Assembly (NCBI RefSeq): GCF_013034685.1
Contig: NZ_WQGO01000002.1
Span: forward strand, 372,001-436,000
DNA from: Ruegeria lacuscaerulensis
Lineage (GTDB): Bacteria > Pseudomonadota > Alphaproteobacteria > Rhodobacterales > Rhodobacteraceae
Reading direction: 5' to 3'
Length of the DNA stretch: 64,000 nucleotides
Notes under the pieces: model-generated
What the model saw: the letters and a program-made list of their open reading frames with translations, nothing else
Database searches by the model: none
What the model was told of the DNA's origin: nothing
Translations under genes and position numbers: made by a program
In this document: piece by piece, positions 1-64,000 of the stretch
How positions within the stretch are numbered: position 1 is the first letter of the stretch
How the letters are laid out: each line of letters begins with the position of its first letter

Positions 1-115
1 ATAGAACGCCGAATAGTGAAAACTGTTTGGCCTATTTGTTGTGCTCTGTTTCAGCAACGCGCGCGTTACAAAATTCCCTGGGAACCCCAACAAAAACCTG
101 GCGGTGTCAGACCAG

Positions 116-949
116 TCATGGGTCCGGTAGAGCCGGGATTGTCCGAAGGTACAGGACAATTGCCTGAAGATCATCTGAAGACATCTGGGCATAATGCGCA
201 TACCCCATTGGGGGTCGCATTCGGCTGCCATCGGGCCGTACACCCGAAGCGATCATCATCTTTAACTCATCATCGTTATATTGGGCTAACCCATCCTCGT
301 GCGATGTGATGTTTGGTGCAATGGAGACCCCCCACGGACCGTGAAAGGCAAAACCTCCGGCGCCAAGATGCGTGTCGAACATTGGTCCTTGTGGCCCAAA
401 GGTAGTGTGGCATTCGATACAATGTGCAATTGGCCCGGCGAGGTATTCTCCGTACTCGACGCTTGGTCCAGCGGGCGGGGCCGTCACCGGGCCCACAGGC
501 GGCCCATAGCTGGGCGGAAGGGGGAAGTTGTAGGTTGAAAAAGGCGTTTCATTCTTGCTCGCGGGGACGGTGCGCAGGAACATTACCATGGACATAACGT
601 CATCGTCGCTAAGGCTGCGGTAAAGCCCGATGGGCATGGGCGGTCCGATGACAGAACCGTCCGGGCGGATGCCTTCCCGAATTGCGCGCACCAGGTCTGC
701 GTCGCTCCAGTCTGCAATCCGGCTACCTGGCGTTATATTGACGGCCCAGGCCTCCATCATCTCGTTCTTTTCGACCAACATTCCACCGAACTCATTGGAC
801 ATGTCCGGGCCGTTGGAGCCCTGCGGTGTATGACAATTTCCGCACGCAGCTGGCCCTCGTACAAGGTACTCACCGCGTTCGATACTCGGCTCAGCCATCG
901 CGACCAGCGGCAGAAGGATTGGGGTCAAAAACAAACCTATGCATTTCAT
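116..949 (-). CDS. exported diheme cytochrome c
   Basis: The protein is 277 residues from the second Met, chosen because GGGAG lies 8 nt upstream of it; the ATG at 964 has no such site. A signal peptide ends near Ala-Met-Ala. Two CXXCH haem sites (CGNCH at about residues 36-40 and CIECH at about 177-181) sit in two repeated domains, each with a downstream Pro-Pro-Met that could give the axial Met. The two halves are joined by a Pro-rich linker. This is a periplasmic electron-transfer protein of the diheme cytochrome c type found with membrane dehydrogenases. It follows a cupin gene by about 40 nt in the same direction, so the two are probably co-transcribed. No dehydrogenase partner is visible, so its electron donor is unknown. 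Confidence 0.85.
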   Translation of the reverse strand: MKCIGLFLTPILLPLVAMAEPSIERGEYLVRGPAACGNCHTPQGSNGPDMSNEFGGMLVEKNEMMEAWAVNITPGSRIADWSDADLVRAIREGIRPDGSVIGPPMPIGLYRSLSDDDVMSMVMFLRTVPASKNETPFSTYNFPLPPSYGPPVGPVTAPPAGPSVEYGEYLAGPIAHCIECHTTFGPQGPMFDTHLGAGGFAFHGPWGVSIAPNITSHEDGLAQYNDDELKMMIASGVRPDGSRMRPPMGYAHYAQMSSDDLQAIVLYLRTIPALPDP

Positions 950-987
950 TTTTCGTACTCCCATCTCGCGTGAACAAAGGACCCGCT

Positions 988-1461
988 TCAGGTCGGAGCA
1001 TGATCCGGCGCGAGGATTGTCATGCCGATTCTATCTGCCAAAGCTACGATTGCTGGGATGTCTGGCGGGCCGTCGGGTTCAGGAATTTCTGTCGTGCTGT
1101 CCGGCATTGCTTCACCCGCTTCGGTGAAGAATGTGTCATGCATTGCGCCGGGCGCGTTGATGCACAGCAAACGACCTGCTTGGGGCCCCTTACATGTGAA
1201 CGCGTGAACCGCTCCATCGGGTACTTTCACAAAATCACCTGCGCGAACGCCAAGCGTCTGCCCATCGACCATAAATTCGAACTCGCCTTCCAAAACAAAG
1301 AAGCTCTCTTCCTCTCCGGCATGATGGTTTGGAGGCGCGCCTGCTCCGGGCGCAGTCTTGATTTCGACGATTGCGTATTTGTCCCCGGTCTCCGCAGGGA
1401 ACGCGTGAAAGGTCAAGAGATTGCCGAAAAGGTGATAAATGCGCGGGCGAGTCTGTTCCAC
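988..1461 (-). CDS. cupin-domain protein (quercetin-dioxygenase-like)
   Basis: A single-domain cupin of 157 residues if it starts at the GTG at 1461, which has AAGGGA 9 nt upstream. The reading frame stays open to 1566, but that would overlap the divergent regulator and the likely promoter. Cupin motif 1 is visible (Pro-Asn-His-His-Ala-Gly-Glu-Glu-Glu followed by a Gly-Glu-Phe-Glu-Phe strand) and so is motif 2 (Pro-Asp-Gly-Ala-Val-His-Ala-Phe). These supply the His/Glu metal ligands. Such proteins bind a metal and act as dioxygenases or as small-molecule binding proteins; the substrate cannot be read. The gene heads a probable two-gene unit with the diheme cytochrome and lies opposite a TetR regulator that may control it. 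Confidence 0.75.
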   Translation of the reverse strand: MEQTRPRIYHLFGNLLTFHAFPAETGDKYAIVEIKTAPGAGAPPNHHAGEEESFFVLEGEFEFMVDGQTLGVRAGDFVKVPDGAVHAFTCKGPQAGRLLCINAPGAMHDTFFTEAGEAMPDSTTEIPEPDGPPDIPAIVALADRIGMTILAPDHAPT

Positions 1462-1497
1462 GTTGAAGATTCCCTTTACTAAAATCAAAGTGAGTTT

Positions 1498-1525
1498 ATG
1501 ATACATACATCTCTTTATAAGACAA
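1498..1525 (-). promoter_or_regulatory. candidate promoter of the cupin-cytochrome unit
   Basis: On the minus strand TTGTCT (1525-1520) and TATCAT (1503-1498) are separated by 16 nt and would start transcription about 30 nt before the GTG at 1461. The position supports the short cupin start. It lies in the 88-nt gap shared with the divergent TetR gene, where an operator would be expected, although no clear palindrome was found. Confidence 0.4.
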
Positions 1526-1549
1526 GTGTAACATTTAGGAACTTGAATA

Positions 1550-2143
1550 TTGGCCCCACGAACCAATCAGAAAAACCGGACCCGAGAGGCGTTGCTGGAA
1601 GCGGCGCGCGACATCATGGCCGAGGGTACAGAGGTTACTCTTGCGAAAGTTGCGGATCGTGCGAAAACCAGCCGTGCGACCGTGTACAGGTATTTTTCAG
1701 ACCCCGGAGTTTTGGCGCTTGATGCGACGTTGGATTTCGAGGTTTTGCCGACTTCGCGCCTATTGGAAGATCTCGCTGACGTACGAAGCCGTGTGCAAAA
1801 GGTTGCGCAATATTACTTGGATTTCTCACGTGATCACGAAGCCTATTTCCGGCAGTTCCTGGCAGAGTCACTGAAGGCAGCTTTGGAGGACGCGCGCAGA
1901 AACATACGGGGGGCCCGACGCGTGGCTGCATTTGGCGAAGCGCTTGAACCTGTTCGTGGTCGAATGAATCCCTCAGACTTCGAGGATCTGAAAAAGCGGT
2001 TGGCGATGACGACAGGAATGGAGCAGTTCATCATTTTGGAAGATATTCTGCGCGTTGATCAGCCAGAAGGTGACCGGCTTCTTTCGGGTCTGGTTGACGC
2101 CCTGTTGGATCGCTATTTGCCCCAAGAGAGCGCGCCGAATTGA
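1550..2143 (+). CDS. TetR/AcrR-family transcriptional regulator
   Basis: A 197-residue protein with the usual length and layout of TetR repressors. The N-terminal helix-turn-helix spans about residues 10-55 (TLAKVADRAKTSRATVYRYF), and an all-helical ligand-binding domain follows. The start codon is TTG at 1550, with AGGA 9 nt upstream; no ATG in this frame gives a complete DNA-binding domain. It is divergent from the cupin and cytochrome genes and is the natural candidate for their regulator and its own. The ligand is unknown. Confidence 0.85.
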   Translation: MAPRTNQKNRTREALLEAARDIMAEGTEVTLAKVADRAKTSRATVYRYFSDPGVLALDATLDFEVLPTSRLLEDLADVRSRVQKVAQYYLDFSRDHEAYFRQFLAESLKAALEDARRNIRGARRVAAFGEALEPVRGRMNPSDFEDLKKRLAMTTGMEQFIILEDILRVDQPEGDRLLSGLVDALLDRYLPQESAPN

Positions 2144-2494
2144 GTTGCTCTAAGGGTGTGGACGTGAGACCGGCCTGACGCAGCGAACGCTGTTCGAAAA
2201 ATCGTACGGGCTACGAACGTCGCTTGATCGGTTTGTAAAAAACAGCGAGATCTCGCCGGCTTCGCCCGTGGTCGTGCATGGGTCCCAATGTCGAAGGTAC
2301 CAGCGGCAAACCAGCAGTACCCATGCTCTTCTTCAAACAGGTGTTCCGACATTTGAGCCAAAGGCCCTTTACATAGAAGCCCCTCCCGCGACAACATGAG
2401 ATAAATTTAAGCATTCGAATAACGGGATGAGTTTTCCAGTGTGTCCGCGGCGAATTGGACCTCGGACATTTGCTGTCTAAAAAGGGGGGGAGAT
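2144..2494. other. intergenic region, nothing recognised
   Basis: About 350 nt between the TetR stop and the DUF3300 start. The reading frames crossing it lack ribosome sites and recognisable protein features. A purine-rich ribosome site (aaaagggggggagat) directly precedes the DUF3300 start at 2495. No RNA gene, repeat or clear promoter was seen. Confidence 0.5.
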
Positions 2495-3766
2495 ATGGCT
2501 GATATCGTTCGTTGGATTGTATCCGCGTTTCTGGTTTTCACACCGACGTTAGTGGGGGCGCAGTCCGAACAGGAGGGTGTCGCGGAACCTATTTCAGACA
2601 CCGATCTGCTTACCCAGGCCGAGCTAGAAAATCTCGTCGCGCCGATTGCTTTGTTTCCGGACACGCTTTTGATTCAGATACTGGTTGCGGCGACCAACCC
2701 GATGGAAGTCGTCAAAAGCGACCGGTTGCTGGCCAGCATGGACGGCGAGGAACCCGAAGTCATTCAAGCTGCCGTCGAAGCCGAAGAATGGGACGAAAGC
2801 GTTGAGGTTCTGGCCGTCGCCTTCCCTGAAGTGATCGAGGATATGGCCACCCATATCGAATGGACCGAAACCATGGGCGACGCCATGCTTGCCCAAAGTG
2901 ACGAGGTGATGGTCGCCGTTCAGACCATGCGGACCCAGGCGATCAACAACGGTGCGCTCGTATCGGGTGAAGAACAGCTTGTCGAGGTCACGGAAGACGA
3001 AACCGTCATTATCCAACCTGCGGATCCCGAAGTTGTTTATGTGCCGCAATATGACCCTCAGGTCGTTTATACCGACAGCAACAGCAACCTTGTTGGCGAC
3101 GCCATTGTCACCGGAGCTATCGCGTTTGGGACATTCGCCCTGATCGACGCCATTTTTGACGATGACGACGACTGGAATGACTACTGGGGTTGTCGAAATT
3201 GCGGGGGTTGGGGTGGGGGCCCGATCTATCGAAACCCGAATATTGATCTGGATATCGACGGCAATGTGAATATCGGCAATGACGTCAATATCGGGAACGG
3301 TAACATCAATCGTCCTGACGATGGCTGGAAACCGGATGATCGAAAGAAAGATCAGGCGCGAGACAAGATTGCCTCCAAAAAGGATCCAGGGGGTAAGACC
3401 AAGCTGCCGATAGACAAAGGTGACAGCAGCGCGGATGCCTTGCGAAGCAAACTGTCCCAGAAATCCGGTGCGCCAGATATCTCCCGGCCCGGATCGCAGG
3501 CCAAAACGGAAGCAGTTCGGAAAACCATGAAGGATGGGGGTACGCCCAAGGTCAATCGGGCCACGCCGAATAAGGCCGTGAAGAAACCGACCCAAAAGCC
3601 AGCGGTTAAGAAACCATCCGGGACCAAGTCCCATGTCACCAAAGCCTCTAAGCCCAAAGCGGTAAGCAAGCCGAAGGCGACCCACAAGAAATCCAGCGGG
3701 CAAAAAGCACGCTCGGCTTCGCAACGGGGCAAAGCCAGCCACCAAAAAGCCCAGCGGAGGAGATAA
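2495..3766 (+). CDS. exported DUF3300-family protein
   Basis: The ATG at 2495 follows an extended GGGGGGGAG ribosome site and gives 423 residues beginning with a signal peptide (about residues 1-22). The DUF3300 domain covers roughly residues 35-220, recognised by Leu-Val-Ala-Pro-Ile-Ala-Leu-Phe-Pro-Asp-Leu-Leu-like motifs and VVYVPQYDPQVVY. A short hydrophobic segment, an Asp-rich stretch, and a Gly/Asn-Ile/Asp-rich section follow. The last 130 residues are a basic, low-complexity Lys/Pro/Ser/Ala tail rich in KP repeats that may bind nucleic acid or anionic polymers. DUF3300 has no established function. The gene is four bases from a DUF2950 gene, a pairing seen in many proteobacteria, so the two probably act together in the envelope. 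Confidence 0.8.
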   Translation: MADIVRWIVSAFLVFTPTLVGAQSEQEGVAEPISDTDLLTQAELENLVAPIALFPDTLLIQILVAATNPMEVVKSDRLLASMDGEEPEVIQAAVEAEEWDESVEVLAVAFPEVIEDMATHIEWTETMGDAMLAQSDEVMVAVQTMRTQAINNGALVSGEEQLVEVTEDETVIIQPADPEVVYVPQYDPQVVYTDSNSNLVGDAIVTGAIAFGTFALIDAIFDDDDDWNDYWGCRNCGGWGGGPIYRNPNIDLDIDGNVNIGNDVNIGNGNINRPDDGWKPDDRKKDQARDKIASKKDPGGKTKLPIDKGDSSADALRSKLSQKSGAPDISRPGSQAKTEAVRKTMKDGGTPKVNRATPNKAVKKPTQKPAVKKPSGTKSHVTKASKPKAVSKPKATHKKSSGQKARSASQRGKASHQKAQRRR

Positions 3767-3770
3767 GAGC

Positions 3771-4670
3771 ATGACCAATACTTTGATCAAAGCAACTGCA
3801 ATCACCGCATTTCTCACTGGTCCGGCCTGGGCTGAACCTGCCGCATATGCCTCTCCGCAAGAGGCGCTTGAGGCGATGGTCGCAGCGCTGAAAAGCCCTG
3901 AGGTGGGTGCTGCTCTGGCCGTCTTCGGGCCAGAGGCTGCGGACTATCTTTCCGATGGAAACCCGGTCGAGGACAAGATCAACAAGCTGGCACTGTTGTC
4001 CCTCTACAAAGAAGGCTATCGGCTTGTGCCGCAAGACGATGGCTCGGTCCTGATTGCGCTGGGTGAGGAAGGCTGGCTGTTCCCGGTGCCCATAGCAAAG
4101 ACGGACACATCATGGTCTTTCGACAACGACGCAGGCCGGGAAGAAGTGCGTCTGCGCGAAATCGGCCGCAACGAGCTGGACGTGATCGAATTGATGGAGG
4201 CCTATGTCGAAATACAGGCCGATTTCCGGTCGCAGGATCAAGACGGCGACGGGGTCAGGGAATTCGCAAGCCAGATCATTTCGACTTCTGCCGATCAGCG
4301 GGATGGGCTGTTCTGGGCATCCGAAGACACGCTGTTGGGTGAGCTTTTCGCGCGCGCTTCGGCTTTTGGCTTCAGTGACGGCGAAACCGACTTCGCGCCC
4401 GAGCCCTTTTCAGGTTACTATTTCCGTATCCTGACAGAGCAAACCGATGCGGCGCCCGGCGGAGCGATGGACTACATCGTCAATGGCCACATGGTTGCGG
4501 GTCATGCCCTTTTGGCCGTTCCAGCAGAATTCGGAGAGACCGGCGTGCACAGTTTCATGGTTTCGGAAAACGGTGTCGTGTTCGAGGCTGTTCTGGGCGA
4601 GGACACGCTGGAAAAGGCGGCAGGCATAACCGGGTTTGATCCGACTGAGGAATGGCAGCCTGTGAACTGA
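3771..4670 (+). CDS. exported DUF2950-family protein
   Basis: A 299-residue protein with a signal peptide ending at about Ala-Trp-Ala (residues 20-22) and an AGGAG ribosome site inside the end of the DUF3300 gene. The sequence matches the DUF2950 layout: an early Phe-Gly-Pro-Glu-Ala/Asp-Tyr-Leu-Ser segment, DNDAGREEVRLREIGRNEL in the middle, a YVEIQ segment followed by an Asp-rich DQDGDGVREF stretch resembling a calcium-binding loop, and a Phe-Ser-Gly-Tyr-Tyr-Phe-Arg motif in the C-terminal third. The function of the family is not known. The four-base gap to DUF3300 indicates one transcript. Confidence 0.8.
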   Translation: MTNTLIKATAITAFLTGPAWAEPAAYASPQEALEAMVAALKSPEVGAALAVFGPEAADYLSDGNPVEDKINKLALLSLYKEGYRLVPQDDGSVLIALGEEGWLFPVPIAKTDTSWSFDNDAGREEVRLREIGRNELDVIELMEAYVEIQADFRSQDQDGDGVREFASQIISTSADQRDGLFWASEDTLLGELFARASAFGFSDGETDFAPEPFSGYYFRILTEQTDAAPGGAMDYIVNGHMVAGHALLAVPAEFGETGVHSFMVSENGVVFEAVLGEDTLEKAAGITGFDPTEEWQPVN

Positions 4671-4730
4671 TCCTGCGCGTCGATTCCAGCATCCGGTCGT
4701 ATCGCATTTCCAGAAGGCATCAGAGCGTTT

Positions 4731-4763
4731 GCGGCGTTGGATTCGGTTAAGAACCAACGCCGC
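4731..4763 (+). terminator. strong stem-loop after the DUF2950 gene
   Basis: The arms GCGGCGTTGG and CCAACGCCGC form a perfect 10-bp stem around a 13-nt loop, 60 nt past the DUF2950 stop. No T-run follows on the plus strand, so it may be a 3'-end stabilising hairpin or a weak terminator rather than a classic intrinsic terminator. Confidence 0.5.
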
Positions 4764-4929
4764 CATCGCCCTGCAAAGTGAAAGCGATTTTGGCGAGATT
4801 CCCAACTGTACTTTGCGGTCGATGCGAAAAAGCTCGGTACAGGATACTAAGGTGCTAAGGTAAGTCGGTAAATGAGACGTCGAACCCAACCGATCCGGGC
4901 AAACGACTAAGGCTAAAGGAAGAAGGAAG

Positions 4930-6459
4930 ATGCCGAGAAAACTGCTTTGGCCTTTGTTGGGATTGATCGCTCTGGCGGCCTGTTCGGCTGGGCCTAGGGA
5001 TTTTGTTCAAGTCCCATCGCGGGCGGTCGAGAGCCCTTCCAATAGCAGGTTGACGACAGCGGTGCGCAAACTGGGTGATCCACGTGACGGACGGTCGGGT
5101 GTCAAGCTGATCAGCAACGGCGAAGAGGCACTGGCCGCGCGTCTGGTTCTGGCGTCGCAGGCGGATGTGACAATAGATGCGCAATACTATCTACTGCACA
5201 ACGATCTGACCGGGCAATTGTTTGCGCTGAGCCTGCTGAACGCGGCGGATCGCGGTGTACGGGTCAGGCTGCTGCTGGATGACATGGATACATCGGGTTA
5301 CGACGCGATGACTGCCGCGCTGGATTCTCATGAAAATATCGAGATCCGGCTGTTCAATCCTTTCTGGCGTGACCAAAGCCTGCTGGTTGCAGGTTTGACC
5401 GATTTCAAACGCATCAACCGGCGCATGCATAACAAATCCATAACCGTCGACAACACTATTTCCATCGTTGGTGGTCGCAATGTGGGGGATGAGTACTTCC
5501 TGGCCAAGGAAGAGTTTAACTATGCAGATCTGGATATCTTCGTCGCCGGGCCTGTGGTGAACGAGGTGTCCGACAATTTCGACGAATACTGGAACAGCGA
5601 ATTTGCTGTTCCTGCCCGTGCGGTGATTGGCGAACCCGAGACTCTGGGTCTGGCAGATGCCCGCGTGCGTCTGAATGCGCTGGTCGATGAAGCCCTGAAA
5701 ACACCGTATGCGGCAGCGGTCAAGAAGACCGCGCAAGAGACTTTTACCCTCAAGACGCTCAGGCTAGACTGGGTTCCGGCCAAACTGTATTCCGACCCGC
5801 CGTCCAAGGCAGCCGGTGTCGACAATGATCAGCCCATTCTGGCCTCGAAGTTGGTACCCTATTTCCAAAAGGCTGAAAGCTCGGTCGACGTCATCTCAGC
5901 CTATTTTGTGCCCCGTAAGCGAGGGGTTAAATGGCTGAGCGAACTCGAGGATCGCGGGGTTAAGGTGCGTGTTGTCACCAATTCGCTGGCGTCAAACGAT
6001 GTGGCGCCGGTTTATGCGCATTATGCAAGGGAACGCCGCGCTCTATTGGACGGGGGCGTGGAACTGTTCGAACTGCGCCCTGACTCGGACCGGGTCAATC
6101 AGCGGGGGGTGAATTGGGGTCAGTCGCGCGCGGGTTTGCACACGAAGGCATTTACCATCGATGAGCGATACCTGTTCGTGGGCTCGTTCAACTGGGACCC
6201 GCGGTCGGTCAACATAAACACAGAAATGGGCGTGCTTGTGGACTCGCCGGACCTGACGCGACGCGCGGTTGCTGCGCTTGACGAAGCTTTGAAGCAAAAC
6301 ACCTATTCGGTCCAATATGACGAGGAAAAACGCGTCACCTGGAGGTCCTACCGCGAGGATGGTGCGATCTTGCTGAACCGACATGAACCCACCGGTAGTT
6401 TCTTTGATCATATCAAGGCCGGGTTTTTGGCCATTTTGCCTATTGGATCGCAGCTTTAG
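4930..6459 (+). CDS. phospholipase D / cardiolipin synthase-like lipoprotein
   Basis: A 509-residue protein starting at an ATG with an AGGAAG ribosome site. The N-terminus is a lipoprotein signal with lipobox Leu-Ala-Ala-Cys (Cys at residue 19). Two HKD catalytic motifs are complete: HNKSITVD at about residue 167, followed by GGRNVGDEYF, and HTKAFTID at about residue 403, followed by GSFNWDPRS. This is the two-HKD arrangement of cardiolipin synthases and phospholipases D. Unlike ClsA it has no N-terminal membrane helices and is predicted to be tethered by lipid on the periplasmic side, like the ClsC/YmdC-type proteins. It probably transfers phosphatidyl groups or cleaves phosphodiesters. It has its own 259-nt upstream gap. 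Confidence 0.85.
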   Translation: MPRKLLWPLLGLIALAACSAGPRDFVQVPSRAVESPSNSRLTTAVRKLGDPRDGRSGVKLISNGEEALAARLVLASQADVTIDAQYYLLHNDLTGQLFALSLLNAADRGVRVRLLLDDMDTSGYDAMTAALDSHENIEIRLFNPFWRDQSLLVAGLTDFKRINRRMHNKSITVDNTISIVGGRNVGDEYFLAKEEFNYADLDIFVAGPVVNEVSDNFDEYWNSEFAVPARAVIGEPETLGLADARVRLNALVDEALKTPYAAAVKKTAQETFTLKTLRLDWVPAKLYSDPPSKAAGVDNDQPILASKLVPYFQKAESSVDVISAYFVPRKRGVKWLSELEDRGVKVRVVTNSLASNDVAPVYAHYARERRALLDGGVELFELRPDSDRVNQRGVNWGQSRAGLHTKAFTIDERYLFVGSFNWDPRSVNINTEMGVLVDSPDLTRRAVAALDEALKQNTYSVQYDEEKRVTWRSYREDGAILLNRHEPTGSFFDHIKAGFLAILPIGSQL

Positions 6460-6639
6460 CGCAAGATGGGCTTCCACATCTACGCCGTCGCCATAGCCCC
6501 CCCCGTCGCAGTATGGAGCCCCGGACTGGACAAGAAAGACATCTCGGTGCTTGCTGTCGGGATGATTGAAGATCTGCAGCGTCCCCGTGTTCCGTGTTTG
6601 TGCAATTTGGCCGGGATGCGCGGAAAAGGGATGGAACGA

Positions 6640-7968
6640 ATGAATTTTGTTAAGGCATTTCCTATTGTGTTGCTGTTTGTGCCAACAGTTGCGTTCAGTG
6701 CCGAGTATGAAGCACAGCCCATACTGTCTGCGCAGGAAAGCGTTCAGGACGTTCCGCTTGCGACCGAGATTTATCGCATCGACGAACAGGTCCCGACGGA
6801 TGGGTACATGGCGACCTACCGCATCGAGACGCAGTTCGGGCAATTCTCGGCCTCTGGTCCGGGTATGTTGCAGGCGCGGTTGGCCGAAATCCGAGCTCTT
6901 GCTGCGCTGGACCATATCCAGAATGACCAGCAATTCATCGACGCTGCCGAAGACACAGCCGGAGAGACGTTTGAAAACCTGCGCCAATTTGCGAAGCAGC
7001 CGAAGGAAACTCTGAAAGGTGTGCCCGAAGGTGTCGGGCGGTTTCTCAAACGTACCGGACGGTCGGCCAAGACGGGGCTGCAAAAACTGGGCGATGTCCG
7101 AGAGGGAAACTTGCCCGGCGTTGATCCCGAGACCACCTCTAACCTTCCCGGAGGCTCGGCAGATTCACAAGCCGGTCCGCAGGGCAGCTTTACTGAGAAT
7201 GTCGCGCGCGCCAGCGGAGATGTTGCTGTAAATATCCTTGGGTTTGACAAACAGCGCCGCCGTCTGGCCAAGGAATTGGGCGTCGATCCCTATACCACCA
7301 ATCAACTCCTGGCCACGCGGCTGGATGAGGTTACTTGGGCGGCCTTCGCCGGGGGGCTTGGCGTCAATGTCTTGACCAGTTTGGTTCCGGGCGGGTTGGT
7401 CCTGTCGTCATCCTCGCGGCTCAGTGACTGGGTTTGGGATACCGCCCCCGGTGATCTGCGCGTGCAGGTTGAGGAAACGCTTTTGTTCGTCGGCGTGCCG
7501 CGTGATCAAGTCGACCGCTTTTTGCGGCACAGCTACTATACGCTCAGCATGCAAGCTGTGGTGGCGGATTCATTGAAATCGCTTGAGGGGGTGCAAGGCC
7601 GGGCGGATGTCCTTCCGTTGATCCTGAGTGTGGGCTCGGAAGGTCAGGCGCGTTTCCTGGTGCAGACCTTGGACATGTTCAGGACGTATCACGTGACCAA
7701 AGAATCACTGTCCCAGTTGCGCGTACAAGGCACAATCATTGGCGTCGGAGGTAGTGGCAATTCCGTGGTCATGGCTCCGGTAGACTACCTGAGCTGGACC
7801 GAAACGCTGGATGCATTCTCTGCCAATCTTACAGAGGCGACCGAAGGTCCCATCGTGCTTTTTGTTTCGGACGAGATGTCCGGTTTAGCGACGGACTCAC
7901 TAAAAACACGCGGTTGGACAGTAGCGGAGACAGGGCAGATCACTCCGGATGCGTTTCCACTGCGTTGA
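6640..7968 (+). CDS. exported protein of unknown function
   Basis: Not recognised. The frame is open from 6466, but the Met at 6640 directly precedes a convincing signal peptide (MNFVKAFPIVLLFVPTVAFS) and has AAGGG about 9 nt upstream, so I chose it, giving 442 residues. The mature protein starts with a mixed region, then Lys/Arg-rich amphipathic stretches (about residues 105-150, with repeated Gly-Val-Pro/Lys-Arg-Thr-Gly), a Gly/Ser/Gln linker, and a region with one or two weakly hydrophobic segments (about 240-275, AGGLGVNVLTSLVPGGLVL). No catalytic motif was seen. It follows the phospholipase-like lipoprotein in the same direction after 180 nt and may belong to the same envelope locus. Confidence 0.65.
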   Translation: MNFVKAFPIVLLFVPTVAFSAEYEAQPILSAQESVQDVPLATEIYRIDEQVPTDGYMATYRIETQFGQFSASGPGMLQARLAEIRALAALDHIQNDQQFIDAAEDTAGETFENLRQFAKQPKETLKGVPEGVGRFLKRTGRSAKTGLQKLGDVREGNLPGVDPETTSNLPGGSADSQAGPQGSFTENVARASGDVAVNILGFDKQRRRLAKELGVDPYTTNQLLATRLDEVTWAAFAGGLGVNVLTSLVPGGLVLSSSSRLSDWVWDTAPGDLRVQVEETLLFVGVPRDQVDRFLRHSYYTLSMQAVVADSLKSLEGVQGRADVLPLILSVGSEGQARFLVQTLDMFRTYHVTKESLSQLRVQGTIIGVGGSGNSVVMAPVDYLSWTETLDAFSANLTEATEGPIVLFVSDEMSGLATDSLKTRGWTVAETGQITPDAFPLR

Positions 7969-8198
7969 CAATTGTAATCGGCGTTGAGCCGCCCGAAAGA
8001 GATGATTGCTAGGGTTACGGCAGCAAAGTTCCGCGGATAAGGTCTCGGGCGCTCATTTGATTGTGCTGAGACTCGTTCCGGCGAGACGCTCACGACACCA
8101 GGCTCTTACCGGCCCCATTGAACAGTGTCTTACCGAAAACGGAATCCGGTAAAAAATGCGCTGACAAGACCGAGCGCAGCCGTAGTCCCAAGTTGCTG
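7969..8198. other. intergenic region before the IS remnant
   Basis: About 230 nt between the convergent exported protein and the IS-derived element. Nothing coding is supported here. No intrinsic terminator with a T-run was found for the upstream gene. Confidence 0.45.
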
Positions 8199-8327
8199 CT
8201 TAGGCTCAGGCCTCATGGCCGATAGATCACCAAAGCGGCGAGCGCGATTGCTGAGAGGAAGATTTTGACCGTCTTTTCTTCGCCATGGTTGGCAGCAAAA
8301 CGAAAATCAATGGGTCCTGAGCCTAGG
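8199..8327 (-). mobile_element. internally deleted IS5-like element (MITE-like)
   Basis: A segment of about 129 nt bounded by inverted repeats: CTTAGGCTCAGGCCTCA at the left and, read on the minus strand from the right end, CCTAGGCTCAGGACCCA, matching at 14 of 17 positions. The flanking YTAG tetranucleotides resemble IS5-family targets. Read on the minus strand, the interior ends with NHGEEKTVKIF then LSAIALAALVIYRP and a stop, which resembles the C-terminus of IS5-group transposases. Nothing of the catalytic core remains, so it cannot move by itself. Its right repeat contains the TAG stop codon of nosX. Confidence 0.6.
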
Positions 8328-9222
8328 GGACGAGCATCTCAAGTTTGGCGTCCGGGAAGTGGGACAAGACTGACCTGACCTTCCTATCTGGTGTCACGCA
8401 TAGCGCAGTCGACAACCCATCTGCCAAGGCGGCATTTGCGGCAGAAACGGACACAGTACTCTGCGGTGCCATTCGGTTTTTTGGGTCAAGAATGTGGTGA
8501 TGTCCCGCAGCCAGCTTCATCATTGCCGGTGCCGAGGTTGCGACAGCACGGTCACGTAACGAAAGCCGCCCCCTTACGATATGCTTGGGACCTGCCAGGC
8601 CGACTTGCCAGTCGCTTCCATCGCTACGGGTGCCTCGGGCTGATATCTCGCCCATATCAACCAAAATATTGCGCAGGCCGAACCCGTTTAGCAGACTTGC
8701 GATACGATCAGTGATTTCGCCCTGGGCAATTCCGTTCAGGGTCAATCCTGAAAATCCCGGATCTGGCAGGCGGATTGCATTCGTGTTTACTAACACTTTG
8801 TGCCATCCAATCCCGCGCTGCGCGCGATTCAGTTCAGAGAGTTCCGCTCCTTTGGCGAACGCCATCCAGAGAGGTTGTATCGTTGGGTCGAACGCGCCGT
8901 CCGAGGCGTCATGCAACGCGGAACACAAGCTTAGAACTTTCAACAGTTCGGGTGACGGTGCTATCAGGTGTCCATCAGTATTCAGTCGGCTCAGCTCAGA
9001 GTGAGGGCGATACAGGCTGAAAATATTCTCAAGCCTGGTCAGCTCGGCCGTGACGGCATCGAAAATGGGTGCTGCTTCAGTGTTGGTTAGTCCTTCCACG
9101 CGTAGGCTGGCCTTTGCGCCCAATGCTGAGCCGTGCCATCGCGCAGACGCAGCGGCGGCAACCGGAGTATAGGCGCAGGCTGCGGAAATAGCCAGAAACC
9201 GGCGGCGGGTCAGGGCGGTCAT
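8323..9222 (-). CDS. nosX: NosX, ApbE-family flavin transferase of the nos cluster
   Basis: A 299-residue protein starting at the ATG that overlaps the nosL stop (ATGA). It has a Tat signal (Arg-Arg-Arg-Phe-Leu at residues 6-10, then a hydrophobic segment ending in Ala-Ala-Ala-Ala-Ser-Ala). The ApbE fold is recognised from GAFDPTIQPLW, LNGIAQGEITDRI and NILVDMGEISARG. NosX attaches FMN covalently to a Thr of NosR in the periplasm, needed for N2O reductase activation in Paracoccus. The target motif is present in NosR here. The last residues (EMLVP) and the stop codon lie at the edge of an IS-derived inverted repeat, so the extreme C-terminus may be altered relative to relatives. Confidence 0.92.
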   Translation of the reverse strand: MTALTRRRFLAISAACAYTPVAAAASARWHGSALGAKASLRVEGLTNTEAAPIFDAVTAELTRLENIFSLYRPHSELSRLNTDGHLIAPSPELLKVLSLCSALHDASDGAFDPTIQPLWMAFAKGAELSELNRAQRGIGWHKVLVNTNAIRLPDPGFSGLTLNGIAQGEITDRIASLLNGFGLRNILVDMGEISARGTRSDGSDWQVGLAGPKHIVRGRLSLRDRAVATSAPAMMKLAAGHHHILDPKNRMAPQSTVSVSAANAALADGLSTALCVTPDRKVRSVLSHFPDAKLEMLVP

Positions 9223-9734
9223 GACGGGGTCTCCAGCGCAAGGTTCAGATCGACGGGGCCCAACACTTCGGCATCGGGGATATCGGACAGGGTCAGGGCG
9301 GCGCCGCCATAAGTGTCGATGAAGGCCTGCGCCGCGCTGGCATCGCCAAAAGGCACAACTTCGCGCGCGCCCATTCCCCCCGCGACGTTGGCGCCGACTA
9401 CAAAGGTGGAGTCGGCGGCGGCGATCCAGTTGGAAATGCCGGGTTGTCGCCAACTGGGTGCGACGCTCATGTCGCTGACATATACGGCGGTGATGGCGGC
9501 GTCACGTTCGGGGCTTTTGAGATAAGCCACCATGTCGCGGACCTGCGCAAAGAAGAGCGGCGTAGGGTAGCCTTCCAGATGGATTTGCCCCTTGGGTCCG
9601 CCATGTTCGGCGATGTTCATCTGGCAGAAGAAACTCAGCGCATCGGGGGTTAGATCCACCGGGTCGGGGGCCTCGGCGACCTCTTCTTTGCAGGCGGTCA
9701 GGGCAATGAGGGCAATCAGGCATAGGCGCTTCAT
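9219..9734 (-). CDS. nosL: NosL, copper chaperone lipoprotein for N2O reductase
   Basis: A 171-residue protein. The start overlaps the nosY stop by four bases. The N-terminus is a lipoprotein signal (Leu-Thr-Ala-Cys, Cys15). The conserved NosL motif FFCQMNIAEHGG places Cys37, Met39 and His44 as likely Cu(I) ligands. NosL sits on the periplasmic side of the inner membrane or is lipid-anchored, and delivers copper for the CuZ site with NosDFY. Its place between nosY and nosX follows the canonical order. Confidence 0.95.
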   Translation of the reverse strand: MKRLCLIALIALTACKEEVAEAPDPVDLTPDALSFFCQMNIAEHGGPKGQIHLEGYPTPLFFAQVRDMVAYLKSPERDAAITAVYVSDMSVAPSWRQPGISNWIAAADSTFVVGANVAGGMGAREVVPFGDASAAQAFIDTYGGAALTLSDIPDAEVLGPVDLNLALETPS

Positions 9735-10552
9735 GGTTCGACCCTCCGGAAGGCCAGTCGCGCTAGCGCGAAGGCAAGCACCGGCCAGATCAGAAGTGAG
9801 GCGGGCGCGGCCCAGAAGGGCAGGGCCTGCGCGGCCCCGGTCATGCCGGAGGCCATGGCGACACCCTCGGTCGCGGCAATGTTCCACAGACGGAATGCGT
9901 CGGCCGGGTTGGCCACCATCACCCACGGAAAGACGGATTGGGTGAAGCTGCCGCCCTTGTCCATGACGACGGCCCCCAACAGGCCCAGATCATAGAGGAC
10001 AACAAAAACCAGCCATAGCCCGGCCGACAGACCCGCTGCCGCCGTAGCCCCCTTTGCCAGGGCAGACAGCAGGTATCCCAGCGCCAGAAAGACGGCGCCC
10101 AGCAGGATGGATGTGAGGATCAGTCGCGTCAGAGCTATCAGGCTTTCGGCCCCCGCGCCTCCAAAGAAGGCGGCCACTGCGCCTGCCGTGCCAAAGCCGA
10201 CGGTCATGGCGAAGGCCAGCGCGGCCAGATGGGCGGTGAACTTGCCCAACAGGATTTCTCCGCGCCCTGCAGGATAGGACAACAATAGGGAAAGGCTGCC
10301 CCGGTCCACGTCGCCTGCGATGGCGTCGAAAGAAATCATCAGCGCCAGCAATGGCGCAAGATAGACCGACAGTGTGGTCATCGAGGCGACCGAGACGGTG
10401 AGCATATCGACCCCCAGCGTGCCGGTTGGCGCGCTGCCCGCAAAGGTCAGCGCCAGCGCGAACAGCACCATGATCAACGTCGCGACCAGCAGCCAGCGGT
10501 TGCGGCGCAGGATCAGCATTTCGGTGCGAGTGATGGCAAGGAAGCGGGTCAT
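9731..10552 (-). CDS. nosY: NosY, ABC permease of the N2O reductase maturation complex
   Basis: A 273-residue integral membrane protein with six predicted hydrophobic segments, of the ABC-2 permease type. It begins TRTEMLILRRNRW, a cytoplasmic coupling region, and includes FDAIAGDVDRGSLSLLLSYP, the family's conserved motif just after the second segment. It dimerises and couples NosF ATP hydrolysis to conformational change in periplasmic NosD. Four-base overlaps at both ends (with nosF and nosL) indicate translational coupling. Confidence 0.95.
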   Translation of the reverse strand: MTRFLAITRTEMLILRRNRWLLVATLIMVLFALALTFAGSAPTGTLGVDMLTVSVASMTTLSVYLAPLLALMISFDAIAGDVDRGSLSLLLSYPAGRGEILLGKFTAHLAALAFAMTVGFGTAGAVAAFFGGAGAESLIALTRLILTSILLGAVFLALGYLLSALAKGATAAAGLSAGLWLVFVVLYDLGLLGAVVMDKGGSFTQSVFPWVMVANPADAFRLWNIAATEGVAMASGMTGAAQALPFWAAPASLLIWPVLAFALARLAFRRVEP

Positions 10553-11442
10553 CGCGATCCCTCCTGTGCGTAGTGGCGATAGAGGTCTTCCAGCTTGGGC
10601 GGGGTCATCTCAACATCCGCCACCGCGTCGCCCAACCCGGCGATGCGGCGCAGGGCCTCCATTTTGTCTTCAGGAGAGCAGAGCAGTTCGACCGAAGCCC
10701 CGTTGATCCGGTTGCCACCCAGTTCGGCGGCCAACGCGTCAGGATTGGTACTGGCGCGCACTTTCAGGCGGATTGGCAGACCGGCCAGCGCCGACAGGTT
10801 GGTCAGCGTATCATCGGCCACCATGCGACCCTTGCGCATGATGGCGATGCGGTCGGTACGCGCCTCGACCTCGGTCAATGCGTGGGAGGCGATCAGGACA
10901 GCGGTGCCTTGCCCGGCCAATTCGTCAATGATGGCATAGAGATCCTGCCGCGAGATTGGGTCCAGCCCGCTGGTCGGTTCGTCCAGCAACGCCACTTTGG
11001 GCTGACCCAGCAGCACTTGCGCCAGACCCAGACGCTGCCGCATTCCTTTTGAATAGGCTCCGATCCGGCGGTCCAGCGCATCGCTGAGGCCGACCCGCTC
11101 CAACAGGCCGGGCACATCTGCTTGCGCACCCGAAAGTTGCGCAAACAGTGTCAGTTGTTCGCGGCCCGTCAAGGCCGGGTGGAAGGATACCGCCTCGGGC
11201 AAGTAGGCTGTCTTTCGCCGCGCCTGCGCCGTACCGGGGGCGACGTCTCCGATCCGAATGGCTCCGCCATGGATCGGCGTCAGGCCAAGGATGGATTTGA
11301 TCAGCGTTGACTTGCCCGCACCGTTATGGCCCAGCAGCGCAACGCGCTGACCGGGGGCAAGAGACAGGGTGATATCGTCAAGAACGCGGGTCTTGCCACG
11401 GTCTTTGCAGACTTGGTCAATCGTCAGGGCCTTATCCGTCAT
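10549..11442 (-). CDS. nosF: NosF, ABC ATPase of the N2O reductase maturation complex
   Basis: A 297-residue cytoplasmic ATPase. Walker A is GHNGAGKS (about residues 38-45), the signature is YSKGMRQR, and Walker B is VALLDEPTSGLDP, followed by the H-loop ASHALTEVE. It powers NosDFY for CuZ assembly on NosZ. The start overlaps the end of nosD by 11 nt and the stop overlaps the nosY start by four. Confidence 0.95.
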   Translation of the reverse strand: MTDKALTIDQVCKDRGKTRVLDDITLSLAPGQRVALLGHNGAGKSTLIKSILGLTPIHGGAIRIGDVAPGTAQARRKTAYLPEAVSFHPALTGREQLTLFAQLSGAQADVPGLLERVGLSDALDRRIGAYSKGMRQRLGLAQVLLGQPKVALLDEPTSGLDPISRQDLYAIIDELAGQGTAVLIASHALTEVEARTDRIAIMRKGRMVADDTLTNLSALAGLPIRLKVRASTNPDALAAELGGNRINGASVELLCSPEDKMEALRRIAGLGDAVADVEMTPPKLEDLYRHYAQEGSR

Positions 11443-12688
11443 GAGGCACCTTTTTCATAGCTGGGGGTTCAGGGGCTTGCATCAAGGGGTTGCTGTCCAC
11501 CACGCCTCCCGGCAACAGCGCCGGGAAGGCCGATTGCGACCAACGCACCAGCTGCACGGCAGGTGAGCCGAGCAGCAATTTGGCTGCGGGTTGGGTCCAC
11601 AGCACATGGTCCATTGAATCGTTGGGGCGATAAGGGGCATCGGCCACGCCGTTGCCATCCACATCATAGGCGGCGAAATCGGACCAATAGTTTCCGCGCC
11701 CGTCTTCTGACCACTCGACCCATTTGGTCGAGACATATTTCACCTGTGTCCGGTTGCCGACAAAGGCGTTGCCGACGATCCGGTTGCGTTCGGACCCGGC
11801 GGTAAAGTGGATGCCGATGCCGCAGCCTTCAAACCAGTTGTCAGTGAAGTCGTTCTTGTTCGAGTTATAGAGGAAGGTGCATTTCTCTTTCGCACCTTTG
11901 ACCACATTGCCGGTGATGACGCTCTTGTTGGCATAGTTCAGCATCACGCCATGTTCGCGGTCATCAATCGACACATTGTCGGTGACTTTGACATTCGAGG
12001 TGAACATCACCGCATAGCCCAGATCGTTGCCGATCGAGACGTTGTTGCTGACCACGGAGTTGTCGGCATACATATAGTGCACCGCAAAGCGCAGATCACG
12101 AAACAGGTTGCCGGTGAACAAATTCTTCTTCGAAGAATTCACGAAAATCCCATCGCGGCCAAACTGAATGTCATTGTCGGCGACAACGGCCCCGGGAGCG
12201 TTCCAGACATAGACCCCATTGCCGCGCGCGTTCATGTGGCGGTCCTGCCGCCCTTCGATCCGGTTGCGGCGCACGATGCCGTCCTTGGCCCCGTGGATGT
12301 CGATGCCATAGAGATTGCCCAGCAGCACATTATCCTCGACCACAGGCGCGGTGGCCGTTTTGGTCAGTTGGATGCCGCTGTCGATCCCGTCATGGTCTGA
12401 ACCGGAGCCGATCACCGTCAGCCCGCGCACCGTCACGCCGGGTCCGGTCACGGTGATAACGCTGCCTTCGCCTTGTCCGTCAATCGTGGCCTGTCCCAGC
12501 CCGTCAATCGTGATGGGCCGGTCCAGAACCAGTGTTTCGGCATAGGTGCCGGGGCTCAGGCGGAGGGTATCCCCATCCGCCGCCTGCGCCAGTATCTGAT
12601 TGATGGCCCCCGCCCGGTTGGGCACATCCCAGTCCGTCGCCCAAAGGGGCGAGCCGAGCAGGAGCGGTATGAGCAGGGACCAACGCAT
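11432..12688 (-). CDS. nosD: NosD, periplasmic beta-helix protein for CuZ maturation
   Basis: A 418-residue protein with a signal peptide (residues 1-17, ending Pro-Leu-Trp-Ala). Repeated Asn-rich turns such as VVEDNVLLGNLYGIDI, VSNNVSIGNDLGY and VTDNVSIDDREHG show the parallel beta-helix of the NosD/CASH type. NosD binds NosF/NosY on the periplasmic face and receives copper from NosL for delivery to NosZ. The length is close to that of characterised NosD. It lies two bases from the nosZ stop. Confidence 0.95.
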   Translation of the reverse strand: MRWSLLIPLLLGSPLWATDWDVPNRAGAINQILAQAADGDTLRLSPGTYAETLVLDRPITIDGLGQATIDGQGEGSVITVTGPGVTVRGLTVIGSGSDHDGIDSGIQLTKTATAPVVEDNVLLGNLYGIDIHGAKDGIVRRNRIEGRQDRHMNARGNGVYVWNAPGAVVADNDIQFGRDGIFVNSSKKNLFTGNLFRDLRFAVHYMYADNSVVSNNVSIGNDLGYAVMFTSNVKVTDNVSIDDREHGVMLNYANKSVITGNVVKGAKEKCTFLYNSNKNDFTDNWFEGCGIGIHFTAGSERNRIVGNAFVGNRTQVKYVSTKWVEWSEDGRGNYWSDFAAYDVDGNGVADAPYRPNDSMDHVLWTQPAAKLLLGSPAVQLVRWSQSAFPALLPGGVVDSNPLMQAPEPPAMKKVPHDG

Positions 12689-12690
12689 GA

Positions 12691-14598
12691 CTACGCGCTC
12701 CGCGGCTCAACAAACATCCGGCCGCGCATTTCCATGTGCAGCGCGTGGCAGAACCACTGGCAATAGAACCAATGCACGCCCGGACGGTCGGCAATGAACG
12801 TGACCGAGGCGGTGGCCTGCGGGGCAACCTCCATCGCGATACCGAAGTTCGACAGGCAGAAGCCGTGGGTTACATCATCCACATCGTCCAGGTTGGTGAC
12901 ATAGACGGTGACTTCGTCGCCCTGCTTGACGGTGAACTTCTCCATGCTGAACACAGGGGCGACCGAGGTCATGTAGACGCGCACCTTATTGCCATCCCGG
13001 ATCGGCTCATCCGCGCCATAATCCAGATCGACGCCATCGGCCTCGGCCTGTTTGCGCGCATCTTCCCACATCGGGTCGTTGCGATCCCAGACATTGACCG
13101 GGTTCACTTTGGACCGGTGTACAAGGATCGAGTCATGCGGCTCCGCAAAGGTCGGGCCGTCATGGACCACCTTCATCTTGTCGCCCGAGATGTCGATCAG
13201 CTGCTCATTCTCAGGCTTCAGCGGTCCCACGTTCAGGAAGCGGTCTTTCGAGAACTTGTTCATCGAAATCAGCCATTTGCCGTCAGCCTCAGCCGTCTCA
13301 CCCATCGAGGTCGAGTTGTGACCCGGCTGATACTGCACGTCCACCTTGTCGAGGATCGGATCGACGTCCGCGCCACCATAGGCTTCGATCGCTTTGGCGA
13401 TGTCCCACTTCACCACCTGGCTGTCCAGGAACAGGGTGGTATAGGCGTTGCCCTTGCCGTCGAACGCGGTGTGAAGCGGGCCAAGACCCAGTTGCGGTTC
13501 CGCGACGATGGCCGAGCGCGGATCAGCGTTGTCGGCAAACAGCGCGTCGACTTTTTCGACATCGATCACCGACACGGTCGGAGACAGCTTGCCGTTGATC
13601 ATGATGTGTTTCTTGTCGGGCGCGGCATTCACACCGTGTGGCGAGTTCGGGATCGGGATGTAGCGGGTCAGGTTGCCGCCAGCCTCTTTGCGGCCGTCTA
13701 CGACCTTGACGCCGTTCAGCTCCTGATAGTTCCCCGCAGCAATTGCGTCTTCGATGCCTTTGAGGTTGAACACGACCACGTGGTCCAGCTCATTCTCGGT
13801 CATCTCGGCCAGATTCATGCCCATTTCCGAGTTATAGGACGTCGAGAAGGCGTATTTACCCTGATAGTCGCAGTCGGTGTTGTCGAGGTTGCCCGACACC
13901 ATCACCTGCCATGCGATCTCCATCGTGTCGCCGTCGATGGCGGTAAAGATGTTCACGTATTTGGACGGATCGTCGAGAATCTGGCCGTCATTTACCAGCG
14001 GTGCCTCATGTTCGCCATTGGCAAAGACATAGCCGGTGCGCGGGTATTTCTGCGGACGCAGACCGTGGATGTCATGCGCGTTCGGGATCTCGATGATCTT
14101 GTCGCATTTCATCACGTCACAACGCACACGAGCCACGCGGGTGTTCGCCTTGTCGTTCATGAAGAGATAGCGGCCGTCATAGGTGCCATCGGTGAAGGAC
14201 ATATGCGGGTGGTGCAGGTCGCCATTGTCATAGGTAACTTTGCCGTTTGCGGCCAGGAACTCCTTGGTTTCGGGCAGCAGGCCTTCGGTCAGAATTTTCA
14301 GCGATTCATTGGTCTGGCCCCACCCGGTGGCCGAGCAGCGGTTGAACACCGGCACCCGCATCAGCTCGCGCATCGAAGGCACGCCCAGAATGCGCAACTC
14401 ACCGGTCTGGCCTGAAGACCAGAAGCCGTAATATTCGTCCAGCTCACCCGGCTCCAGATGGGCCTTGGCGGCGGCGCTGGCTTCGCGCGCGGTCATCAGG
14501 GTCGAACCCAGGCCGGTCCCGGCAATTACGGCACCGGTGGCGGTCGCCCCCAGCATTCCGCGGCGTGTGATGTTCAGTTTGTTTTCTTGGTCTGACAT
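12691..14598 (-). CDS. nosZ: NosZ, nitrous-oxide reductase
   Basis: A 635-residue clade I enzyme that reduces N2O to N2 in the periplasm. The start at 14598 has GGAGGG 7-8 nt upstream and gives a Tat signal (Thr-Arg-Arg-Gly-Met-Leu-Gly near residues 11-17); the frame is open upstream but that part lies within nosR. The beta-propeller supplies the CuZ histidines (HHPHMSF and later His residues). The C-terminal cupredoxin holds the CuA site: His578, Cys613, Trp615, Cys617, His621 and Met624 in [14 protein letters not shown]. The Tat export signal fits clade I. It receives copper from NosDFYL and needs NosR and NosX to stay active. Confidence 0.98.
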
Positions 14599-14612
14599 GA
14601 TCGTCCCTCCAA

Positions 14613-16790
14613 TCAAGAAACGGTTTGCGGTTTGGCGTTCGGATGGTTCGCCGGTGGTTGTCCGAGTGGAGTCTTCATCTGCACCGACCCTGTCTTGGCC
14701 CGCCGTTTCAACTGGCGGATAACGACGGGGCATTTGTCCTCGGACTGATAGAGCACCTGACAATGCAGGCAGGTGACGCACTCGTTAGGGTTAATCTCAC
14801 CGGTGGGGTGGATTGCCTGAACGGGGCATTCATTGGCGCAGGTTTGACAGGGGGTGCCGCAATCCTTGTAGCGGCGCAGCCAGTCGAACATGCGAATACG
14901 GGCCGGGATCGCCAGCGCACCGCCCAACGGGCACAGATAGCGGCAGTAGAACCGTTCGATGAACAGCCCGATCCCCAGCAAGGCCAGCGCAAAGACCACG
15001 AAAGGCCAGTCTCGCATGAATTTCAGGATGATCGCGGTCTTGAACGGCTCGACCTCGGCATAGGTTTCGGCCAGCGGGATCGAGACAAAGCTGATCCCGA
15101 ACAGCACTAGGAAGATCATGTATTTTGCTGGCCAGAGCCGTTCGTTCAGACCCCAAGGCAAGATCCATTGCGGCACCTTGAAGGCCCGCGCGATCTTGTT
15201 GGTCAGCTCTTGCAGTGCACCGAACGGGCACAGCCAGCCGCAATAGGCCCCGCGTCCCCAAAACAGCAGCGCGGCGGCGACGGCGAACCACTGGATGAAC
15301 ACCAGCGGGTCCAGCAGGAAGGCATCCCACGAGAAGCCCGTGCGCAGGCTGCCCGCCAGCGCCATAAGGTTCACCACGCTCAGCTGCGCATTGGCGTACC
15401 AACCGATGAAGAACAGCGTCATGGTCAGGAAACTGATGCGGAACCAGTAGAACACGCGTGCATTCATGGTGGCGTGGAACTGGAAGAAGAAGGTCGCCGT
15501 CAGCACCAGCAGCATCGCGCCGAGGATCACGATCTCAACCACGCGGTCTTTCCAGATGCGCTGCCACAGCGCAGCCTTTGCCGCAGCCTCACCGCTGGCG
15601 TCATCGACGACCACGGTGGCCGCAACGGGCAGCAGATAGTGTTCGGGTAATCTGTAGCCCAGATCGAAGGTCAGAAAGGTCTTTTCGACCGCGCCAACAG
15701 CCCGCTGCGCCAGCAGTTGCAGGCGGAAGGGTTCGGCCGGGTCGAATTCAGCCTCGGCGGGGATCTTGAAGATGTCCAGTTCCGTGAAGCTGGGCGCATC
15801 CGGTGCTGCAACCTCGCCCAGACGGCGCTGCTGCTTGTCAAAGAACCGCACCGAATTGTCGCCTTGGATCAGCTGAATACGGTCGAAAATCCCGCCCCGG
15901 ACATAGCCCGATCCCTTGAAGCTGTAGGCCCCACGTCCCAGCACCAGAATGGCCTGCTCGCCCTCGCCCAGCCAGTCGACCATGTTCTGATATTCGGCCT
16001 CGCCCAGCAGCGACTTGCCGATCGACGGCACCGAGACCAGTGCCAAATGCATGTCGATATAGGTGTCATCGGGTTCACCGGGTTCGGGGCGTTTGATCGC
16101 GCGCTGATCGCCCGTCGCCTCAAACGCGGCATTGACCTGCCCGATATCCAGCGTCAGTCGCCGGATTGAGCCGTCGCCCGACAGCGTCGTCCAGTCATAG
16201 ATGGCGTCCTGCGCCATATCGACCTCGCGCTTGGGCCCGTCGGCCTGCGCCGGTGCCAATCCGCCCAACCCCAACGCGCGCGCCACCTTGATGCCACCAC
16301 GCACAAGGCTGTCGTCGATCACCATGATCGTGACGGTCGCGCCCGAGATAATATCAAGGTCATGCCCCTCACCGCCCGTCTCGGCCTCAACCTTCAGGTC
16401 CAGCCCGGCATAGCCTTCGGTCAGCTCAACCATGCGCGCATTGGGAATGCCGATCAGCACGATCGGCTCCGAGTGTTTGACCAGTTGCACCCCGGTCAAC
16501 ACCGCCTCGTCATTGATGGCAGCAACCACGTGGATCGGCTTGCCGGAATATCCGGTGGTGCCCACGAAATCGGATGTTAGGAACGCCCAGGCCACCGTCT
16601 CGCCTCCTTTCAGAACGGGGGCAACCATGACGTCCTCGCGCACCGGGCCAAAGGCATCGGCACCGGGCACCAAATCGGCAGGCTCAATCTCGGGCAGAAA
16701 GCTGGCGAGGCTGTCGGCATGGGCGCTGATCGCCATCAGGCAGGACAGGGTGAAGGCCAGCAGGGCTTGGAATGCGCGACTTACGACCAT
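14613..16790 (-). CDS. nosR: NosR, flavin/iron-sulfur membrane protein for N2O respiration
   Basis: A 725-residue polytopic protein. A signal/anchor (residues 1-25) leads into a periplasmic FMN-binding domain with SGATVT at residues 149-154, the site modified by NosX/ApbE. About six membrane helices follow, with YCGWLCP and YCRYLCP (two CX3CP motifs), then a cytoplasmic part with two Cys clusters ([13 protein letters not shown] and CVTCLHCQ...CP) for 4Fe-4S centres. It passes electrons from the quinol pool toward NosZ and supports nosZ expression in Pseudomonas. Its start overlaps the nosC stop by 10 nt, and 14 nt separate it from nosZ. Confidence 0.97.
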
Positions 16791-17245
16791 GGCGCACCTC
16801 CGATACTTTGAGTAGACGCCATGGAAGCGCGCGGGGCGCGTTCAGTTGTTTTTAGGTTTGCGTGCGGGGGCCCTCGGGTTTCAGGCCACAAGCGGGCCTG
16901 ATCATGGGGTTGGTTCTGATCGGCGCACCGGTACAGGGCGAGGCCGGCCTTCTGGGATAGGACCAGATGAGGCTGATCGGGCAACTGCGCCAGCGTGGTG
17001 ACGGCACACAAGGTGCAATCGGCGCATTTCGGGCAGGGCGCGGTCGGGTCATCGGTCTCCTCCTCAAGGTCCACCTGAACCCAAACCGCCCCCGCCTCCG
17101 AGCAGATCTCCACCCATATGCTTTGACCGGGACTCGCCAGAACCGGGCCAAGCATTTGCAACAGCAGAAGAAGGGTGCCCGCCCATGCACAAGCCACGCG
17201 GGACGCGCGAACAGGGAGGTTGTGCAGAGGGTTAGAGGCGGGCAT
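16781..17245 (-). CDS. nosC: NosC-like small exported cysteine-rich protein
   Basis: A 154-residue protein with an N-terminal hydrophobic segment (about residues 20-38) that is a signal or anchor. The central motif CPKCADCTLC (CXXCXXCXXC, about residues 71-80) is followed by a variable Pro/Arg-rich tail. Its position first in the nos operon, overlapping nosR, matches nosC of Paracoccus nosCRZDFYLX. The Cys cluster suggests copper binding or redox activity, but the function has not been established. A divergent Dnr-like box lies 65 nt upstream, so this gene is probably the first of the nos transcript. Confidence 0.7.
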   Translation of the reverse strand: MPASNPLHNLPVRASRVACAWAGTLLLLLQMLGPVLASPGQSIWVEICSEAGAVWVQVDLEEETDDPTAPCPKCADCTLCAVTTLAQLPDQPHLVLSQKAGLALYRCADQNQPHDQARLWPETRGPPHANLKTTERAPRASMASTQSIGGAPWS

Positions 17246-17303
17246 AGAGAATCCAACTCGGTATTCTTTTCCAGAGTTCTAGGGGAATCTCTCGGACCGA
17301 TAC

Positions 17304-17317
17304 TTGACTTCTGTTAG
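17304..17317 (-). promoter_or_regulatory. NnrR/DNR-type box upstream of nosCRZDFYLX
   Basis: TTGAC-TTCT-GTTAG, centred 65 nt before the nosC start, with TAGAAC (minus strand, 17281-17276) where the -10 would fall if the box is at -41.5. It is the weakest of the seven boxes: one half-site matches exactly and the other in part. Confidence 0.5.
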
Positions 17318-17336
17318 GTGCGAAGGTTTTCGCGAC

Positions 17337-17600
17337 TTAGCCGTCGGCCTCATCCATCAGTCCACGCAGCCAACGACCCGCCAGCCAACTTGCAGGCACG
17401 CCCAACGGCACTGACCAGATCAGCGCTGTCACCGGGGGAATGACCGCAAAACCAAGGGTATGCGCGATCAACCCAGCCAAAAACAGGTTGATGGCCACGG
17501 TCAAAGCCGTGGCCGGGTAAAGCAGGATGGACAGTTTCCAGACCGGCCAGCGCCCGTCAGTGGCTGGTGCCTTCCGAGAAGGTGATTTTGTTCCAGACAT
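17337..17600 (-). CDS. small membrane protein following nirN
   Basis: Not recognised. An 87-residue protein from the ATG at 17600, which has TGGAAA about 8 nt upstream; the frame is open further up but runs through nirN. It has a basic N-terminus and two hydrophobic helices (about residues 25-45 and 50-72). The first 44 nt overlap the end of nirN, so it is translationally coupled to the haem d1 operon and is its last gene before nosC. Its role in denitrification is inferred only from position. Confidence 0.6.
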   Translation of the reverse strand: MSGTKSPSRKAPATDGRWPVWKLSILLYPATALTVAINLFLAGLIAHTLGFAVIPPVTALIWSVPLGVPASWLAGRWLRGLMDEADG

Positions 17601-19110
17601 TATATTTTCCAGACGGTTTGCGCATCGGCAGGCGGCGGACCTCTTCCAGCGTCTGCGCATCATAGACGATCACTGCGCCATCATCCTCCCAGATCGACAC
17701 CAGAGCGTGGCTGCCATCCTTGGTGAACTCCACATGCGCCACGGTCTTGCCGGGGGCAGGGCGCAGGGTCTTCACGATCTCAAGGCTCTGCTTGTCGATT
17801 ACATGCATGACATCCTTGTTAGTGCCAAAGAACACATCGGTCCAGACGTAAGGCGAGTTCTCATGGCTGCGCATGAAGAACCCCGGCCCTTCGGTCTTGA
17901 TCCGTTTGACGGTCTCCCAGCTTTTCATGTCGATCACTGACACCGTGCCATCGGTAAGATGCGGTGTGGCCATAACGGTTGTGTCGCCATGCTGCCATGT
18001 GATGCCCGATCCCAGATGCGGCATGCCCGGCAGGTCCAGATCAGCCACCTTGTGCCCGATTACCAGATCAATCACCTGTCCACCCTTGCCATCGCGCGAG
18101 GCGCCCATAACGTATTCATAGCTCTGGTCGAAAAAGAAATCGTCCAGATAATCCGGCGTGGTGATCTTGCGCACCGGGAACGGGTCAGGATTTTTGAACT
18201 GGCCCTCGATGCGGAAATCATGGCCCAGCCCGAATTGCGGCGGGTTGGCACCGTAGAAGACCTCCCAAATTTCGGGCACGTCTTTCAGCGCCAGCACGAA
18301 GCTTTCACGCGGCGGCGCCTGATACACGGCCGAGACTCGGCTGGGCACACCCTTTTTGCTTTTCACTTCGATAACCGACGCCACCGAAAGATTCTCGGTC
18401 GATAGCAACGTCAACGAATTGGGCAGATAGTTCGCCACGGCTACCCATTTGCCATCGCCTGACATTGCAATGTTGCGGCTGTTCAGGCCCGCGCGCACGC
18501 GCCCCACCTGTTTCAGCGCCCAGATGTCGTATTTCTGCACCCAGCCATCGCGGGACATGATGAACACATAGCGCCCATCGGGGCTGAATTTCGGCCCGCC
18601 ATGCACGGCAAACGGCGTCTCAAACCGGTCCAGAACCTCGAACGTGTCGCCGTCCAGCACGCTGACATGGTGATCGCCGGTCTCAACCGCCAGAGTGATG
18701 TTCATCGGATCACTGTCCCAGATCGGCGCATCGACAGGGACATAGTCATCGTCCAGTGTACGGCTGGCCATGATATCGGCTGCACCCCACTCGGGGTCCG
18801 TCTCCAACGGGGATTTCAACCAACCCGCCAATTCTTCGATCTGCAAGGCATCCAGCTCATGGGCAAAGGCAGGCATCTGAGTGGCCGTGCGTCCTTCGGC
18901 AATCACGGCAGCCACGCGGGGGCCGCGCATCCGTTTCAACGTCTCGGGGATCAGCGCCGGGCCAACGCCGCCCAAGCGGCTCTCGCCATGGCACGAGGCG
19001 CAGTATTCCGCGTAATCCGAAGGCGCGTCAGCCCATGAGGTGCCCGCAAGTAGCAGGGCGCACAGCGCGCTGATTTTCAGAGTGTCAGAAGAATTGATGC
19101 GCCGGATCAT
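17557..19110 (-). CDS. nirN: NirN, cytochrome involved in haem d1 biosynthesis
   Basis: A 517-residue periplasmic protein with a signal peptide (about residues 1-27), a c-type haem domain (CASCH at 37-41) and an eight-bladed d1-type propeller like that of NirS. NirN oxidises dihydro-haem d1 to haem d1 before insertion into NirS. It is assigned as NirN rather than NirS because it lies last in the nirECFDLGHJN order, its cytochrome domain is short, and a separate, better NirS is present. Its start overlaps nirJ by 26 nt. Confidence 0.93.
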
Positions 19111-20299
19111 GACGTTTCCCCCGGAATGGCGTCACTTGCAGCCGCTCTAGCGCATCTTCGACACCGATTTCTTGATTGCTCAGGTAACAGGCCGGATCTT
19201 CGGCCCAGGGATCGCCGGTCAGTTGCAAAGCCCGGATACGAGTATTGCCACCACAGACGTCCTTCAACGTGCATGCCCCGCAGCGTCCCTTCAGCGGACG
19301 CGGGCGGGTGCGTAACATGGCGAGCATCGGATCATTGCTGGTCCACAGCTCGGAAAACGGTTTGGTTTTCACATTTCCGACCGTGTAATCGGACCAATAG
19401 GTGTCCGGATGCACGCGGCCCAGATTGTCGATATTGGCCACGCCCAACCCGCTGGAGTTTCCGCCCCAGGCCGCCAGATGATCCCGCACATGGGCGGCTT
19501 TGTCCGCGTCGAACCGCGCGCGCACCCAATTCAGGAAATAGCCTGCATCAGCGTCGTTATTGCCGGTGACGATGTCCAGAGGACGCCGGCCAGACGCCGC
19601 CTCCCACGCACGGTCCAGCAACAGGTCCAAGCCCTTGCGCGTGCGCAGATGTTCGGCATCTTCGCCCCGGTTCTTGTCGCCGCGCCCGGCATAGACCAGA
19701 TGGGACAGATAGAACTTGTCCACGCCTTCGTCGTTGCACAGTTGCAGCAGATCGGGCAGGTGGTGCTGGGTGCCCTCGGTCAGGCAGAAGCGCAGACCCA
19801 CCTTGATACCGCGCTTTTTGCATTCGCGCACACCGCGCAAGGCATCGGCAAAGGCACCTTCAACGCCGCGGAACCAGTCATTCGTGGCGCCGAGCCCATC
19901 TAGTGAGATGCCCACATAGTTGAACCCCACATCGGCGATCATGTCGGCTGTCTCATCGTAAATCCGCGTGCCATTGGTGGACAGCGCCAGCATCGGCACC
20001 AGATCGCGGGCGCGTTTGGCGATGTCGAAGAAATCGAACCTGTCCAGCGGCTCACCACCCGAGAGGATTAGGGCCGGGACGCGAAACTGGCCCAAATCCT
20101 CAAGGGTGACCATGGCTTGAGCGTGACTGAGCTCGCCAGGGAACGCCACATCCGCCGAGACGGTATAACAATGGCGGCATTTCAGGTTGCAGCGCCGAGT
20201 CAGGTTCCAGATCACCACCGGCTTCACCGGGCCGGTGCGGCGCGGGCGTACCGGGGTCGGGGCGACCAGTTGATGCATGTATTCGGTCAGGCGGAACAT
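19085..20299 (-). CDS. nirJ: NirJ, radical SAM enzyme of haem d1 synthesis
   Basis: A 404-residue cytoplasmic protein. The radical SAM cluster is Cys37-X3-Cys41-X2-Cys44 ([11 protein letters not shown]), and a C-terminal SPASM-like Cys set ([13 protein letters not shown] ... DPACY) holds a second cluster. NirJ removes propionate side chains from 12,18-didecarboxysiroheme to make the keto groups of haem d1. It starts five bases after the nirH stop. Confidence 0.95.
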
Positions 20300-20304
20300 G
20301 GTCC

Positions 20305-20787
20305 TCAGCCTTTCTGTTTCAGGCGCAGCCCAGTCTTTTTCAGGATGCGTGTGGAATAGAGGATATCCTGCGCCCGGCAGGCATCACCCAGGATAGCGGC
20401 AATCTCCGCGCGCTTTTCCTCGACCTCGATCGGGTCCGATCCATGGACCATGGCGAACAGGTTATAGGGCCAGTCGGGCAGGGCGCGGGGGCGTTCATAG
20501 CAATGGGTCACAAAAGCCAGCAGTCCGATCTGCGGGCCCAGATCGGCAACCCGCGTATCCTCGACATCCCAGACGGTCATTCCGTTCGATGTCATGCCCA
20601 ACTTGTAGTGATTGGCCGCCGCGGCAATGCGCCGGATCACGCCACGCGATTTCATATCGGCCAGGCGGAACAGAAGATCGTCTTCTTCCAACCCCAGATT
20701 ATCGGCAACTTGCCTATAGGGAGCGGGAACCAAAGGCAAACCGCCTTGCAGCGCTTCGACAATCTCTCGTTCTTTTGCGTCAATCAT
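20305..20787 (-). CDS. nirH: NirH, siroheme decarboxylase subunit
   Basis: A 160-residue AsnC/Lrp-like protein with an N-terminal winged-helix region and the ligand-binding half ending in [23 protein letters not shown]. Together with NirDL and NirG it decarboxylates siroheme to 12,18-didecarboxysiroheme in the cytoplasm. The start overlaps the nirG stop (ATGA). Confidence 0.93.
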
Positions 20788-21233
20788 GCTGCTACCCGGA
20801 AACCGATGAAGAATTCCTGAAGTTTGGGAAATTGCAGGACCGTGATCCCGGTATCCCGTTCGATGGCCTCGGCTGCCGTTGCGATCCCCTCGGGCGTCTC
20901 GGTCGCAAGAACGAACCACACGTTCAGCCGGTGCGTACGCTCATAATTATGCGCCACCTCGGGATGTGCATTGACTTTGGTCAGGACGGTTTCGAATTCC
21001 TGCGCAGGCACGGCCATGGCGCAGAGGCAAAAGGCACCACCCATTGCGGCTGCGTCAAAGAAAGGTCCGAACCGGGTTATGACGCGGTCCTCTTTCATGT
21101 GGCCCAACCGGGCCAGCAGGTCGGATTCCTCGATCCCCAACTCGTCGGCAATCGCTGCATAGGGGTGCGAGGTCAGCGGCAGGTCATCTTGCATCCGGTT
21201 CAGGATCGCGCGGTCGGTGTCATCCAGCATCAT
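20784..21233 (-). CDS. nirG: NirG, siroheme decarboxylase subunit
   Basis: A 149-residue AsnC-like protein that begins with a helix-turn-helix (DRAILNRMQDDLPL ... YAAIADELGIEESDLLARL) and carries HNYERTHRLNVWFVLAT, the motif of the NLWFV-type subunits. It is paired with NirH, four-base overlapped at both ends. Confidence 0.93.
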   Translation of the reverse strand: MMLDDTDRAILNRMQDDLPLTSHPYAAIADELGIEESDLLARLGHMKEDRVITRFGPFFDAAAMGGAFCLCAMAVPAQEFETVLTKVNAHPEVAHNYERTHRLNVWFVLATETPEGIATAAEAIERDTGITVLQFPKLQEFFIGFRVAA

Positions 21234-22219
21234 GCGGCCACCTCTTTGGCTTGGATCAACGCACCGGTCTGTTTAAAGCAACGGGTTGAGAACAGAACTT
21301 TGTGCTTGGTTCCCGACAGTTCGGGTAGCGCTGAGGCCCCGGCCAGAATCTCCAGAGCCTCGGTGCGTGAACGCGCATGGATCATGGAATAAAGACGATA
21401 GGGCCAGACGCCTTCGACGGGGTTGCGCTCGTAGCACAAGGTCACACCGGGATGGGCGGCCAGTGCGGGCCCTGCTGTTTCGACCCGTTCGGCGGGCATG
21501 TCCCAGACCACCATCGCATTGGCCGACCATCCGAGTGCGCGGTGGCGCACGATGACGCCCAGCCGGGAAATGATACCAGCCGCGTGCAGAACTCTGATCC
21601 GGTTCATAACCTGAGCGGGATTGCATCCCAGCGCATGTGCCAGCAAAGCATAGGGTTTGGCCACCAGAGGCAAACCGGAACTGAGTGCTTGCAACACGGA
21701 GCGGTCGCCATCCCGCATGACTGAACGGTCAACGCGGCGCGGGCCAGGCACTTGGCGCGCCGCGCCGGACATGCGGAAGCCCAGATCGACGTTGAACGGG
21801 CGCACCAACCGCAGGTCCAGAACGCGTAACCCGGTGCGCCGGGAAATCCGTGCCAGCGTCTCGTTTACATGCGTGCGGTCTGGGCCAGTGGCCACAAACC
21901 ACAGGTTCCACTCATCCTCGCGCTGGTAGTTGTGGTTAACGCCGGGTTCCGCGTCTATCAGCGCGGCCACCTCTTCTAAACGGCTCTCCGGAGCGGCGAC
22001 GGCTGCCAAGGTGCTGGCCGAAACTGCGCCCGGCGCAATTGTAGCTCCAACCCGCGTGATCCGTCCGGTTTTGCGCATCCGCTCCAGACGATCCAGAACT
22101 TCGGATTCTTCCAGACCCAGAGTATCTGCCAAAACCTGAAACGGACGTTCCGTGACAGGAAAATCGCGTTGAAACTCATCCAGCAGGCGGCGATCAATCG
22201 GGTCGGTGATATGTATCAT
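21230..22219 (-). CDS. nirDL: NirDL, fused siroheme decarboxylase subunits
   Basis: A 329-residue protein made of two AsnC-like halves: about residues 1-150 (ends with NHNYQREDEWNLWFVATG, NirG-like) and about 165-329 (ends with CYERNPVEGVWPYRLYSMIHA, NirH-like). NirD and NirL are separate genes in Pseudomonas but fused here, as in Paracoccus and other alphaproteobacteria. The fusion makes a complete decarboxylase unit alongside NirG and NirH. It starts one base after the nirF stop. Confidence 0.93.
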   Translation of the reverse strand: MIHITDPIDRRLLDEFQRDFPVTERPFQVLADTLGLEESEVLDRLERMRKTGRITRVGATIAPGAVSASTLAAVAAPESRLEEVAALIDAEPGVNHNYQREDEWNLWFVATGPDRTHVNETLARISRRTGLRVLDLRLVRPFNVDLGFRMSGAARQVPGPRRVDRSVMRDGDRSVLQALSSGLPLVAKPYALLAHALGCNPAQVMNRIRVLHAAGIISRLGVIVRHRALGWSANAMVVWDMPAERVETAGPALAAHPGVTLCYERNPVEGVWPYRLYSMIHARSRTEALEILAGASALPELSGTKHKVLFSTRCFKQTGALIQAKEVAA

Positions 22220-22220
22220 C

Positions 22221-23366
22221 TCACAGCCCCGTTTTGTGTGCACGTGCGGTGAAGAAGATGCCGGATGGGCTGTCGGCCTCGATCTCGCGTAGTTTCTCGA
22301 AGCTTTGCGTGTCGTAGACCATGACCTTGTTGGCATCGCGCACGCTGATCCAGACCTCATGTCCGCGCGGAGTGAATTCCATATGCAGCACGGCGGGTCC
22401 TGGTTTGAATTCGTGGATGATCTCTTTGCTGACGCCGTCGATCACCTGAACCGTGTCGTTCAGCGGGTGGGCAAAGTTCACCCAGACCTGCCGCCCGTCA
22501 GGACGTGCCATGGCAAAAACCGGTTGGCCGTGCGTCTGTGTGCGACCGGTCTCGGTCAGGGTGTCGGCGTCGATCCACAGTACCTCGTGATGACCCACGG
22601 CGGGCAGCACGAATTCGCGGCCCGACAGCGCCCAACCTTCCAGATGAGGCATCTTGTAAACTGGCATTTCCTCTTGCCCGCGTCCGTAATTGGGCAGCAC
22701 GCGGATGGGTTCGGGCGTCTCGGCCCACAAGTCCAGCGCAGTCAGACCGTCCTCGCCAAACAGGCCGGTGATATAGGTGCGGCCATTGGCGGTGATCAGC
22801 GCGTCATAGGGGTTTTTGCCCATGTTGGTGATCTTGGTGATCGCCGGGTCACCCTTGGAGAAATCGGCAATCCAGGTCTCGCCCGTGTCCCACATGGTGA
22901 ACACGAACCGGCGGCCAGGCGCGTCGACCAGACCGATGGTTTTGCTGTCGGTGGGGATGTCGGCGACCATCTCCAGCGTATCCGCATCAAAGACCCGCAC
23001 ACCGCCGGGTTCATAGTTGGATACGGCGACCAGTTTGCCATCGTCCGAAATCGCGCCGCCGATGGCGTTGCCCGCCTGCACGACGCGGTTCACGATCTGG
23101 CGGGTGACGATATCAACCTTGGTCAGCCCTCCGTCACGCCCGAACACATAGGCAAAGCGTTCGTCGGGCGAATAGACCAGCGAGGCATGGGACAGGTCGC
23201 CCAGCCCTTCGATCCGGGCCAGCGCGGCGCGGTCGGATTGATCGACCAGCAGGACCGAGCCCTTGGCCCGTTCGATCACAAGGCCCAGATCTCCGGTGGC
23301 TGTGGGTTCGGCCTGCGCCGTGGTCATCAAGAGGGTCGCGGCAAGGGTGAGGATGAGGTGTTTCAT
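22221..23366 (-). CDS. nirF: NirF, haem d1 biosynthesis protein
   Basis: A 381-residue protein with a signal peptide (about residues 1-19) and a d1-type beta-propeller with no cytochrome domain. NirF is needed in the periplasm for haem d1 synthesis and may act as a dehydrogenase or carrier of the d1 precursor. Its start overlaps the nirC stop by four bases. Confidence 0.93.
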   Translation of the reverse strand: MKHLILTLAATLLMTTAQAEPTATGDLGLVIERAKGSVLLVDQSDRAALARIEGLGDLSHASLVYSPDERFAYVFGRDGGLTKVDIVTRQIVNRVVQAGNAIGGAISDDGKLVAVSNYEPGGVRVFDADTLEMVADIPTDSKTIGLVDAPGRRFVFTMWDTGETWIADFSKGDPAITKITNMGKNPYDALITANGRTYITGLFGEDGLTALDLWAETPEPIRVLPNYGRGQEEMPVYKMPHLEGWALSGREFVLPAVGHHEVLWIDADTLTETGRTQTHGQPVFAMARPDGRQVWVNFAHPLNDTVQVIDGVSKEIIHEFKPGPAVLHMEFTPRGHEVWISVRDANKVMVYDTQSFEKLREIEADSPSGIFFTARAHKTGL

Positions 23367-23737
23367 TGGGTCTCCTGTTGCAACAGGTAACGGGCGATCC
23401 ATTCGGCTTCTTCTTCACTGATCAAGGGTCGCCATGGGGGCATTGCGGTGTCTGGGATGCCGTCAAGGATCACGCCTGTCAGAATTTCGGCGTCATAGTG
23501 TTCAAGATTTTGAGGTCGGAGATCGGGCCCAAGTCCACCTTTTAGCGACAGCCCGTGGCACGAGCCGCAATCTTGGTGGACCAGCCGTTTCAGGGCGTTG
23601 GGGTCCAGCGTGTCGGCGGCAAAGGCGGTTGTGGCCACAAGCACGGCGGTTGTCAGAGCGGCGCGCGCGGTCCAGCCTGCACTGCGGGTCGTCGCGACGT
23701 CGCGAAACCCTGGTCGGCGATGGGCGAGACTAGCCAT
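23363..23737 (-). CDS. nirC: NirC, c-type cytochrome of the nir operon
   Basis: A 124-residue monohaem cytochrome with a long N-terminal signal (about residues 1-40) and one haem site (Cys57, Cys60, His61). The distal Met is probably in TAMPPWRP. NirC donates or accepts electrons in the periplasm for haem d1 maturation (with NirF/NirN) or for NirS. The start at 23737 overlaps the nirE stop by 8 nt. Confidence 0.85.
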   Translation of the reverse strand: MASLAHRRPGFRDVATTRSAGWTARAALTTAVLVATTAFAADTLDPNALKRLVHQDCGSCHGLSLKGGLGPDLRPQNLEHYDAEILTGVILDGIPDTAMPPWRPLISEEEAEWIARYLLQQETQ

Positions 23738-24491
23738 GTGCTTGCTCCAACAGCTCTGCCAAAGGCTTTTCGGCATAAAGCGAAACCACTTTGCCGATGA
23801 TGAACAGCGTAGGCGCTTTCAGATCAGCCTCGCGCACATCCGCCGCCAACCGATCCAGCCGGGACACCATGCGGCGCTCATTCGGGGTCGTCGCTTTGCC
23901 GACAGCCAGAACCGGGGTTGATCCGGGCAGGTTCTCGGTCATTAGGCCTATGGCGATCTGGCCGATATTGGCGACGCCCATATAAACAACCAATGTCGAG
24001 TCCGGGTCGGCCAGCCGTTTCCAGTCAAGATCCAGCACCTTGTCGGCCTGCCGGTGCCCGGTGACATATTGCACCGACGTAGCAATCCCGCGATGGGTAA
24101 GCGGCACGCCAGTGGAGCACGATGCCCCCTGCGCCGCCGTAATCCCCGGCGCGTATTCGACAGGAATGCCACGGTCCATCAGATAGGCGGCCTCTTCAGA
24201 GCCACGGCCAAAGATCATGGGATCGCCGCCCTTAAGGCGCGCGACTGTGTGACCGGCGCGGGCTTCGTCGACGAGGATTTCATTGATCCGATCTTGCGGC
24301 ACCGTATGGCATTTGGGCGCCTTACCCACGGGGACTAACCGCGCGCCATCCGCGTGCAGGTTCAAAATATCGGCCGAAACAAGACGGTCGTACACAACCA
24401 CATCCGCTTCCTTCAGCATCCGCAGCGCACGCAGAGTCATCAGCTCGGGGTCGCCGGGGCCTGCGCCAATCAGAAAAACCTTACCGCTCAT
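23730..24491 (-). CDS. nirE: NirE, uroporphyrinogen-III C-methyltransferase
   Basis: A 253-residue SUMT (CobA-like). Motifs are GAGPGDPELMTLRA near the start, VARLKGGDPMIFGRGSEE in the middle and YMGVANI in the C-terminal half. It converts uroporphyrinogen III to precorrin-2 for siroheme and haem d1. It is the first gene of the nirECF-DL-GHJN unit, behind a Dnr-like box 127 nt upstream. Confidence 0.95.
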   Translation of the reverse strand: MSGKVFLIGAGPGDPELMTLRALRMLKEADVVVYDRLVSADILNLHADGARLVPVGKAPKCHTVPQDRINEILVDEARAGHTVARLKGGDPMIFGRGSEEAAYLMDRGIPVEYAPGITAAQGASCSTGVPLTHRGIATSVQYVTGHRQADKVLDLDWKRLADPDSTLVVYMGVANIGQIAIGLMTENLPGSTPVLAVGKATTPNERRMVSRLDRLAADVREADLKAPTLFIIGKVVSLYAEKPLAELLEQAHG

Positions 24492-24611
24492 GTGCTAACT
24501 CGCTTGATCTGAATGTAGTCGGAACCCGGAATCGCGCTGCGTGTCTGGGACGTTGCTGGGCAGGCCGGGCGTGTCTTGCCCCAAGGTTCCCGCATTCTCG
24601 GCCGCCTTGCC

Positions 24612-24625
24612 TTGACTAAAGTTAA
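24612..24625 (-). promoter_or_regulatory. NnrR/DNR-type box upstream of nirE
   Basis: TTGAC-TAAA-GTTAA, followed on the plus strand by GGAGC exactly as in the norC box. The centre is 127 nt before the nirE start, farther than in the other units. GAACCT (minus strand, 24589-24584) is at the spacing expected for a -10. It abuts the terminator of the nirS unit, marking nirE as a new transcription start. Confidence 0.6.
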
Positions 24626-24652
24626 GGAGCGCGGGATTTGCGCCCGCGCTCC
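24626..24652 (-). terminator. terminator stem-loop after the cupredoxin gene
   Basis: The arms GGAGCGCGGG and CCCGCGCTCC form a perfect 10-bp GC-rich stem with a 7-nt loop. It lies about 30 nt past the cupredoxin stop and is followed on the minus strand by TTAACTTTAG. It probably ends the nirS-NirT-cupredoxin transcript. Confidence 0.7.
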
Positions 24653-24680
24653 TTTGTTCTGCCTGCATGGTTGCCTCGGC

Positions 24681-25082
24681 TCAGGGTTCGACGGTGATCA
24701 TTCCGATCATGTTCTGTGTCTCCCAATGCGGTCCGCACAGGTAGTCCTGCGGGCCGGGGGTGAGGAAGGTCAGATCAACCGATTCCTCGGGGAAAAGCCG
24801 GTCGCTTTCGGGCTCGCTGCCATCTTTCAGCAACACCGAATGGCTGGTGCGCTTGTCCACATTGACCCAGCGCACCGTGGTCCCGGGTTTGACCGTCAGG
24901 TCGACCGGGCAGAAGGTGTATTTGTACATCAACACCACCTCGGCATCCTCGACCGCGGATGAGGGCTGGCCGAACAGCTCGACATAGCGGTCTTCGGCTT
25001 CGGCGCAGAGTTCGGCAGTGTCATCCGCCCATGCGGGCGCAGCCAGAAGCAGCAGGGCGGGAAGAAGGTGTTGGGGTTTCAT
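24681..25082 (-). CDS. exported cupredoxin in the nirS operon
   Basis: A 133-residue protein with a signal peptide (residues 1-19, Ala-Trp-Ala) and a single type I copper fold. The ligands are read as His81 (TSHSVLL) and Cys116, His119 and Met125 (YLCGPHWETQNMIGM), the plastocyanin/pseudoazurin order. It is probably a periplasmic electron carrier between quinol-linked cytochromes and NirS, NorCB or NosZ. It is the third gene of the nirS unit. Its sequence does not look like classical pseudoazurin: the N-terminal region contains an extra acidic helix with a Cys (AELCAEAEDRYVELF). Confidence 0.82.
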   Translation of the reverse strand: MKPQHLLPALLLLAAPAWADDTAELCAEAEDRYVELFGQPSSAVEDAEVVLMYKYTFCPVDLTVKPGTTVRWVNVDKRTSHSVLLKDGSEPESDRLFPEESVDLTFLTPGPQDYLCGPHWETQNMIGMITVEP

Positions 25083-25109
25083 CGTCCAAATCTCCTCTTC
25101 TTTGGGGAA

Positions 25110-25130
25110 GGGGCCGGATCGTCCGGCCCC
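25110..25130 (-). terminator. stem-loop between the NirT fusion and cupredoxin genes
   Basis: GGGGCCGGA-TCG-TCCGGCCCC, a perfect 9-bp stem with a 3-nt loop, just after the NirT-fusion stop codon. No T-run follows, so it is more likely a processing or 3'-protection structure than a full terminator. Confidence 0.55.
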
Positions 25131-25136
25131 TGCCGT

Positions 25137-26921
25137 TTACTGTTTAACCACGTTGATGAACGCGCTGTCGTCGTCTAGCGCCAGGCTGGTATCCAGCGTC
25201 ACGTGGTGGAACCGGGCGGCGGCAAAATCATCGTGGATTGCAAAACCGACGGTGTAGGTTTTGCCTGCTTCCAGTAGCACATCCCCCGGTGCGCCCGAGT
25301 TCAGCGGACGGGTAAAGACCACCGTCCACATTCCGCCGTCCAGGCTGGCCGAGGCGGCAATCTCGCCGTCATTGACCACGCGTTGCTCCAACAGATAACC
25401 GTTGCTAGCGCTGCCATCGGCATAGACGCGCATCAAGTCCAAATAGGTGCCATCAGCCAGATATTGCTCGATCTGTTCAGCCGCGTGCAGCTTGTCCCAA
25501 CCACCCAGAGGCTTGCCCCGGCGGCCTTTGGTGTCGATCTCGGTCCGGCTTTCACTGATATACTTAGTCACTGTGTCCTGAGCGGCCAGACGGCCCGAGA
25601 CATCCGCATTTGCTGCAATCTCCTCGGCGCCCGGATCAAAGGGCATATAGGTGTTGTCCGCGTGGCACGAGGCCCAGCAACCCACCTGATCGCCCATTTC
25701 GATACCGGTGCCGGTGATCATCATGGCCACCTTGATCTGGTTGTCGGGGTCCATCTTTCCACCATCCACGAACGGGGCAGGGCTGTGGCCCGCATCCGGC
25801 CATTGCAGGCGGATATAGAGGTTCTCATCATCATGGGCCGCCTGCACGGTTGCGTCGATCACACCGCGTTTTCCGGGGATCGGTGTCGGTTCAAGCTCTC
25901 CCCCGGCAACAATCTTGTTGCCGATCGCGTCCAGCTCGGCGGCGTGACAGGTCGTGCATTTGTCGCCGCCCTTGGTCAAAGGCCGTGCGCCCCCATGTGA
26001 TCGACCATTCTGCACCCATTCGAACGAGGCTTGACCCGGATAGAACAGTTTCATGTCAGCGCTGGCGACCGCATTCCAGTCGATATTCGTGCCGACATCG
26101 CTGCCACCCTCAGCGGGCGCGGCGGCCTCTTCGCCAGCGGCTTTGGCCCGTTCCTCGGCCACAGCTGCATCTACAGCTGCTGCGATCTGGGCCTGCACCG
26201 CCTCTTGCTGCGCAACACGTGCAGCTTTTTCAGCCTCAGCCTCTGCCGCCTCTTTGGCTTCGATCCGTTCCAGACTGGCCAGATATTCAGCCGGTATCTC
26301 GCGGATAAAGGCCGGGTTCGGCGCCTCGAGTTCTTCCAGATACTCCTCATCCGCCCGATCACGGGCATCCGAGTGGGCAATCCCCTTGTGGCAGTCGATA
26401 CAAGTCTGACCCACGGTCATCGCGTTCAAGTGCTGCTGCCGTGCGCGGGGTTTCTGGAACTCGGGCATCATGGATTCGAAATCGTGGCAGTTACGGCACT
26501 CGCGCGAGTCGGTGGCCTTCATCCGTTCCCACTCGTTCATCGCCAGATGCACGCGCTTGGCTTCGAATTTCTCGCGCGTGTTGATGGTACCGACCATCTT
26601 GCCATACAGCTCTTTAGACGCCTTGATCTTGCGGATGATCTTGTGCGTCCAGTCCTTCGGCACGTGGCAATCGGAACAGACGGCGCCGACGCCTGAACGG
26701 TTCACGTCGTGGATCGTTCCGGTGTATTCTTCGTAAACGAAATCGCGCATCTCGTGGCACGAGACGCAGAATTCCTTGGTGTTGGTCGCTTCCATGGCGG
26801 TGTTGAACCCGCCCCAGAAGATGATGCCGCCGACAAAGGCCGCGGCGATTCCAGCCACGGGCATTCCCCACAGGAAATACCGGCGCCAGATTGGTTTTTT
26901 CTTTTCCGGTTCGGAGGTCAT
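25137..26921 (-). CDS. NapC/NirT tetraheme fused to a haem-binding dehydrogenase-type domain
   Basis: A 594-residue membrane-anchored cytochrome. One N-terminal helix (about residues 15-38) leads into a NapC/NirT domain with four CXXCH sites (52-56, 82-86, 142-146, 174-178). An Ala/Glu-rich predicted coiled coil (about 215-270) follows. The C-terminal part (about 280-594) has a fifth CXXCH (322-326) and CWASCH (415-420, three residues between the Cys), then a beta-rich region resembling the ethylbenzene-dehydrogenase-related haem-binding family. NirT/NapC proteins oxidise quinol and reduce periplasmic partners. Directly after nirS, it is the best candidate for the quinol dehydrogenase feeding NirS, by-passing bc1. 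The whole fusion is in one uninterrupted frame. Confidence 0.85.
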
Positions 26922-26995
26922 ATCCAGTCTCCGTTATGGCTTTCTTTTCTGGCCCTGGGTGTCAGGCCTGTGGATTTTGATGAGAAGTCAAACGA

Positions 26996-27026
26996 AGAAA
27001 GGGCGGGCGAGGGGCCCGCCCTTTCT
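26996..27026 (-). terminator. large stem-loop between nirS and the NirT fusion
   Basis: AGAAAGGGCGGGC and GCCCGCCCTTTCT form a perfect 13-bp stem with a 5-nt loop, starting about 20 nt past the nirS stop. The minus strand continues TTCGTTTGAC, a weak T-tract. It probably attenuates read-through or protects the nirS 3' end, so nirS mRNA would exceed that of the cytochrome behind it. Confidence 0.65.
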
Positions 27027-27046
27027 GGTGTTTGGTGCTGAACCCG

Positions 27047-28723
27047 TCAGGTGACGTGGTTCGACCGGTTGTAGACGTTGAACTTGCCAGTCGGCGCGAA
27101 CAGACCTTTCACGCGCGCTTTCTCTTCCAGCGTTTTGGCGTCGAAGATCACGATCTCACCGTTAGGCTCTTTCGAGGTCGAGCGGTTCCACTTGGAAACC
27201 CAGACCTCGGAGCCGTCCTGGTTGAACTCGAAGTGGACGGCGACATTGCCTTCCTCTTCGGTGATCTGGATCGTTTTCACGATCTCACCGGTGGCCTTGT
27301 CGATGACCTGCACCGATTGCTGAATTTCAGGCTCGGGGTGTTTGGTCTGGTCGGCCCAGATATAGTCTGATTCCGGGTGGGTCCGGATGAACAGACCGGG
27401 TCCATCGGTTTCAACTTCATAGCAAGTCTGCCATGCCTGATCGGGGTGACCTTCGGGGTCGTTACCCCAAACGGTGACCGTGCCTTCGCCCAGGTGGGTT
27501 GTGCCTGCAACAGGACCGCAATTCGGGTCATCCCAGTTTGCACCAGGGCCGGGGTGCGGCAGCGGCGCAGTGTCGATCAGTGCTTCCAGCTTGTGAGTCT
27601 GGGTATCGACGACAACCATTTTGTTCGACGCGTTTGCGGCGATCTGGAAGTAGCGACCGGTTGGGTCGAAGAACCCATCATGCAGGAACTTGGCGCTGTC
27701 GATCTTGTCGATCCGCAGGTTGTCCAGGTCGGTGTAGTCCACCTGCCAGAGCTGGCCGAGTTCCTTGACGGCGACAATCCATGTGGGCTCGTTCGGGGTG
27801 GTGTAGATGGCGGCCACACGGCTTTCTTCCACATAATCCCCGTCCACGTTCACACCGCGCGTTGAGACAACCTTTTTCGGCTCCATGGTTTCGGCATCGA
27901 CAATTGCAAAGTGCGGCGGCCAATAGGCCCCACCGATGACGTATTTACCGTCACCCGAAACAGCCACGTCGCGGGCGTCATACCCAATGGTGACTTCGGC
28001 CACGAGCATGTTTTCAGGGTTCTGCCACAGGTCGATCTTGGTCATCTTGCCGTCCCGGCCCATCGTGTACCAGAAGCGGCCCGGATTTTCCGGTTCTTCC
28101 AGTTTATGGTGCTCGGACGCTTTCAGAACGTGCACGGCATAGCCGGTTGGGATATGCGCCAGCACTTCCTTGGTATCACCGTCGATCACGGCCACCTTGC
28201 CTACGTCACGCTCAATGACGACAAAGAAGTTTTCCCAGTTGCGGCCATGCAGAGGCTCGGTCGGGTAATCTTCGGGTTCCACATAGACCTTGCGGGTCGC
28301 CATCATCTGTTCCAGCGACATCTCGGGCGGCTTGGGCGGCTCCATCTGGATGTAGGTCGCCATATCGCGGATTTCGTCCTCGGTCATGACGTCCGAGAAG
28401 TTGTTCATCCCACCTTCGGTACCCCATGCGATGATCTTCTCAAGCCGTTCCTGACCCAGTTTCAGGGTACCGGATACGGTGACGGTGCCATCGTCATTTT
28501 TCTTCTCGACCACAGGCTCAAGGCTTTTGCCTGTTGCCCCTTTGCGCAACACGCCGTGACAACCGGCGCAGCGTTCAAAGTACAGCTGTTTCGAGGATTC
28601 AAAGGCTTCCTTGCTCAGGGTTGGCTCTTCTGCCAGGGCAGGTGCAGCGACGCTGCCCAGCAGCATCGCCAAACCGACCCCAAAGGCGCGACCGGTTTTA
28701 TTGTAGCTGATTCCAAGTGACAT
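27047..28723 (-). CDS. nirS: NirS, cytochrome cd1 nitrite reductase
   Basis: A 558-residue periplasmic enzyme that reduces nitrite to NO. The start at 28723 has GGAGAG 5-8 nt upstream and gives a signal peptide ending at Pro-Ala-Leu-Ala (about residue 31). The cytochrome c domain has CAGCH (52-56), and the d1 propeller from about residue 150 has the NirS landmarks YDARDVAVSGDGKYVIGG, SAKFLHDGFFDPTGRYF and FIRTHPESDYIWAD. The length matches other NirS proteins (about 560-570). The haem d1 genes lie downstream on the same strand. The promoter carries the only fully palindromic Dnr-like box in the island. Confidence 0.98.
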   Translation of the reverse strand: MSLGISYNKTGRAFGVGLAMLLGSVAAPALAEEPTLSKEAFESSKQLYFERCAGCHGVLRKGATGKSLEPVVEKKNDDGTVTVSGTLKLGQERLEKIIAWGTEGGMNNFSDVMTEDEIRDMATYIQMEPPKPPEMSLEQMMATRKVYVEPEDYPTEPLHGRNWENFFVVIERDVGKVAVIDGDTKEVLAHIPTGYAVHVLKASEHHKLEEPENPGRFWYTMGRDGKMTKIDLWQNPENMLVAEVTIGYDARDVAVSGDGKYVIGGAYWPPHFAIVDAETMEPKKVVSTRGVNVDGDYVEESRVAAIYTTPNEPTWIVAVKELGQLWQVDYTDLDNLRIDKIDSAKFLHDGFFDPTGRYFQIAANASNKMVVVDTQTHKLEALIDTAPLPHPGPGANWDDPNCGPVAGTTHLGEGTVTVWGNDPEGHPDQAWQTCYEVETDGPGLFIRTHPESDYIWADQTKHPEPEIQQSVQVIDKATGEIVKTIQITEEEGNVAVHFEFNQDGSEVWVSKWNRSTSKEPNGEIVIFDAKTLEEKARVKGLFAPTGKFNVYNRSNHVT

Positions 28724-28784
28724 GATCACTCTCCGTTTGCTGGTGAGGCAGGTCCAAGCCTGAGACATCGGCGACCGGTGATCC

Positions 28785-28798
28785 TTGACGAAAGTCAA
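28785..28798 (-). promoter_or_regulatory. NnrR/DNR-type box upstream of nirS
   Basis: TTGAC-GAAA-GTCAA, a perfect palindrome and the best match in the window to the DNR consensus TTGAT-N4-GTCAA. It is centred 68 nt before the nirS start; CAGGCT (minus strand, 28762-28757) is at the -10 position for a box at -41.5. Confidence 0.75.
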
Positions 28799-28885
28799 CA
28801 GTGCCGAGGCAATTTGTCGTCAGCCGCGAAAAAACCTGAAAATCCGGCAGTAAAATCTGAGTCTTACGGGCATGTTTGCCGGGTT

Positions 28886-28899
28886 TTGACTTTGGTTAA
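28886..28899 (+). promoter_or_regulatory. NnrR/DNR-type box upstream of nnrS
   Basis: TTGAC-TTTG-GTTAA centred 62 nt before the nnrS start. TAGGAT (28922-28927) is exactly where the -10 would be for a box at -41.5. Together with the nirS box it makes this 230-nt gap a divergent promoter region. Confidence 0.7.
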
Positions 28900-28953
28900 G
28901 CAGTGCGGTTGAGCGCCTTGATAGGATGACCAAAACCGTCAAGGAGAGCAGCC

Positions 28954-30135
28954 ATGCCCACAATCTTAACCCGCGTATTTGGGGAAGGGTTTCGCGTTTT
29001 CTTTCTGTCCGCTGGGCTCTATGGCCTATTTGCCGGGTTGGTCTGGGGTCTGTGGTTAAGCGTGCCCTATCTGGCACCGAACTACGGGATGACGCCCCCA
29101 ATGTGGCATGCGCATGAGATGGTTTTCGGCTATGCCACCGCAGCGCTTGGTGGGTTTTTTCTGACGGCAGTTCCCAACTGGACAGGAGCGGCGGACGCGC
29201 GCGTGCGGTTCATTACATTGGCTGCCGCAATGTGGTTGGCAGGGCGGATGGCCATGTGGTTTTCAGGGATGATATCACCGGTTCTGGTTGCGGCGGTTGA
29301 TCTGACCTTTGTGCCGATACTGGCGGCCAAGATCGCGACTCAGCTGATGCGGCGGCCGAAGCCGCAAAACATGATTTTTCTGCTGTTGCTGGTCTTCATC
29401 TGGGTGGCGGATCTGTTAACGCATCTGGAATGGATGGGGGTGACGGAAAACACGCTGCAAACCGGCCTGCGCGCAGGTTTGCTGACCTTGTGTGCGATGA
29501 TCGCCATTTTAGGAGGACGGATTACGCCAGCTTTTACTCGCAACGCCATGAAACGTGCCGCTGTTCCCGAGGCGGAGTGGCCGGTATCTGTCGCGGCGTT
29601 GGACAGGGCGGGGATGGTGTTGGCGCTGACCCTGCCGCTGAGCGTGTTGGTCTTCGGCATAGGTCGGGTTGCCGCGGCGTTGGCCCTGCTGCTGGGTGGG
29701 GTTCAGGTTCTGCGCATGGCACGCTGGCGCACTCGCTGGACCCTGCACCAACCGATCCTTTTGGCGCTGCATCTGGGGCTGGGCATGTTGGCGCTGGGTC
29801 TGATCCTATGGGGTCTGGCCGGGCTTGGCCTGGGCAATGAGGTCGCCGCGCTGCACGTATTAGGCATCGGCTGTGTTGGGGGTATGACCTTGGCCGTCAT
29901 GAGTCGCGCCGCACTGGGTCACAGTGGGCGCGATTTGGTCGCGCCGGGACCGATGGTAGTGGCCTACGGGCTGATGGCCGTCGCCGCGCTGACCCGTTGG
30001 ATCGGCACCGATCTGAACGCGGGCTATCTGGTGGCGATGCTGCTGTCGGACGGGCTGTGGGTTGCGGCTTTTGCCCTGTATCTGCTTGCGATGTGGCCCG
30101 CGTTGACGGGCGCCCGCGCAGCCCGATCCGCGTAA
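28954..30135 (+). CDS. nnrS: NnrS family haem-copper membrane protein
   Basis: A 393-residue polytopic protein with about 12 hydrophobic segments. Conserved NnrS features are PPMWHAHEMVFGYATAALGGFFLTAVPNW near the N-terminus (His-rich metal-binding motif), LGGRITPAFTRNAM and a late ALHVLGIGCVGGMTLAVMSRAALGHSGR. NnrS binds haem and copper and protects against nitrosative stress. It lies between nirS and norC, with its own box. Confidence 0.92.
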   Translation: MPTILTRVFGEGFRVFFLSAGLYGLFAGLVWGLWLSVPYLAPNYGMTPPMWHAHEMVFGYATAALGGFFLTAVPNWTGAADARVRFITLAAAMWLAGRMAMWFSGMISPVLVAAVDLTFVPILAAKIATQLMRRPKPQNMIFLLLLVFIWVADLLTHLEWMGVTENTLQTGLRAGLLTLCAMIAILGGRITPAFTRNAMKRAAVPEAEWPVSVAALDRAGMVLALTLPLSVLVFGIGRVAAALALLLGGVQVLRMARWRTRWTLHQPILLALHLGLGMLALGLILWGLAGLGLGNEVAALHVLGIGCVGGMTLAVMSRAALGHSGRDLVAPGPMVVAYGLMAVAALTRWIGTDLNAGYLVAMLLSDGLWVAAFALYLLAMWPALTGARAARSA

Positions 30136-30147
30136 AATCCCACAGGC

Positions 30148-30161
30148 TTGACTTTCGTTAA
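30148..30161 (+). promoter_or_regulatory. NnrR/DNR-type box upstream of norCBQDEF
   Basis: TTGAC-TTTC-GTTAA followed by GGAGC, as in the nirE promoter. Its centre is 70 nt before the norC start, with CATTCT (30184-30189) at the expected -10 place. Confidence 0.7.
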
Positions 30162-30224
30162 GGAGCCGGGCCTGCCCAATCTCCATTCTGCCCATACTAG
30201 CTAATCTGCGCAAAGGAGAGCGCA

Positions 30225-30674
30225 ATGCGTGAAGTCATGACCAAGAGCATGGCTCGCAATATATTCTACGGCGGGTCCCTGTTCTTTATCCTCATCTTTC
30301 TGGCTTTGTCGGCCCATTCCCATCTGTATATCCTGCGGTCGGAAAACACCGCCAAGCTGGATGAAAGCGTGGTCCGGGGCAAACATGTCTGGGAAAAACA
30401 CGCCTGTATCAACTGTCATACGATCCTGGGCGAGGGCGCATACTATGCCCCCGAAGTCGGCAACGTCATGACCCGTTGGGGCGTGCTGGACGACCCGGAA
30501 TCGGCCTTTGAGTCCCTCAAGGGCTGGATGGAGGCGCAGCCGACCGGCATTCCCGGTCGCCGGCAAATGCCCAATTTCAACCTCAGCGACGAAGAGATCC
30601 GCGATCTGGCGAACTTCCTGATCTGGACGGACAATATTGACGCTCAGGACTGGCCGCCCAACGAGGCGGGCTGA
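30225..30674 (+). CDS. norC: NorC, cytochrome c subunit of nitric oxide reductase
   Basis: A 149-residue protein with one N-terminal membrane anchor (about residues 12-32) and a periplasmic cytochrome c domain (Cys61, Cys64, His65; distal Met likely in GRRQMPNFNLS). The start at 30225 has GGAGAG 5 nt upstream. It receives electrons from cytochrome c or cupredoxin and passes them to NorB. Confidence 0.97.
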   Translation: MREVMTKSMARNIFYGGSLFFILIFLALSAHSHLYILRSENTAKLDESVVRGKHVWEKHACINCHTILGEGAYYAPEVGNVMTRWGVLDDPESAFESLKGWMEAQPTGIPGRRQMPNFNLSDEEIRDLANFLIWTDNIDAQDWPPNEAG

Positions 30675-30690
30675 GAAGGGAACCGGAACA

Positions 30691-32058
30691 ATGAAATATG
30701 AATCCCAAAAAGTGGCCTACGCGTATTTCGCATTCGCAATGGGCCTGTTCGCGATCCAGGTGATCGGCGGCCTGCTGGCCGGTCTGATCTATGTGTTTCC
30801 GAACTTCCTGGCTGATCTGTTGCCGTTCAACATCGTGCGGATGCTGCATACCAATGCCCTAATCGTCTGGTTGATTACCGGCTTCTTTGGTGCGGCGTAC
30901 TTTCTGATCCCCGAAGAGGCGGAACGCGAAATTCATTCGCCCACGCTGGCCTACGCGCAACTGGCGATCCTGATCCTCGGAACACTGGGCGTGGTGCTGA
31001 CCTATACGTTCAACCTGTTCGAAGGCAACTGGCTGCTGGGTAAAGAGGGACGCGAGTTCCTGGAACAACCCAAATGGGTCAAGGCCGGCATCGTCGTTGC
31101 CGCGCTGATCTTCCTTTACAACGTGTCGATGACCGTGCTGAAGGGTAAGAAGACCGCGATCACCAACATCCTTTTGTTGGGTCTGTGGGGTCTGGCGCTG
31201 CTGTTTCTGTTTGCCTTTTATAACCCCGGCAACCTGTCGCTCGACAAGCAATACTGGTGGTATGTCGTCCACCTGTGGGTTGAAGGCGTGTGGGAGCTGA
31301 TCATGGCGTCGATCCTGGCCTATCTGATGCTCAAGCTGACAGGCGTGGACCGTGAGGTGGTCGAGAAATGGCTCTATGTCATCGTCGCCGCCGCGCTGTT
31401 CTCTGGCATCCTTGGCACAGGGCACCACTACTACTGGATCGGTACGCCTGCCTACTGGCAGTGGATCGGGTCGATCTTCTCAAGCCTCGAAGTGATCCCG
31501 TTCTTTGCGATGATGGCCTTTGCCTTTGTCATGGTCTGGAAAGGCCGCCGGGACCATCCCAACAAGGCCGCTCTGCTGTGGTCGCTGGGCTGTGCGACGC
31601 TGGCCTTCTTTGGTGCCGGTGTCTGGGGCTTCCTGCATACGCTGCACGGGGTGAACTACTATACCCACGGCACGCAGATCACCGCAGCCCACGGTCACCT
31701 GGCCTTCTATGGCGCCTATGTCTGCCTGAACCTGGCGATCTTCAGCTATGCCATGCCGATCCTGAAAAACCGCGATCCGTATAATCAGGTGCTGAACATG
31801 GGATCGTTCTGGCTGATGTCCTCGGGCATGGTCTTCATGACCTTTGTGCTGACCTTCGGTGGCACCGTCCAGACACACATGCAGCGGGTGGTCGGAGACT
31901 ACTTCATGGATGTGCAGGACCAGATTGCGATCTTCTACTGGATGCGTCTGGGGTCTGGTGTGGTCGTTGTCCTTGGCGCGCTGCTGTTCATCTACTCGCT
32001 CTGGGTCCCCCGGAAAGAGGTGATTGAATCCGGCGCAGCTGAAACCCCTGCGGAGTGA
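30691..32058 (+). CDS. norB: NorB, catalytic subunit of nitric oxide reductase
   Basis: A 455-residue integral membrane protein (about 12 helices) that reduces NO to N2O. The start at 30691 has GGGA about 9 nt upstream; an earlier in-frame start lies inside norC. Conserved family segments: [19 protein letters not shown] with the haem-ligand His, [19 protein letters not shown] with the FeB-site His and Glu, [12 protein letters not shown] with the tandem FeB His pair, and [24 protein letters not shown]. It is the short cNOR form, dependent on NorC. Confidence 0.98.
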
Positions 32059-32063
32059 TGGAT

Positions 32064-32873
32064 ATGGACGGCTCCATGAAACTGAGTGAGGGGGCGGCAA
32101 ACGCCCCCTTCTACCTGCCCCAAGGCGATGAATGCGATGTGTTCTGCGCCGCTTACAACAACGACCTGCCGGTTCTTCTGAAAGGCCCGACAGGCTGCGG
32201 CAAGACCCGGTTTGTGGCCCATATGGCCGCCCGGCTTGGCCGCCCGCTTTATACCGTGGCCTGCCATGACGATCTGGCTGCTGCCGACCTGATCGGCCGC
32301 TATCTGCTGAAAGGCGGTGAAACGGTCTGGGTCGACGGCCCCCTGACCCGCGCGGTGCGCGAAGGCGCGATCTGCTACCTTGATGAGGTGGTCGAAGCCC
32401 GTAAAGACGTCACCGTCGTGCTGCACCCGCTGACCGACGACCGGCGCATCCTGCCGATCGACCGCACCGGCGAAGAGCTTGAGGCCGCGCCCGGTTTTAT
32501 GCTGGTCGCATCATACAACCCCGGATACCAGAATATCCTGAAAACCCTGAAACCCTCGACCCGGCAGCGGTTTCTCTCGCTGGAGTTCGATTTTCCGTCA
32601 CCTGAAATGGAGGCCGAAGTCGTCGCCAAGGAAAGTGGCCTGCCGCTGGAACGCTGCAAGCCGCTGATCCGGCTGGCGAACAAGCTACGCGGGCTCAAGG
32701 GTCAGGACCTTGAGGAAGGCGTCTCCACCCGTTTGGTCGTCTATGCCGCGACACTGATCGCACAGGGCATGTCCACCGACCGCGCCATCCTTGCCGCTAT
32801 GGTTGAACCTCTGACAGATGACGAGGATATCAAACGCGGGCTCCTCGATCTTGTCACGGCTGTCTTTGGGTGA
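32064..32873 (+). CDS. norQ: NorQ, MoxR-type AAA+ ATPase
   Basis: A 269-residue AAA+ protein. Several in-frame starts crowd the norB stop; I chose the ATG at 32064 because GGAG lies 8 nt upstream. Walker A is GPTGCGKT (41-48), Walker B is [10 protein letters not shown], and sensor-like ASYNPGYQ follows. NorQ works with NorD to insert or activate the non-haem iron of NorB. Confidence 0.95.
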
Positions 32874-32882
32874 GGCCGGCCG

Positions 32883-34799
32883 ATGGTCAGGATCGATTTT
32901 GAGCCATGGGAACCCGAAGAAACGATCGGGAAACTGTGGCACACCCTTGCCAGCCGCCTCGATGCACCCAAGGTGCATGATGGAGCCGCGGTCGACCTCT
33001 CAGAGGTCGCGGGGCGGCTGGCCGTCCTCTTTAGAGGACTTGGGGGTAGCCCGGGCGTTGAATTGCGCCCGGTCTCACCCGAGATTTCACGCCACCGTCT
33101 AAGCTGGCGCCGCAAACTGGCGACCGAGGCCGAACTGATGCCGCGCGCCTCGTTCGACGGAGAGGTTCTGCGTCTGCCCGACCGATTAGCGGTCTATCCG
33201 CTGCGCGAGGCCAATGGTGCGCTTTATGTCTGGCTGGCCGCTGCAGCGGCCCATGCCGGAACCCGCACAGACGAAACCGACCTGCTGCGCGCTGATCTGC
33301 GCGCGCTGGCTGCGGCCCGGCAGATGGTCAGGGACACCCTGGAAGATGCCCCCGGCCTGCGCCCGCTATATGCCGAGCTGTGCAAGGGTTTGCTGCATCA
33401 ACGCAGCGTCCCCGATCTGCCCCCTGCCGAAGCGGCGGTTGAAAACATCATCCGAAACATGCTGGGTGATCCCCATCCGCTGTCCGACCGGGCCCGCGCC
33501 TATCTGGACCTTCAGGCTGAGGCCCCGCGCGGCTATCAACGCTTTCGCCCGGTGCCCCTGTGGCCAGAGCTGCGCACCGTCGGCTTTTCCGAACACAATG
33601 AGGTCGAGAACCCCGACACTGAAGGTGAACCTGAGGAATCCGGCGAAAAAACCCACCGCGCTCGCCGTCGCAAATCGGATCAGGCGAACCGCAGTGACAG
33701 TTTCATCCTGCATAAGTTCGAAGCCATCCTCAGCTGGGCTGAGTTCCTGAACATCAACCGGCGCATCGACGATGACGACCCCGACAACGCCAAGAAAGCC
33801 GCGGACGATCAGGAAGAGATCGGGTTGGGCCAGATTTCCAAAGCCCCGCCCACCAAGCTTAAGCTACATCTGGATCTGGCCCCCGAGGATGTGAACCGCG
33901 AACGCCTGTCTGGCCGCATCCTCTATCCCGAATGGGATGTGCGCACTGGCCAATACCTGCCCGACCATGTGAACGTCCTGTTGTCCGAAGCCGATATACG
34001 CGACGACTCCGCCGAGTTTGACAAAGACCCCGCCACCGCCCGCCGCATCCGCGCCGTCAAACGTCAGTTCGAGGCCCTGCGTCCCGGCCGCGTCATGACG
34101 CGCGGCCATCTTGATGGCGATCAGCTGGATATCGAAGCTGCCGTGCGCGCTGAAACGGACCGCTTCGCCAGCGGCGAAGGCAATGAACGTATCTGGATGC
34201 AATCCCGCCCCGAGGCACGCGATCTGGCGGTCTCGATCCTGCTGGATGTCAGCCGCTCGACCGAAAGTGCTGTCACTGGTCGCGCGGTAATCGACATCGA
34301 ACGCGAGGCGTTGGCCGCACTCGCCTGGGGCCTGAATGCCTGCGGCGACGATTTCGCCATCCACGCCTTCAGTTCGCTGAAACGCCAGCGCGTCTATGTG
34401 CAACGCTGCAAACAGTTCGATGAGCCGATGGGCTGCACCGTCGAACAACGCATCGCCTCGCTGCGTCCAGGCCACTACACGAGGCTTGGGGCCGCGATCC
34501 GCCATTGCTCGGCCGATCTTGCGGTGCAATACCGAAAACGCCGCTTGCTGTTGGTCATCACAGACGGTAAACCAAACGATCTGGACCACTACGAAGGCCG
34601 CCACGGCATCGAGGACACCTGCATGGCGATCCGCGAGGCGCGCCGCGCCGGGCAATCGGTCTTTGGCGTCACCATCGACAAGACCGGCAAAAGCTGGTTC
34701 CCACGCATGTTCGGGCAGGGGGGCTTTGCCGTCATCCCCGACCCGCACCGCCTGACCATGGCGCTGCCACAGATCTACCGCCAACTGGTGGGCGCATGA
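32883..34799 (+). CDS. norD: NorD, VWA-domain protein for NO reductase activation
   Basis: A 638-residue cytoplasmic protein with GAGG about 8 nt upstream. A charged linker (about residues 245-310) separates a helical N-terminal half from a C-terminal von Willebrand A domain whose MIDAS motif is DVSRST (about residue 455), with the later Thr and Asp (HYTRLG, VITDGKPND). NorD is the partner of NorQ, comparable to CbbQ/CbbO. Its end overlaps the norE start by four bases. Confidence 0.95.
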   Translation: MVRIDFEPWEPEETIGKLWHTLASRLDAPKVHDGAAVDLSEVAGRLAVLFRGLGGSPGVELRPVSPEISRHRLSWRRKLATEAELMPRASFDGEVLRLPDRLAVYPLREANGALYVWLAAAAAHAGTRTDETDLLRADLRALAAARQMVRDTLEDAPGLRPLYAELCKGLLHQRSVPDLPPAEAAVENIIRNMLGDPHPLSDRARAYLDLQAEAPRGYQRFRPVPLWPELRTVGFSEHNEVENPDTEGEPEESGEKTHRARRRKSDQANRSDSFILHKFEAILSWAEFLNINRRIDDDDPDNAKKAADDQEEIGLGQISKAPPTKLKLHLDLAPEDVNRERLSGRILYPEWDVRTGQYLPDHVNVLLSEADIRDDSAEFDKDPATARRIRAVKRQFEALRPGRVMTRGHLDGDQLDIEAAVRAETDRFASGEGNERIWMQSRPEARDLAVSILLDVSRSTESAVTGRAVIDIEREALAALAWGLNACGDDFAIHAFSSLKRQRVYVQRCKQFDEPMGCTVEQRIASLRPGHYTRLGAAIRHCSADLAVQYRKRRLLLVITDGKPNDLDHYEGRHGIEDTCMAIREARRAGQSVFGVTIDKTGKSWFPRMFGQGGFAVIPDPHRLTMALPQIYRQLVGA

Positions 34800-35344
34800 G
34801 CGGCAGCTCTCTGATCGACGAGCTTCCGGGCGAGTTGCTGATGTGGGTATTGATTATTTCGGAACTGCTGGTTTTCGGTGCGGGCCTGATCGCGTTCATG
34901 GGTGTGCGCCTGACCGACCCGACAGGCTTTGCCGAGGCGCAGTCGCATCTGCACCGAACCGGAGCCGCCCTGAATACCGCAGTTCTGGTAACGTCAGGGT
35001 ATCTGGCGGCAATGGCACTGCATTGGCGGCAGACTGAGCGTGGCAAAGCTGCGCGGTTCAGCCTGATCGGCGCGGCCCTTCTGGGTGTTGTCTTTTTGAT
35101 CATCAAAGGGATCGAATACGCGGACAAAGCCGCCCAGGGCATCTCGTTCGAAACACACCCGTTCTTCCTATTCTACTACCTGCTGACCGGCTTTCACGCG
35201 GCACATGTGCTGGCCGGTGTGGGTGTGCTTCTGCTGGTCGCCTGGCACGACCACCCCCGCAACATCGAGGCGGGCGCCCAGTTCTGGCACATGGTCGATC
35301 TGGTCTGGATAATGCTGTTCCCTGTTATTTACCTTTTGGGATAA
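34796..35344 (+). CDS. norE: NorE, cytochrome oxidase subunit III-like protein
   Basis: A 182-residue protein with five hydrophobic helices, in the subunit III fold (ELPGELLMWVLIISELLVFG at the start, FFLFYYLLTGFHAAHV near residues 122-137, WHMVDLVWIMLFPVIYLL at the end). It stabilises or supports NorCB; it is not essential for catalysis in Paracoccus. It overlaps norD (ATGA). Confidence 0.93.
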   Translation: MSGSSLIDELPGELLMWVLIISELLVFGAGLIAFMGVRLTDPTGFAEAQSHLHRTGAALNTAVLVTSGYLAAMALHWRQTERGKAARFSLIGAALLGVVFLIIKGIEYADKAAQGISFETHPFFLFYYLLTGFHAAHVLAGVGVLLLVAWHDHPRNIEAGAQFWHMVDLVWIMLFPVIYLLG

Positions 35345-35349
35345 GGGCG

Positions 35350-35637
35350 ATGTCCGCACTTTCTTCTTGTTCCAAATACGGCCGCCGGAGGCTCCTGAAC
35401 CCGCTCACACGCACCTGGGTGGCTTTGCTGGCGCTGACTGTTGCGTCGGCCCTGCTGATCCCGTTGCCGATCCCCAGATCGGCACTGGCCGCAGCGATCC
35501 TGTTGCTGGCGCTGATCAAATCGCGCCTCATCCTGGCCCGCTATTTGGACCTTGCTCACAGCCCTGCCTGGCTGCGCGGCTTCAGCTTTGGTCTGATTTG
35601 CTTTGCAGTGGTGTTGTTTGGCCTCTACCTAATATGA
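35350..35637 (+). CDS. norF: NorF-like small membrane protein
   Basis: A 95-residue protein with three hydrophobic helices, of the cytochrome oxidase subunit IV/NorF type, six bases after norE. It is the last gene of norCBQDEF. The start has AAGGGCG 3-9 nt upstream inside the norE end. Confidence 0.85.
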   Translation: MSALSSCSKYGRRRLLNPLTRTWVALLALTVASALLIPLPIPRSALAAAILLLALIKSRLILARYLDLAHSPAWLRGFSFGLICFAVVLFGLYLI

Positions 35638-35667
35638 AAAACCGCCACCCCAAGGGGCGACGGCCTT
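35637..35667. terminator. possible bidirectional terminator between norF and hemA
   Basis: An imperfect hairpin (CCGCCACCCC-AA-GGGGCGACGG) with A-residues on the left and CTTT on the right, between the convergent norF and hemA stops. The stem has two mismatches, so this is tentative. Confidence 0.4.
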
Positions 35668-35688
35668 TCAAGCGTGGGGGCGCTTTGG

Positions 35689-36912
35689 TTATTGAGCTGC
35701 CATCGGCATCCGCGCGATCTGGCAACGCTGCCACAGCGCGGACAGCGCACCGACCAGATGGTCGATATCGTCATCCGTATGCACGGGCGAGGGCGTGATC
35801 CGCAAACGTTCGGTGCCTTTGGGGACGGTGGGATAGTTGATCGGCTGGATATAGATGCCGAACTCCTCCAGCAGCGTGTCCGAGATAAATTTGCACTTCA
35901 CCGGATCGCCCACCATCACCGGGATGATATGGCTGGGGTTGGGCAGATGCGGAATACCTTCGGCATCCAGCCGCGCCCGAACCTGCGCGACGCGGGCTTT
36001 TTGCAGGTCGCGTTCCACATTCGACTGTTTCAGATGCCGGATCGAGGCCGCAGACCCGGCCGCAATCGAGGGCGGCAGCGCGGTGGTAAAGATGAACCCG
36101 CTGGCAAAGCTGCGGACGAAATCGCACAGCGCGGCGGATGCTGCGATATAGCCGCCCACCACGCCAAACGCTTTGCCCAGCGTGCCCTCGATCACGGTCA
36201 GGCGATCCATCAGCCCTTCGCGTTCGGCAATACCGCCGCCGCAGGGGCCATACAGCCCGACGGCGTGGACTTCGTCCAAATAGGTCATCGCGCCGTATTT
36301 ATCTGCCAGATCGCAAATCTCTTTGATGGGCGCGATATCGCCATCCATGGAATAGACCGATTCAAAGGCGATCATCTTGGGCGCGTCGGGGTCGGCTGCG
36401 GCCAGCTTGGCCTCAAGATCTGCAAGGTCGTTATGGGCCCAGATCACCTTCTGTGCCCGTGAGTGGCGGATGCCTTCGATCATCGAGGCATGGTTCAGCG
36501 CATCAGAGAAAACGATCAGGTCTGGAATTTTTGCCGCCAGCGTCCCCAACGCCGCCCAGTTCGACACATAGCCCGAGGTGAACAGCAGCGCGGCCTCTTT
36601 GCCATGCAAGTCGGCCAGTTCAGCCTCAAGCAGCACGTGGTCATGGGTGGTGCCCGAAATATTGCGCGTGCCGCCCGCACCTGCGCCGCAGCGATCCAGC
36701 GCGTCATGCATGGCGGCAATGACAGCGGGGTGCTGACCCATGCCCAGATAGTCGTTGGAACACCAGATGCGCACATCTCGTTCTGCGGTGCCATCGGTTT
36801 GCCTTGCATTGGGAAAAAACCCGCAGCGTCGTTGCAGGTCTATGAATACACGATAGTTTCCTTCGTCCCGAAGGGCATTAAGGCGCTGGGTAAAAAATCG
36901 CTCGTAGTCCAT
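35689..36912 (-). CDS. hemA: HemA, 5-aminolevulinate synthase
   Basis: A 407-residue PLP enzyme that condenses glycine and succinyl-CoA to 5-aminolevulinate, the first step of haem synthesis in alphaproteobacteria. The start at 36912 has GGGGGAG 6-8 nt upstream. Family landmarks: [13 protein letters not shown] near residue 60, [16 protein letters not shown] (about 95-110), [15 protein letters not shown] (PLP-binding Asp/His near 215-230) and [15 protein letters not shown] with the PLP Lys. It carries a Dnr-like box, so haem precursor supply appears coupled to denitrification. It is likely one of two hemA copies, although the other is not visible. Confidence 0.96.
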
Positions 36913-36973
36913 TTCGTGCTCCCCCGGATTGCTGGCGTTGCACCAAGGGTAAGCCAGGCGTGCAGCTTTCGAC

Positions 36974-36987
36974 ATGACAATTGTCAA
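36974..36987 (-). promoter_or_regulatory. NnrR/DNR-type box upstream of hemA
   Basis: Read on the minus strand, TTGAC-AATT-GTCAT. Its centre is 68 nt before the hemA start and TACCCT (36951-36946) lies at the -10 place for a box at -41.5. A nearby second partial site (GTTGAC) overlaps on the plus strand. Confidence 0.65.
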
Positions 36988-37027
36988 GTTGACTCGGCAT
37001 CAAAAGATTGATGCGAACGCTGCGGGT

Positions 37028-37041
37028 TTGACATAACTTAA
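37028..37041 (+). promoter_or_regulatory. NnrR/DNR-type box upstream of the Crp/Fnr regulator
   Basis: TTGAC-ATAA-CTTAA centred 65 nt before the TTG start of the regulator, consistent with autoregulation or control by FNR. No good -10 was seen at the corresponding place. Confidence 0.5.
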
Positions 37042-37099
37042 AGACAGTCTGCCCGGACGGTGGTTTTTCGGCGGCTTAAAAGACACCGGGAGAGTATTC

Positions 37100-37801
37100 T
37101 TGCCTCATGAAGCACAAAAAGCGATCGCACGTCAGTCGATTTTGCTGCGCAGTTTGCCGGATCAGCACGTCGAGACGCTGTTGAGCCATGCGATATGGCG
37201 GCAATATGATCGTGGCGAGACAATTTTCCTTCAGGAAGAAACTGCGAAGGCTGTTCACGTTGTACTGGCGGGGTGGATTAAACTGTTTCGCATTACACCG
37301 ACCGGCGCAGAAGCTGTCGTCAGTGTTTTCAAGCGCGGCGACAGTTTTGGCGAGGCTGTGGCCCTGCGAAACGTACCGTATCCGGTATCAGCCGAAGCGG
37401 TATCGGCTTGCGAATTGATGCATATCCCCAGCCCGATCCTGATCTCGTTGATGAAAGAGGACCCCGAAATAGGAATATCAATCCTGGCGTCCACGTTTAC
37501 CCATTTGCATTCGTTGGTCGCTCAACTAGAGCAGCTCAAGGCGCAAACGGGCGCTCAGCGGGTCGCCGAGTTTTTGTTGAACCTTTGCGACAGCGACGAA
37601 GGTCGTTGCGACGTGTCGCTACCTTACGACAAGATGCTTATTGCCGGTCGTTTGGGAATGAAACCCGAAAGCCTAAGCCGAGCGTTTTCCAGGCTCAAAA
37701 CAGTTGGTGTGAATATCAATCGAAACCATGCCGAGATTTCGGATATCGACGCGCTCCGTAGCTATGTTGAAGATGAATCTCCTAGTGGGAAATCGTGGTA
37801 G
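37100..37801 (+). CDS. nnrR: Crp/Fnr-family regulator, NnrR/DNR type
   Basis: A 233-residue regulator starting at TTG (37100) with GGGAG 7 nt upstream; no ATG retains the full sensory domain. A cyclic-nucleotide-type beta-barrel (about residues 15-125) precedes a long dimer helix and a C-terminal helix-turn-helix (MLIAGRLGMKPESLSRAFSRL, about 180-200). The Glu-Ser-Leu-Ser-Arg recognition helix fits TTGAC-type half-sites. There is no N-terminal Cys cluster, so it is not an Fe-S FNR; it belongs with the NO-responsive DNR/NnrR group. Given the seven boxes around it, it is the probable activator of nir, nor, nos, nnrS and hemA. The symbol is by analogy; related genes are called dnr in other roseobacters. 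Confidence 0.85.
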   Translation: MPHEAQKAIARQSILLRSLPDQHVETLLSHAIWRQYDRGETIFLQEETAKAVHVVLAGWIKLFRITPTGAEAVVSVFKRGDSFGEAVALRNVPYPVSAEAVSACELMHIPSPILISLMKEDPEIGISILASTFTHLHSLVAQLEQLKAQTGAQRVAEFLLNLCDSDEGRCDVSLPYDKMLIAGRLGMKPESLSRAFSRLKTVGVNINRNHAEISDIDALRSYVEDESPSGKSW

Positions 37802-37908
37802 CTAAGGTGCACTCAATCGTCCGCTGAGGTGGCGTATTTGGGGCATTTCATAATTCATTTCAGCGAGTTGTCAGTTTCATACAGGGAATCTTCCGGGTGC
37901 TTTTGTTA

Positions 37909-37966
37909 GGTTGGCAAAGTTGACTAGGTTGCTAAAGTTGACAAAATGGTCAATTGATACCATATT
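37909..37966 (+). promoter_or_regulatory. promoter and repeat operator of the Xre/RES pair
   Basis: Two direct repeats, GGTTGGCAAAGTTGAC (37909-37924) and GGTTGCTAAAGTTGAC (37927-37942), 18 nt apart and differing at two positions. The second ends in a -35 (TTGACA, 37938-37943), with a 17-nt spacer to CATATT (37961-37966). An inverted TTGAC-N6-GTCAA overlaps the spacer. This looks like an autoregulatory operator bound by the antitoxin. Confidence 0.6.
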
Positions 37967-38043
37967 GGCAGAGCGTAGCAGTGTCCGTTGAAGTCTAGTG
38001 CGGACTGATCGCTTCTCACGCTTTCACAAAAACGGTTTCCGAT

Positions 38044-38871
38044 ATGACCCGAAAAACAAACATGAAAACAGGAACTTCCGCCGCGATGCCCGGTGGGGTT
38101 GAGGTGTCATCGTTCGATATGAATGCAAGTGATGCCGATCTCGGGGCCGCTTTGAGGACCATGTTGTCCAACCTGGGCGAAGAGGAGGTTGTGGCCTTTG
38201 GTCATAGTTCCGAGCCGAGCATTCCGCAGACAGGCAACCCTAGTACGCAAAAGGCCTTCTATGGCGTGGAGCATGCCGTCAGTAACGTTGAGTATGTTCA
38301 GGGAAGTGTCAGGATTCATACCGATATCCCCGCCGCAAAGACGCTTACGGCAGGTGTCAAGAAGGGTTCGAAGGGTAAACACGCCCGAGGCGGTCGGCGC
38401 GAAAAATCATATACTTTGGCAAAGTTTGTCGAAGTTTCAAAGTCGACAGGTTCCGTGGTCAATAGCCCGCTTGAGAAGGCACTGCGCGCCGCTGAACGAC
38501 GCGGCGTTGCCGCGAGCAAAGCTGTGCTTGCTGGTGATGAGATGCTGACCACACCTCAATTGGCCGATCTCATTGGTGTTACACGCCAAGCAATCGACAA
38601 GCGCCGCAAATCGGGACAGCTTCTTGCTTTGCGCGGGGGGCCGAAGACGCTCAAATATCCCGAGTGGCAAATCTTGCCGACCGGAGAAACAATTGAGGGA
38701 CTAAGCGAGGTCATTGATCGTTTGGACGGTGACGCCTGGACGGCCTATCGGATGCTGACCGAAACTTTTCCGGATGCGCAAGGAGAGCCCGTCTACGAAA
38801 AACTTCGCCGTGGAGAAGCCTCAAAAGTTCTGGCGCATATAGATGGTGTACTTGGCGGTAGCACAACTTAA
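38044..38871 (+). CDS. Xre/MbcA/ParS-type antitoxin
   Basis: A 275-residue protein. The C-terminal 55 residues (EVIDRLDGDAWTAYRMLTE ... VLAHIDGVLGG) match the toxin-binding domain of RES-partner antitoxins (DUF2384). A helix-turn-helix (LTTPQLADLIGVTRQAIDKRRKSG, about residues 178-201) precedes it. The N-terminal 130 residues are unusual for the family: low-complexity, with Ser/Gly/Lys-rich and acidic segments. It should bind the repeats upstream and neutralise the RES toxin. The stop and the toxin start overlap (TAATG). Confidence 0.85.
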   Translation: MTRKTNMKTGTSAAMPGGVEVSSFDMNASDADLGAALRTMLSNLGEEEVVAFGHSSEPSIPQTGNPSTQKAFYGVEHAVSNVEYVQGSVRIHTDIPAAKTLTAGVKKGSKGKHARGGRREKSYTLAKFVEVSKSTGSVVNSPLEKALRAAERRGVAASKAVLAGDEMLTTPQLADLIGVTRQAIDKRRKSGQLLALRGGPKTLKYPEWQILPTGETIEGLSEVIDRLDGDAWTAYRMLTETFPDAQGEPVYEKLRRGEASKVLAHIDGVLGGSTT

Positions 38872-39509
38872 TGCCAGACAGTCTGTTTCCTGATGAATTC
38901 CTGCCGACCGAGGCATTCCACGCGCGCGATCTCAATCTTGTTGACCTTGACCAGGTGCCGCATTTTCGCGCGTTTCAGACACGATATCCAAACCCGTTGG
39001 GGTTTCGCCCCGCTCCAAGCCGTTTCTCAGATCCCAGGATTGGTAGCGGCACTGCCGATGCGTACGCGACTGTTTATTTCGGGACGAGTGTCGAAACTTG
39101 CGTTTTAGAAGCCATCATACGCGACAGCGGGCTGGGCGCCGGCAAAGAAGGTATCCCCATCTCTCGAAAGTATCTGCAAGGATGGTCGATAGTTCAAATC
39201 GCCACAACAGAACCTTTGAAACTTTTGGACCTCCGTGGGTCAGGCACCCTGTCTTATCGGATCCCGACAGATGCGGTCCGGGCACAGTCTCATGAATTGG
39301 GACAGATTTGGTCACTGGCCATTCATGAACATAAAGATCAGCCCGACGGGATCATTTTTTCATCCCGCCTGAATGAACAGTCTAATGTGGCAGTATTTGA
39401 ACGTGGGATGACCAAAGTCCGATCAGTCCGCAGCGAACCCCTGTTCTCTTACGGTGCTGAACTGGCGGAAATTCTCGACAAGTACCAAGTTGCTTTGATC
39501 AACCCATAA
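38871..39509 (+). CDS. RES-domain toxin
   Basis: A 212-residue RES-family protein. The conserved residues are readable: Arg51 (PSRFSDP), Tyr69 (YATVYFGTS), Glu80 (VLEAIIRD) and the Ser in IIFSSRLNE near residue 165. RES toxins deplete NAD+ (MbcT, Xre-RES). The one-base overlap with the antitoxin gene gives co-translation. The length is slightly above that of typical RES toxins (150-200). Confidence 0.9.
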   Translation: MPDSLFPDEFLPTEAFHARDLNLVDLDQVPHFRAFQTRYPNPLGFRPAPSRFSDPRIGSGTADAYATVYFGTSVETCVLEAIIRDSGLGAGKEGIPISRKYLQGWSIVQIATTEPLKLLDLRGSGTLSYRIPTDAVRAQSHELGQIWSLAIHEHKDQPDGIIFSSRLNEQSNVAVFERGMTKVRSVRSEPLFSYGAELAEILDKYQVALINP

Positions 39510-39591
39510 CAAGATGCCTGCGCGCAACAGTAAAGGTGGAAACGATGCAGCAAAGGATGTTGCGGACGCCCACTGGGCGGGACCAATATGG

Positions 39592-40323
39592 TCAGAGGAC
39601 CCGCGCAAGAAAGGCCTTGGTGCGTTCTTCTTGCGGCGCGGCAAAAAGTACCTCGGGCGGGCCTTGTTCCAGAATACGACCTGCATCCAGAAAGCAGACC
39701 TTGTCAGCCAGTTCTCGAGCAAAACCCATCTCATGGGTTGCCAGCACCATGGTCATGCCCTGCTGTCGCAGATCGCGCAGCACATCCAGCACCTCGCCCA
39801 CAAGTTCGGGATCAAGCGCGCTTGTTATCTCGTCAAAGAGCATGATCTGGGGCTCCATCGCCAACGCTCGGATGATCGCCACCCGTTGCTGTTGGCCACC
39901 TGAAAGCTGATCTGGATAGTGCCCCATCCGTTCGCCCAACCCGAAGCGGGCAAAAAGCTGCGTTACCCTTGGAAGCAGGTCTTGCCGGTTCAAACCACGT
40001 ACACGACGCGGGGCCAGCATCACATTCTCGGCTGCGGTCATGTGGGGAAAGAGGTTATAGCTTTGAAATACAATGCCGATTTGCTGACGCACGGGCTGTG
40101 GGTCCAGCCCCGGCTCGGATATGTCCACGCCGTCCAGCCAGATTGCGCCATCGTCAATCGGTTCCAGCAGGTTCATGCAGCGCAAGAGCGTCGACTTGCC
40201 AGACCCGGACGCCCCGATCAGACAGACCATCTCGCCCTCGGCCACGTCCAGATCAATGCCTTTGCAGACTTCGTGATCGCCAAACCGTTTGCGTACCCCT
40301 CGCAAGGATAGTTTCGTCGTCAT
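39592..40323 (-). CDS. ABC transporter ATPase, polar amino-acid type
   Basis: A 243-residue ATPase of the GlnQ/HisP group. Walker A is GASGSGKS (about residues 34-41), the signature is LSGGQQQR, and Walker B is [14 protein letters not shown], in which Pro of DEPTS is replaced by Ile, as is common in this subfamily. Its start overlaps the permease stop (ATGA). It energises the SBP-permease genes upstream; the substrate is not identified. Confidence 0.93.
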
Positions 40324-41180
40324 GTGCGCGCCCGGTTCTGCTTGTTCATCAGATAATCTGCATATCGTGTGGCAGGGATGGTCAGGGCTAGGAAGATGAG
40401 CGCGGCACCGACATAGGGCGTAAAATTCGCGTAAAGCGATTTGTAGACCCCGGCCTGACGAAAAATCTCGACCGGACCGATGAAAGACAAAAGCGCCACG
40501 TCCTTCTGCAAGGCAATGAAGAGGTTCATATTGGCAGGAACAACGTTGCGGACAGCCTGCGGCAAGACCACAAAACGCATGGTGTCCTGATCGCTCAGAC
40601 CCAAGGAGGCTGCGGCGGATCGTTGTGACTGATGGATCGAGTCGATGCCGGAACGGATAACTTCAGCCACATAAGCCGAGTAGACCAGCACCAGCGCCAA
40701 GGTGCCCCAGATATAGGGGCTGTTCCAGGGCCTGGGTAGGCCAAGGCCGGGCACCCCGAAGCCAATGATATAGATGACGAGAACCACCGGCAGGCCGCGG
40801 AAGACATCGGTATAGGCAATCCCGAACAGCCGAAGTGGAAACAGCGCAGGCGCGCGGGTGTCGCGACACAGCGCAATGGCAAGGCCGGTGATGGCAATAA
40901 GCGGCGCGGACCACGCGAAAATCATCACGTTCAGCAGAAAGGCCTCGAGCAGGCCGGGAAACGTCGCCGCAAAGACCCGACCGTTGAAAAAGGCGCGCTG
41001 TACAGCATCCCAGCCGGGGGCAAGCGGCACTAGCACCACAATGGCCAGCACCACGATAGCTGTTGAAGTCAACGCGATCCGGTTCGAGCGCCGCCGAATC
41101 CCGGCCTCATAGACCTCACGCCGCGTGGGCGCCGAGCTAGAGCGCTCGGTCGCCTTGTTCTGCACCGATGTTTCGCTCAT
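40320..41180 (-). CDS. ABC transporter permease, polar amino-acid type
   Basis: A 286-residue membrane protein with a hydrophilic N-terminal tail (about 30 residues), a first helix, and a HisMQ-type permease core. The EAA loop is [25 protein letters not shown]. Only one permease gene is present, so it may work as a homodimer. It starts directly after the SBP stop. Confidence 0.93.
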
Positions 41181-42005
41181 TTATTCGATGACCGGAACAC
41201 CCGTGGCCTCGGCCAGCCATTGGGCCTCGATAGCGGCAAGCTCGCCGCTTTCCGTTAGTTCCGAGATCGCCGCGTCGACGCATTCCTTCAACGGGTTCCC
41301 TTCCTCCATCAGAAGTCCGAACTGATCGGGGTTTTCCGACTTGTCCGGCGGGAACTGACCCAAGAGCGCGCCGCCCTCCACCACCACGGCCGACAGATAT
41401 AGTGCCGTGGGCAGATCATACAGTGCGGCGTCGATCTGGCCCGCCATAATGGCGGCATTCACATCGGCATTGTCATTGTAAAGCAGCGGATCGCTCGCAG
41501 GTTGGATCAGGTCATTGAGGATCGGCAGCGCAGTCGTGGTGGCCACGGCACCCCATTTCAAACCCTTGAGGCTGTCCAATGTTGCTTGGGCGCCGTTGTC
41601 GACCACATTTTGAGTTGTCAGAACCGCCATGGCCGAGGCGTAGTATGGCAGGCTGAAATCGACCATTTCCTCGCGCTCGGGGGTGATCGAGTATTGCTGC
41701 ATGTTGAAATCAAAATTCTTCGCGCCAGGTTGAATCGCCTCATCAAAGCTGGTGCGGACCCAGGTGACATCATCCGAGCTGAAACCCATTTTATCAGCGA
41801 TGGCATAGGCAACAGCCGCTTCAAACCCCTGACCGCTTTCGGGCGCATCATCCATCACCCAAGGATAATAGGCCGGGTTCCCAGTGGCGATGGTCAGCGT
41901 TCCTTCCACAAGTGTTTTGTCCACTGCACAGGCTCCGCCGCCTGCGGCATACGCCACCGTTGCAGAGACCATCAAAGCCAAAGCTGTGCTGGAAAGCAGT
42001 TTCAT
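41181..42005 (-). CDS. periplasmic solute-binding protein, family 3
   Basis: A 274-residue protein starting at the Met at 42005 (GGGAG 7 nt upstream), with a signal peptide (about 1-20, Ala-Tyr-Ala). The family 3 profile is seen in GTLTIATGNPAYYPWVMDD, FDFNMQQYSITPEREEMVDFSLPYYAS and the late DAALYDLPTA. The usual Arg that binds the substrate carboxylate near REEMVDFS is absent or shifted, so the ligand could differ from a standard amino acid. It is first in a three-gene unit, divergent from the CoA-transferase. Confidence 0.9.
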   Translation of the reverse strand: MKLLSSTALALMVSATVAYAAGGGACAVDKTLVEGTLTIATGNPAYYPWVMDDAPESGQGFEAAVAYAIADKMGFSSDDVTWVRTSFDEAIQPGAKNFDFNMQQYSITPEREEMVDFSLPYYASAMAVLTTQNVVDNGAQATLDSLKGLKWGAVATTTALPILNDLIQPASDPLLYNDNADVNAAIMAGQIDAALYDLPTALYLSAVVVEGGALLGQFPPDKSENPDQFGLLMEEGNPLKECVDAAISELTESGELAAIEAQWLAEATGVPVIE

Positions 42006-42328
42006 CAAACGTCTCCCTGTTTTCTGTTTGGCCACAGGTTCCTACAGGTAAAAGGCTTTGTCTAGTGCGGCGGTCGTCAAGACATTCGCAGCGCGAGTAC
42101 AACAGATGAAGCGCTGCGCAGGGATGCCCGAAGAACGCCTGAGGCTTGTAACAAGATGAGTTGCCAAAGCGTTTTCAGCAAACGGCCTCACAGGTGAGCA
42201 CTTGGTCCACAAAACTGGCGCAATTGCAGCGGGTGCTTGCATATTGGACGACGACACCCCAGCTTTTTGCTCTACGTTCTGGCCGGTGCCGGAGTTAGCA
42301 TCGGCGCGGGGATCAAAAGGAACTGGCG
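42006..42328. other. divergent intergenic region
   Basis: About 320 nt between the SBP and CoA-transferase genes, presumably holding both promoters. No strong palindrome, repeat or RNA was seen. A weak ribosome site (AAAAGGAACTGGCG) precedes the CoA-transferase ATG at 42329. Confidence 0.4.
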
Positions 42329-43501
42329 ATGACACAAAGCGAAAACCTTCGGCGCAACGGGCCGCTGTCGGGCGTCCGGGTGGTGGATTTGACGGCTGTG
42401 GTCTCGGGCCCGATGAGCACGATGATCCTGGCCGATCAGGGCGCAGATGTCATCAAGATCGAGCGCGCCGAAGGCGATTTTACCCGCCATGTGGCCACGC
42501 GGCGGGGTGGGCATTCGGCCTCATACCTCAATAACAACCGCAACAAGCGCTCGGTAGTGGCGGATCTGAAGAACCCTGACGATATCGAGATGATCAAGTC
42601 TCTGGTCAAAACCGCAGATGTGTTCATCCAGAATTTCCGCCCCGGTGTCGTGGATCGTTTGGGCCTGGGCTATGAGGTGTTAAGCGCTCTGAATCCGCGT
42701 CTGGTCTATATGTCGATCTCGGGCTTCGGGTTCGATGGACCATTGGCGAATAAACCGGTCTATGACCCGCTGATTCAGGCCTTGTCGGCCCTGACCACGG
42801 TTCAGGCGGGTTCGGACGAGGAACGCCCGCGTCTGGTGCGCACCATTCTGCCCGACAAGTTGACGGCGGTGCAGGCGAGCCAGGCGGTCACCGCTGCGTT
42901 GTTCGCACGCGAACGCACGGGGCAGGGGCAGAAAGTGACCCTGTCGATGCTGGACACGGTGGCAGCTTTCCTTTGGGCCTCGGATATGAACGGCCACACA
43001 TTCGTTGGCGATGAGATGGAGAAAGAGGAAAGCCAGTCTTTCCACGACCTGATCTACCGGGTGAGCGGTGGCTATCTCAGCATTTCGATCATGCAGAATA
43101 AGCACTGGGAGGCGCTGGCCCAAGCCACAGGCCGTCCGGATATTCTGGAGGATGAACGCTTTAAAACGACCGAGCTGCGCGACATCAACCGCCATGCCCG
43201 GCTGGAGTTGACCCAGACCATCGTGCAGGAAATCGACCGGGACACCCTGTTGGCCGAACTGGAAAAGGCAGGGGTGCCCTGTGCCGCTGTTCTGACCCGG
43301 CAAGAGATGCGCCAACATCCGCAATTGCACGCCAACGGGATGATCGTAGAATATGACCACCCCTCGGCGGGCCGATTGCGTCAAACGCGCCCTGCCGCCG
43401 TATTTCACGGCACTCCCGCAACCGATCTGCGCCCGGCGCCAGAGCTGGGCGAACATACAGACGCAGTACGCGCCGAGGCGCAGTCAGGAGACGCCTCATG
43501 A
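42329..43501 (+). CDS. class III (CaiB/BaiF) CoA-transferase
   Basis: A 390-residue protein of the formyl-CoA/carnitine CoA-transferase family. It begins with LSGVRVVDLTAVVSGPMSTMILADQGADVIKIE, the conserved N-terminal motif. Asp146 (PVYDPLIQALS) is at the catalytic position. It transfers CoA between carboxylic acids; the substrate is not readable. It is followed by a GST-like gene with a four-base overlap and lies divergent from an ABC transporter, so it may activate the transported acid. Confidence 0.9.
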   Translation: MTQSENLRRNGPLSGVRVVDLTAVVSGPMSTMILADQGADVIKIERAEGDFTRHVATRRGGHSASYLNNNRNKRSVVADLKNPDDIEMIKSLVKTADVFIQNFRPGVVDRLGLGYEVLSALNPRLVYMSISGFGFDGPLANKPVYDPLIQALSALTTVQAGSDEERPRLVRTILPDKLTAVQASQAVTAALFARERTGQGQKVTLSMLDTVAAFLWASDMNGHTFVGDEMEKEESQSFHDLIYRVSGGYLSISIMQNKHWEALAQATGRPDILEDERFKTTELRDINRHARLELTQTIVQEIDRDTLLAELEKAGVPCAAVLTRQEMRQHPQLHANGMIVEYDHPSAGRLRQTRPAAVFHGTPATDLRPAPELGEHTDAVRAEAQSGDAS

Positions 43502-44208
43502 TCGACTTTTACTATTCTCCTACCCCGAATGGCTGGAAAGTGGCGATCATGCTGGGCGAAACGGGGTTGGAGCATCGCACCGTCCCAATGGATCTGCGCG
43601 CCGGAGACCAGTTCACGCCTGCCTTCCGCGCCATCAGCCCCAACGCGAAAATGCCCGCAATTGTCGATCACGACGCGCCTGATGGGCCGCAAACCGTATT
43701 CGAGAGCGGCGCAATTCTGCTCTATCTGGCTGAGCGCACGGGACAGTTCGGGCCGCAAACCCCGGCCGAACGGATAGCCTTTAACGAGTGGTTGTTCTGG
43801 CAGGCCGCCAACCAAGGCCCGATGGGTGGGCAGCTGAGTCACTTCGTGAATTACAGCCCCGAAGATCAGCCCTACGCCCATAAACGCTACAAGGGCGAAT
43901 TCGAGCGCGCGCTGGCGGTGATGGAAACCTGGCTGCAAGGTCGGGAGTATATGCTGGATCGCTATTCCATCGTGGACATGATGTGTTTCCCTTGGGCCTT
44001 TATTGCGAAACCCTTGGGAGTTTCACTGGACGGGTTCCCCAATGTGGCCGCTTGGCGTCAGCGTATCAAAGCGCGCCCGGCGGTGATCGACGCGATCAAC
44101 CTGCACAAGGACGCTCAGTTCTCGGGCAAGGCCACGGCCCAGCAACACGCCACCCTGTTCAACCAGTCCGCTGCACATCTGATGACCGAACCCACGAAGC
44201 CAACCTAG
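43498..44208 (+). CDS. glutathione S-transferase-like protein (YfcG/Nu type)
   Basis: A 236-residue two-domain protein. The thioredoxin-like N-terminal domain has the Nu-class motif YYSPTPNGWKVAIMLGE with Thr/Asn in place of the catalytic Tyr/Ser, then PNAKMPAIVD and ESGAILLYLAE. A helical C-terminal domain follows. Nu-class proteins act as glutathione-dependent disulfide reductases. Its start overlaps the CoA-transferase stop. Confidence 0.88.
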   Translation: MIDFYYSPTPNGWKVAIMLGETGLEHRTVPMDLRAGDQFTPAFRAISPNAKMPAIVDHDAPDGPQTVFESGAILLYLAERTGQFGPQTPAERIAFNEWLFWQAANQGPMGGQLSHFVNYSPEDQPYAHKRYKGEFERALAVMETWLQGREYMLDRYSIVDMMCFPWAFIAKPLGVSLDGFPNVAAWRQRIKARPAVIDAINLHKDAQFSGKATAQQHATLFNQSAAHLMTEPTKPT

Positions 44209-44253
44209 AAATTGGTGGTCAAAAAGCCTGGGCAGAAGAGTTCAGCCAAATGG

Positions 44254-45351
44254 TCAGGGGTTTAGATCGTCGATGGAAGTGGCCCCGATCTGGGCCATTG
44301 TGATGCTAAATTCATCGCTCAATACGTCCCAGAGCTGATGCAGCCCAGCCTCGCCAGCGGCGGCGATTGCGTATTGCATGACCCGACCGAAGAACACAAA
44401 ATTGGCGCCGGAAATCATAGCCTTGACTGCGTCTTCACCCGAGCGTAGCCCGCTGTCGTAAAACAGCGGATATTCCGGCCCAACGGCATCTCGTATCTGG
44501 CGCAGGGCGTCAAAGGCGGCTGGGGCGCTGTCCAACTGTCGTGCGCCGTGGCTGGACACCTGAACCGCATCGGCTCCGGCGGATTTTGCGGCCAGCGCGT
44601 CCTCGGGGTCTAGAATACCCTTCAGCACCAAGTTTCCGTCCCATTGGTCACGCAGGCGGGCCAGCGTTTCCCACGTGGCTTTGGCTCGGCTTTCTGTACG
44701 GTCGAACTCGTAACCTTCCATCAGGAAATTGGCCATCTGAGGCTTTCCCGACCGCAATGTGGCCAAGGACCAGCAAGGATGCATCGCAAAGTCCAGAAAC
44801 TGCTGTGGACCGATGCGGAAGGGCATCTTGAACCCGTGGCGCAGTTCGCGCGGGCGGCGACCCACTTCGGGGACATCGACGGTCAGCACAAGGGTCTTGT
44901 ACCCGGCTGATTTTGCGCGATCGACCAGCTTGAACGTTCCCGCGCCGTCTCCGCTGAAATAGAGCTGAAACCAGGCGTGCCCTTCGGCAATCTCGATCAG
45001 CTTCTCCATAGGGGTCGAGGCGACGGTCGATACACCCAGAGGTATGGCATAACGCGCCGCCAACCGCGCCAGCATCAGATCGGCACCGGGCGCGGACAGG
45101 TTGCACATGCCCATCGGTGCAATGCCAAAGGGGCGCTGCGCGGGCTTGCCAAAAAGTCGCGTTTCCAACGTCCGCTCGCTGACATCCCGCAATACCCGTG
45201 GACACAGGGTCATGGCGTCCAGTGCCGCGCGATTGCGTATCGCACCTTGTCCGGTACCGGCTGCGCCATCTATGTAGTCGAACACCATCCACGGAAGACG
45301 CCGCCGCGCCAGACGACGGGCATCTTCGGCACTGTGGATGGTGGCTAGCAT
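44254..45351 (-). CDS. FMN-dependent 2-hydroxyacid dehydrogenase, possibly sulfolactate dehydrogenase
   Basis: A 365-residue protein of the L-lactate dehydrogenase/glycolate oxidase family. Landmarks: FDYIDGAAG (25-32), FGIAPMGMCNLS, and the catalytic loop SSHGARQLD (His268, Arg271), where relatives usually have SNHGGRQLD, so the two flanking residues differ. FMN-binding TVDVPEVGRRPREL and DSGLRSGEDAVKA are present. It oxidises a 2-hydroxyacid and passes electrons to a membrane acceptor. It is last in the hps/comDE unit (TGATG overlap with comE), where sulfolactate oxidation to sulfopyruvate is required, so it is a candidate SlcD-type enzyme. Lactate or another 2-hydroxyacid is the alternative. 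Confidence 0.85.
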   Translation of the reverse strand: MLATIHSAEDARRLARRRLPWMVFDYIDGAAGTGQGAIRNRAALDAMTLCPRVLRDVSERTLETRLFGKPAQRPFGIAPMGMCNLSAPGADLMLARLAARYAIPLGVSTVASTPMEKLIEIAEGHAWFQLYFSGDGAGTFKLVDRAKSAGYKTLVLTVDVPEVGRRPRELRHGFKMPFRIGPQQFLDFAMHPCWSLATLRSGKPQMANFLMEGYEFDRTESRAKATWETLARLRDQWDGNLVLKGILDPEDALAAKSAGADAVQVSSHGARQLDSAPAAFDALRQIRDAVGPEYPLFYDSGLRSGEDAVKAMISGANFVFFGRVMQYAIAAAGEAGLHQLWDVLSDEFSITMAQIGATSIDDLNP

Positions 45352-45905
45352 CAGGCCATCACGGTTTTCATAAAGCGGTCGCGGATGACGACTGGGTCCA
45401 TCGTGATCGGCGGCATCTTGGCGTTTCCGCTTTCGCATTTACACACGATGATGGTCATCTGTTTGGCATCCAGCGCCTCTTGCAGCACCCGGCCGGTGTC
45501 TTCGGCCTGACACTCGATCACGCGCTCGCAGCCTGCCGCCTCGGCCATTTTCGTCAGCGAGGTTTTCTGTCCCGCGTAGGTCGGTTGATCGCCGGTCGAG
45601 CCGTAAGAGCCGTTGTCGACGATTAGCAGGATGTAATTGTCGGCTACGTTGTTGGCGATGGTCGGCAAAGTGCCCAGATTGGTCAGGACCGAGCCATCAC
45701 CGTCGATGACTATCACCGGTTTGGGCTGCGACAACGCCAGGCCCAGGCCGATGCTTGAGGCCAGACCCATTGTCCCCAGCATATAGAAATTGCTGGGTTG
45801 ATCGTCGATGGCGTGCAATTCCTGACTGGGAATACCGATATTGCAGACCACAAGCTGTTCACGCAGGATCGGAGCGATTTCTTTCAAAACGTCAGAACGG
45901 ATCAT
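45351..45905 (-). CDS. comE: ComE, sulfopyruvate decarboxylase beta subunit
   Basis: A 184-residue protein from the ATG overlapping the comD stop (ATGA). The thiamine-diphosphate motif is IDGDGSVLTNLGTL, starting at GDG (69-71) and extending to IVDN (95-98). With ComD it decarboxylates 3-sulfopyruvate to sulfoacetaldehyde. The alternative for this fold is phosphonopyruvate decarboxylase, which is usually a single polypeptide; the split form and its neighbours favour sulfopyruvate. Confidence 0.88.
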   Translation of the reverse strand: MIRSDVLKEIAPILREQLVVCNIGIPSQELHAIDDQPSNFYMLGTMGLASSIGLGLALSQPKPVIVIDGDGSVLTNLGTLPTIANNVADNYILLIVDNGSYGSTGDQPTYAGQKTSLTKMAEAAGCERVIECQAEDTGRVLQEALDAKQMTIIVCKCESGNAKMPPITMDPVVIRDRFMKTVMA

Positions 45906-46408
45906 TGGTCGCCGTAGCCTCCCCAGAAATTGGCGTCGGTCAGAATGGCGACCGGTTTGTTGCACATGAAGGTGTATTTCAGGATCGCATCCAGTTCCTC
46001 GACATCCGCCTGATTGTGAAAGTGGTAGGTCGGGATATTCAATTGTGCCAGCAGTGCCTTGGTGTGAACGGCCATTTCCACCTGACAGGCGATGGGTTCG
46101 CGCAGCTCGCCCCGGTACGAGATCAGCATGGGCAAGGGCATCCGGTAGTACTGGATTAGCGTGGCCAGCGTATTGATCGTTACCCCGATCGCGGTGTTCT
46201 GCATGATGATCGCAGGGCGCTTGCCCCCCATCCATGCGCCCGCGCACAGGCCCATGCCCTCATCCTCTTTATTCGACGGGATGTGGTAGATGCTGTCATG
46301 GGCGTCAATCTCGGCAATAACTCCGGCCAGTTGCTTGCACGGAACGGTGGTGACGAACGAGATATCGTTGGCCACCAGATCATCCGTGATCTTTTTGTCT
46401 ATGTTCAT
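45902..46408 (-). CDS. comD: ComD, sulfopyruvate decarboxylase alpha subunit
   Basis: A 168-residue protein matching the N-terminal thiamine-diphosphate (pyrimidine-binding) domain: the Glu in SNKEDEGMGLCAGAWMGG (residues 46-52) is the likely cofactor-activating residue, followed by AIIMQNTAIG. AGGA lies just upstream of the ATG. It pairs with ComE. Confidence 0.88.
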   Translation of the reverse strand: MNIDKKITDDLVANDISFVTTVPCKQLAGVIAEIDAHDSIYHIPSNKEDEGMGLCAGAWMGGKRPAIIMQNTAIGVTINTLATLIQYYRMPLPMLISYRGELREPIACQVEMAVHTKALLAQLNIPTYHFHNQADVEELDAILKYTFMCNKPVAILTDANFWGGYGDQ

Positions 46409-46458
46409 ATCCTGTGTGTCCGTCCTGTATTGGGCGCTTTGCCAGCGCGATGAGCGGT

Positions 46459-46869
46459 TTAGGTTCGGCGATGCACATGCACTGCGCAGCCTGCATGGCG
46501 CACGACGCGTGAGGCGGTTGAGCCAAGGAAATAGTCGCTAAGCCCCGGTTTGTGCGATCCGATGACAATGCAGTCAAAGCTGTGTTCATTGGCGAAATCA
46601 ATGATGGTACGCGCGGTGTGGCCTTTGATGATTTCCGGCCTCACGCCCTCGAGCCCCGAGACCTTGTCGCGCAGCAAATTCAGCGCGGCGCGAAAGCCTT
46701 CATCTACCACATCCTTGTCCAGATACGCGCTGACCGAACCCTGCGGCATCTCATAGACATGCAAGGCCACGATCTCGCAGTCATCGGCAGCCAATGCGCG
46801 GGCCACCTGCAGTGTGTGGGGTGAAATGTCGTGATCCAGCGCCATGGGCACAAGAATTTTCTGATACAT
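46459..46869 (-). CDS. universal stress protein (UspA family)
   Basis: A 136-residue protein from the Met at 46869 (GGAGG 7 nt upstream). It begins MYQKILVPMALDHD and ends with a nucleotide-binding-type loop IVIGSHKPGLSDYFLGSTASRVVRHAGCAVHVHR-like, here shortened to its Gly-Ser ... Gly-Ser-Thr elements. It is embedded in the sulfonate operon between hpsP and comD, which is unusual for a general stress gene. Similar Usp genes occur next to TRAP transporters, where they may regulate transport. Confidence 0.9.
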   Translation of the reverse strand: MYQKILVPMALDHDISPHTLQVARALAADDCEIVALHVYEMPQGSVSAYLDKDVVDEGFRAALNLLRDKVSGLEGVRPEIIKGHTARTIIDFANEHSFDCIVIGSHKPGLSDYFLGSTASRVVRHAGCAVHVHRRT

Positions 46870-46892
46870 GAATGCCTCCGTTTCTGCCGGGC

Positions 46893-47873
46893 CTAATCCC
46901 ACGGCGTGAGGATGATCTTGGGCACGGCCACCGATCCGTTGCGCAACTGACGGAACGCATCGGCACCTTCGGACAGGGGCCGCATTTCGATCCAGTCCAG
47001 TGCGCCCAGCCTGCCATCAAAAATGGCACTTGCGGTTTGGCGGAAATCCTCGACCGTATAGGTATAGGTGCCGATAAATGTGATTTCCTGCAAGGTCATA
47101 CGGCGTATGTCCAACCCGCCGCCCCCGTCGCCCAGGCCGACATGAGCGATCACACCCCCCGGTTCGACCAGTGACGAGGCAGCCTGGCGTGTCGCTGCGA
47201 AGCCTACCGCGTCGACGACCAGTGGGAATGTCTCGGTTGTTTCAGCTCGCAGGTTGAAGGGGCAAATACTCGCCACATATGTGCGTCTGGCGTCGTTGGG
47301 TTCCGTGATGGTGACATCGCTGACACCCATTGCCTTCAGCGCCAGCGCTGCGGCCAACCCGATGGCGCCACCGCCGATGACCAAGGCGCGCCGATCCATC
47401 GCGGGATGCAGCGCCTCCAGCCCTAGCCGGGCCGTGTGCCAGCTCACTGCCAGCGGTTCGGCCAATGCTGCTTTGGCCAGCGGCACGTCGTCAGGCACCG
47501 TCACCAGATTGCGGTCCGGCATGGCGACGTATTGCGCAAAGGCCCCTTCGCGGGGGGGCATCGAGATGATCTGGCGGTTAGGGCAGATATTGACCCGGCC
47601 CGATTGGCAGGCCGTGCAGGTGCCGCAATGGACCAGAGGGTTGATTGTCACCCTGTCCCCATCGCGTGGGCCGCCCACGATTACCCCGGCGGCTTCGTGC
47701 CCCAGGATCAGCGGCGCAGGACGTCGCGCATCGTGCCCCAGATAGGCGTGCATGTCCGAGCCGCAGATACCCACCGCCTCGACCCGGATCAGATGTTCGG
47801 CATCCTGAGGCGCCGCGTCGGGCATATCCCGATAGGCCACATGTTCCACGCCTTCATACACCAGTGCTTTCAT
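46893..47873 (-). CDS. hpsP: zinc-dependent alcohol dehydrogenase (HpsP position)
   Basis: A 326-residue medium-chain dehydrogenase. Catalytic zinc ligands are Cys37 and His59/Glu60 (LGHEAAGV); the structural zinc site is Cys83, 86, 89, 97 (CGTCTACQSGRVNIC). The NAD site is VIGGGAIGLAAA (about residues 165-177). In DHPS degraders HpsO and HpsP are the two dehydrogenases that interconvert DHPS enantiomers through the 2-keto form; this gene sits third in the hpsNOP order. The symbol follows order and family; the exact reaction is inferred. Confidence 0.75.
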   Translation of the reverse strand: MKALVYEGVEHVAYRDMPDAAPQDAEHLIRVEAVGICGSDMHAYLGHDARRPAPLILGHEAAGVIVGGPRDGDRVTINPLVHCGTCTACQSGRVNICPNRQIISMPPREGAFAQYVAMPDRNLVTVPDDVPLAKAALAEPLAVSWHTARLGLEALHPAMDRRALVIGGGAIGLAAALALKAMGVSDVTITEPNDARRTYVASICPFNLRAETTETFPLVVDAVGFAATRQAASSLVEPGGVIAHVGLGDGGGGLDIRRMTLQEITFIGTYTYTVEDFRQTASAIFDGRLGALDWIEMRPLSEGADAFRQLRNGSVAVPKIILTPWD

Positions 47874-48631
47874 TTTGCTGTGAACCCCCCGTCAACCATC
47901 AGGACCTGTCCGGTGACATAGTCCGAGGCCCTTGAGCATAAGAAAAGGATCGGCCCGTTGATATCCTCCATCCGTCCGTTGCGCCCGATACAGGTCTGGG
48001 CGGCGTTGCGCTCGGCCCTTTTGGCGTCGTCGAACACGGCTTGTGTCAATTCGGTCGGAAAAAATCCCGGCCCGATGGCGTTGGCGGTGATACCGTGGGG
48101 CGACCAGGCCTCGGCCATGGCGCGGGTCAACTGGCCGATCCCGGCCTTGGTCGCGCCATACGCGATACCGCCGGGAAAGGCGCGGGTGGTTTGCAGGGAT
48201 GCAAACGTGACGATGCGGCCCCAGACCTTGTCTTTCATGGCAGGGACCAGCGCTTGGCTCAGGAAAAACGGTGCACTCAGATTCAGGGCCAGCGTTGCAT
48301 CCCAACCCTGGCCGGTCACGTCATCTGCCGCTTCGCGGGTGTTGATTCCAGCGGCGTGAATCAGAATATCCGGCGGTCCGAAAGGGTCCGAGATATCTTG
48401 CGCCACCGCTTCGATCTGGTCCCTATCCGCGATGTCGGCGGCGACCATGGCCGCGCTGTTACCAATCTCGGCGACCAGCCCGGCCAAAGCATCGTGTCGA
48501 CGGGCTACAGCCACGACCTTTGCTCCGGCGGCGGCCAGAACCTTGGCCGCTTGCCGCCCAAGGCCGGAACTGGCGCCGGTGACACACGCAACCCGACCGG
48601 TCAGGTCAAAAAGCGCGCGCGGGTCATCCAT
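47870..48631 (-). CDS. hpsO: short-chain dehydrogenase (HpsO position)
   Basis: A 253-residue SDR from the ATG at 48631, which overlaps hpsN by 8 nt; a second possible start is 48655. The NAD motif is TGASSGLG (18-25) and the catalytic residues are Ser145, Tyr158 and Lys162 (YGATK). The C-terminus FLCSRASDYVTGQVLMVDGG is typical. It is the second gene of the hpsNOP order and is proposed to oxidise DHPS at C2 or reduce the ketone. Confidence 0.75.
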   Translation of the reverse strand: MDDPRALFDLTGRVACVTGASSGLGRQAAKVLAAAGAKVVAVARRHDALAGLVAEIGNSAAMVAADIADRDQIEAVAQDISDPFGPPDILIHAAGINTREAADDVTGQGWDATLALNLSAPFFLSQALVPAMKDKVWGRIVTFASLQTTRAFPGGIAYGATKAGIGQLTRAMAEAWSPHGITANAIGPGFFPTELTQAVFDDAKRAERNAAQTCIGRNGRMEDINGPILFLCSRASDYVTGQVLMVDGGFTAK

Positions 48632-49931
48632 CTGCGGACAGGTCGAACTGTTCATCGGGGAAGTATTTCGCCAGCCGAACATCGGCAGCGCGGGCGTGGC
48701 CTTCCATGCCTTCCAGTCTTGAAATCCGCGCAGTCGCAATGGCGATGGGCTTCGACCCTTCGCGGGTGGCCCGCTGCCATGTGACGATCTTCATGTATTT
48801 GTGAACGCTCAGCCCTCCGGTATAGCTGGCCGCGCCGGAAGTCGGCAGGACGTGATTGGTGCCGGTGGCCTTGTCGCCATAGGACACTGTCGTTTCCTCA
48901 CCCAAAAACAACGAGCCGTAGCAAGTCAGCCGATCCAGCCACCACTCCAGATCCTCGGCCTGCACGGTCAGGTGTTCGGGCGCGTAAGAGTCGGAACAGG
49001 CGGCCATTTCCTCTCGGTCGCCGCACAGGATCACCTCGGCATAGTCGCGCCACGCGGCCGAGGCATTCTCTCGGTTCAACTCGGGTAGGTCTTCGATCAG
49101 GGCGGGCACCAGCTCCATCACCTTTTCCGCCAAAGCCCGGTCATCCGTCACCAGCCAAACGGGTGAGTTGTAGCCGTGCTCGGCCTGACTGACCAAATCG
49201 GTTGCCACCACATGCGCGTCGGCGCTGCTGTCGGCAAGGATCAGACTGTCTGTGGGACCGGCGATCATGTCGATGCCGACCTTGCCATAGAGGATGCGCT
49301 TGGCCTCGGCTACGAACTGATTGCCCGGGCCCACAAGGATATTCGCGCGCGGCAGGCCGAACAGGCCATAGGTCATCGCGGCCACGCCCTGTACCCCGCC
49401 CATGGCCAAGATGCTGTCGGCACCGCAGATATGGGCGGCATAGACAATGGCTGGGGCCACACCTTCACCGGGACGCGGGGGCGAACAAGCGGTGATATGA
49501 CGACATCCAGCCACCTTGGCTGTGGTCACGGTCATGATTGCGCTGGCGATGTGGCTGTAGCGCCCGCCGGGGACGTAGCAGCCTGCCGCGTCCACCGGGA
49601 TCGCCTTTTGGCCTGCGGTCACGCCTGGTACGATCTCAACCTCGACGTCCGACACGGTCGCTTTCTGGGCCTCGGCAAATCGGCGCACGTTGTCATGGGC
49701 GAAGCGGATGTCGGCCTTCAGCTTCTCGGGCACCAATGCAATGGCGGCGTCAATCTCGGCCTGTGTCATCAGCACATTGCCTTCGAACTTGTCGAACTTG
49801 GCGGCGTATTCCAGCGCCTTTGCATCTCCACCCGCCTCGATTTCGGCAAGGATCGTCTTGACCGTGTCGTGCACTTCGGACGCATGAGATTGCGCCGTCA
49901 ATGTCGCCTTTTTCAGATAGTCACGGGGCAT
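48624..49931 (-). CDS. hpsN: HpsN, DHPS 3-dehydrogenase (histidinol-dehydrogenase family)
   Basis: A 435-residue protein that resembles HisD but lies outside any histidine operon. Zinc ligands are conserved: Gln249 and His252 (SQAEHGY), Asp353 (YGDKATGTNH) and His412; catalytic Glu319-His320 (APEHLTV) are present. The HisD motif AGPSE is AGPTD here, and GLSVWD is GLSVHK, both in the substrate site. HpsN oxidises (R)-DHPS to (R)-sulfolactate with NAD in two steps. With a TRAP transporter before it and comDE after, the assignment to DHPS is strong. Confidence 0.88.
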   Translation of the reverse strand: MPRDYLKKATLTAQSHASEVHDTVKTILAEIEAGGDAKALEYAAKFDKFEGNVLMTQAEIDAAIALVPEKLKADIRFAHDNVRRFAEAQKATVSDVEVEIVPGVTAGQKAIPVDAAGCYVPGGRYSHIASAIMTVTTAKVAGCRHITACSPPRPGEGVAPAIVYAAHICGADSILAMGGVQGVAAMTYGLFGLPRANILVGPGNQFVAEAKRILYGKVGIDMIAGPTDSLILADSSADAHVVATDLVSQAEHGYNSPVWLVTDDRALAEKVMELVPALIEDLPELNRENASAAWRDYAEVILCGDREEMAACSDSYAPEHLTVQAEDLEWWLDRLTCYGSLFLGEETTVSYGDKATGTNHVLPTSGAASYTGGLSVHKYMKIVTWQRATREGSKPIAIATARISRLEGMEGHARAADVRLAKYFPDEQFDLSADG

Positions 49932-49943
49932 GGTCAGCAGGTC

Positions 49944-51272
49944 CTATTGGTAGATGGCAGGAAGCAATGTCGTCGACACCGCCGGTACATAGGCGATCAG
50001 GATTACCACGATCAGCATGGTCAGAACAAAGGGCACGGCGCGCGCCGCGATTTTTAGAATTGATTCTCCGGTTATCCCGGAAACAACGAACAGGTTTAGA
50101 CCCAAAGGCGGGGTGATAAAGCCCACACCCAATGCGGTGATCATCATAATGCAGAACTGAATCTCGTTCATGCCGATATTGTCCGCCAGCGGTTTCAGGA
50201 TCGGAGCCAGGATCACGATATTCGGCGTCGTCTCCATCACGCAGCCTGCGGCGATCAGGATACCGATCATCAGCAGGATCAGCAGATAGGGGTCATCGGT
50301 CAGCGAGGTGACGGCCGTCACGAACCCCTGCGGTACGCCCATGATCGCCAGTGCCTCGGCCAGTGGAGCCGAGAAGGCGATGATCGGCAGGATCACCCCG
50401 TTCACCTTAGCCGAACTGACCAGCATCGACGGGAAATCAGCCAACGTCAGCGTCCGCAGGATGAAGCCCATGATGATGGTGACGACGACAGCGGTCGCAC
50501 CGGCCTCGGTGGGCGTCAGGCGGCCCGAGAAGATGCCGTAGAAGATGATCCCCGGCACGATGAACGCATACCAGCCGGATTTCAGCGCCTTGCCCAGATT
50601 GGCCAGCCATTCGCCCATGGTCATCATGCCGCCACCCTCGTAGGCGTAGATGCGGTTCATGATGATGTTGGTCACGAGGATCGAGACAAGAATGGCCAAT
50701 CCGGGGATGAGGGCGGCCAGAAACAGGGTCGAGGCCGAAATACCCAGCACAAGACCGATGATGATATAGGCGATCGAGGGCGGGATCAGGATGCCGGTAC
50801 AGGCCCCTGCCGCGACCAGCGCACAGGCATAGGGGCGGGGATAACCGCTTTCGACCAGCCGATTGATCGTCATTCGGCCCACCGCAGCAGCGCCCGCCGC
50901 GTCCGAGCCCGAGATCGCCGCGAACATGCCGCAGACCAGAACAGTGGCCGAGCCAAAGCCACCCTTGGCAAAACACGTCAACGCCTCGGCCACGTCCAGA
51001 AACTTTCGCGACAACCCCGTGCGCACCAGCACGTCCCCGGTCAGGATGAACAGCGGTACGGCCGTCAGGGCGAAGGCGTCGATGCCGGTGAACAGGCTTT
51101 CGCCCACAAGGCTCAACGGCAGGTCGCCGGACATGACCAGCATCACGATGGCGGCGGTGCCGATGGCCGCCCAGACGGGCACAGCCAAGGCAATCAGACC
51201 AACGAACAGGATCACAGGCAGGTAGAAATCCCACCCAAGTTCAACGGTTTGATTGAGAGAACCCCAAAGCAT
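49944..51272 (-). CDS. dctM: TRAP transporter large membrane subunit (DctM)
   Basis: A 442-residue protein with about 12 hydrophobic segments, including AVPLFILTGDVLVRTGLSRK and MFAAISGSDAAGAAAVGRM, the standard DctM signatures. It forms the ion-coupled channel with DctQ. The probable substrate is DHPS or another sulfonate, from the linked genes. It starts 11 nt after the dctQ stop. Confidence 0.93.
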   Translation of the reverse strand: MLWGSLNQTVELGWDFYLPVILFVGLIALAVPVWAAIGTAAIVMLVMSGDLPLSLVGESLFTGIDAFALTAVPLFILTGDVLVRTGLSRKFLDVAEALTCFAKGGFGSATVLVCGMFAAISGSDAAGAAAVGRMTINRLVESGYPRPYACALVAAGACTGILIPPSIAYIIIGLVLGISASTLFLAALIPGLAILVSILVTNIIMNRIYAYEGGGMMTMGEWLANLGKALKSGWYAFIVPGIIFYGIFSGRLTPTEAGATAVVVTIIMGFILRTLTLADFPSMLVSSAKVNGVILPIIAFSAPLAEALAIMGVPQGFVTAVTSLTDDPYLLILLMIGILIAAGCVMETTPNIVILAPILKPLADNIGMNEIQFCIMMITALGVGFITPPLGLNLFVVSGITGESILKIAARAVPFVLTMLIVVILIAYVPAVSTTLLPAIYQ

Positions 51273-51283
51273 TACGTGTCCCC

Positions 51284-51796
51284 TCAGTCAAACAGCTTGT
51301 CGCCTTCGAAGACGGGCGTGCCGTCCCTCAGGCATTTCAGATCGCGCATCAGTGACTGGATCAGACGCCAGATCATCAGCGCAAAACCGGTGGGCACGGC
51401 CATCAGGAACCACACCTTCGATACCCGCAGCCCGTCCGTCACCGAACCGAACTTGGCCGAAACATGCACCGCCTCATACGACCAGTAGAGCGCGATGACC
51501 GCCACGCCGAACATCACCAGATCTCCAAAGATATACAGCAGCGCCTTGGGACGCGGCCCAAGGTAGTGCATGATCACGTCGATGCGGATATGGGCGCGTT
51601 CCTTTACGGCTGCTGCCGCACCGATCCACGCAAGGTAGATGAAAGAATAGCGGACGATCTCTTCGCCCCAGATCGACGAGAAAGCGAAAATCTCACGCCG
51701 AAGAACCTCGATGGCCATGGTGATGACCAGCATCACGTAAAACACCAGCAGCAGCCAGCGCTCGGCGTTGCGGTCTATGTTTTGAAGTAGGGTCAT
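51284..51796 (-). CDS. dctQ: TRAP transporter small membrane subunit (DctQ)
   Basis: A 170-residue protein with four helices; SSIWGEEIVRYSFIYLAWIGAAAAVKERAHIRID, given here by its ends SSIWGEE and HIRID, is the DctQ signature. The ATG at 51796 has GAGGGAA upstream and is preferred over the TTG at 51811. Confidence 0.92.
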   Translation of the reverse strand: MTLLQNIDRNAERWLLLVFYVMLVITMAIEVLRREIFAFSSIWGEEIVRYSFIYLAWIGAAAAVKERAHIRIDVIMHYLGPRPKALLYIFGDLVMFGVAVIALYWSYEAVHVSAKFGSVTDGLRVSKVWFLMAVPTGFALMIWRLIQSLMRDLKCLRDGTPVFEGDKLFD

Positions 51797-51875
51797 CTGT
51801 TCCCTCGGCAAAAGAGCAACCGGGCCATAGCCTTTTTTGGCGGGCCTGCTTCAGGTCCGGCTGCTTTGGAAGATC

Positions 51876-51898
51876 GCGGGCTCACTCGCTGCGCCCGC
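51876..51898 (-). other. stem-loop between dctP and dctQ
   Basis: GCGGGC pairs with GCCCGC around an 11-nt loop, about 10 nt after the dctP stop in the 112-nt gap. No T-run follows. It may stabilise the dctP message, since the binding protein is needed in excess. Confidence 0.4.
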
Positions 51899-51908
51899 CG
51901 CCTGTCTG

Positions 51909-53054
51909 CTAAGCGTCGTGGACGTAGTATTTGCCCTGCGTGCCAGCGGCCTCGACCAGCTTTTCGAAGGCGTCCATCGACCCGGCAAGCTCGGTCTTAA
52001 ACGGATCCCATTCGGCGTTCTGATAGCCGCCGACGCTTTCCCATTCGGCCAGTTGATCGGAACTGAGCGAGTGGAACTCGACCCCCGCCTTGTTCAGTTC
52101 GGCCATGGCATAGGCGCGGGCCGAGGGCACTTTGGCCAGGTTCTGATGCGCGGTCATTTCCGCACCCCACATGATACCCTCCTGAACGTCAGGCGGCATC
52201 GAATTGAACCACTCCAGGTTACAGGAATAGACCTGACTGTCCGGCACCGCCTGCGTGAAGGTCACATGGCTGAGGATATCCTTGAAACCGAACACGAACA
52301 GTGCGCCCACTGACGGGTCCAGCGCATCCGCGACACCTTGCTTAATGGCCGAAGGGGTCTCACCCCAGGCAACCGGCGTCGGGTTTGCGCCCGCCATACG
52401 GTAATATTGCTGCAGCATCTTCGAGCCCGGAACGCGGAACTTCACACCGCTCATGTCGCCCGGCGTGATGATTGCATTGCCACCCTGACGCACCGCAACC
52501 ACGCGCGGGTCGATCACAACGTAGAACAGCGCCTTGAAGCCGGCGGCCTCGACCTTGGGATGCACCTCGTTCTTCCAGGTGTCCGAGTTCACAAGGTTGG
52601 TGAATTTCTGGTTCGAGCCACAAAGATACGGCATGTTGATCAGGTCAACGGTCGAGGCAAAAGGTGCAAAATTCGACAGCGAGTGCTGTGCGGCCTGAAT
52701 TGTACCACCCTGAACCTTCTGAACCAGCGATCCGCCCGCACCCAACTGCCCGCCGGGGGCTAGTTTGACATATACCTTGCCGTTTGTGGCGTTCTGGATG
52801 TTTTCCTTCAGGTCCAGCTGCATGATTGGATAGCTGCGTGACGCACCCAGCACATAGGCCGTGGCGATGGTCATCACATGATCGGCCGCGTTTTCACGCT
52901 CGCGTTCTTCCTTTGCGGTCTGCGCGGCGGCCTCGGATGACCACAACACTCCGCCGGCCCCGGCGACCAGGGCTGCCGTGAATGCCCCCGTGGCGCTGAG
53001 CTTCAGGAAATTGCGGCGCTCGGCCGACGCCAGTTCCAGTTTATCCTTGTTCAT
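51909..53054 (-). CDS. dctP: TRAP transporter solute-binding protein (DctP)
   Basis: A 381-residue protein from the Met at 53054 (GAGGG 7 nt upstream). A Tat-type signal (ERRNFLKLSATGAF) is at residues 12-25, with the hydrophobic stretch ending near residue 48. The DctP fold is indicated by the Leu-Ala-Pro-Gly-Gly-Gln-Leu-Gly-Ala segment, PGDMSGVKFRVPGSKM (Arg binding the acid group) and VAWGETPSAIKQGVADA. It captures an organic acid, probably a sulfonate, in the periplasm. Confidence 0.92.
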   Translation of the reverse strand: MNKDKLELASAERRNFLKLSATGAFTAALVAGAGGVLWSSEAAAQTAKEERERENAADHVMTIATAYVLGASRSYPIMQLDLKENIQNATNGKVYVKLAPGGQLGAGGSLVQKVQGGTIQAAQHSLSNFAPFASTVDLINMPYLCGSNQKFTNLVNSDTWKNEVHPKVEAAGFKALFYVVIDPRVVAVRQGGNAIITPGDMSGVKFRVPGSKMLQQYYRMAGANPTPVAWGETPSAIKQGVADALDPSVGALFVFGFKDILSHVTFTQAVPDSQVYSCNLEWFNSMPPDVQEGIMWGAEMTAHQNLAKVPSARAYAMAELNKAGVEFHSLSSDQLAEWESVGGYQNAEWDPFKTELAGSMDAFEKLVEAAGTQGKYYVHDA

Positions 53055-53078
53055 TGTTTGCCCTCCCAAGCAAAAAAG

Positions 53079-53264
53079 TCAGCCGTCGCGTTCTGCGTTG
53101 CGATCAGCCTCCTTTTTCAGAATTGCGACAACGAACAGGATCGACGCCGCGAACAGAACCAACATCTCTCCGACATCGCCGAGAAATGCGCCACCCGCAA
53201 AAGCGCCCACTGCGACGTTCGCAAAGTAGATCACGAAGACGATAACTGATGCGGTCAGGAACAT
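53079..53264 (-). CDS. small two-helix membrane protein leading the TRAP operon
   Basis: Not recognised. A 61-residue protein with two hydrophobic helices (about residues 3-25 and 32-48) and a charged C-terminal tail. GAGAAAG lies 8 nt upstream. It is the first gene after the LacI-controlled promoter and 24 nt ahead of dctP. Its function is unknown; its position suggests a transporter accessory. Confidence 0.6.
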   Translation of the reverse strand: MFLTASVIVFVIYFANVAVGAFAGGAFLGDVGEMLVLFAASILFVVAILKKEADRNAERDG

Positions 53265-53298
53265 GTCTTGGGCTTTCTCGAGATTCGGTTCAACATCA

Positions 53299-53326
53299 TT
53301 TGTAAGCGCTTACATGTAAATTGCAA
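53299..53326 (-). promoter_or_regulatory. candidate promoter of the sulfonate operon
   Basis: On the minus strand TTGCAA (53326-53321) and TACAAA (53304-53299) are 16 nt apart, placing the start of transcription about 40 nt before the small membrane protein. The -35 lies in one LacI-type palindrome and the -10 in the other, so bound repressor would block polymerase. Confidence 0.5.
53301..53314. promoter_or_regulatory. LacI-type operator 1
   Basis: TGTAAGCGCTTACA, a perfect 14-bp palindrome with the central CG typical of LacI-family sites. It lies 87 nt before the LacI gene and 36 nt before the small membrane protein. Confidence 0.75.
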
Positions 53327-53335
53327 GCGCTTACA
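53322..53335. promoter_or_regulatory. LacI-type operator 2
   Basis: TGCAAGCGCTTACA, differing from operator 1 at one position. Its centre is 21 bp away, two helical turns, so two dimers could sit on the same DNA face. It lies on the LacI side of the divergent gap. Confidence 0.75.
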
Positions 53336-53401
53336 TAATTGCTTTCCTACGGCGGCCGTTGCGTCTAGACTTATTGGCAAAGACAAATGGCAGGATTGGG
53401 A

Positions 53402-54427
53402 ATGTCAAAACTTCGAACGGCGCCGACACTGGACGATGTCGCCAAAATGGCCGGAGTTTCGACCGCAACCGTTTCGCGCTGTCTCAATACCCCCGACCGG
53501 GTGGTCAAGGCGACGCGCGAACGGGTGCAATCGGCCGTTGATGCGCTGGGTTACATGCCTAACTTTGCTGCAAGGGTCATGGCAGCGAATCGCAGCCTGA
53601 CCGTCGGGGCCATCATTCCGACTATGGAGAACGCGATCTTTGCGCGTGGTCTGCAGGCCTTTCAGGAAGAGCTGCACACACATGGCTATACACTGCTGGT
53701 CTCAAGCTCGGCCTACAAACCCGAAATTGAAGAGGAGCAGATCCGCACCCTTATCGCGCGGGGGGCGGATGCGTTGTTGTTGATCGGGCATGATCGTGCG
53801 CCGCAGATTTACACAGAGCTGGAGCGCCGCAAAATCCCGGCCCTGATTGCGTGGTCTTTTCTGCCGGACGCACAATTGCCTTCGGTTGGATTTGACAACC
53901 GCGCCGCCATGGCCGAACTGGCCGACCGGGTGATCGGTCTGGGTCACAGGCGGATTGGCGTGATTTCGGGCATTCGGTCCGGCAATGACCGGGCGCGACT
54001 TCGGATCGAAGGAATAGAACAGGCGGCAGCCCGGCATGGTATTTCGCCTTTGGACCTGACCATCATTGAAACATCTTATGAAATCGAAAATGGCGCCGCG
54101 GCGTTCGATAGGTTGATGTCGCAGAGCGTTCGGCCCACCGCAGTACTATGCGGGAACGATGTTCTGGCTGTTGGTGCCCTGCATCGGGCCAGGGAAATGG
54201 GTTTGAACGTGCCGCGCGATGTGTCCATCACCGGGTTCGATGACATTGAACTGGCCCGCATCGTCTCACCGGCTTTGACGACCGTTCACGTCCCGCATCG
54301 GGAAATGGGGCGCAGGGCGGCTATGGAACTGGTTTCGATGTTGGAACAACAGTCAGACGGAACAGGATCAAGGCTGGATACGCATATTGTCGAACGTCAG
54401 TCGTTGGGCCCACCGGCGAAAGGCTAG
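53402..54427 (+). CDS. LacI-family transcriptional regulator of the sulfonate operon
   Basis: A 341-residue protein from the Met at 53402 (GGATTGGGA upstream). The helix-turn-helix is TLDDVAKMAGVSTATVSRCLN (residues 8-28), the hinge follows near residue 45-60, and the periplasmic-binding-type core ends with the GNDVLAVGALHRAREMG and GFDDIELA motifs. It is divergent from the operon, with two operators in the gap; it probably represses it until an inducer binds. The last four bases overlap the convergent LysR gene. Confidence 0.92.
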   Translation: MSKLRTAPTLDDVAKMAGVSTATVSRCLNTPDRVVKATRERVQSAVDALGYMPNFAARVMAANRSLTVGAIIPTMENAIFARGLQAFQEELHTHGYTLLVSSSAYKPEIEEEQIRTLIARGADALLLIGHDRAPQIYTELERRKIPALIAWSFLPDAQLPSVGFDNRAAMAELADRVIGLGHRRIGVISGIRSGNDRARLRIEGIEQAAARHGISPLDLTIIETSYEIENGAAAFDRLMSQSVRPTAVLCGNDVLAVGALHRAREMGLNVPRDVSITGFDDIELARIVSPALTTVHVPHREMGRRAAMELVSMLEQQSDGTGSRLDTHIVERQSLGPPAKG

Positions 54428-55395
54428 GCTGCCTCGCCTTCCATCGTCCGGAAGTCGTTCTTTAGCCAGCCATGGCTTCCCGCCATCGGCTCGGTAAAGT
54501 GTTGGCGGATCAGTTGAGTCATGACCTTCTGGATCAGTTTCGAAGTTGTTTCAGGGTACACTTCCGTCGTGAACAGTGAGACCGTCCGCACAAAGTTCCG
54601 ACCCGGAAACGGAAGCGCTTTGACGCTGTCATGGAACCGTTGAGCCCGGTGAAAACATGCGGCCGTCGTGATTGCCCAGCCGCTGCCTTCGGCGACCAGC
54701 CCGATGATTGAATGATTACACTCCATCTCGAACCGGTTGGGCAGGTTGTATTTGCTGCGGGTTAACTGAATCTCGATCTGCTTGCCGATCATGTAGTCCC
54801 GAGAATAGCGCAGCAGGGGCAATTCCGCGTCCGGCTTCAGCAGGTTTTCGGGCGCACCCTGATAGGACATTGGTAAAATCACGATGAATGGATCGCGCAT
54901 CAGAGGGTATTCGATCAGCCCGTCGGTCCGTTCTGACGGCCGCGTGGCCACCCCGGCGTCCAATTTGTGTTCCTGAAGGTTAGCGAGAATCTCGTGACTG
55001 GGGCGAGTGTAATGGCGAAAACTGCAACGAGGTAGCGCCTGCGCCAGAAAGCGGAACAAATCCGGCGCGATCTGATTGTCGAAATCGTCAATCAGAGCTA
55101 GGCGCAGATCGGTTGCGTGTTTCCAGTTACCGGATCGAATTTCGGCTTCACCCCGTTTCAGCACGGTCAGTCCGTCGCGCACATAGCGGGCAAAGACCTC
55201 ACCAGCTGGGGTCAAGCCCATTGGTCGCCGACCATGGTCGACCAGCTCAACCCCCAGCGCGGCTTCAAGGCTGCGCAGGTGGTTGGAGACAGTGCTGATC
55301 GACAAGCTGGTCTCGGACGCAGCCTGTTGGATCGACCCTGACTTGGCGACCAGACGGAACACTTCCAACCAGCGCAGGCTTAGAGCTTTGGACAC
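54424..55395 (-). CDS. LysR-family transcriptional regulator
   Basis: A LysR protein with HTH RWLEVFRLVAKSGSIQQAASETSLSISTVSNHL, given by its ends RWLEVF and STVSNHL, and a substrate-binding domain. The frame is open to a TTG at 55440, but the inverted repeat at 55408-55430 would then be coding. The GTG at 55395 (or 55404) puts the HTH at the usual distance, giving about 323 residues. Either start is weakly supported by a ribosome site. It is likely the regulator of the FAD/MttB genes upstream, although it could also answer to a different ligand. Confidence 0.85.
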   Translation of the reverse strand: MSKALSLRWLEVFRLVAKSGSIQQAASETSLSISTVSNHLRSLEAALGVELVDHGRRPMGLTPAGEVFARYVRDGLTVLKRGEAEIRSGNWKHATDLRLALIDDFDNQIAPDLFRFLAQALPRCSFRHYTRPSHEILANLQEHKLDAGVATRPSERTDGLIEYPLMRDPFIVILPMSYQGAPENLLKPDAELPLLRYSRDYMIGKQIEIQLTRSKYNLPNRFEMECNHSIIGLVAEGSGWAITTAACFHRAQRFHDSVKALPFPGRNFVRTVSLFTTEVYPETTSKLIQKVMTQLIRQHFTEPMAGSHGWLKNDFRTMEGEAA

Positions 55396-55407
55396 GTGTA
55401 ACACCCG

Positions 55408-55430
55408 TTGTTTCGATTTCCTCGAAACAA
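55408..55430. promoter_or_regulatory. perfect inverted repeat, candidate LysR operator
   Basis: TTGTTTCGA-N5-TCGAAACAA, two 9-bp perfect arms. It lies between the FAD-gene stop and the preferred LysR start. The TTCGA...TCGAA symmetry suits a LysR autoregulatory site; a T-run is missing, so a terminator is less likely. A matching half (TCGAAAC) recurs in the divergent FAD/MttB gap near 58004. Confidence 0.6.
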
Positions 55431-55485
55431 AGCCAAGCAAAGTTTTCGACCCACGGCAACGGGAAATTCGCCAGAGAGGATGAAA

Positions 55486-57921
55486 TCAGGCCTTCACCCG
55501 GTCAAACCCCGGATCGTATGGGGATGGCGGAATGATCGTGGCGCGCACGATCTGTCCGCAGGAATCCAGATCGATCTCGGTTCCGACTTCGGCTAGCGCT
55601 GGGTTCACAAACGCATGTGCGAGGTTCAGGCCAACCCGATGTCCCCATGCGCCCGAAGTGACAGTGCCGACGACCTGACCGTCTTGCATCAGTGACGCGC
55701 CCGGATGCGCAGGCCGGTCAGTAGCCTGAAGCTGCAAGGCGACTAATTTTTTGCGCGGGCCGTTAGATTGTCGTTTCAGCAGCGCATCGCGGCCGATGAA
55801 ATCGCTTTTGTCCAGTTTCACAAAGCGTTCCAGACCGGTTTCAAAAGGATCGAACTCTGTGATCAGGTCGGCCTTCCAATGCAGAAAGCTTTTCTCCATC
55901 CGCATGGATTCAACCGCGCGGGCGCCGAACAGGTTCAGCCCGTGCGCTTCACCCGCTTGTCGTAACGCCAGATAGGCCGCATAAAGCGAAGCGTTGGGGA
56001 CGTGAATTTCATAGGCCAGCTCACCGGAAAAGCTAACCGCCATCACGGTGGCCGGGGCGAACCCGACATAACATTCGCGCAAGCTGAGCCACGGGAAGGC
56101 CTGCGCCGACCAGTCGCCCCGCGCGCAGGTCGACAGAACATCGCGCGACTTGGGGCCTGCAAGGATCAGAATGGTTTGGTCATTGGTCAGGCTTCGCAGT
56201 TGCACGTCTTCATCTGCCCGTATATGGCGGATCAGCCAATCCATGTCATGGAACTCGCTGGCAGCTGCTGACCCGTACCAGACCCTCTCGGGCCCGCGGT
56301 CACTGGCGGGCAGGTTGGCAACTGTGGCCTCGGCCTTGATCATGCCATGTTGGTTCAGAAGATAGCCCAAACCGACCCGGTCGGTCTTTCGCGTGACAAT
56401 GCCGCAGAGCATCCGATCCAGGAAGCTGTGCCGGTCAGCGCCGGTGATCTCAATTCGGTTGAAACCGTTAACCTCGGCCAGCCCGACGCCGGCCTGCACG
56501 CTGGCAACCTCGGCGGCGACCAGATCAAAGGTTTCGTCAAAATCGAAACTGAGGGCGTGGGTGAATTCAGGAGATGGCTTGATATAGTCCACCCTTTCCC
56601 ATCCGTTGATCACCGTGAACTCAGCCCCTTCGGCCGCTAGCACCGGTGTCAATGGCGTCGTCTTCGCCGGTCGTCCGGCGGGGCGGTGTTCGTGGGGGAA
56701 GTGAAAGCGAAACTCATTCTGGTAGTCTTCAATGGCTTTCAGAGCGGTCAGTTCCACATTCGCATGCCCGGTAAACCGGCGCGGATCGAGGCACCATGTG
56801 TCATAGCATGCCTCACCATGCACGATCTGCTGCGCCAACAGCCAACCGTGGCCGCCGCCTTCGCCCAGACCTGCCCGCAGGCCGATGATGCAGAATGCGT
56901 TGCGCTTGCCAGGGATCGGCCCGACCAGAGGCGCGCCGTCGATGGTATAGGTGATCGGGCCGTTGACCACGGTGTGAACCCCAGCCTCCATCAGGGCTGG
57001 CATGCGGGCAAAAGCGCCCTCCAACACGTCGGTCACCCGGTCCAGATCATCGGGGCAGAGCGCATTGACGAAATTCGGGTCGATCCCGTCCATGCCCCAC
57101 GTCTTGCAGTTTTGTTCATAGAACCCCAGCAACAGCCCGTTCTTTTCCTGCCGACAATAATAGTCGCTGATCGGACAGCGCAGCAGGGGCATGCGGTGCC
57201 CCGCATCACGGATGGCGGGGATCTCTTCGGTCAGAAAATACTGATGCTCCATCGAGGCGACGGGATGATGCACCCCCATCATCGCACCGACTTCATTCAC
57301 GCGGTATCCGCAGGCATTGACCACAACATCGCAGTCAATGTCGCCATGTTCTGTGTGTACAGTCCACGTGTCGTCGCTGTGCTGGGTCAGGGCCGTGACG
57401 GGTGTGTTGCGATAGACCTCGGCCCCTGCTTTTCGGGCGCGACGGGCCAAGGCCTGACACAGCTGCGCCGGGTCGATATCGCCATCAAGCGGGTCCCAAA
57501 GTCCGCCGATCAGGTTTTCGGTCGAGATCAGCGGATGCCGCCGCGCGCATTCCTGTGCATCGATCACCTCAAAATGCACATCCATCCCGCGCGCCATCGA
57601 GGCAAAGTGGCGATAACCCTGCATCTGCGCCTCGGTATTGGCCAAACGGATGCCGCCATCGCCGTGGTGGTAGTTGATCGGATAGTCGGGGTCTTCGGCC
57701 AGTTCCTTGTACAGCCGGATCGAGTGTGACTTAAGCCCTACCATCGTCTGGTTCATGCCAAAGTTCGTCACCTGGGCAGCCGAATGCCATGTCGTGCCTG
57801 ATGTCAGCTCATTCCGTTCGACGAGAACAACGTCGGTCCATCCTTCCTGTGTCAAATGGTAGAGTGTTGAACACCCGGCGATCCCGCCGCCGATCACAAC
57901 AGCTTTGGTGCGAGACTTCAT
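55486..57921 (-). CDS. FAD/GcvT-domain dehydrogenase (dimethylglycine/sarcosine type)
   Basis: An 811-residue protein from the ATG at 57921 (GGAG 8 nt upstream; a TTG at 57927 is too close to it). The N-terminal FAD domain has GGGIAGCSTLYHL (10-22) and TTWHSAAQ (His46, the position of covalent flavin in this family). FAO_M and aminomethyltransferase GcvT domains follow from about residue 430, with a folate-binding arrangement. Such enzymes oxidatively demethylate dimethylglycine or sarcosine and transfer the methyl as methylene-THF. It is divergent from an MttB-family gene, a common pairing for quaternary and tertiary amine use. Confidence 0.88.
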   Translation of the reverse strand: MKSRTKAVVIGGGIAGCSTLYHLTQEGWTDVVLVERNELTSGTTWHSAAQVTNFGMNQTMVGLKSHSIRLYKELAEDPDYPINYHHGDGGIRLANTEAQMQGYRHFASMARGMDVHFEVIDAQECARRHPLISTENLIGGLWDPLDGDIDPAQLCQALARRARKAGAEVYRNTPVTALTQHSDDTWTVHTEHGDIDCDVVVNACGYRVNEVGAMMGVHHPVASMEHQYFLTEEIPAIRDAGHRMPLLRCPISDYYCRQEKNGLLLGFYEQNCKTWGMDGIDPNFVNALCPDDLDRVTDVLEGAFARMPALMEAGVHTVVNGPITYTIDGAPLVGPIPGKRNAFCIIGLRAGLGEGGGHGWLLAQQIVHGEACYDTWCLDPRRFTGHANVELTALKAIEDYQNEFRFHFPHEHRPAGRPAKTTPLTPVLAAEGAEFTVINGWERVDYIKPSPEFTHALSFDFDETFDLVAAEVASVQAGVGLAEVNGFNRIEITGADRHSFLDRMLCGIVTRKTDRVGLGYLLNQHGMIKAEATVANLPASDRGPERVWYGSAAASEFHDMDWLIRHIRADEDVQLRSLTNDQTILILAGPKSRDVLSTCARGDWSAQAFPWLSLRECYVGFAPATVMAVSFSGELAYEIHVPNASLYAAYLALRQAGEAHGLNLFGARAVESMRMEKSFLHWKADLITEFDPFETGLERFVKLDKSDFIGRDALLKRQSNGPRKKLVALQLQATDRPAHPGASLMQDGQVVGTVTSGAWGHRVGLNLAHAFVNPALAEVGTEIDLDSCGQIVRATIIPPSPYDPGFDRVKA

Positions 57922-58103
57922 CGGCAATGCTCCTTTTGGTACAAAGCCAGTTTTGCGTAAGAACGAAGCAGCGCGACAACAGAGGTGTTGTCAGTGTGGA
58001 AAAATCGAAACGGCGATTGAGGATATTGATATTCGCAGTTCGCTTTTGCGAATGGCTGTGATTGCCGATTAGGCTGGCCGAAAGATAGGCAGTAAGAGGT
58101 ACG
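57922..58103. promoter_or_regulatory. divergent promoter gap between FAD and MttB genes
   Basis: About 180 nt shared by two divergent catabolic genes. It holds a perfect small palindrome TTCGC-TTTT-GCGAA (58039-58052) and a TCGAAAC half-site (near 58004) like the arms of the LysR-upstream repeat. Promoters were not resolved. Confidence 0.4.
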
Positions 58104-59624
58104 ATGCCAGCAGAAAGCGGTAAGCGAAGCGGTCGAAAGGCCCGGCACGCGCAGCGCGCGGCCAGGCCGGTTGTCGACCCCTGTCCACCCGGCCAGAGGG
58201 GCGGGGCGTTCAAACCTCTGTCTCCGATAGAATTGGACCAGATCTTTGAGACAGCTTTGCGTCTTCTGGAGACGCTTGGCATGGGCAATGTGCCCGACCG
58301 TCTTGCCGCGGATTTGCGTGCAGCCGGTGCTCAGCCGAGAGATCGAGAGAGGCTGGTCTTTCCACGCGCCATGGTGCAGCGGTCGATTCAGACGGCCGCC
58401 AAGACATTTACCTTTCATGGCCGCGATAAGGTGCGGTCGATCGAAGTAGGCGGTGATAGCGTGTATTTCGGCACTGGTGGCGCAGCCGTCCAGACGCTGG
58501 ATTTGGAGACCGGGTTGTATCGCCCGTCAACCCTGGCCGATCTGCATGACTTTACGCGTCTGCAAGACATGCTTTCCAATGTCAGCTGGTTTACGCGCTG
58601 TTGCGTGGCCACGGATGTGACAGACGTGCGCGATCTGGACATCAACACGGCCTATGCGCTGCTGCGCAACACGACTAAACCTGTGGCGACCTCTTTCACG
58701 CTGGCCGAAAACGTAGCTCCTATTGTTCAAATGCTGGACATTGCGGCTGGTGGGCCAGGCGAATTTTCCAAACGGCCTTTTCTGAAGGCCCATATCAGTC
58801 CGGTGATCTCACCGCTGCGCTACGGCGAGGATGCGGTGGACGTAGTCTATGAGTGCGTCGCCCATAACATCCCGATGTCCTGTATTACAGCCGCCCAAGC
58901 GGGAGCAACGGCACCGGCAACGCTTGCAGGGTTTCTGGCCCAGTCACTGGCCGAAACATTGGCTAGTCTGGTGATGGTCAATACAATCGGTCCCGGTTTT
59001 CCGATGGTGTTCTCGAACTGGCCCTTTGTCGTAGATTTGCGCACCGGAGCGTTTGCCGGGGGCAGTGGCGAGACGGCGATTTTGAATGCTGCTTCCGCGC
59101 AAATCACCAACTGGCTAGGCTTGCCATCCGGCGTGGCGGCGTCAATGACCGACGCCAAGGCCATTGACGCGCAATACGGCGTTGAAAAAGCGATGACGTC
59201 TTTGGCCGCCGCTTTGGCAGGAGGGAACTTGATCTACGAAAGTTCAGGCATGACGGCATCCCTGCTGGGGGCCAGTTTCGAGGGTTTTGTACTGGATGAT
59301 GAAATGCATTCCCACACATACAGGGCTTTGCGCGGAGTCGAAGTAACCGAAGAAAATCTGGGTTTTGAGGCGATATGCCAATCTGTGCTTGGGGACGGCC
59401 ATTTTCTGGGCAGCGCCGAGACTTATGCAGCGATGGAGCGCGATTATTTCTATCCGTCGCTGGCCGACCGGAATGAACCCCGCACCTGGCAAGAAGAAGG
59501 CGCAACAGACGCCTGGGCTGCTGCGCGGGAAAAGGCCAAAGGCATATTGGATACCCATCATCCTGAATATCTCACACCTCAGCAAGACGCCGAAATCCGA
59601 GGGCGTTTTGATATTCTGATCTGA
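58104..59624 (+). CDS. MttB-family methyltransferase without pyrrolysine
   Basis: A 506-residue protein of the trimethylamine methyltransferase family (AGAGGT ribosome site). The first 45 residues are basic and Pro-rich. Recognisable blocks are GNVPDRLAADLRAAGA, LRNTTKPVATSFTL and GFLAQSLAETLASLVMVN. The frame is free of in-frame amber codons, so it does not contain pyrrolysine; non-pyrrolysine members (MtgB type) demethylate glycine betaine and related compounds onto a corrinoid protein. No corrinoid protein is seen in the window. The substrate is unknown. Confidence 0.85.
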   Translation: MPAESGKRSGRKARHAQRAARPVVDPCPPGQRGGAFKPLSPIELDQIFETALRLLETLGMGNVPDRLAADLRAAGAQPRDRERLVFPRAMVQRSIQTAAKTFTFHGRDKVRSIEVGGDSVYFGTGGAAVQTLDLETGLYRPSTLADLHDFTRLQDMLSNVSWFTRCCVATDVTDVRDLDINTAYALLRNTTKPVATSFTLAENVAPIVQMLDIAAGGPGEFSKRPFLKAHISPVISPLRYGEDAVDVVYECVAHNIPMSCITAAQAGATAPATLAGFLAQSLAETLASLVMVNTIGPGFPMVFSNWPFVVDLRTGAFAGGSGETAILNAASAQITNWLGLPSGVAASMTDAKAIDAQYGVEKAMTSLAAALAGGNLIYESSGMTASLLGASFEGFVLDDEMHSHTYRALRGVEVTEENLGFEAICQSVLGDGHFLGSAETYAAMERDYFYPSLADRNEPRTWQEEGATDAWAAAREKAKGILDTHHPEYLTPQQDAEIRGRFDILI

Positions 59625-59693
59625 ACCGTTCCGGCCATTCCCAAGTCTGATGTCAGCGGCTAGGGTCGCAGTATGACAGGGTAGAGGAACCAC

Positions 59694-60662
59694 ATGACCA
59701 ACTCTTTTTTTCAGCCGGTTTCGGCGATGGATCTGGCCCGGTTTGCAGGGATTCCGACGTTCATGCGTTTGCCGGGCATGACGTTGGATCACGAACGCAT
59801 CGCCGAGGTCGAACTGGGCCTGATTGGCATCCCCTGGGATGGCGGCACTACCAACCGCCCCGGTGCACGGCATGGGCCGCGTCAGTTGCGCGACTATTCG
59901 ACGATGATCCGCGCAATGAACCCGGTGACAGGTGTTGCGCCATTCTCGTTGGTCAATTGTGCTGATCTTGGGGATGTCGCGCCAAACCCAGTGGATATTG
60001 AGGATACGCTGAACCGCGTCACGATGTTTTACGCCGACTTGCACGCGCGCGGCATTACTCCGTTGACGGCCGGGGGCGATCACTTGACCACCTTGCCGGT
60101 GCTGCGCGCACTAGCCGGGTCTGGTCCGCTGGGTCTTATCCAGTTTGACAGCCACACGGACCTGTTCGACACCTATTTCGGTGGGCACAAGTTCACCCAT
60201 GGCACCCCCTTCCGGCGCGCGGTTGAAGAAGGGTTGGTGGACCCCAAACGCTTTGTCCAGATCGGCGTTCGTGGCACCGCCTATAACACCGAGGATATCG
60301 AGTGGGGAGAGGAGCAGGGTATCCGCATCATCCGTATCGAAGAACTGTTCGACCGCGGCATCGGCGATGTGATGGCCGAGGTGCGCAGTATTGTCGGTGA
60401 TGCGCCGACCTATTGCACCTATGACATCGACTTCGTCGACCCCACCTTTGCCCCCGGCACCGGAACGCCCGAGATCGGCGGCCCAAACAGCTTTCAGGCC
60501 CAGCAAGTTATTCGGGAAATGTCTGGGATCAACCTCGTAGGGGCCGATTTGGTTGAAGTTTCTCCACCCTTCGACGCTTCGGGCAGCACCGCGTGGCTGG
60601 GGATATCATTGATGTTCGAACTGCTCTGTGTTCTGGCGCAAGCCGTGGACGCCCGCCGCTAG
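59694..60662 (+). CDS. ureohydrolase (agmatinase/arginase family), canonical
   Basis: A 322-residue protein (GAGGAA 6 nt upstream). The two-manganese site is complete: His130 (GGDH), Asp152, His154, Asp156 (FDSHTD), Asp244 and Asp246 (YDIDFVDP). Glu288 (DLVEVSP) is the usual guanidinium-binding residue. The second motif has Ser where most relatives have Ala (DAHTD). It hydrolyses a guanidino compound to an amine and urea; guanidinobutyrate or guanidinopropionate are as likely as agmatine. It is convergent with the second ureohydrolase and follows the MttB gene. Confidence 0.9.
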   Translation: MTNSFFQPVSAMDLARFAGIPTFMRLPGMTLDHERIAEVELGLIGIPWDGGTTNRPGARHGPRQLRDYSTMIRAMNPVTGVAPFSLVNCADLGDVAPNPVDIEDTLNRVTMFYADLHARGITPLTAGGDHLTTLPVLRALAGSGPLGLIQFDSHTDLFDTYFGGHKFTHGTPFRRAVEEGLVDPKRFVQIGVRGTAYNTEDIEWGEEQGIRIIRIEELFDRGIGDVMAEVRSIVGDAPTYCTYDIDFVDPTFAPGTGTPEIGGPNSFQAQQVIREMSGINLVGADLVEVSPPFDASGSTAWLGISLMFELLCVLAQAVDARR

Positions 60663-61633
60663 CGGACATTTTCGGCGATCATCGAGATCATCTCGAACAT
60701 CACTGCCGCTGCCGTTAAAGCAGTGATGTTGTTGGGGCTGTCCTTGGTGGGCATCATGCAGACGACGTCTCCGCCGACGATATTCAGCCCGCGCGCGGCC
60801 CGCAAAATCCCTACGGCTTCGTCAATTTCGAAGCCCTTCTCGCCGGGTTCCAGATTGGACACCGCGGGCGCGACGGTCGGGTCGAGGCAATCCAGATCGA
60901 AGGTGATATAGACCGGACGGTCGCCCAACACTTCGCGCGTCTGCGCCACCACGTCCTCCAGCCCGCGCTGGCGGAACTCGCGCATGGTGACGATGTTGTA
61001 GCCATAGTCATAAGACGGTTGCAGCCAGTCTAGACTGCGCGGGTGACCTCGCAGACCGATCTGCATAGACCGCGTTGGATCAACGTGCCCCTGATCGGCC
61101 AGGTAAGCGCCCCAATGGGCGGCCGATTTCTTTGCGCCCAAAAAGTGATCGACCTTGGTAAATACATCTGTATGCGCGTCCAGATGCAGGAAGCTGATCG
61201 GCTCACCTTTAGCCAGTTGACCACGCCCCAGCGCCTGCACGATGCCGCCGGTGATCGAGTGGTCTCCGCCCACTGATACGGGCCGCGCGCCTGCTGCGTC
61301 GATGTCCTTGAAAAATGCCGTGATACGCTCGATGCATTCCTCGTTGTCATTCGCGCGCGGAAAGGGCACGTCGCCCACATCGGCGATCTTGGCGCTGTTC
61401 CACGGGTCGATTTCGAACACCGAATGCACCCGGCGTTGCACGGCCGAGACATGGCGCAACGCGCGCGGGCCAAGATGTTGATCCCGCTCAGTCGTGCCGT
61501 TGCCGGTGGAATGCGGGACGCCGACCAAGGCGATGTCCTGACCCTCGGGCCCGGTATTGGGACAGCGAAACAGGGTCGGCACGCCCCACCAATAGAGGTT
61601 ATCCATCATCGACTGTTCATAGCGGTCGGCCAT
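60659..61633 (-). CDS. ureohydrolase-family protein lacking the substrate Glu
   Basis: A 324-residue protein from the ATG at 61633 (AAGGGGG upstream). The metal ligands are complete: His125 (GGDHSIT), Asp152, His154, Asp156 (LDAHTD), Asp246 and Asp248 (FDLDCLDP). But the conserved Glu after ...GGDVV is Cys292 (GGDVVCMMP), and the usual GTTNRPGARHGPR loop reads GTTERDQHLGPR. So the active site should hydrolyse C-N bonds but handle a different guanidino or amidine substrate. It is the only gene after the ProVW unit terminator and is convergent with the canonical copy. Confidence 0.88.
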   Translation of the reverse strand: MADRYEQSMMDNLYWWGVPTLFRCPNTGPEGQDIALVGVPHSTGNGTTERDQHLGPRALRHVSAVQRRVHSVFEIDPWNSAKIADVGDVPFPRANDNEECIERITAFFKDIDAAGARPVSVGGDHSITGGIVQALGRGQLAKGEPISFLHLDAHTDVFTKVDHFLGAKKSAAHWGAYLADQGHVDPTRSMQIGLRGHPRSLDWLQPSYDYGYNIVTMREFRQRGLEDVVAQTREVLGDRPVYITFDLDCLDPTVAPAVSNLEPGEKGFEIDEAVGILRAARGLNIVGGDVVCMMPTKDSPNNITALTAAAVMFEMISMIAENVR

Positions 61634-61646
61634 CTGCACCCCCTTC

Positions 61647-61674
61647 AAAAAAACGCCCCCGTCAAGCGGGGGCG
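61647..61674 (-). terminator. intrinsic terminator between proW and the ureohydrolase
   Basis: CGCCCCCG pairs with CGGGGGCG (8 bp, 5-nt loop) followed on the minus strand by seven T, a classic intrinsic terminator. It lies 8 nt after the proW stop and 13 nt before the ureohydrolase start. The ureohydrolase ribosome site (AAGGGGG) could pair with the C-rich arm, so it may attenuate rather than simply end the transcript. Confidence 0.8.
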
Positions 61675-61681
61675 CATGCAT

Positions 61682-63271
61682 TCAGATTTTCTCGTCTTCT
61701 CGCCGGAAGGCCCCCTGCACGATCCGGTCGATGACCATGGCACAGAACAGGATGGCAAAGCCGCCCAGCAGACCCGGACCCTTGGCCGCATATTGTAGCG
61801 CCTCAAGGATTTCCTTGCCCAGACCGCCGCCGCCGATTAGCGAGATGATCACCACCATCGACAGGCACATCAGGATGGTCTGGTTCACCCCGGTCATAAT
61901 CGAAGGCAGCGCCAGCGGAATCTCAACATCCTTGAGCAATTGCCACTTTGAGGCGCCAAAGGCCACGGCAGCCTCTTTGATGCTGTCGGGCACGCCTCGC
62001 ATCCCCAGCGCCGTTAGGCGGATCACCGGCGGCATGCCAAAGATGATCGTGGCCAGAATGCCCGGCGGATTGCCAGTGCCAAAGAAGGCGATGATTGGTA
62101 TCAGATAGACGAATGCGGGCAGCGTTTGCATCAGGTCCAGCACCGGTTCAGCCGCACGGTAGGCCCGTGCTGATTTGCCAAACCAGATACCCAACGGAAT
62201 GCCGATTACCACGCAAAGCAACACGGCAGCACCAACCAGGGCCACAGTCTCCATCGCGACATCCCAGTAACCCAGAAGTGCGATGTAAGCCAAAGACGCG
62301 GCAGTAAAGATCGCCACGCGCGGCCCCGCCGCACGCCACGCGGTGACGCAGATCACTAACATCACCACCGGCCACGGCGATCCGATCAACGCCACCGTCA
62401 GCGCATCCAGGACAGAGCGTACCCCGGCAACAATCCCGTCGAACACATCCCCGCCCGCAAGGGCTGCGGCGTCGATCTTGGCCTCCATCCAACTGGCAAG
62501 GCTTGAGAACAACGTGCCGCCATCTTCACCCAAAAACAGTGCCGAGACCTCTTTTTCCGGGAATGCGTCCAGCATCGCAATCGACGCATTGACCGTGAAC
62601 TTATAGACGATCAGCGGCGCGATCGCTGCTACAAGCACTGCGCCCAGAACTGTGTTGCGCGTGGACCGGCCGCTTTCCGTACTGTCGGGATCAATGCGCC
62701 ATCTGGAATACTGTTTTTCATAGATGCGATCAGCGTAAAGGCCCTGTATCAGCTTGAATACAACGAGCATGACCAGACCGGTGAGCAGGATTCCCGTCGC
62801 TTCGGCCTGAGCAGCTGCCGCCCGTTCCAGACTGGTATCTGCTGCCTTCTGGATGTTTTCAGCCAAACGCGTGAACCGATCGATATCCGACTGCTCGGTT
62901 GCGTTTGCTGCGCGTTCCAACAACTCGGCGGCACGGTCCAACTGTCCGGCTGCCCGGTCCGAAAACTCGGCCCCCGGATTGCCCCATGCGCCGCGCCCGA
63001 TCTGGACCCATGCGATGATCTCAAGGATCAAAAACGCCCAGAACATCCCCCAGATCGCGCGGGAGGCTGACCAGAGCGGACCCAGCGCTGCCGCCCATTT
63101 GTTGAAGGTATTGGGCATTGCGCTGGTCGCGTCGTGAATTTTGTGGAACGCGTTTACATAATAATCTCCGTTCGGGCCGGCAAATTCCTGAATGGACTTG
63201 TCCAAAGCTTCGCGGTCGACTTCGATGTCGGAGGCTGCTGTTACTTTTACCTCGGCGGTTGCATCAGTCAT
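61682..63271 (-). CDS. proW: ProW-like ABC permease with N-terminal extension
   Basis: A 529-residue protein, well above the 300-360 of usual ProW/OpuAB permeases. The extra N-terminus has a helix (about 70-90), an Ala/Glu/Arg-rich coiled coil (about 102-157) and a second helix (about 158-178). The permease core from about 320 has the EAA loop GVPDSIKEAAVAFGASKWQLLKDVEIP. It imports a betaine-like osmolyte or related compound. It overlaps the ATPase gene by 8 nt. Confidence 0.85.
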   Translation of the reverse strand: MTDATAEVKVTAASDIEVDREALDKSIQEFAGPNGDYYVNAFHKIHDATSAMPNTFNKWAAALGPLWSASRAIWGMFWAFLILEIIAWVQIGRGAWGNPGAEFSDRAAGQLDRAAELLERAANATEQSDIDRFTRLAENIQKAADTSLERAAAAQAEATGILLTGLVMLVVFKLIQGLYADRIYEKQYSRWRIDPDSTESGRSTRNTVLGAVLVAAIAPLIVYKFTVNASIAMLDAFPEKEVSALFLGEDGGTLFSSLASWMEAKIDAAALAGGDVFDGIVAGVRSVLDALTVALIGSPWPVVMLVICVTAWRAAGPRVAIFTAASLAYIALLGYWDVAMETVALVGAAVLLCVVIGIPLGIWFGKSARAYRAAEPVLDLMQTLPAFVYLIPIIAFFGTGNPPGILATIIFGMPPVIRLTALGMRGVPDSIKEAAVAFGASKWQLLKDVEIPLALPSIMTGVNQTILMCLSMVVIISLIGGGGLGKEILEALQYAAKGPGLLGGFAILFCAMVIDRIVQGAFRREDEKI

Positions 63272-64000
63272 TTTTGCCCCCCTGAATGCCGCGCAGCAGG
63301 CGCGGCTTGGTCACGACACCGATGTCATTGCCCGCATCCGTGATGACGACGGGCAAATCAGTTCCCACTGCCAGATCAATCAACTGATCCAGATCCGAGC
63401 CTTCATCCGCGCGCGGGGCGCCATCAAGTGGCCCGGCATAGCTGTCGATCGGCTCCATGATCGAGTGCGCCTTGACCAGTTTGAGTTTCGAAATGCCCTG
63501 AACGAACTCACGCACATAATCGTCGGCGGGGTTCATCACGATGTCTTCCGGAGTGCCGATCTGAACGATCACACCATCCTTCATGATCGCAATCCGGTGG
63601 CCGATGCGGATGGCTTCGTCCAGATCGTGGGTGATGAACAGGGTGGTCTTTTGCAACTGCGCCACAAGCGCCTTGAACTGGTCTTGCAATTGTAGCCGGA
63701 TCAATGGATCCAGCGCCGAGAAGGGTTCATCCATCAGCAGGATCTCGGGGTCCGAGGCTAACGCCCGGGCAATACCCACCCGCTGTTGCATCCCGCCAGA
63801 CAGCTCTTTGGGCAAACGATCCTCGTAACCGGTGAGGTTCACAAGGCCGAGCGCATGGTCCGATACTGCCCAGCGTTTGGATTTAGATATTTTTCTGATC
63901 TCAAGCGGGTAGGCGACGTTATCGCGCACGGACCTATGCGGCATCAGCGCCATGTGCTGGAACACCATTCCGATCTGCTGTGCCCTGATACGGCGCAGCT
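63264..64000 (-). CDS. proV: ProV-like ABC ATPase, truncated by the window end
   Basis: The gene runs off the window: only the part after the Walker A motif is seen, about 245 residues. Visible motifs are the Q-loop (MVFQHMALMPHRSV), the signature LSGGMQQR, Walker B (ILLMDEPFSALDP) and the H-loop (FITHDLDEA), followed by a CBS-type region. It belongs with the permease in a quaternary-amine uptake system; the substrate-binding protein would lie beyond the window. Confidence 0.9.
   Translation of the reverse strand, partial: LRRIRAQQIGMVFQHMALMPHRSVRDNVAYPLEIRKISKSKRWAVSDHALGLVNLTGYEDRLPKELSGGMQQRVGIARALASDPEILLMDEPFSALDPLIRLQLQDQFKALVAQLQKTTLFITHDLDEAIRIGHRIAIMKDGVIVQIGTPEDIVMNPADDYVREFVQGISKLKLVKAHSIMEPIDSYAGPLDGAPRADEGSDLDQLIDLAVGTDLPVVITDAGNDIGVVTKPRLLRGIQGGKND

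Follow-up and report, generated by a model that had tools for sequence, protein, structure and literature searches.

A fused NirT::NirB-type cytochrome c gene with six haem motifs behind nirS in Ruegeria lacuscaerulensis and its association with one NirS lineage

The analysed stretch of 64,000 nucleotides from Ruegeria lacuscaerulensis (the window) contains a nir locus in which nirS (27047–28723, minus strand), encoding cytochrome cd1 nitrite reductase (PF02239, Cytochrom_D1, E = 3.8e-120), is the next gene upstream of a same-strand gene for a fused NirT::NirB-type hexahaem cytochrome c. The latter (25137–26921, minus strand), identified by its open reading frame, Pfam matches and haem motifs, is a single uninterrupted frame of 594 codons (594 aa) that lies 125 bp after nirS. 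It is followed by a gene for a small cupredoxin (24681–25082, minus strand; PF00127, E = 1.9e-6), a candidate mobile carrier. Further neighbours matched Pfam or NCBIfam models as a uroporphyrinogen-III methyltransferase, a small cytochrome c and a second cytochrome-D1 protein; the three genes past the cupredoxin gene we take, by gene order, to be nirE, nirC and nirF. NosR, NosZ and NosD are encoded farther along the locus. Genes are called nor and nnrS here presumptively, by comparison with the annotated locus of Ruegeria sp. THAF33. The genome also holds two bc1-type Rieske genes and, 2.3 kb from napA, a second, separate gene of the NapC/NirT (NNT) type, so that other donors to NirS are possible.

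A perfect FNR/NnrR-type box, TTGACGAAAGTCAA, is located upstream of nirS (28785–28798, no strand assigned) and is the sole zero-mismatch match in the window to the consensus. The listed nirS frame opens at a TTG within this box; the true start is therefore probably an ATG near 28723, 25 codons further in. Boxes with a single mismatch lie ahead of nirE (24612–24625, no strand assigned), the NnrS-like gene (28886–28899) and norC (30148–30161). Because the first of these separates the cupredoxin gene from nirE, nirS, the fusion and the cupredoxin gene may form a separate transcription unit. Altogether, the window holds 14 FNR/NnrR-like boxes, presumably regulatory, versus 5.5 expected, a number reached in 1 of 100 shuffles.

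The fused protein begins with a Cytochrom_NNT (NapC/NirT) domain (residues 25–184; 26370–26849, minus strand; PF03264, E = 1.2e-69) and ends with a NirB/PcrO/NapO-type dihaem domain of the EB_dh fold (residues 282–594; 25140–26078, minus strand), within which Pfam EB_dh (PF09459) matches residues 334–574 (E = 5.8e-33). Four haem motifs belong to the NNT part, CVSCH (residues 52–56; 26754–26768), CSDCH (82–86; 26664–26678), CRNCH (142–146; 26484–26498) and CIDCH (174–178; 26388–26402), and two to the C-terminal part, CTTCH (322–326; 25944–25958) and CWASCH, a CX3CH motif (415–420; 25662–25679), all on the minus strand. An earlier note on this DNA had described a continuous frame with all six motifs intact, joining a NapC/NirT domain to a dehydrogenase-type domain close to the nitrite reductase gene, and this description is borne out. 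What it missed is that the C-terminal domain looks like NirB (PcrO/NapO), a known partner of NirT. An N-terminal helix (residues 11–46; 26784–26891, minus strand), defined by DSSP in a low-pLDDT part of the AlphaFold2 model, includes the putative membrane anchor, a role suggested by likeness to the NapC/NirT family; over the NNT part the model is weak, with blocks at pLDDT 30–48. The Ala/Glu-rich linker (residues 211–261; 26139–26291, minus strand) forms one helix in the same model. The note had proposed an Ala/Glu coiled coil, of which the helix stands and the coiled coil does not: there is no heptad register, and bulky residues occupy at most 18% of a/d positions in any register versus 15% overall. 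In several other fusions the linker is Pro/Ala-rich. Across the NNT domain, the linker and the C-terminal domain, dN/dS ranged from 0.016 to 0.139 in five pairwise comparisons; all three regions are thus under purifying selection.

We also compared the two halves with curated family models. With 233.9 bits against a PF03264 cut-off of 24.1 and with four CXXCH motifs, the N-terminal half belongs to the wider NNT family. The score for the NapC/NirT subfamily model, NCBIfam TIGR02161, was 266.1 bits, under the cut-off of 310.6, and we therefore claim no more than membership of the broad Pfam family and a role like that of NirT. The C-terminal half scored 115.3 bits against a PF09459 cut-off of 33.3 and carries CTTCH and CWASCH, as expected of a dihaem EB_dh protein; it matched a single NCBIfam model, scoring under the curated cut-off. 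With its two domains in one frame straight after nirS, the gene has the layout of a fused NirTB. Membership in TorC was ruled out (equivalog TIGR02162, 234.5 bits, cut-off 478.2), as was a type II DMSO reductase gamma subunit (subfamily TIGR03477, 38.5 bits, cut-off 169.85). TorC is a pentahaem cytochrome in which an NNT domain precedes a C-terminal haem domain with one extra haem; it resembles the fusion in being a C-terminally extended NNT protein but differs in the type of the extra-haem domain. The gamma subunits EBDH gamma and NXR-C of the type II DMSO reductase family are, unlike the fusion, subunits of molybdoenzymes.

How widespread is this gene? A scan of genome contigs confirmed at least 537 relatives, and the best 80 of these were examined. 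The fusion was found beside nirS in 79 of these best 80 loci; in the remaining one, L120, the contig breaks off. A nirS match lies upstream of the fusion in all 79 (in L093, where the contig ends, only as a fragment) and, by BLAST, a cupredoxin match lies behind it in 75. In 77 of these 79 loci, the fusion frame opens −58 to 192 bp from the nirS stop; the exceptions are L093 and L121, where a long overlapping frame distorts both the figure and the printed gene order. On the same contig as L121, a 1207-aa frame (L193) was rejected as a NirS::fusion megaprotein because it overlaps nirS in another frame. Judged by record titles, the best 80 come mostly from Ruegeria and its relatives and also include Labrenzia/Roseibium, Pseudovibrio, Cohaesibacter and Denitrobaculum. 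In Azospirillum brasilense Sp7 the fusion is plasmid-borne, with a cytochrome-D1 gene on either side and a cupredoxin gene after it; in the annotation of plasmid records such proteins are called only 'NapC/NirT family cytochrome c'. At the level of classes, the dihaem profile matched 12 of 289 genomes in that of the window (seven of the 12 in frame with NNT, the window's own included) and 40 of 369 in that of genome G317. Two loci, L038 (genome G644) and L039 (G317), are split: nirS is followed by a separate tetrahaem nirT and then by a separate dihaem EB_dh gene. In another locus (L206:3490–6959), tandem nirS-like genes with 72% and 69% identity to the window NirS precede the fused gene.

The set of five CXXCH and one CX3CH motifs recurs in all 79 fused relatives from the best 80 of at least 537, which argues that the fusion is no chance product. 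The CX3CH motif, which the earlier note called the rarer of the two, is indeed present but is no peculiarity of this protein. All 11 of the listed unfused dihaem genes that are complete carry it (the fragment L041 stops ahead of the motif), and the split nirS–nirT–dihaem loci have the same CXXCH/CX3CH pair as the fusion. Its occurrence in split and other-context dihaem genes refutes CX3CH as a fusion-specific trait.

We then asked whether the fusion goes together with a particular kind of NirS. In the family sample, the full fusion is present in 12 of 295 genomes, and two others hold a contig-cut piece (G114) and a remnant (G225). NirS was matched in 45 of the 265 genomes searched. The 12 with NirS at 79–100% identity are exactly the 12 with the full fusion, their nirS and fusion matches being separated by 124–245 bp, and none of the 32 with NirS at 45–49% identity has it. 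In G225 what is left of nirS, a fragment whose match contains two stops, adjoins the fusion remnant; these side-by-side remnants (G225:C14:200793–201505) probably reflect loss of the nirS–fusion unit in one lineage. Among the 369 genomes of G317's class, 71 NirS matches were found: 25 at 69% identity or more, 44 at 43–53% and two weak ones (34–36%). The fusion-type dihaem domain is present in 24 of the 25; in the last (G980), NirS itself is just a fragment, cut off where the contig ends. Both domains lie in one frame in 21 of the 24, including G1020, whose frame starts at a contig end, and G755, whose frame holds an N run; the other three (G821, G873 and G897) are cut by contig ends. In the 43–53% group, one of 44 genomes has the fusion (G764, on a 4.9-kb contig), G317 has the split NNT and dihaem pair beside nirS, and in G753, G972, G986 and G992 the dihaem-type matches are weak or away from nirS. 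A contig-cut fusion occurs in G815 without a NirS match. Exceptions are also seen in L032, L037, L193 and L194, whose fusions accompany NirS at 42–56% identity (44% in Azospirillum L032, 56% in L037). Thus, within the family samples the fusion co-occurs strictly with a single NirS lineage, and beyond them the link is not absolute.

The component cytochromes are known, and a fused NirTB has already been mentioned in print. In the nirSTB operon of Stutzerimonas, tetrahaem NirT and dihaem NirB are encoded directly after nirS as the domains are here (PMC13086519), and in L038 and L039, the split loci, the domain types follow a nirSTB-like order. The Stutzerimonas proteins, however, are two, whereas here one chain is joined by a linker of about 80 residues; the NirS of L038 and L039 is of a different lineage from that of the window (45–46% identity). 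The NirTB of Halomonas sp. 2A appears to be the same fusion, so far as one sentence tells; in the available text of that article it is mentioned without sequence, distribution, haem count or tandem form (PMC13086519). In Azospira suillum, PcrQ with PcrO and NapC with NapO each combine a quinol dehydrogenase of the NNT type and a dihaem protein resembling EBDH gamma, which relays electrons to a reductase in the periplasm, as demonstrated genetically (PMC5845722); they resemble the fusion by description but are separate genes with NapAB and PcrABC as terminal enzymes. The accessible parts of PMC6295460 and PMC12542776 contain nothing on a NirTB fusion, and searches of the open-access literature for a hexahaem NapC with nirS or for NirT–nirS in Roseobacter gave no match. 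Nor did the open-access texts searched, as far as available, describe how the fusion is distributed, its link to NirS, the invariant CX3CH or octahaem forms. What we regard as new is the NirS-lineage link, the single clade of fused dihaem domains and the tandem octahaem forms.

The identification of the C-terminal half as NirB is suggested by gene order, by the name of a gene in P. stutzeri RCH2, and by the name of the InterPro entry linking NirB to EB_dh, which we take to be 'cytochrome c-552/DMSO reductase-like'. In RCH2, an 'Ethylbenzene dehydrogenase' gene, Psest_0817, lies two locus numbers past nirS (Psest_0815), and the fitness shifts with chromate are −1.5 for Psest_0817, −1.6 for nirS and −1.5 for nirF (PMC5554334; Psest_0816 was not found in the available text). 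Where nirS belongs to clade 1b, the genes for NirT and NirB follow it, and nitrite reduction in strain ZoBell needs NirT (PMC13086519). Another study implies electron flow from NirT through NirB to NirS (PMC8954225). In Azospira, PcrO and NapO relay electrons from NapC-type proteins, and cells that have lost the two no longer grow on nitrate and perchlorate (PMC5845722).

Taken together, our preferred reading, to which we assign a probability of roughly 80%, is that a membrane-anchored tetrahaem quinol dehydrogenase and a periplasmic dihaem EB_dh cytochrome c are joined here in one chain that provides a bc1-independent branch beside the bc1 route. The NNT haems, presumably attached at the CXXCH motifs, would receive electrons from quinol and hand them to the NirB-domain haems of the same chain; such a quinol-to-dihaem relay within one chain is, judged from sequence, the most likely arrangement. 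From there, electrons would reach NirS, directly or via the cupredoxin encoded next, so that the fusion would act as a fixed wire from the membrane to the nitrite-reducing enzyme. With Rieske genes of the bc1 type and another NNT gene also present in the genome, it would be an additional branch dedicated to NirS. Two observations speak against NirTB being generally required: clade 1a-NirS strains of Stutzerimonas are reported without nirTB (PMC13086519), and Rhodocyclus species make NirB although they have no genes for nitrite, NO or N2O reductases (PMC8954225), so NirB can serve another role. The contribution of NirT/NirB to the nitrate inhibition studied in PMC13086519 is called unresolved there.

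Could the fusion serve NirS differently? It might chiefly activate or mature the enzyme, by reductive activation of as-isolated cd1 or by haem d1 insertion, with steady-state electrons arriving via bc1 and a small c-type cytochrome or cupredoxin. NapC is reported to activate cytochrome cd1 reductively (Zajicek 2004, cited in PMC13086519), and both the bc1-type Rieske genes and the family genomes in which another NirS lineage lacks the fusion would fit. We nevertheless consider this unlikely, since activation alone creates no obvious need for a second dihaem domain, still less for tandem copies, and sustained respiration in Azospira requires the PcrO/NapO relays (PMC5845722). Somewhat doubtful, too, is that the fusion feeds the cupredoxin, or a periplasmic carrier pool for NirS, NorCB and NosZ, rather than NirS specifically. 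The cupredoxin gene behind most fusions and the adjacency of NNT and EB_dh pairs elsewhere to unrelated partners (FccAB-like proteins, MtrB-type conduits) favor this alternative, but the occurrence of the fusion tracks one NirS lineage, and in L094, L122, L123 and L125 it lies beside nirS with no cupredoxin detected.

The haem content of the C-terminal domain also bears on the proposed relay. EBDH gamma is the best structural match of this domain (the structural comparison of the model being a VIA-align second look), and its EB_dh fold binds a b-type haem. The domain might accordingly carry fewer than two c-type haems, with CX3CH unhaemylated or a b-type haem kept. This seems very improbable given the invariance of CX3CH in the 79 fusions and 11 complete unfused genes, and given that NirB (PMC8954225) and the EBDH-gamma homologues PcrO and NapO (PMC5845722) are described as dihaem cytochromes. 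If quinol indeed feeds NirS through the fusion without bc1, this bears on the energy yield and on the nitrite and N2O balance of marine denitrifiers. The NirS-lineage link moreover turns into a genome-readable prediction, namely that such strains should keep nitrite reduction under bc1 block.

To trace the history of the fusion, we built a midpoint-rooted tree of dihaem domains with 54 rows hand-picked from 48 loci and the window, leaving out pieces with 250 or fewer matched profile positions. All 41 fused rows fall, together with L161 (cut by its contig), into a single starred group (98/88) that excludes the two rows from split nirS loci; the fused dihaem domains are thus one clade. The NNT tree is compatible with either one or two fusion origins: it shows two changes, one of them forced by starred branches. 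Four relatives are predicted octahaem proteins, with unbroken frames directly after nirS (L157:6621–9458, L158:117–2888, L159:1184–3958 and L160:7774–10569). Each contains an NNT domain with four motifs followed by two EB_dh domains, each with a CXXCH/CX3CH pair. The two copies within a protein share 73–81% protein identity, which makes assembly duplicates unlikely. L156 was rejected as a further case because its second copy shows 99.9% DNA identity and runs up to a stretch of Ns, and L161, cut by a contig end, was left out of the count of complete octahaem proteins. The tandem copies of L157–L159 form one starred group (100/100) in which first and second copies sort apart, and those of L160 group with L161 (100/100). 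Given these two tandem groups, the domain was duplicated independently in two or more lineages, or else a single time, with the copies homogenised afterwards. An automatic 'tandem' count of two changes was not used, as it omits single-domain fusions and rests on the labelling of the cut L161. We tentatively consider it possible that the NirTB fusion is a haem wire in one chain that can be extended: passed on together with one NirS lineage as a dedicated bc1-independent supply, it would have been lengthened to octahaem chains in at least two lineages (L157–L159; L160) by tandem duplication of the dihaem domain, the number of modules setting reach or electron capacity. Nature thus offers a series, from no dihaem domain through a separate one to one or two fused ones, in which the benefit of a tethered dihaem relay can be tested directly.

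Separate NNT and dihaem genes are also seen in other surroundings. Beside split pairs in L165 and L166 are genes for one-CXXCH proteins of 413 aa (L165:6959–8197) and 424 aa (L166:8742–10013), neither with a Pfam match at E = 1e-8; L167 has a protein of similar size and position. In L043 (5843–9573), the two genes precede FccA/FccB-like genes with no nirS nearby, possibly a quinone link of sulfide oxidation. Such occurrences of the NNT and dihaem module fit a general role in passing electrons between the quinol pool and partners in the periplasm. Finally, dihaem EB_dh genes occur near multihaem cytochromes and MtrB/PioB porins in L168 (4381–9371) and L170 (7662–12961), possibly as part of an extracellular electron conduit; in L168 the NNT and dihaem pair, an MtrB-type porin and a multihaem cytochrome adjoin one another, away from any nirS.
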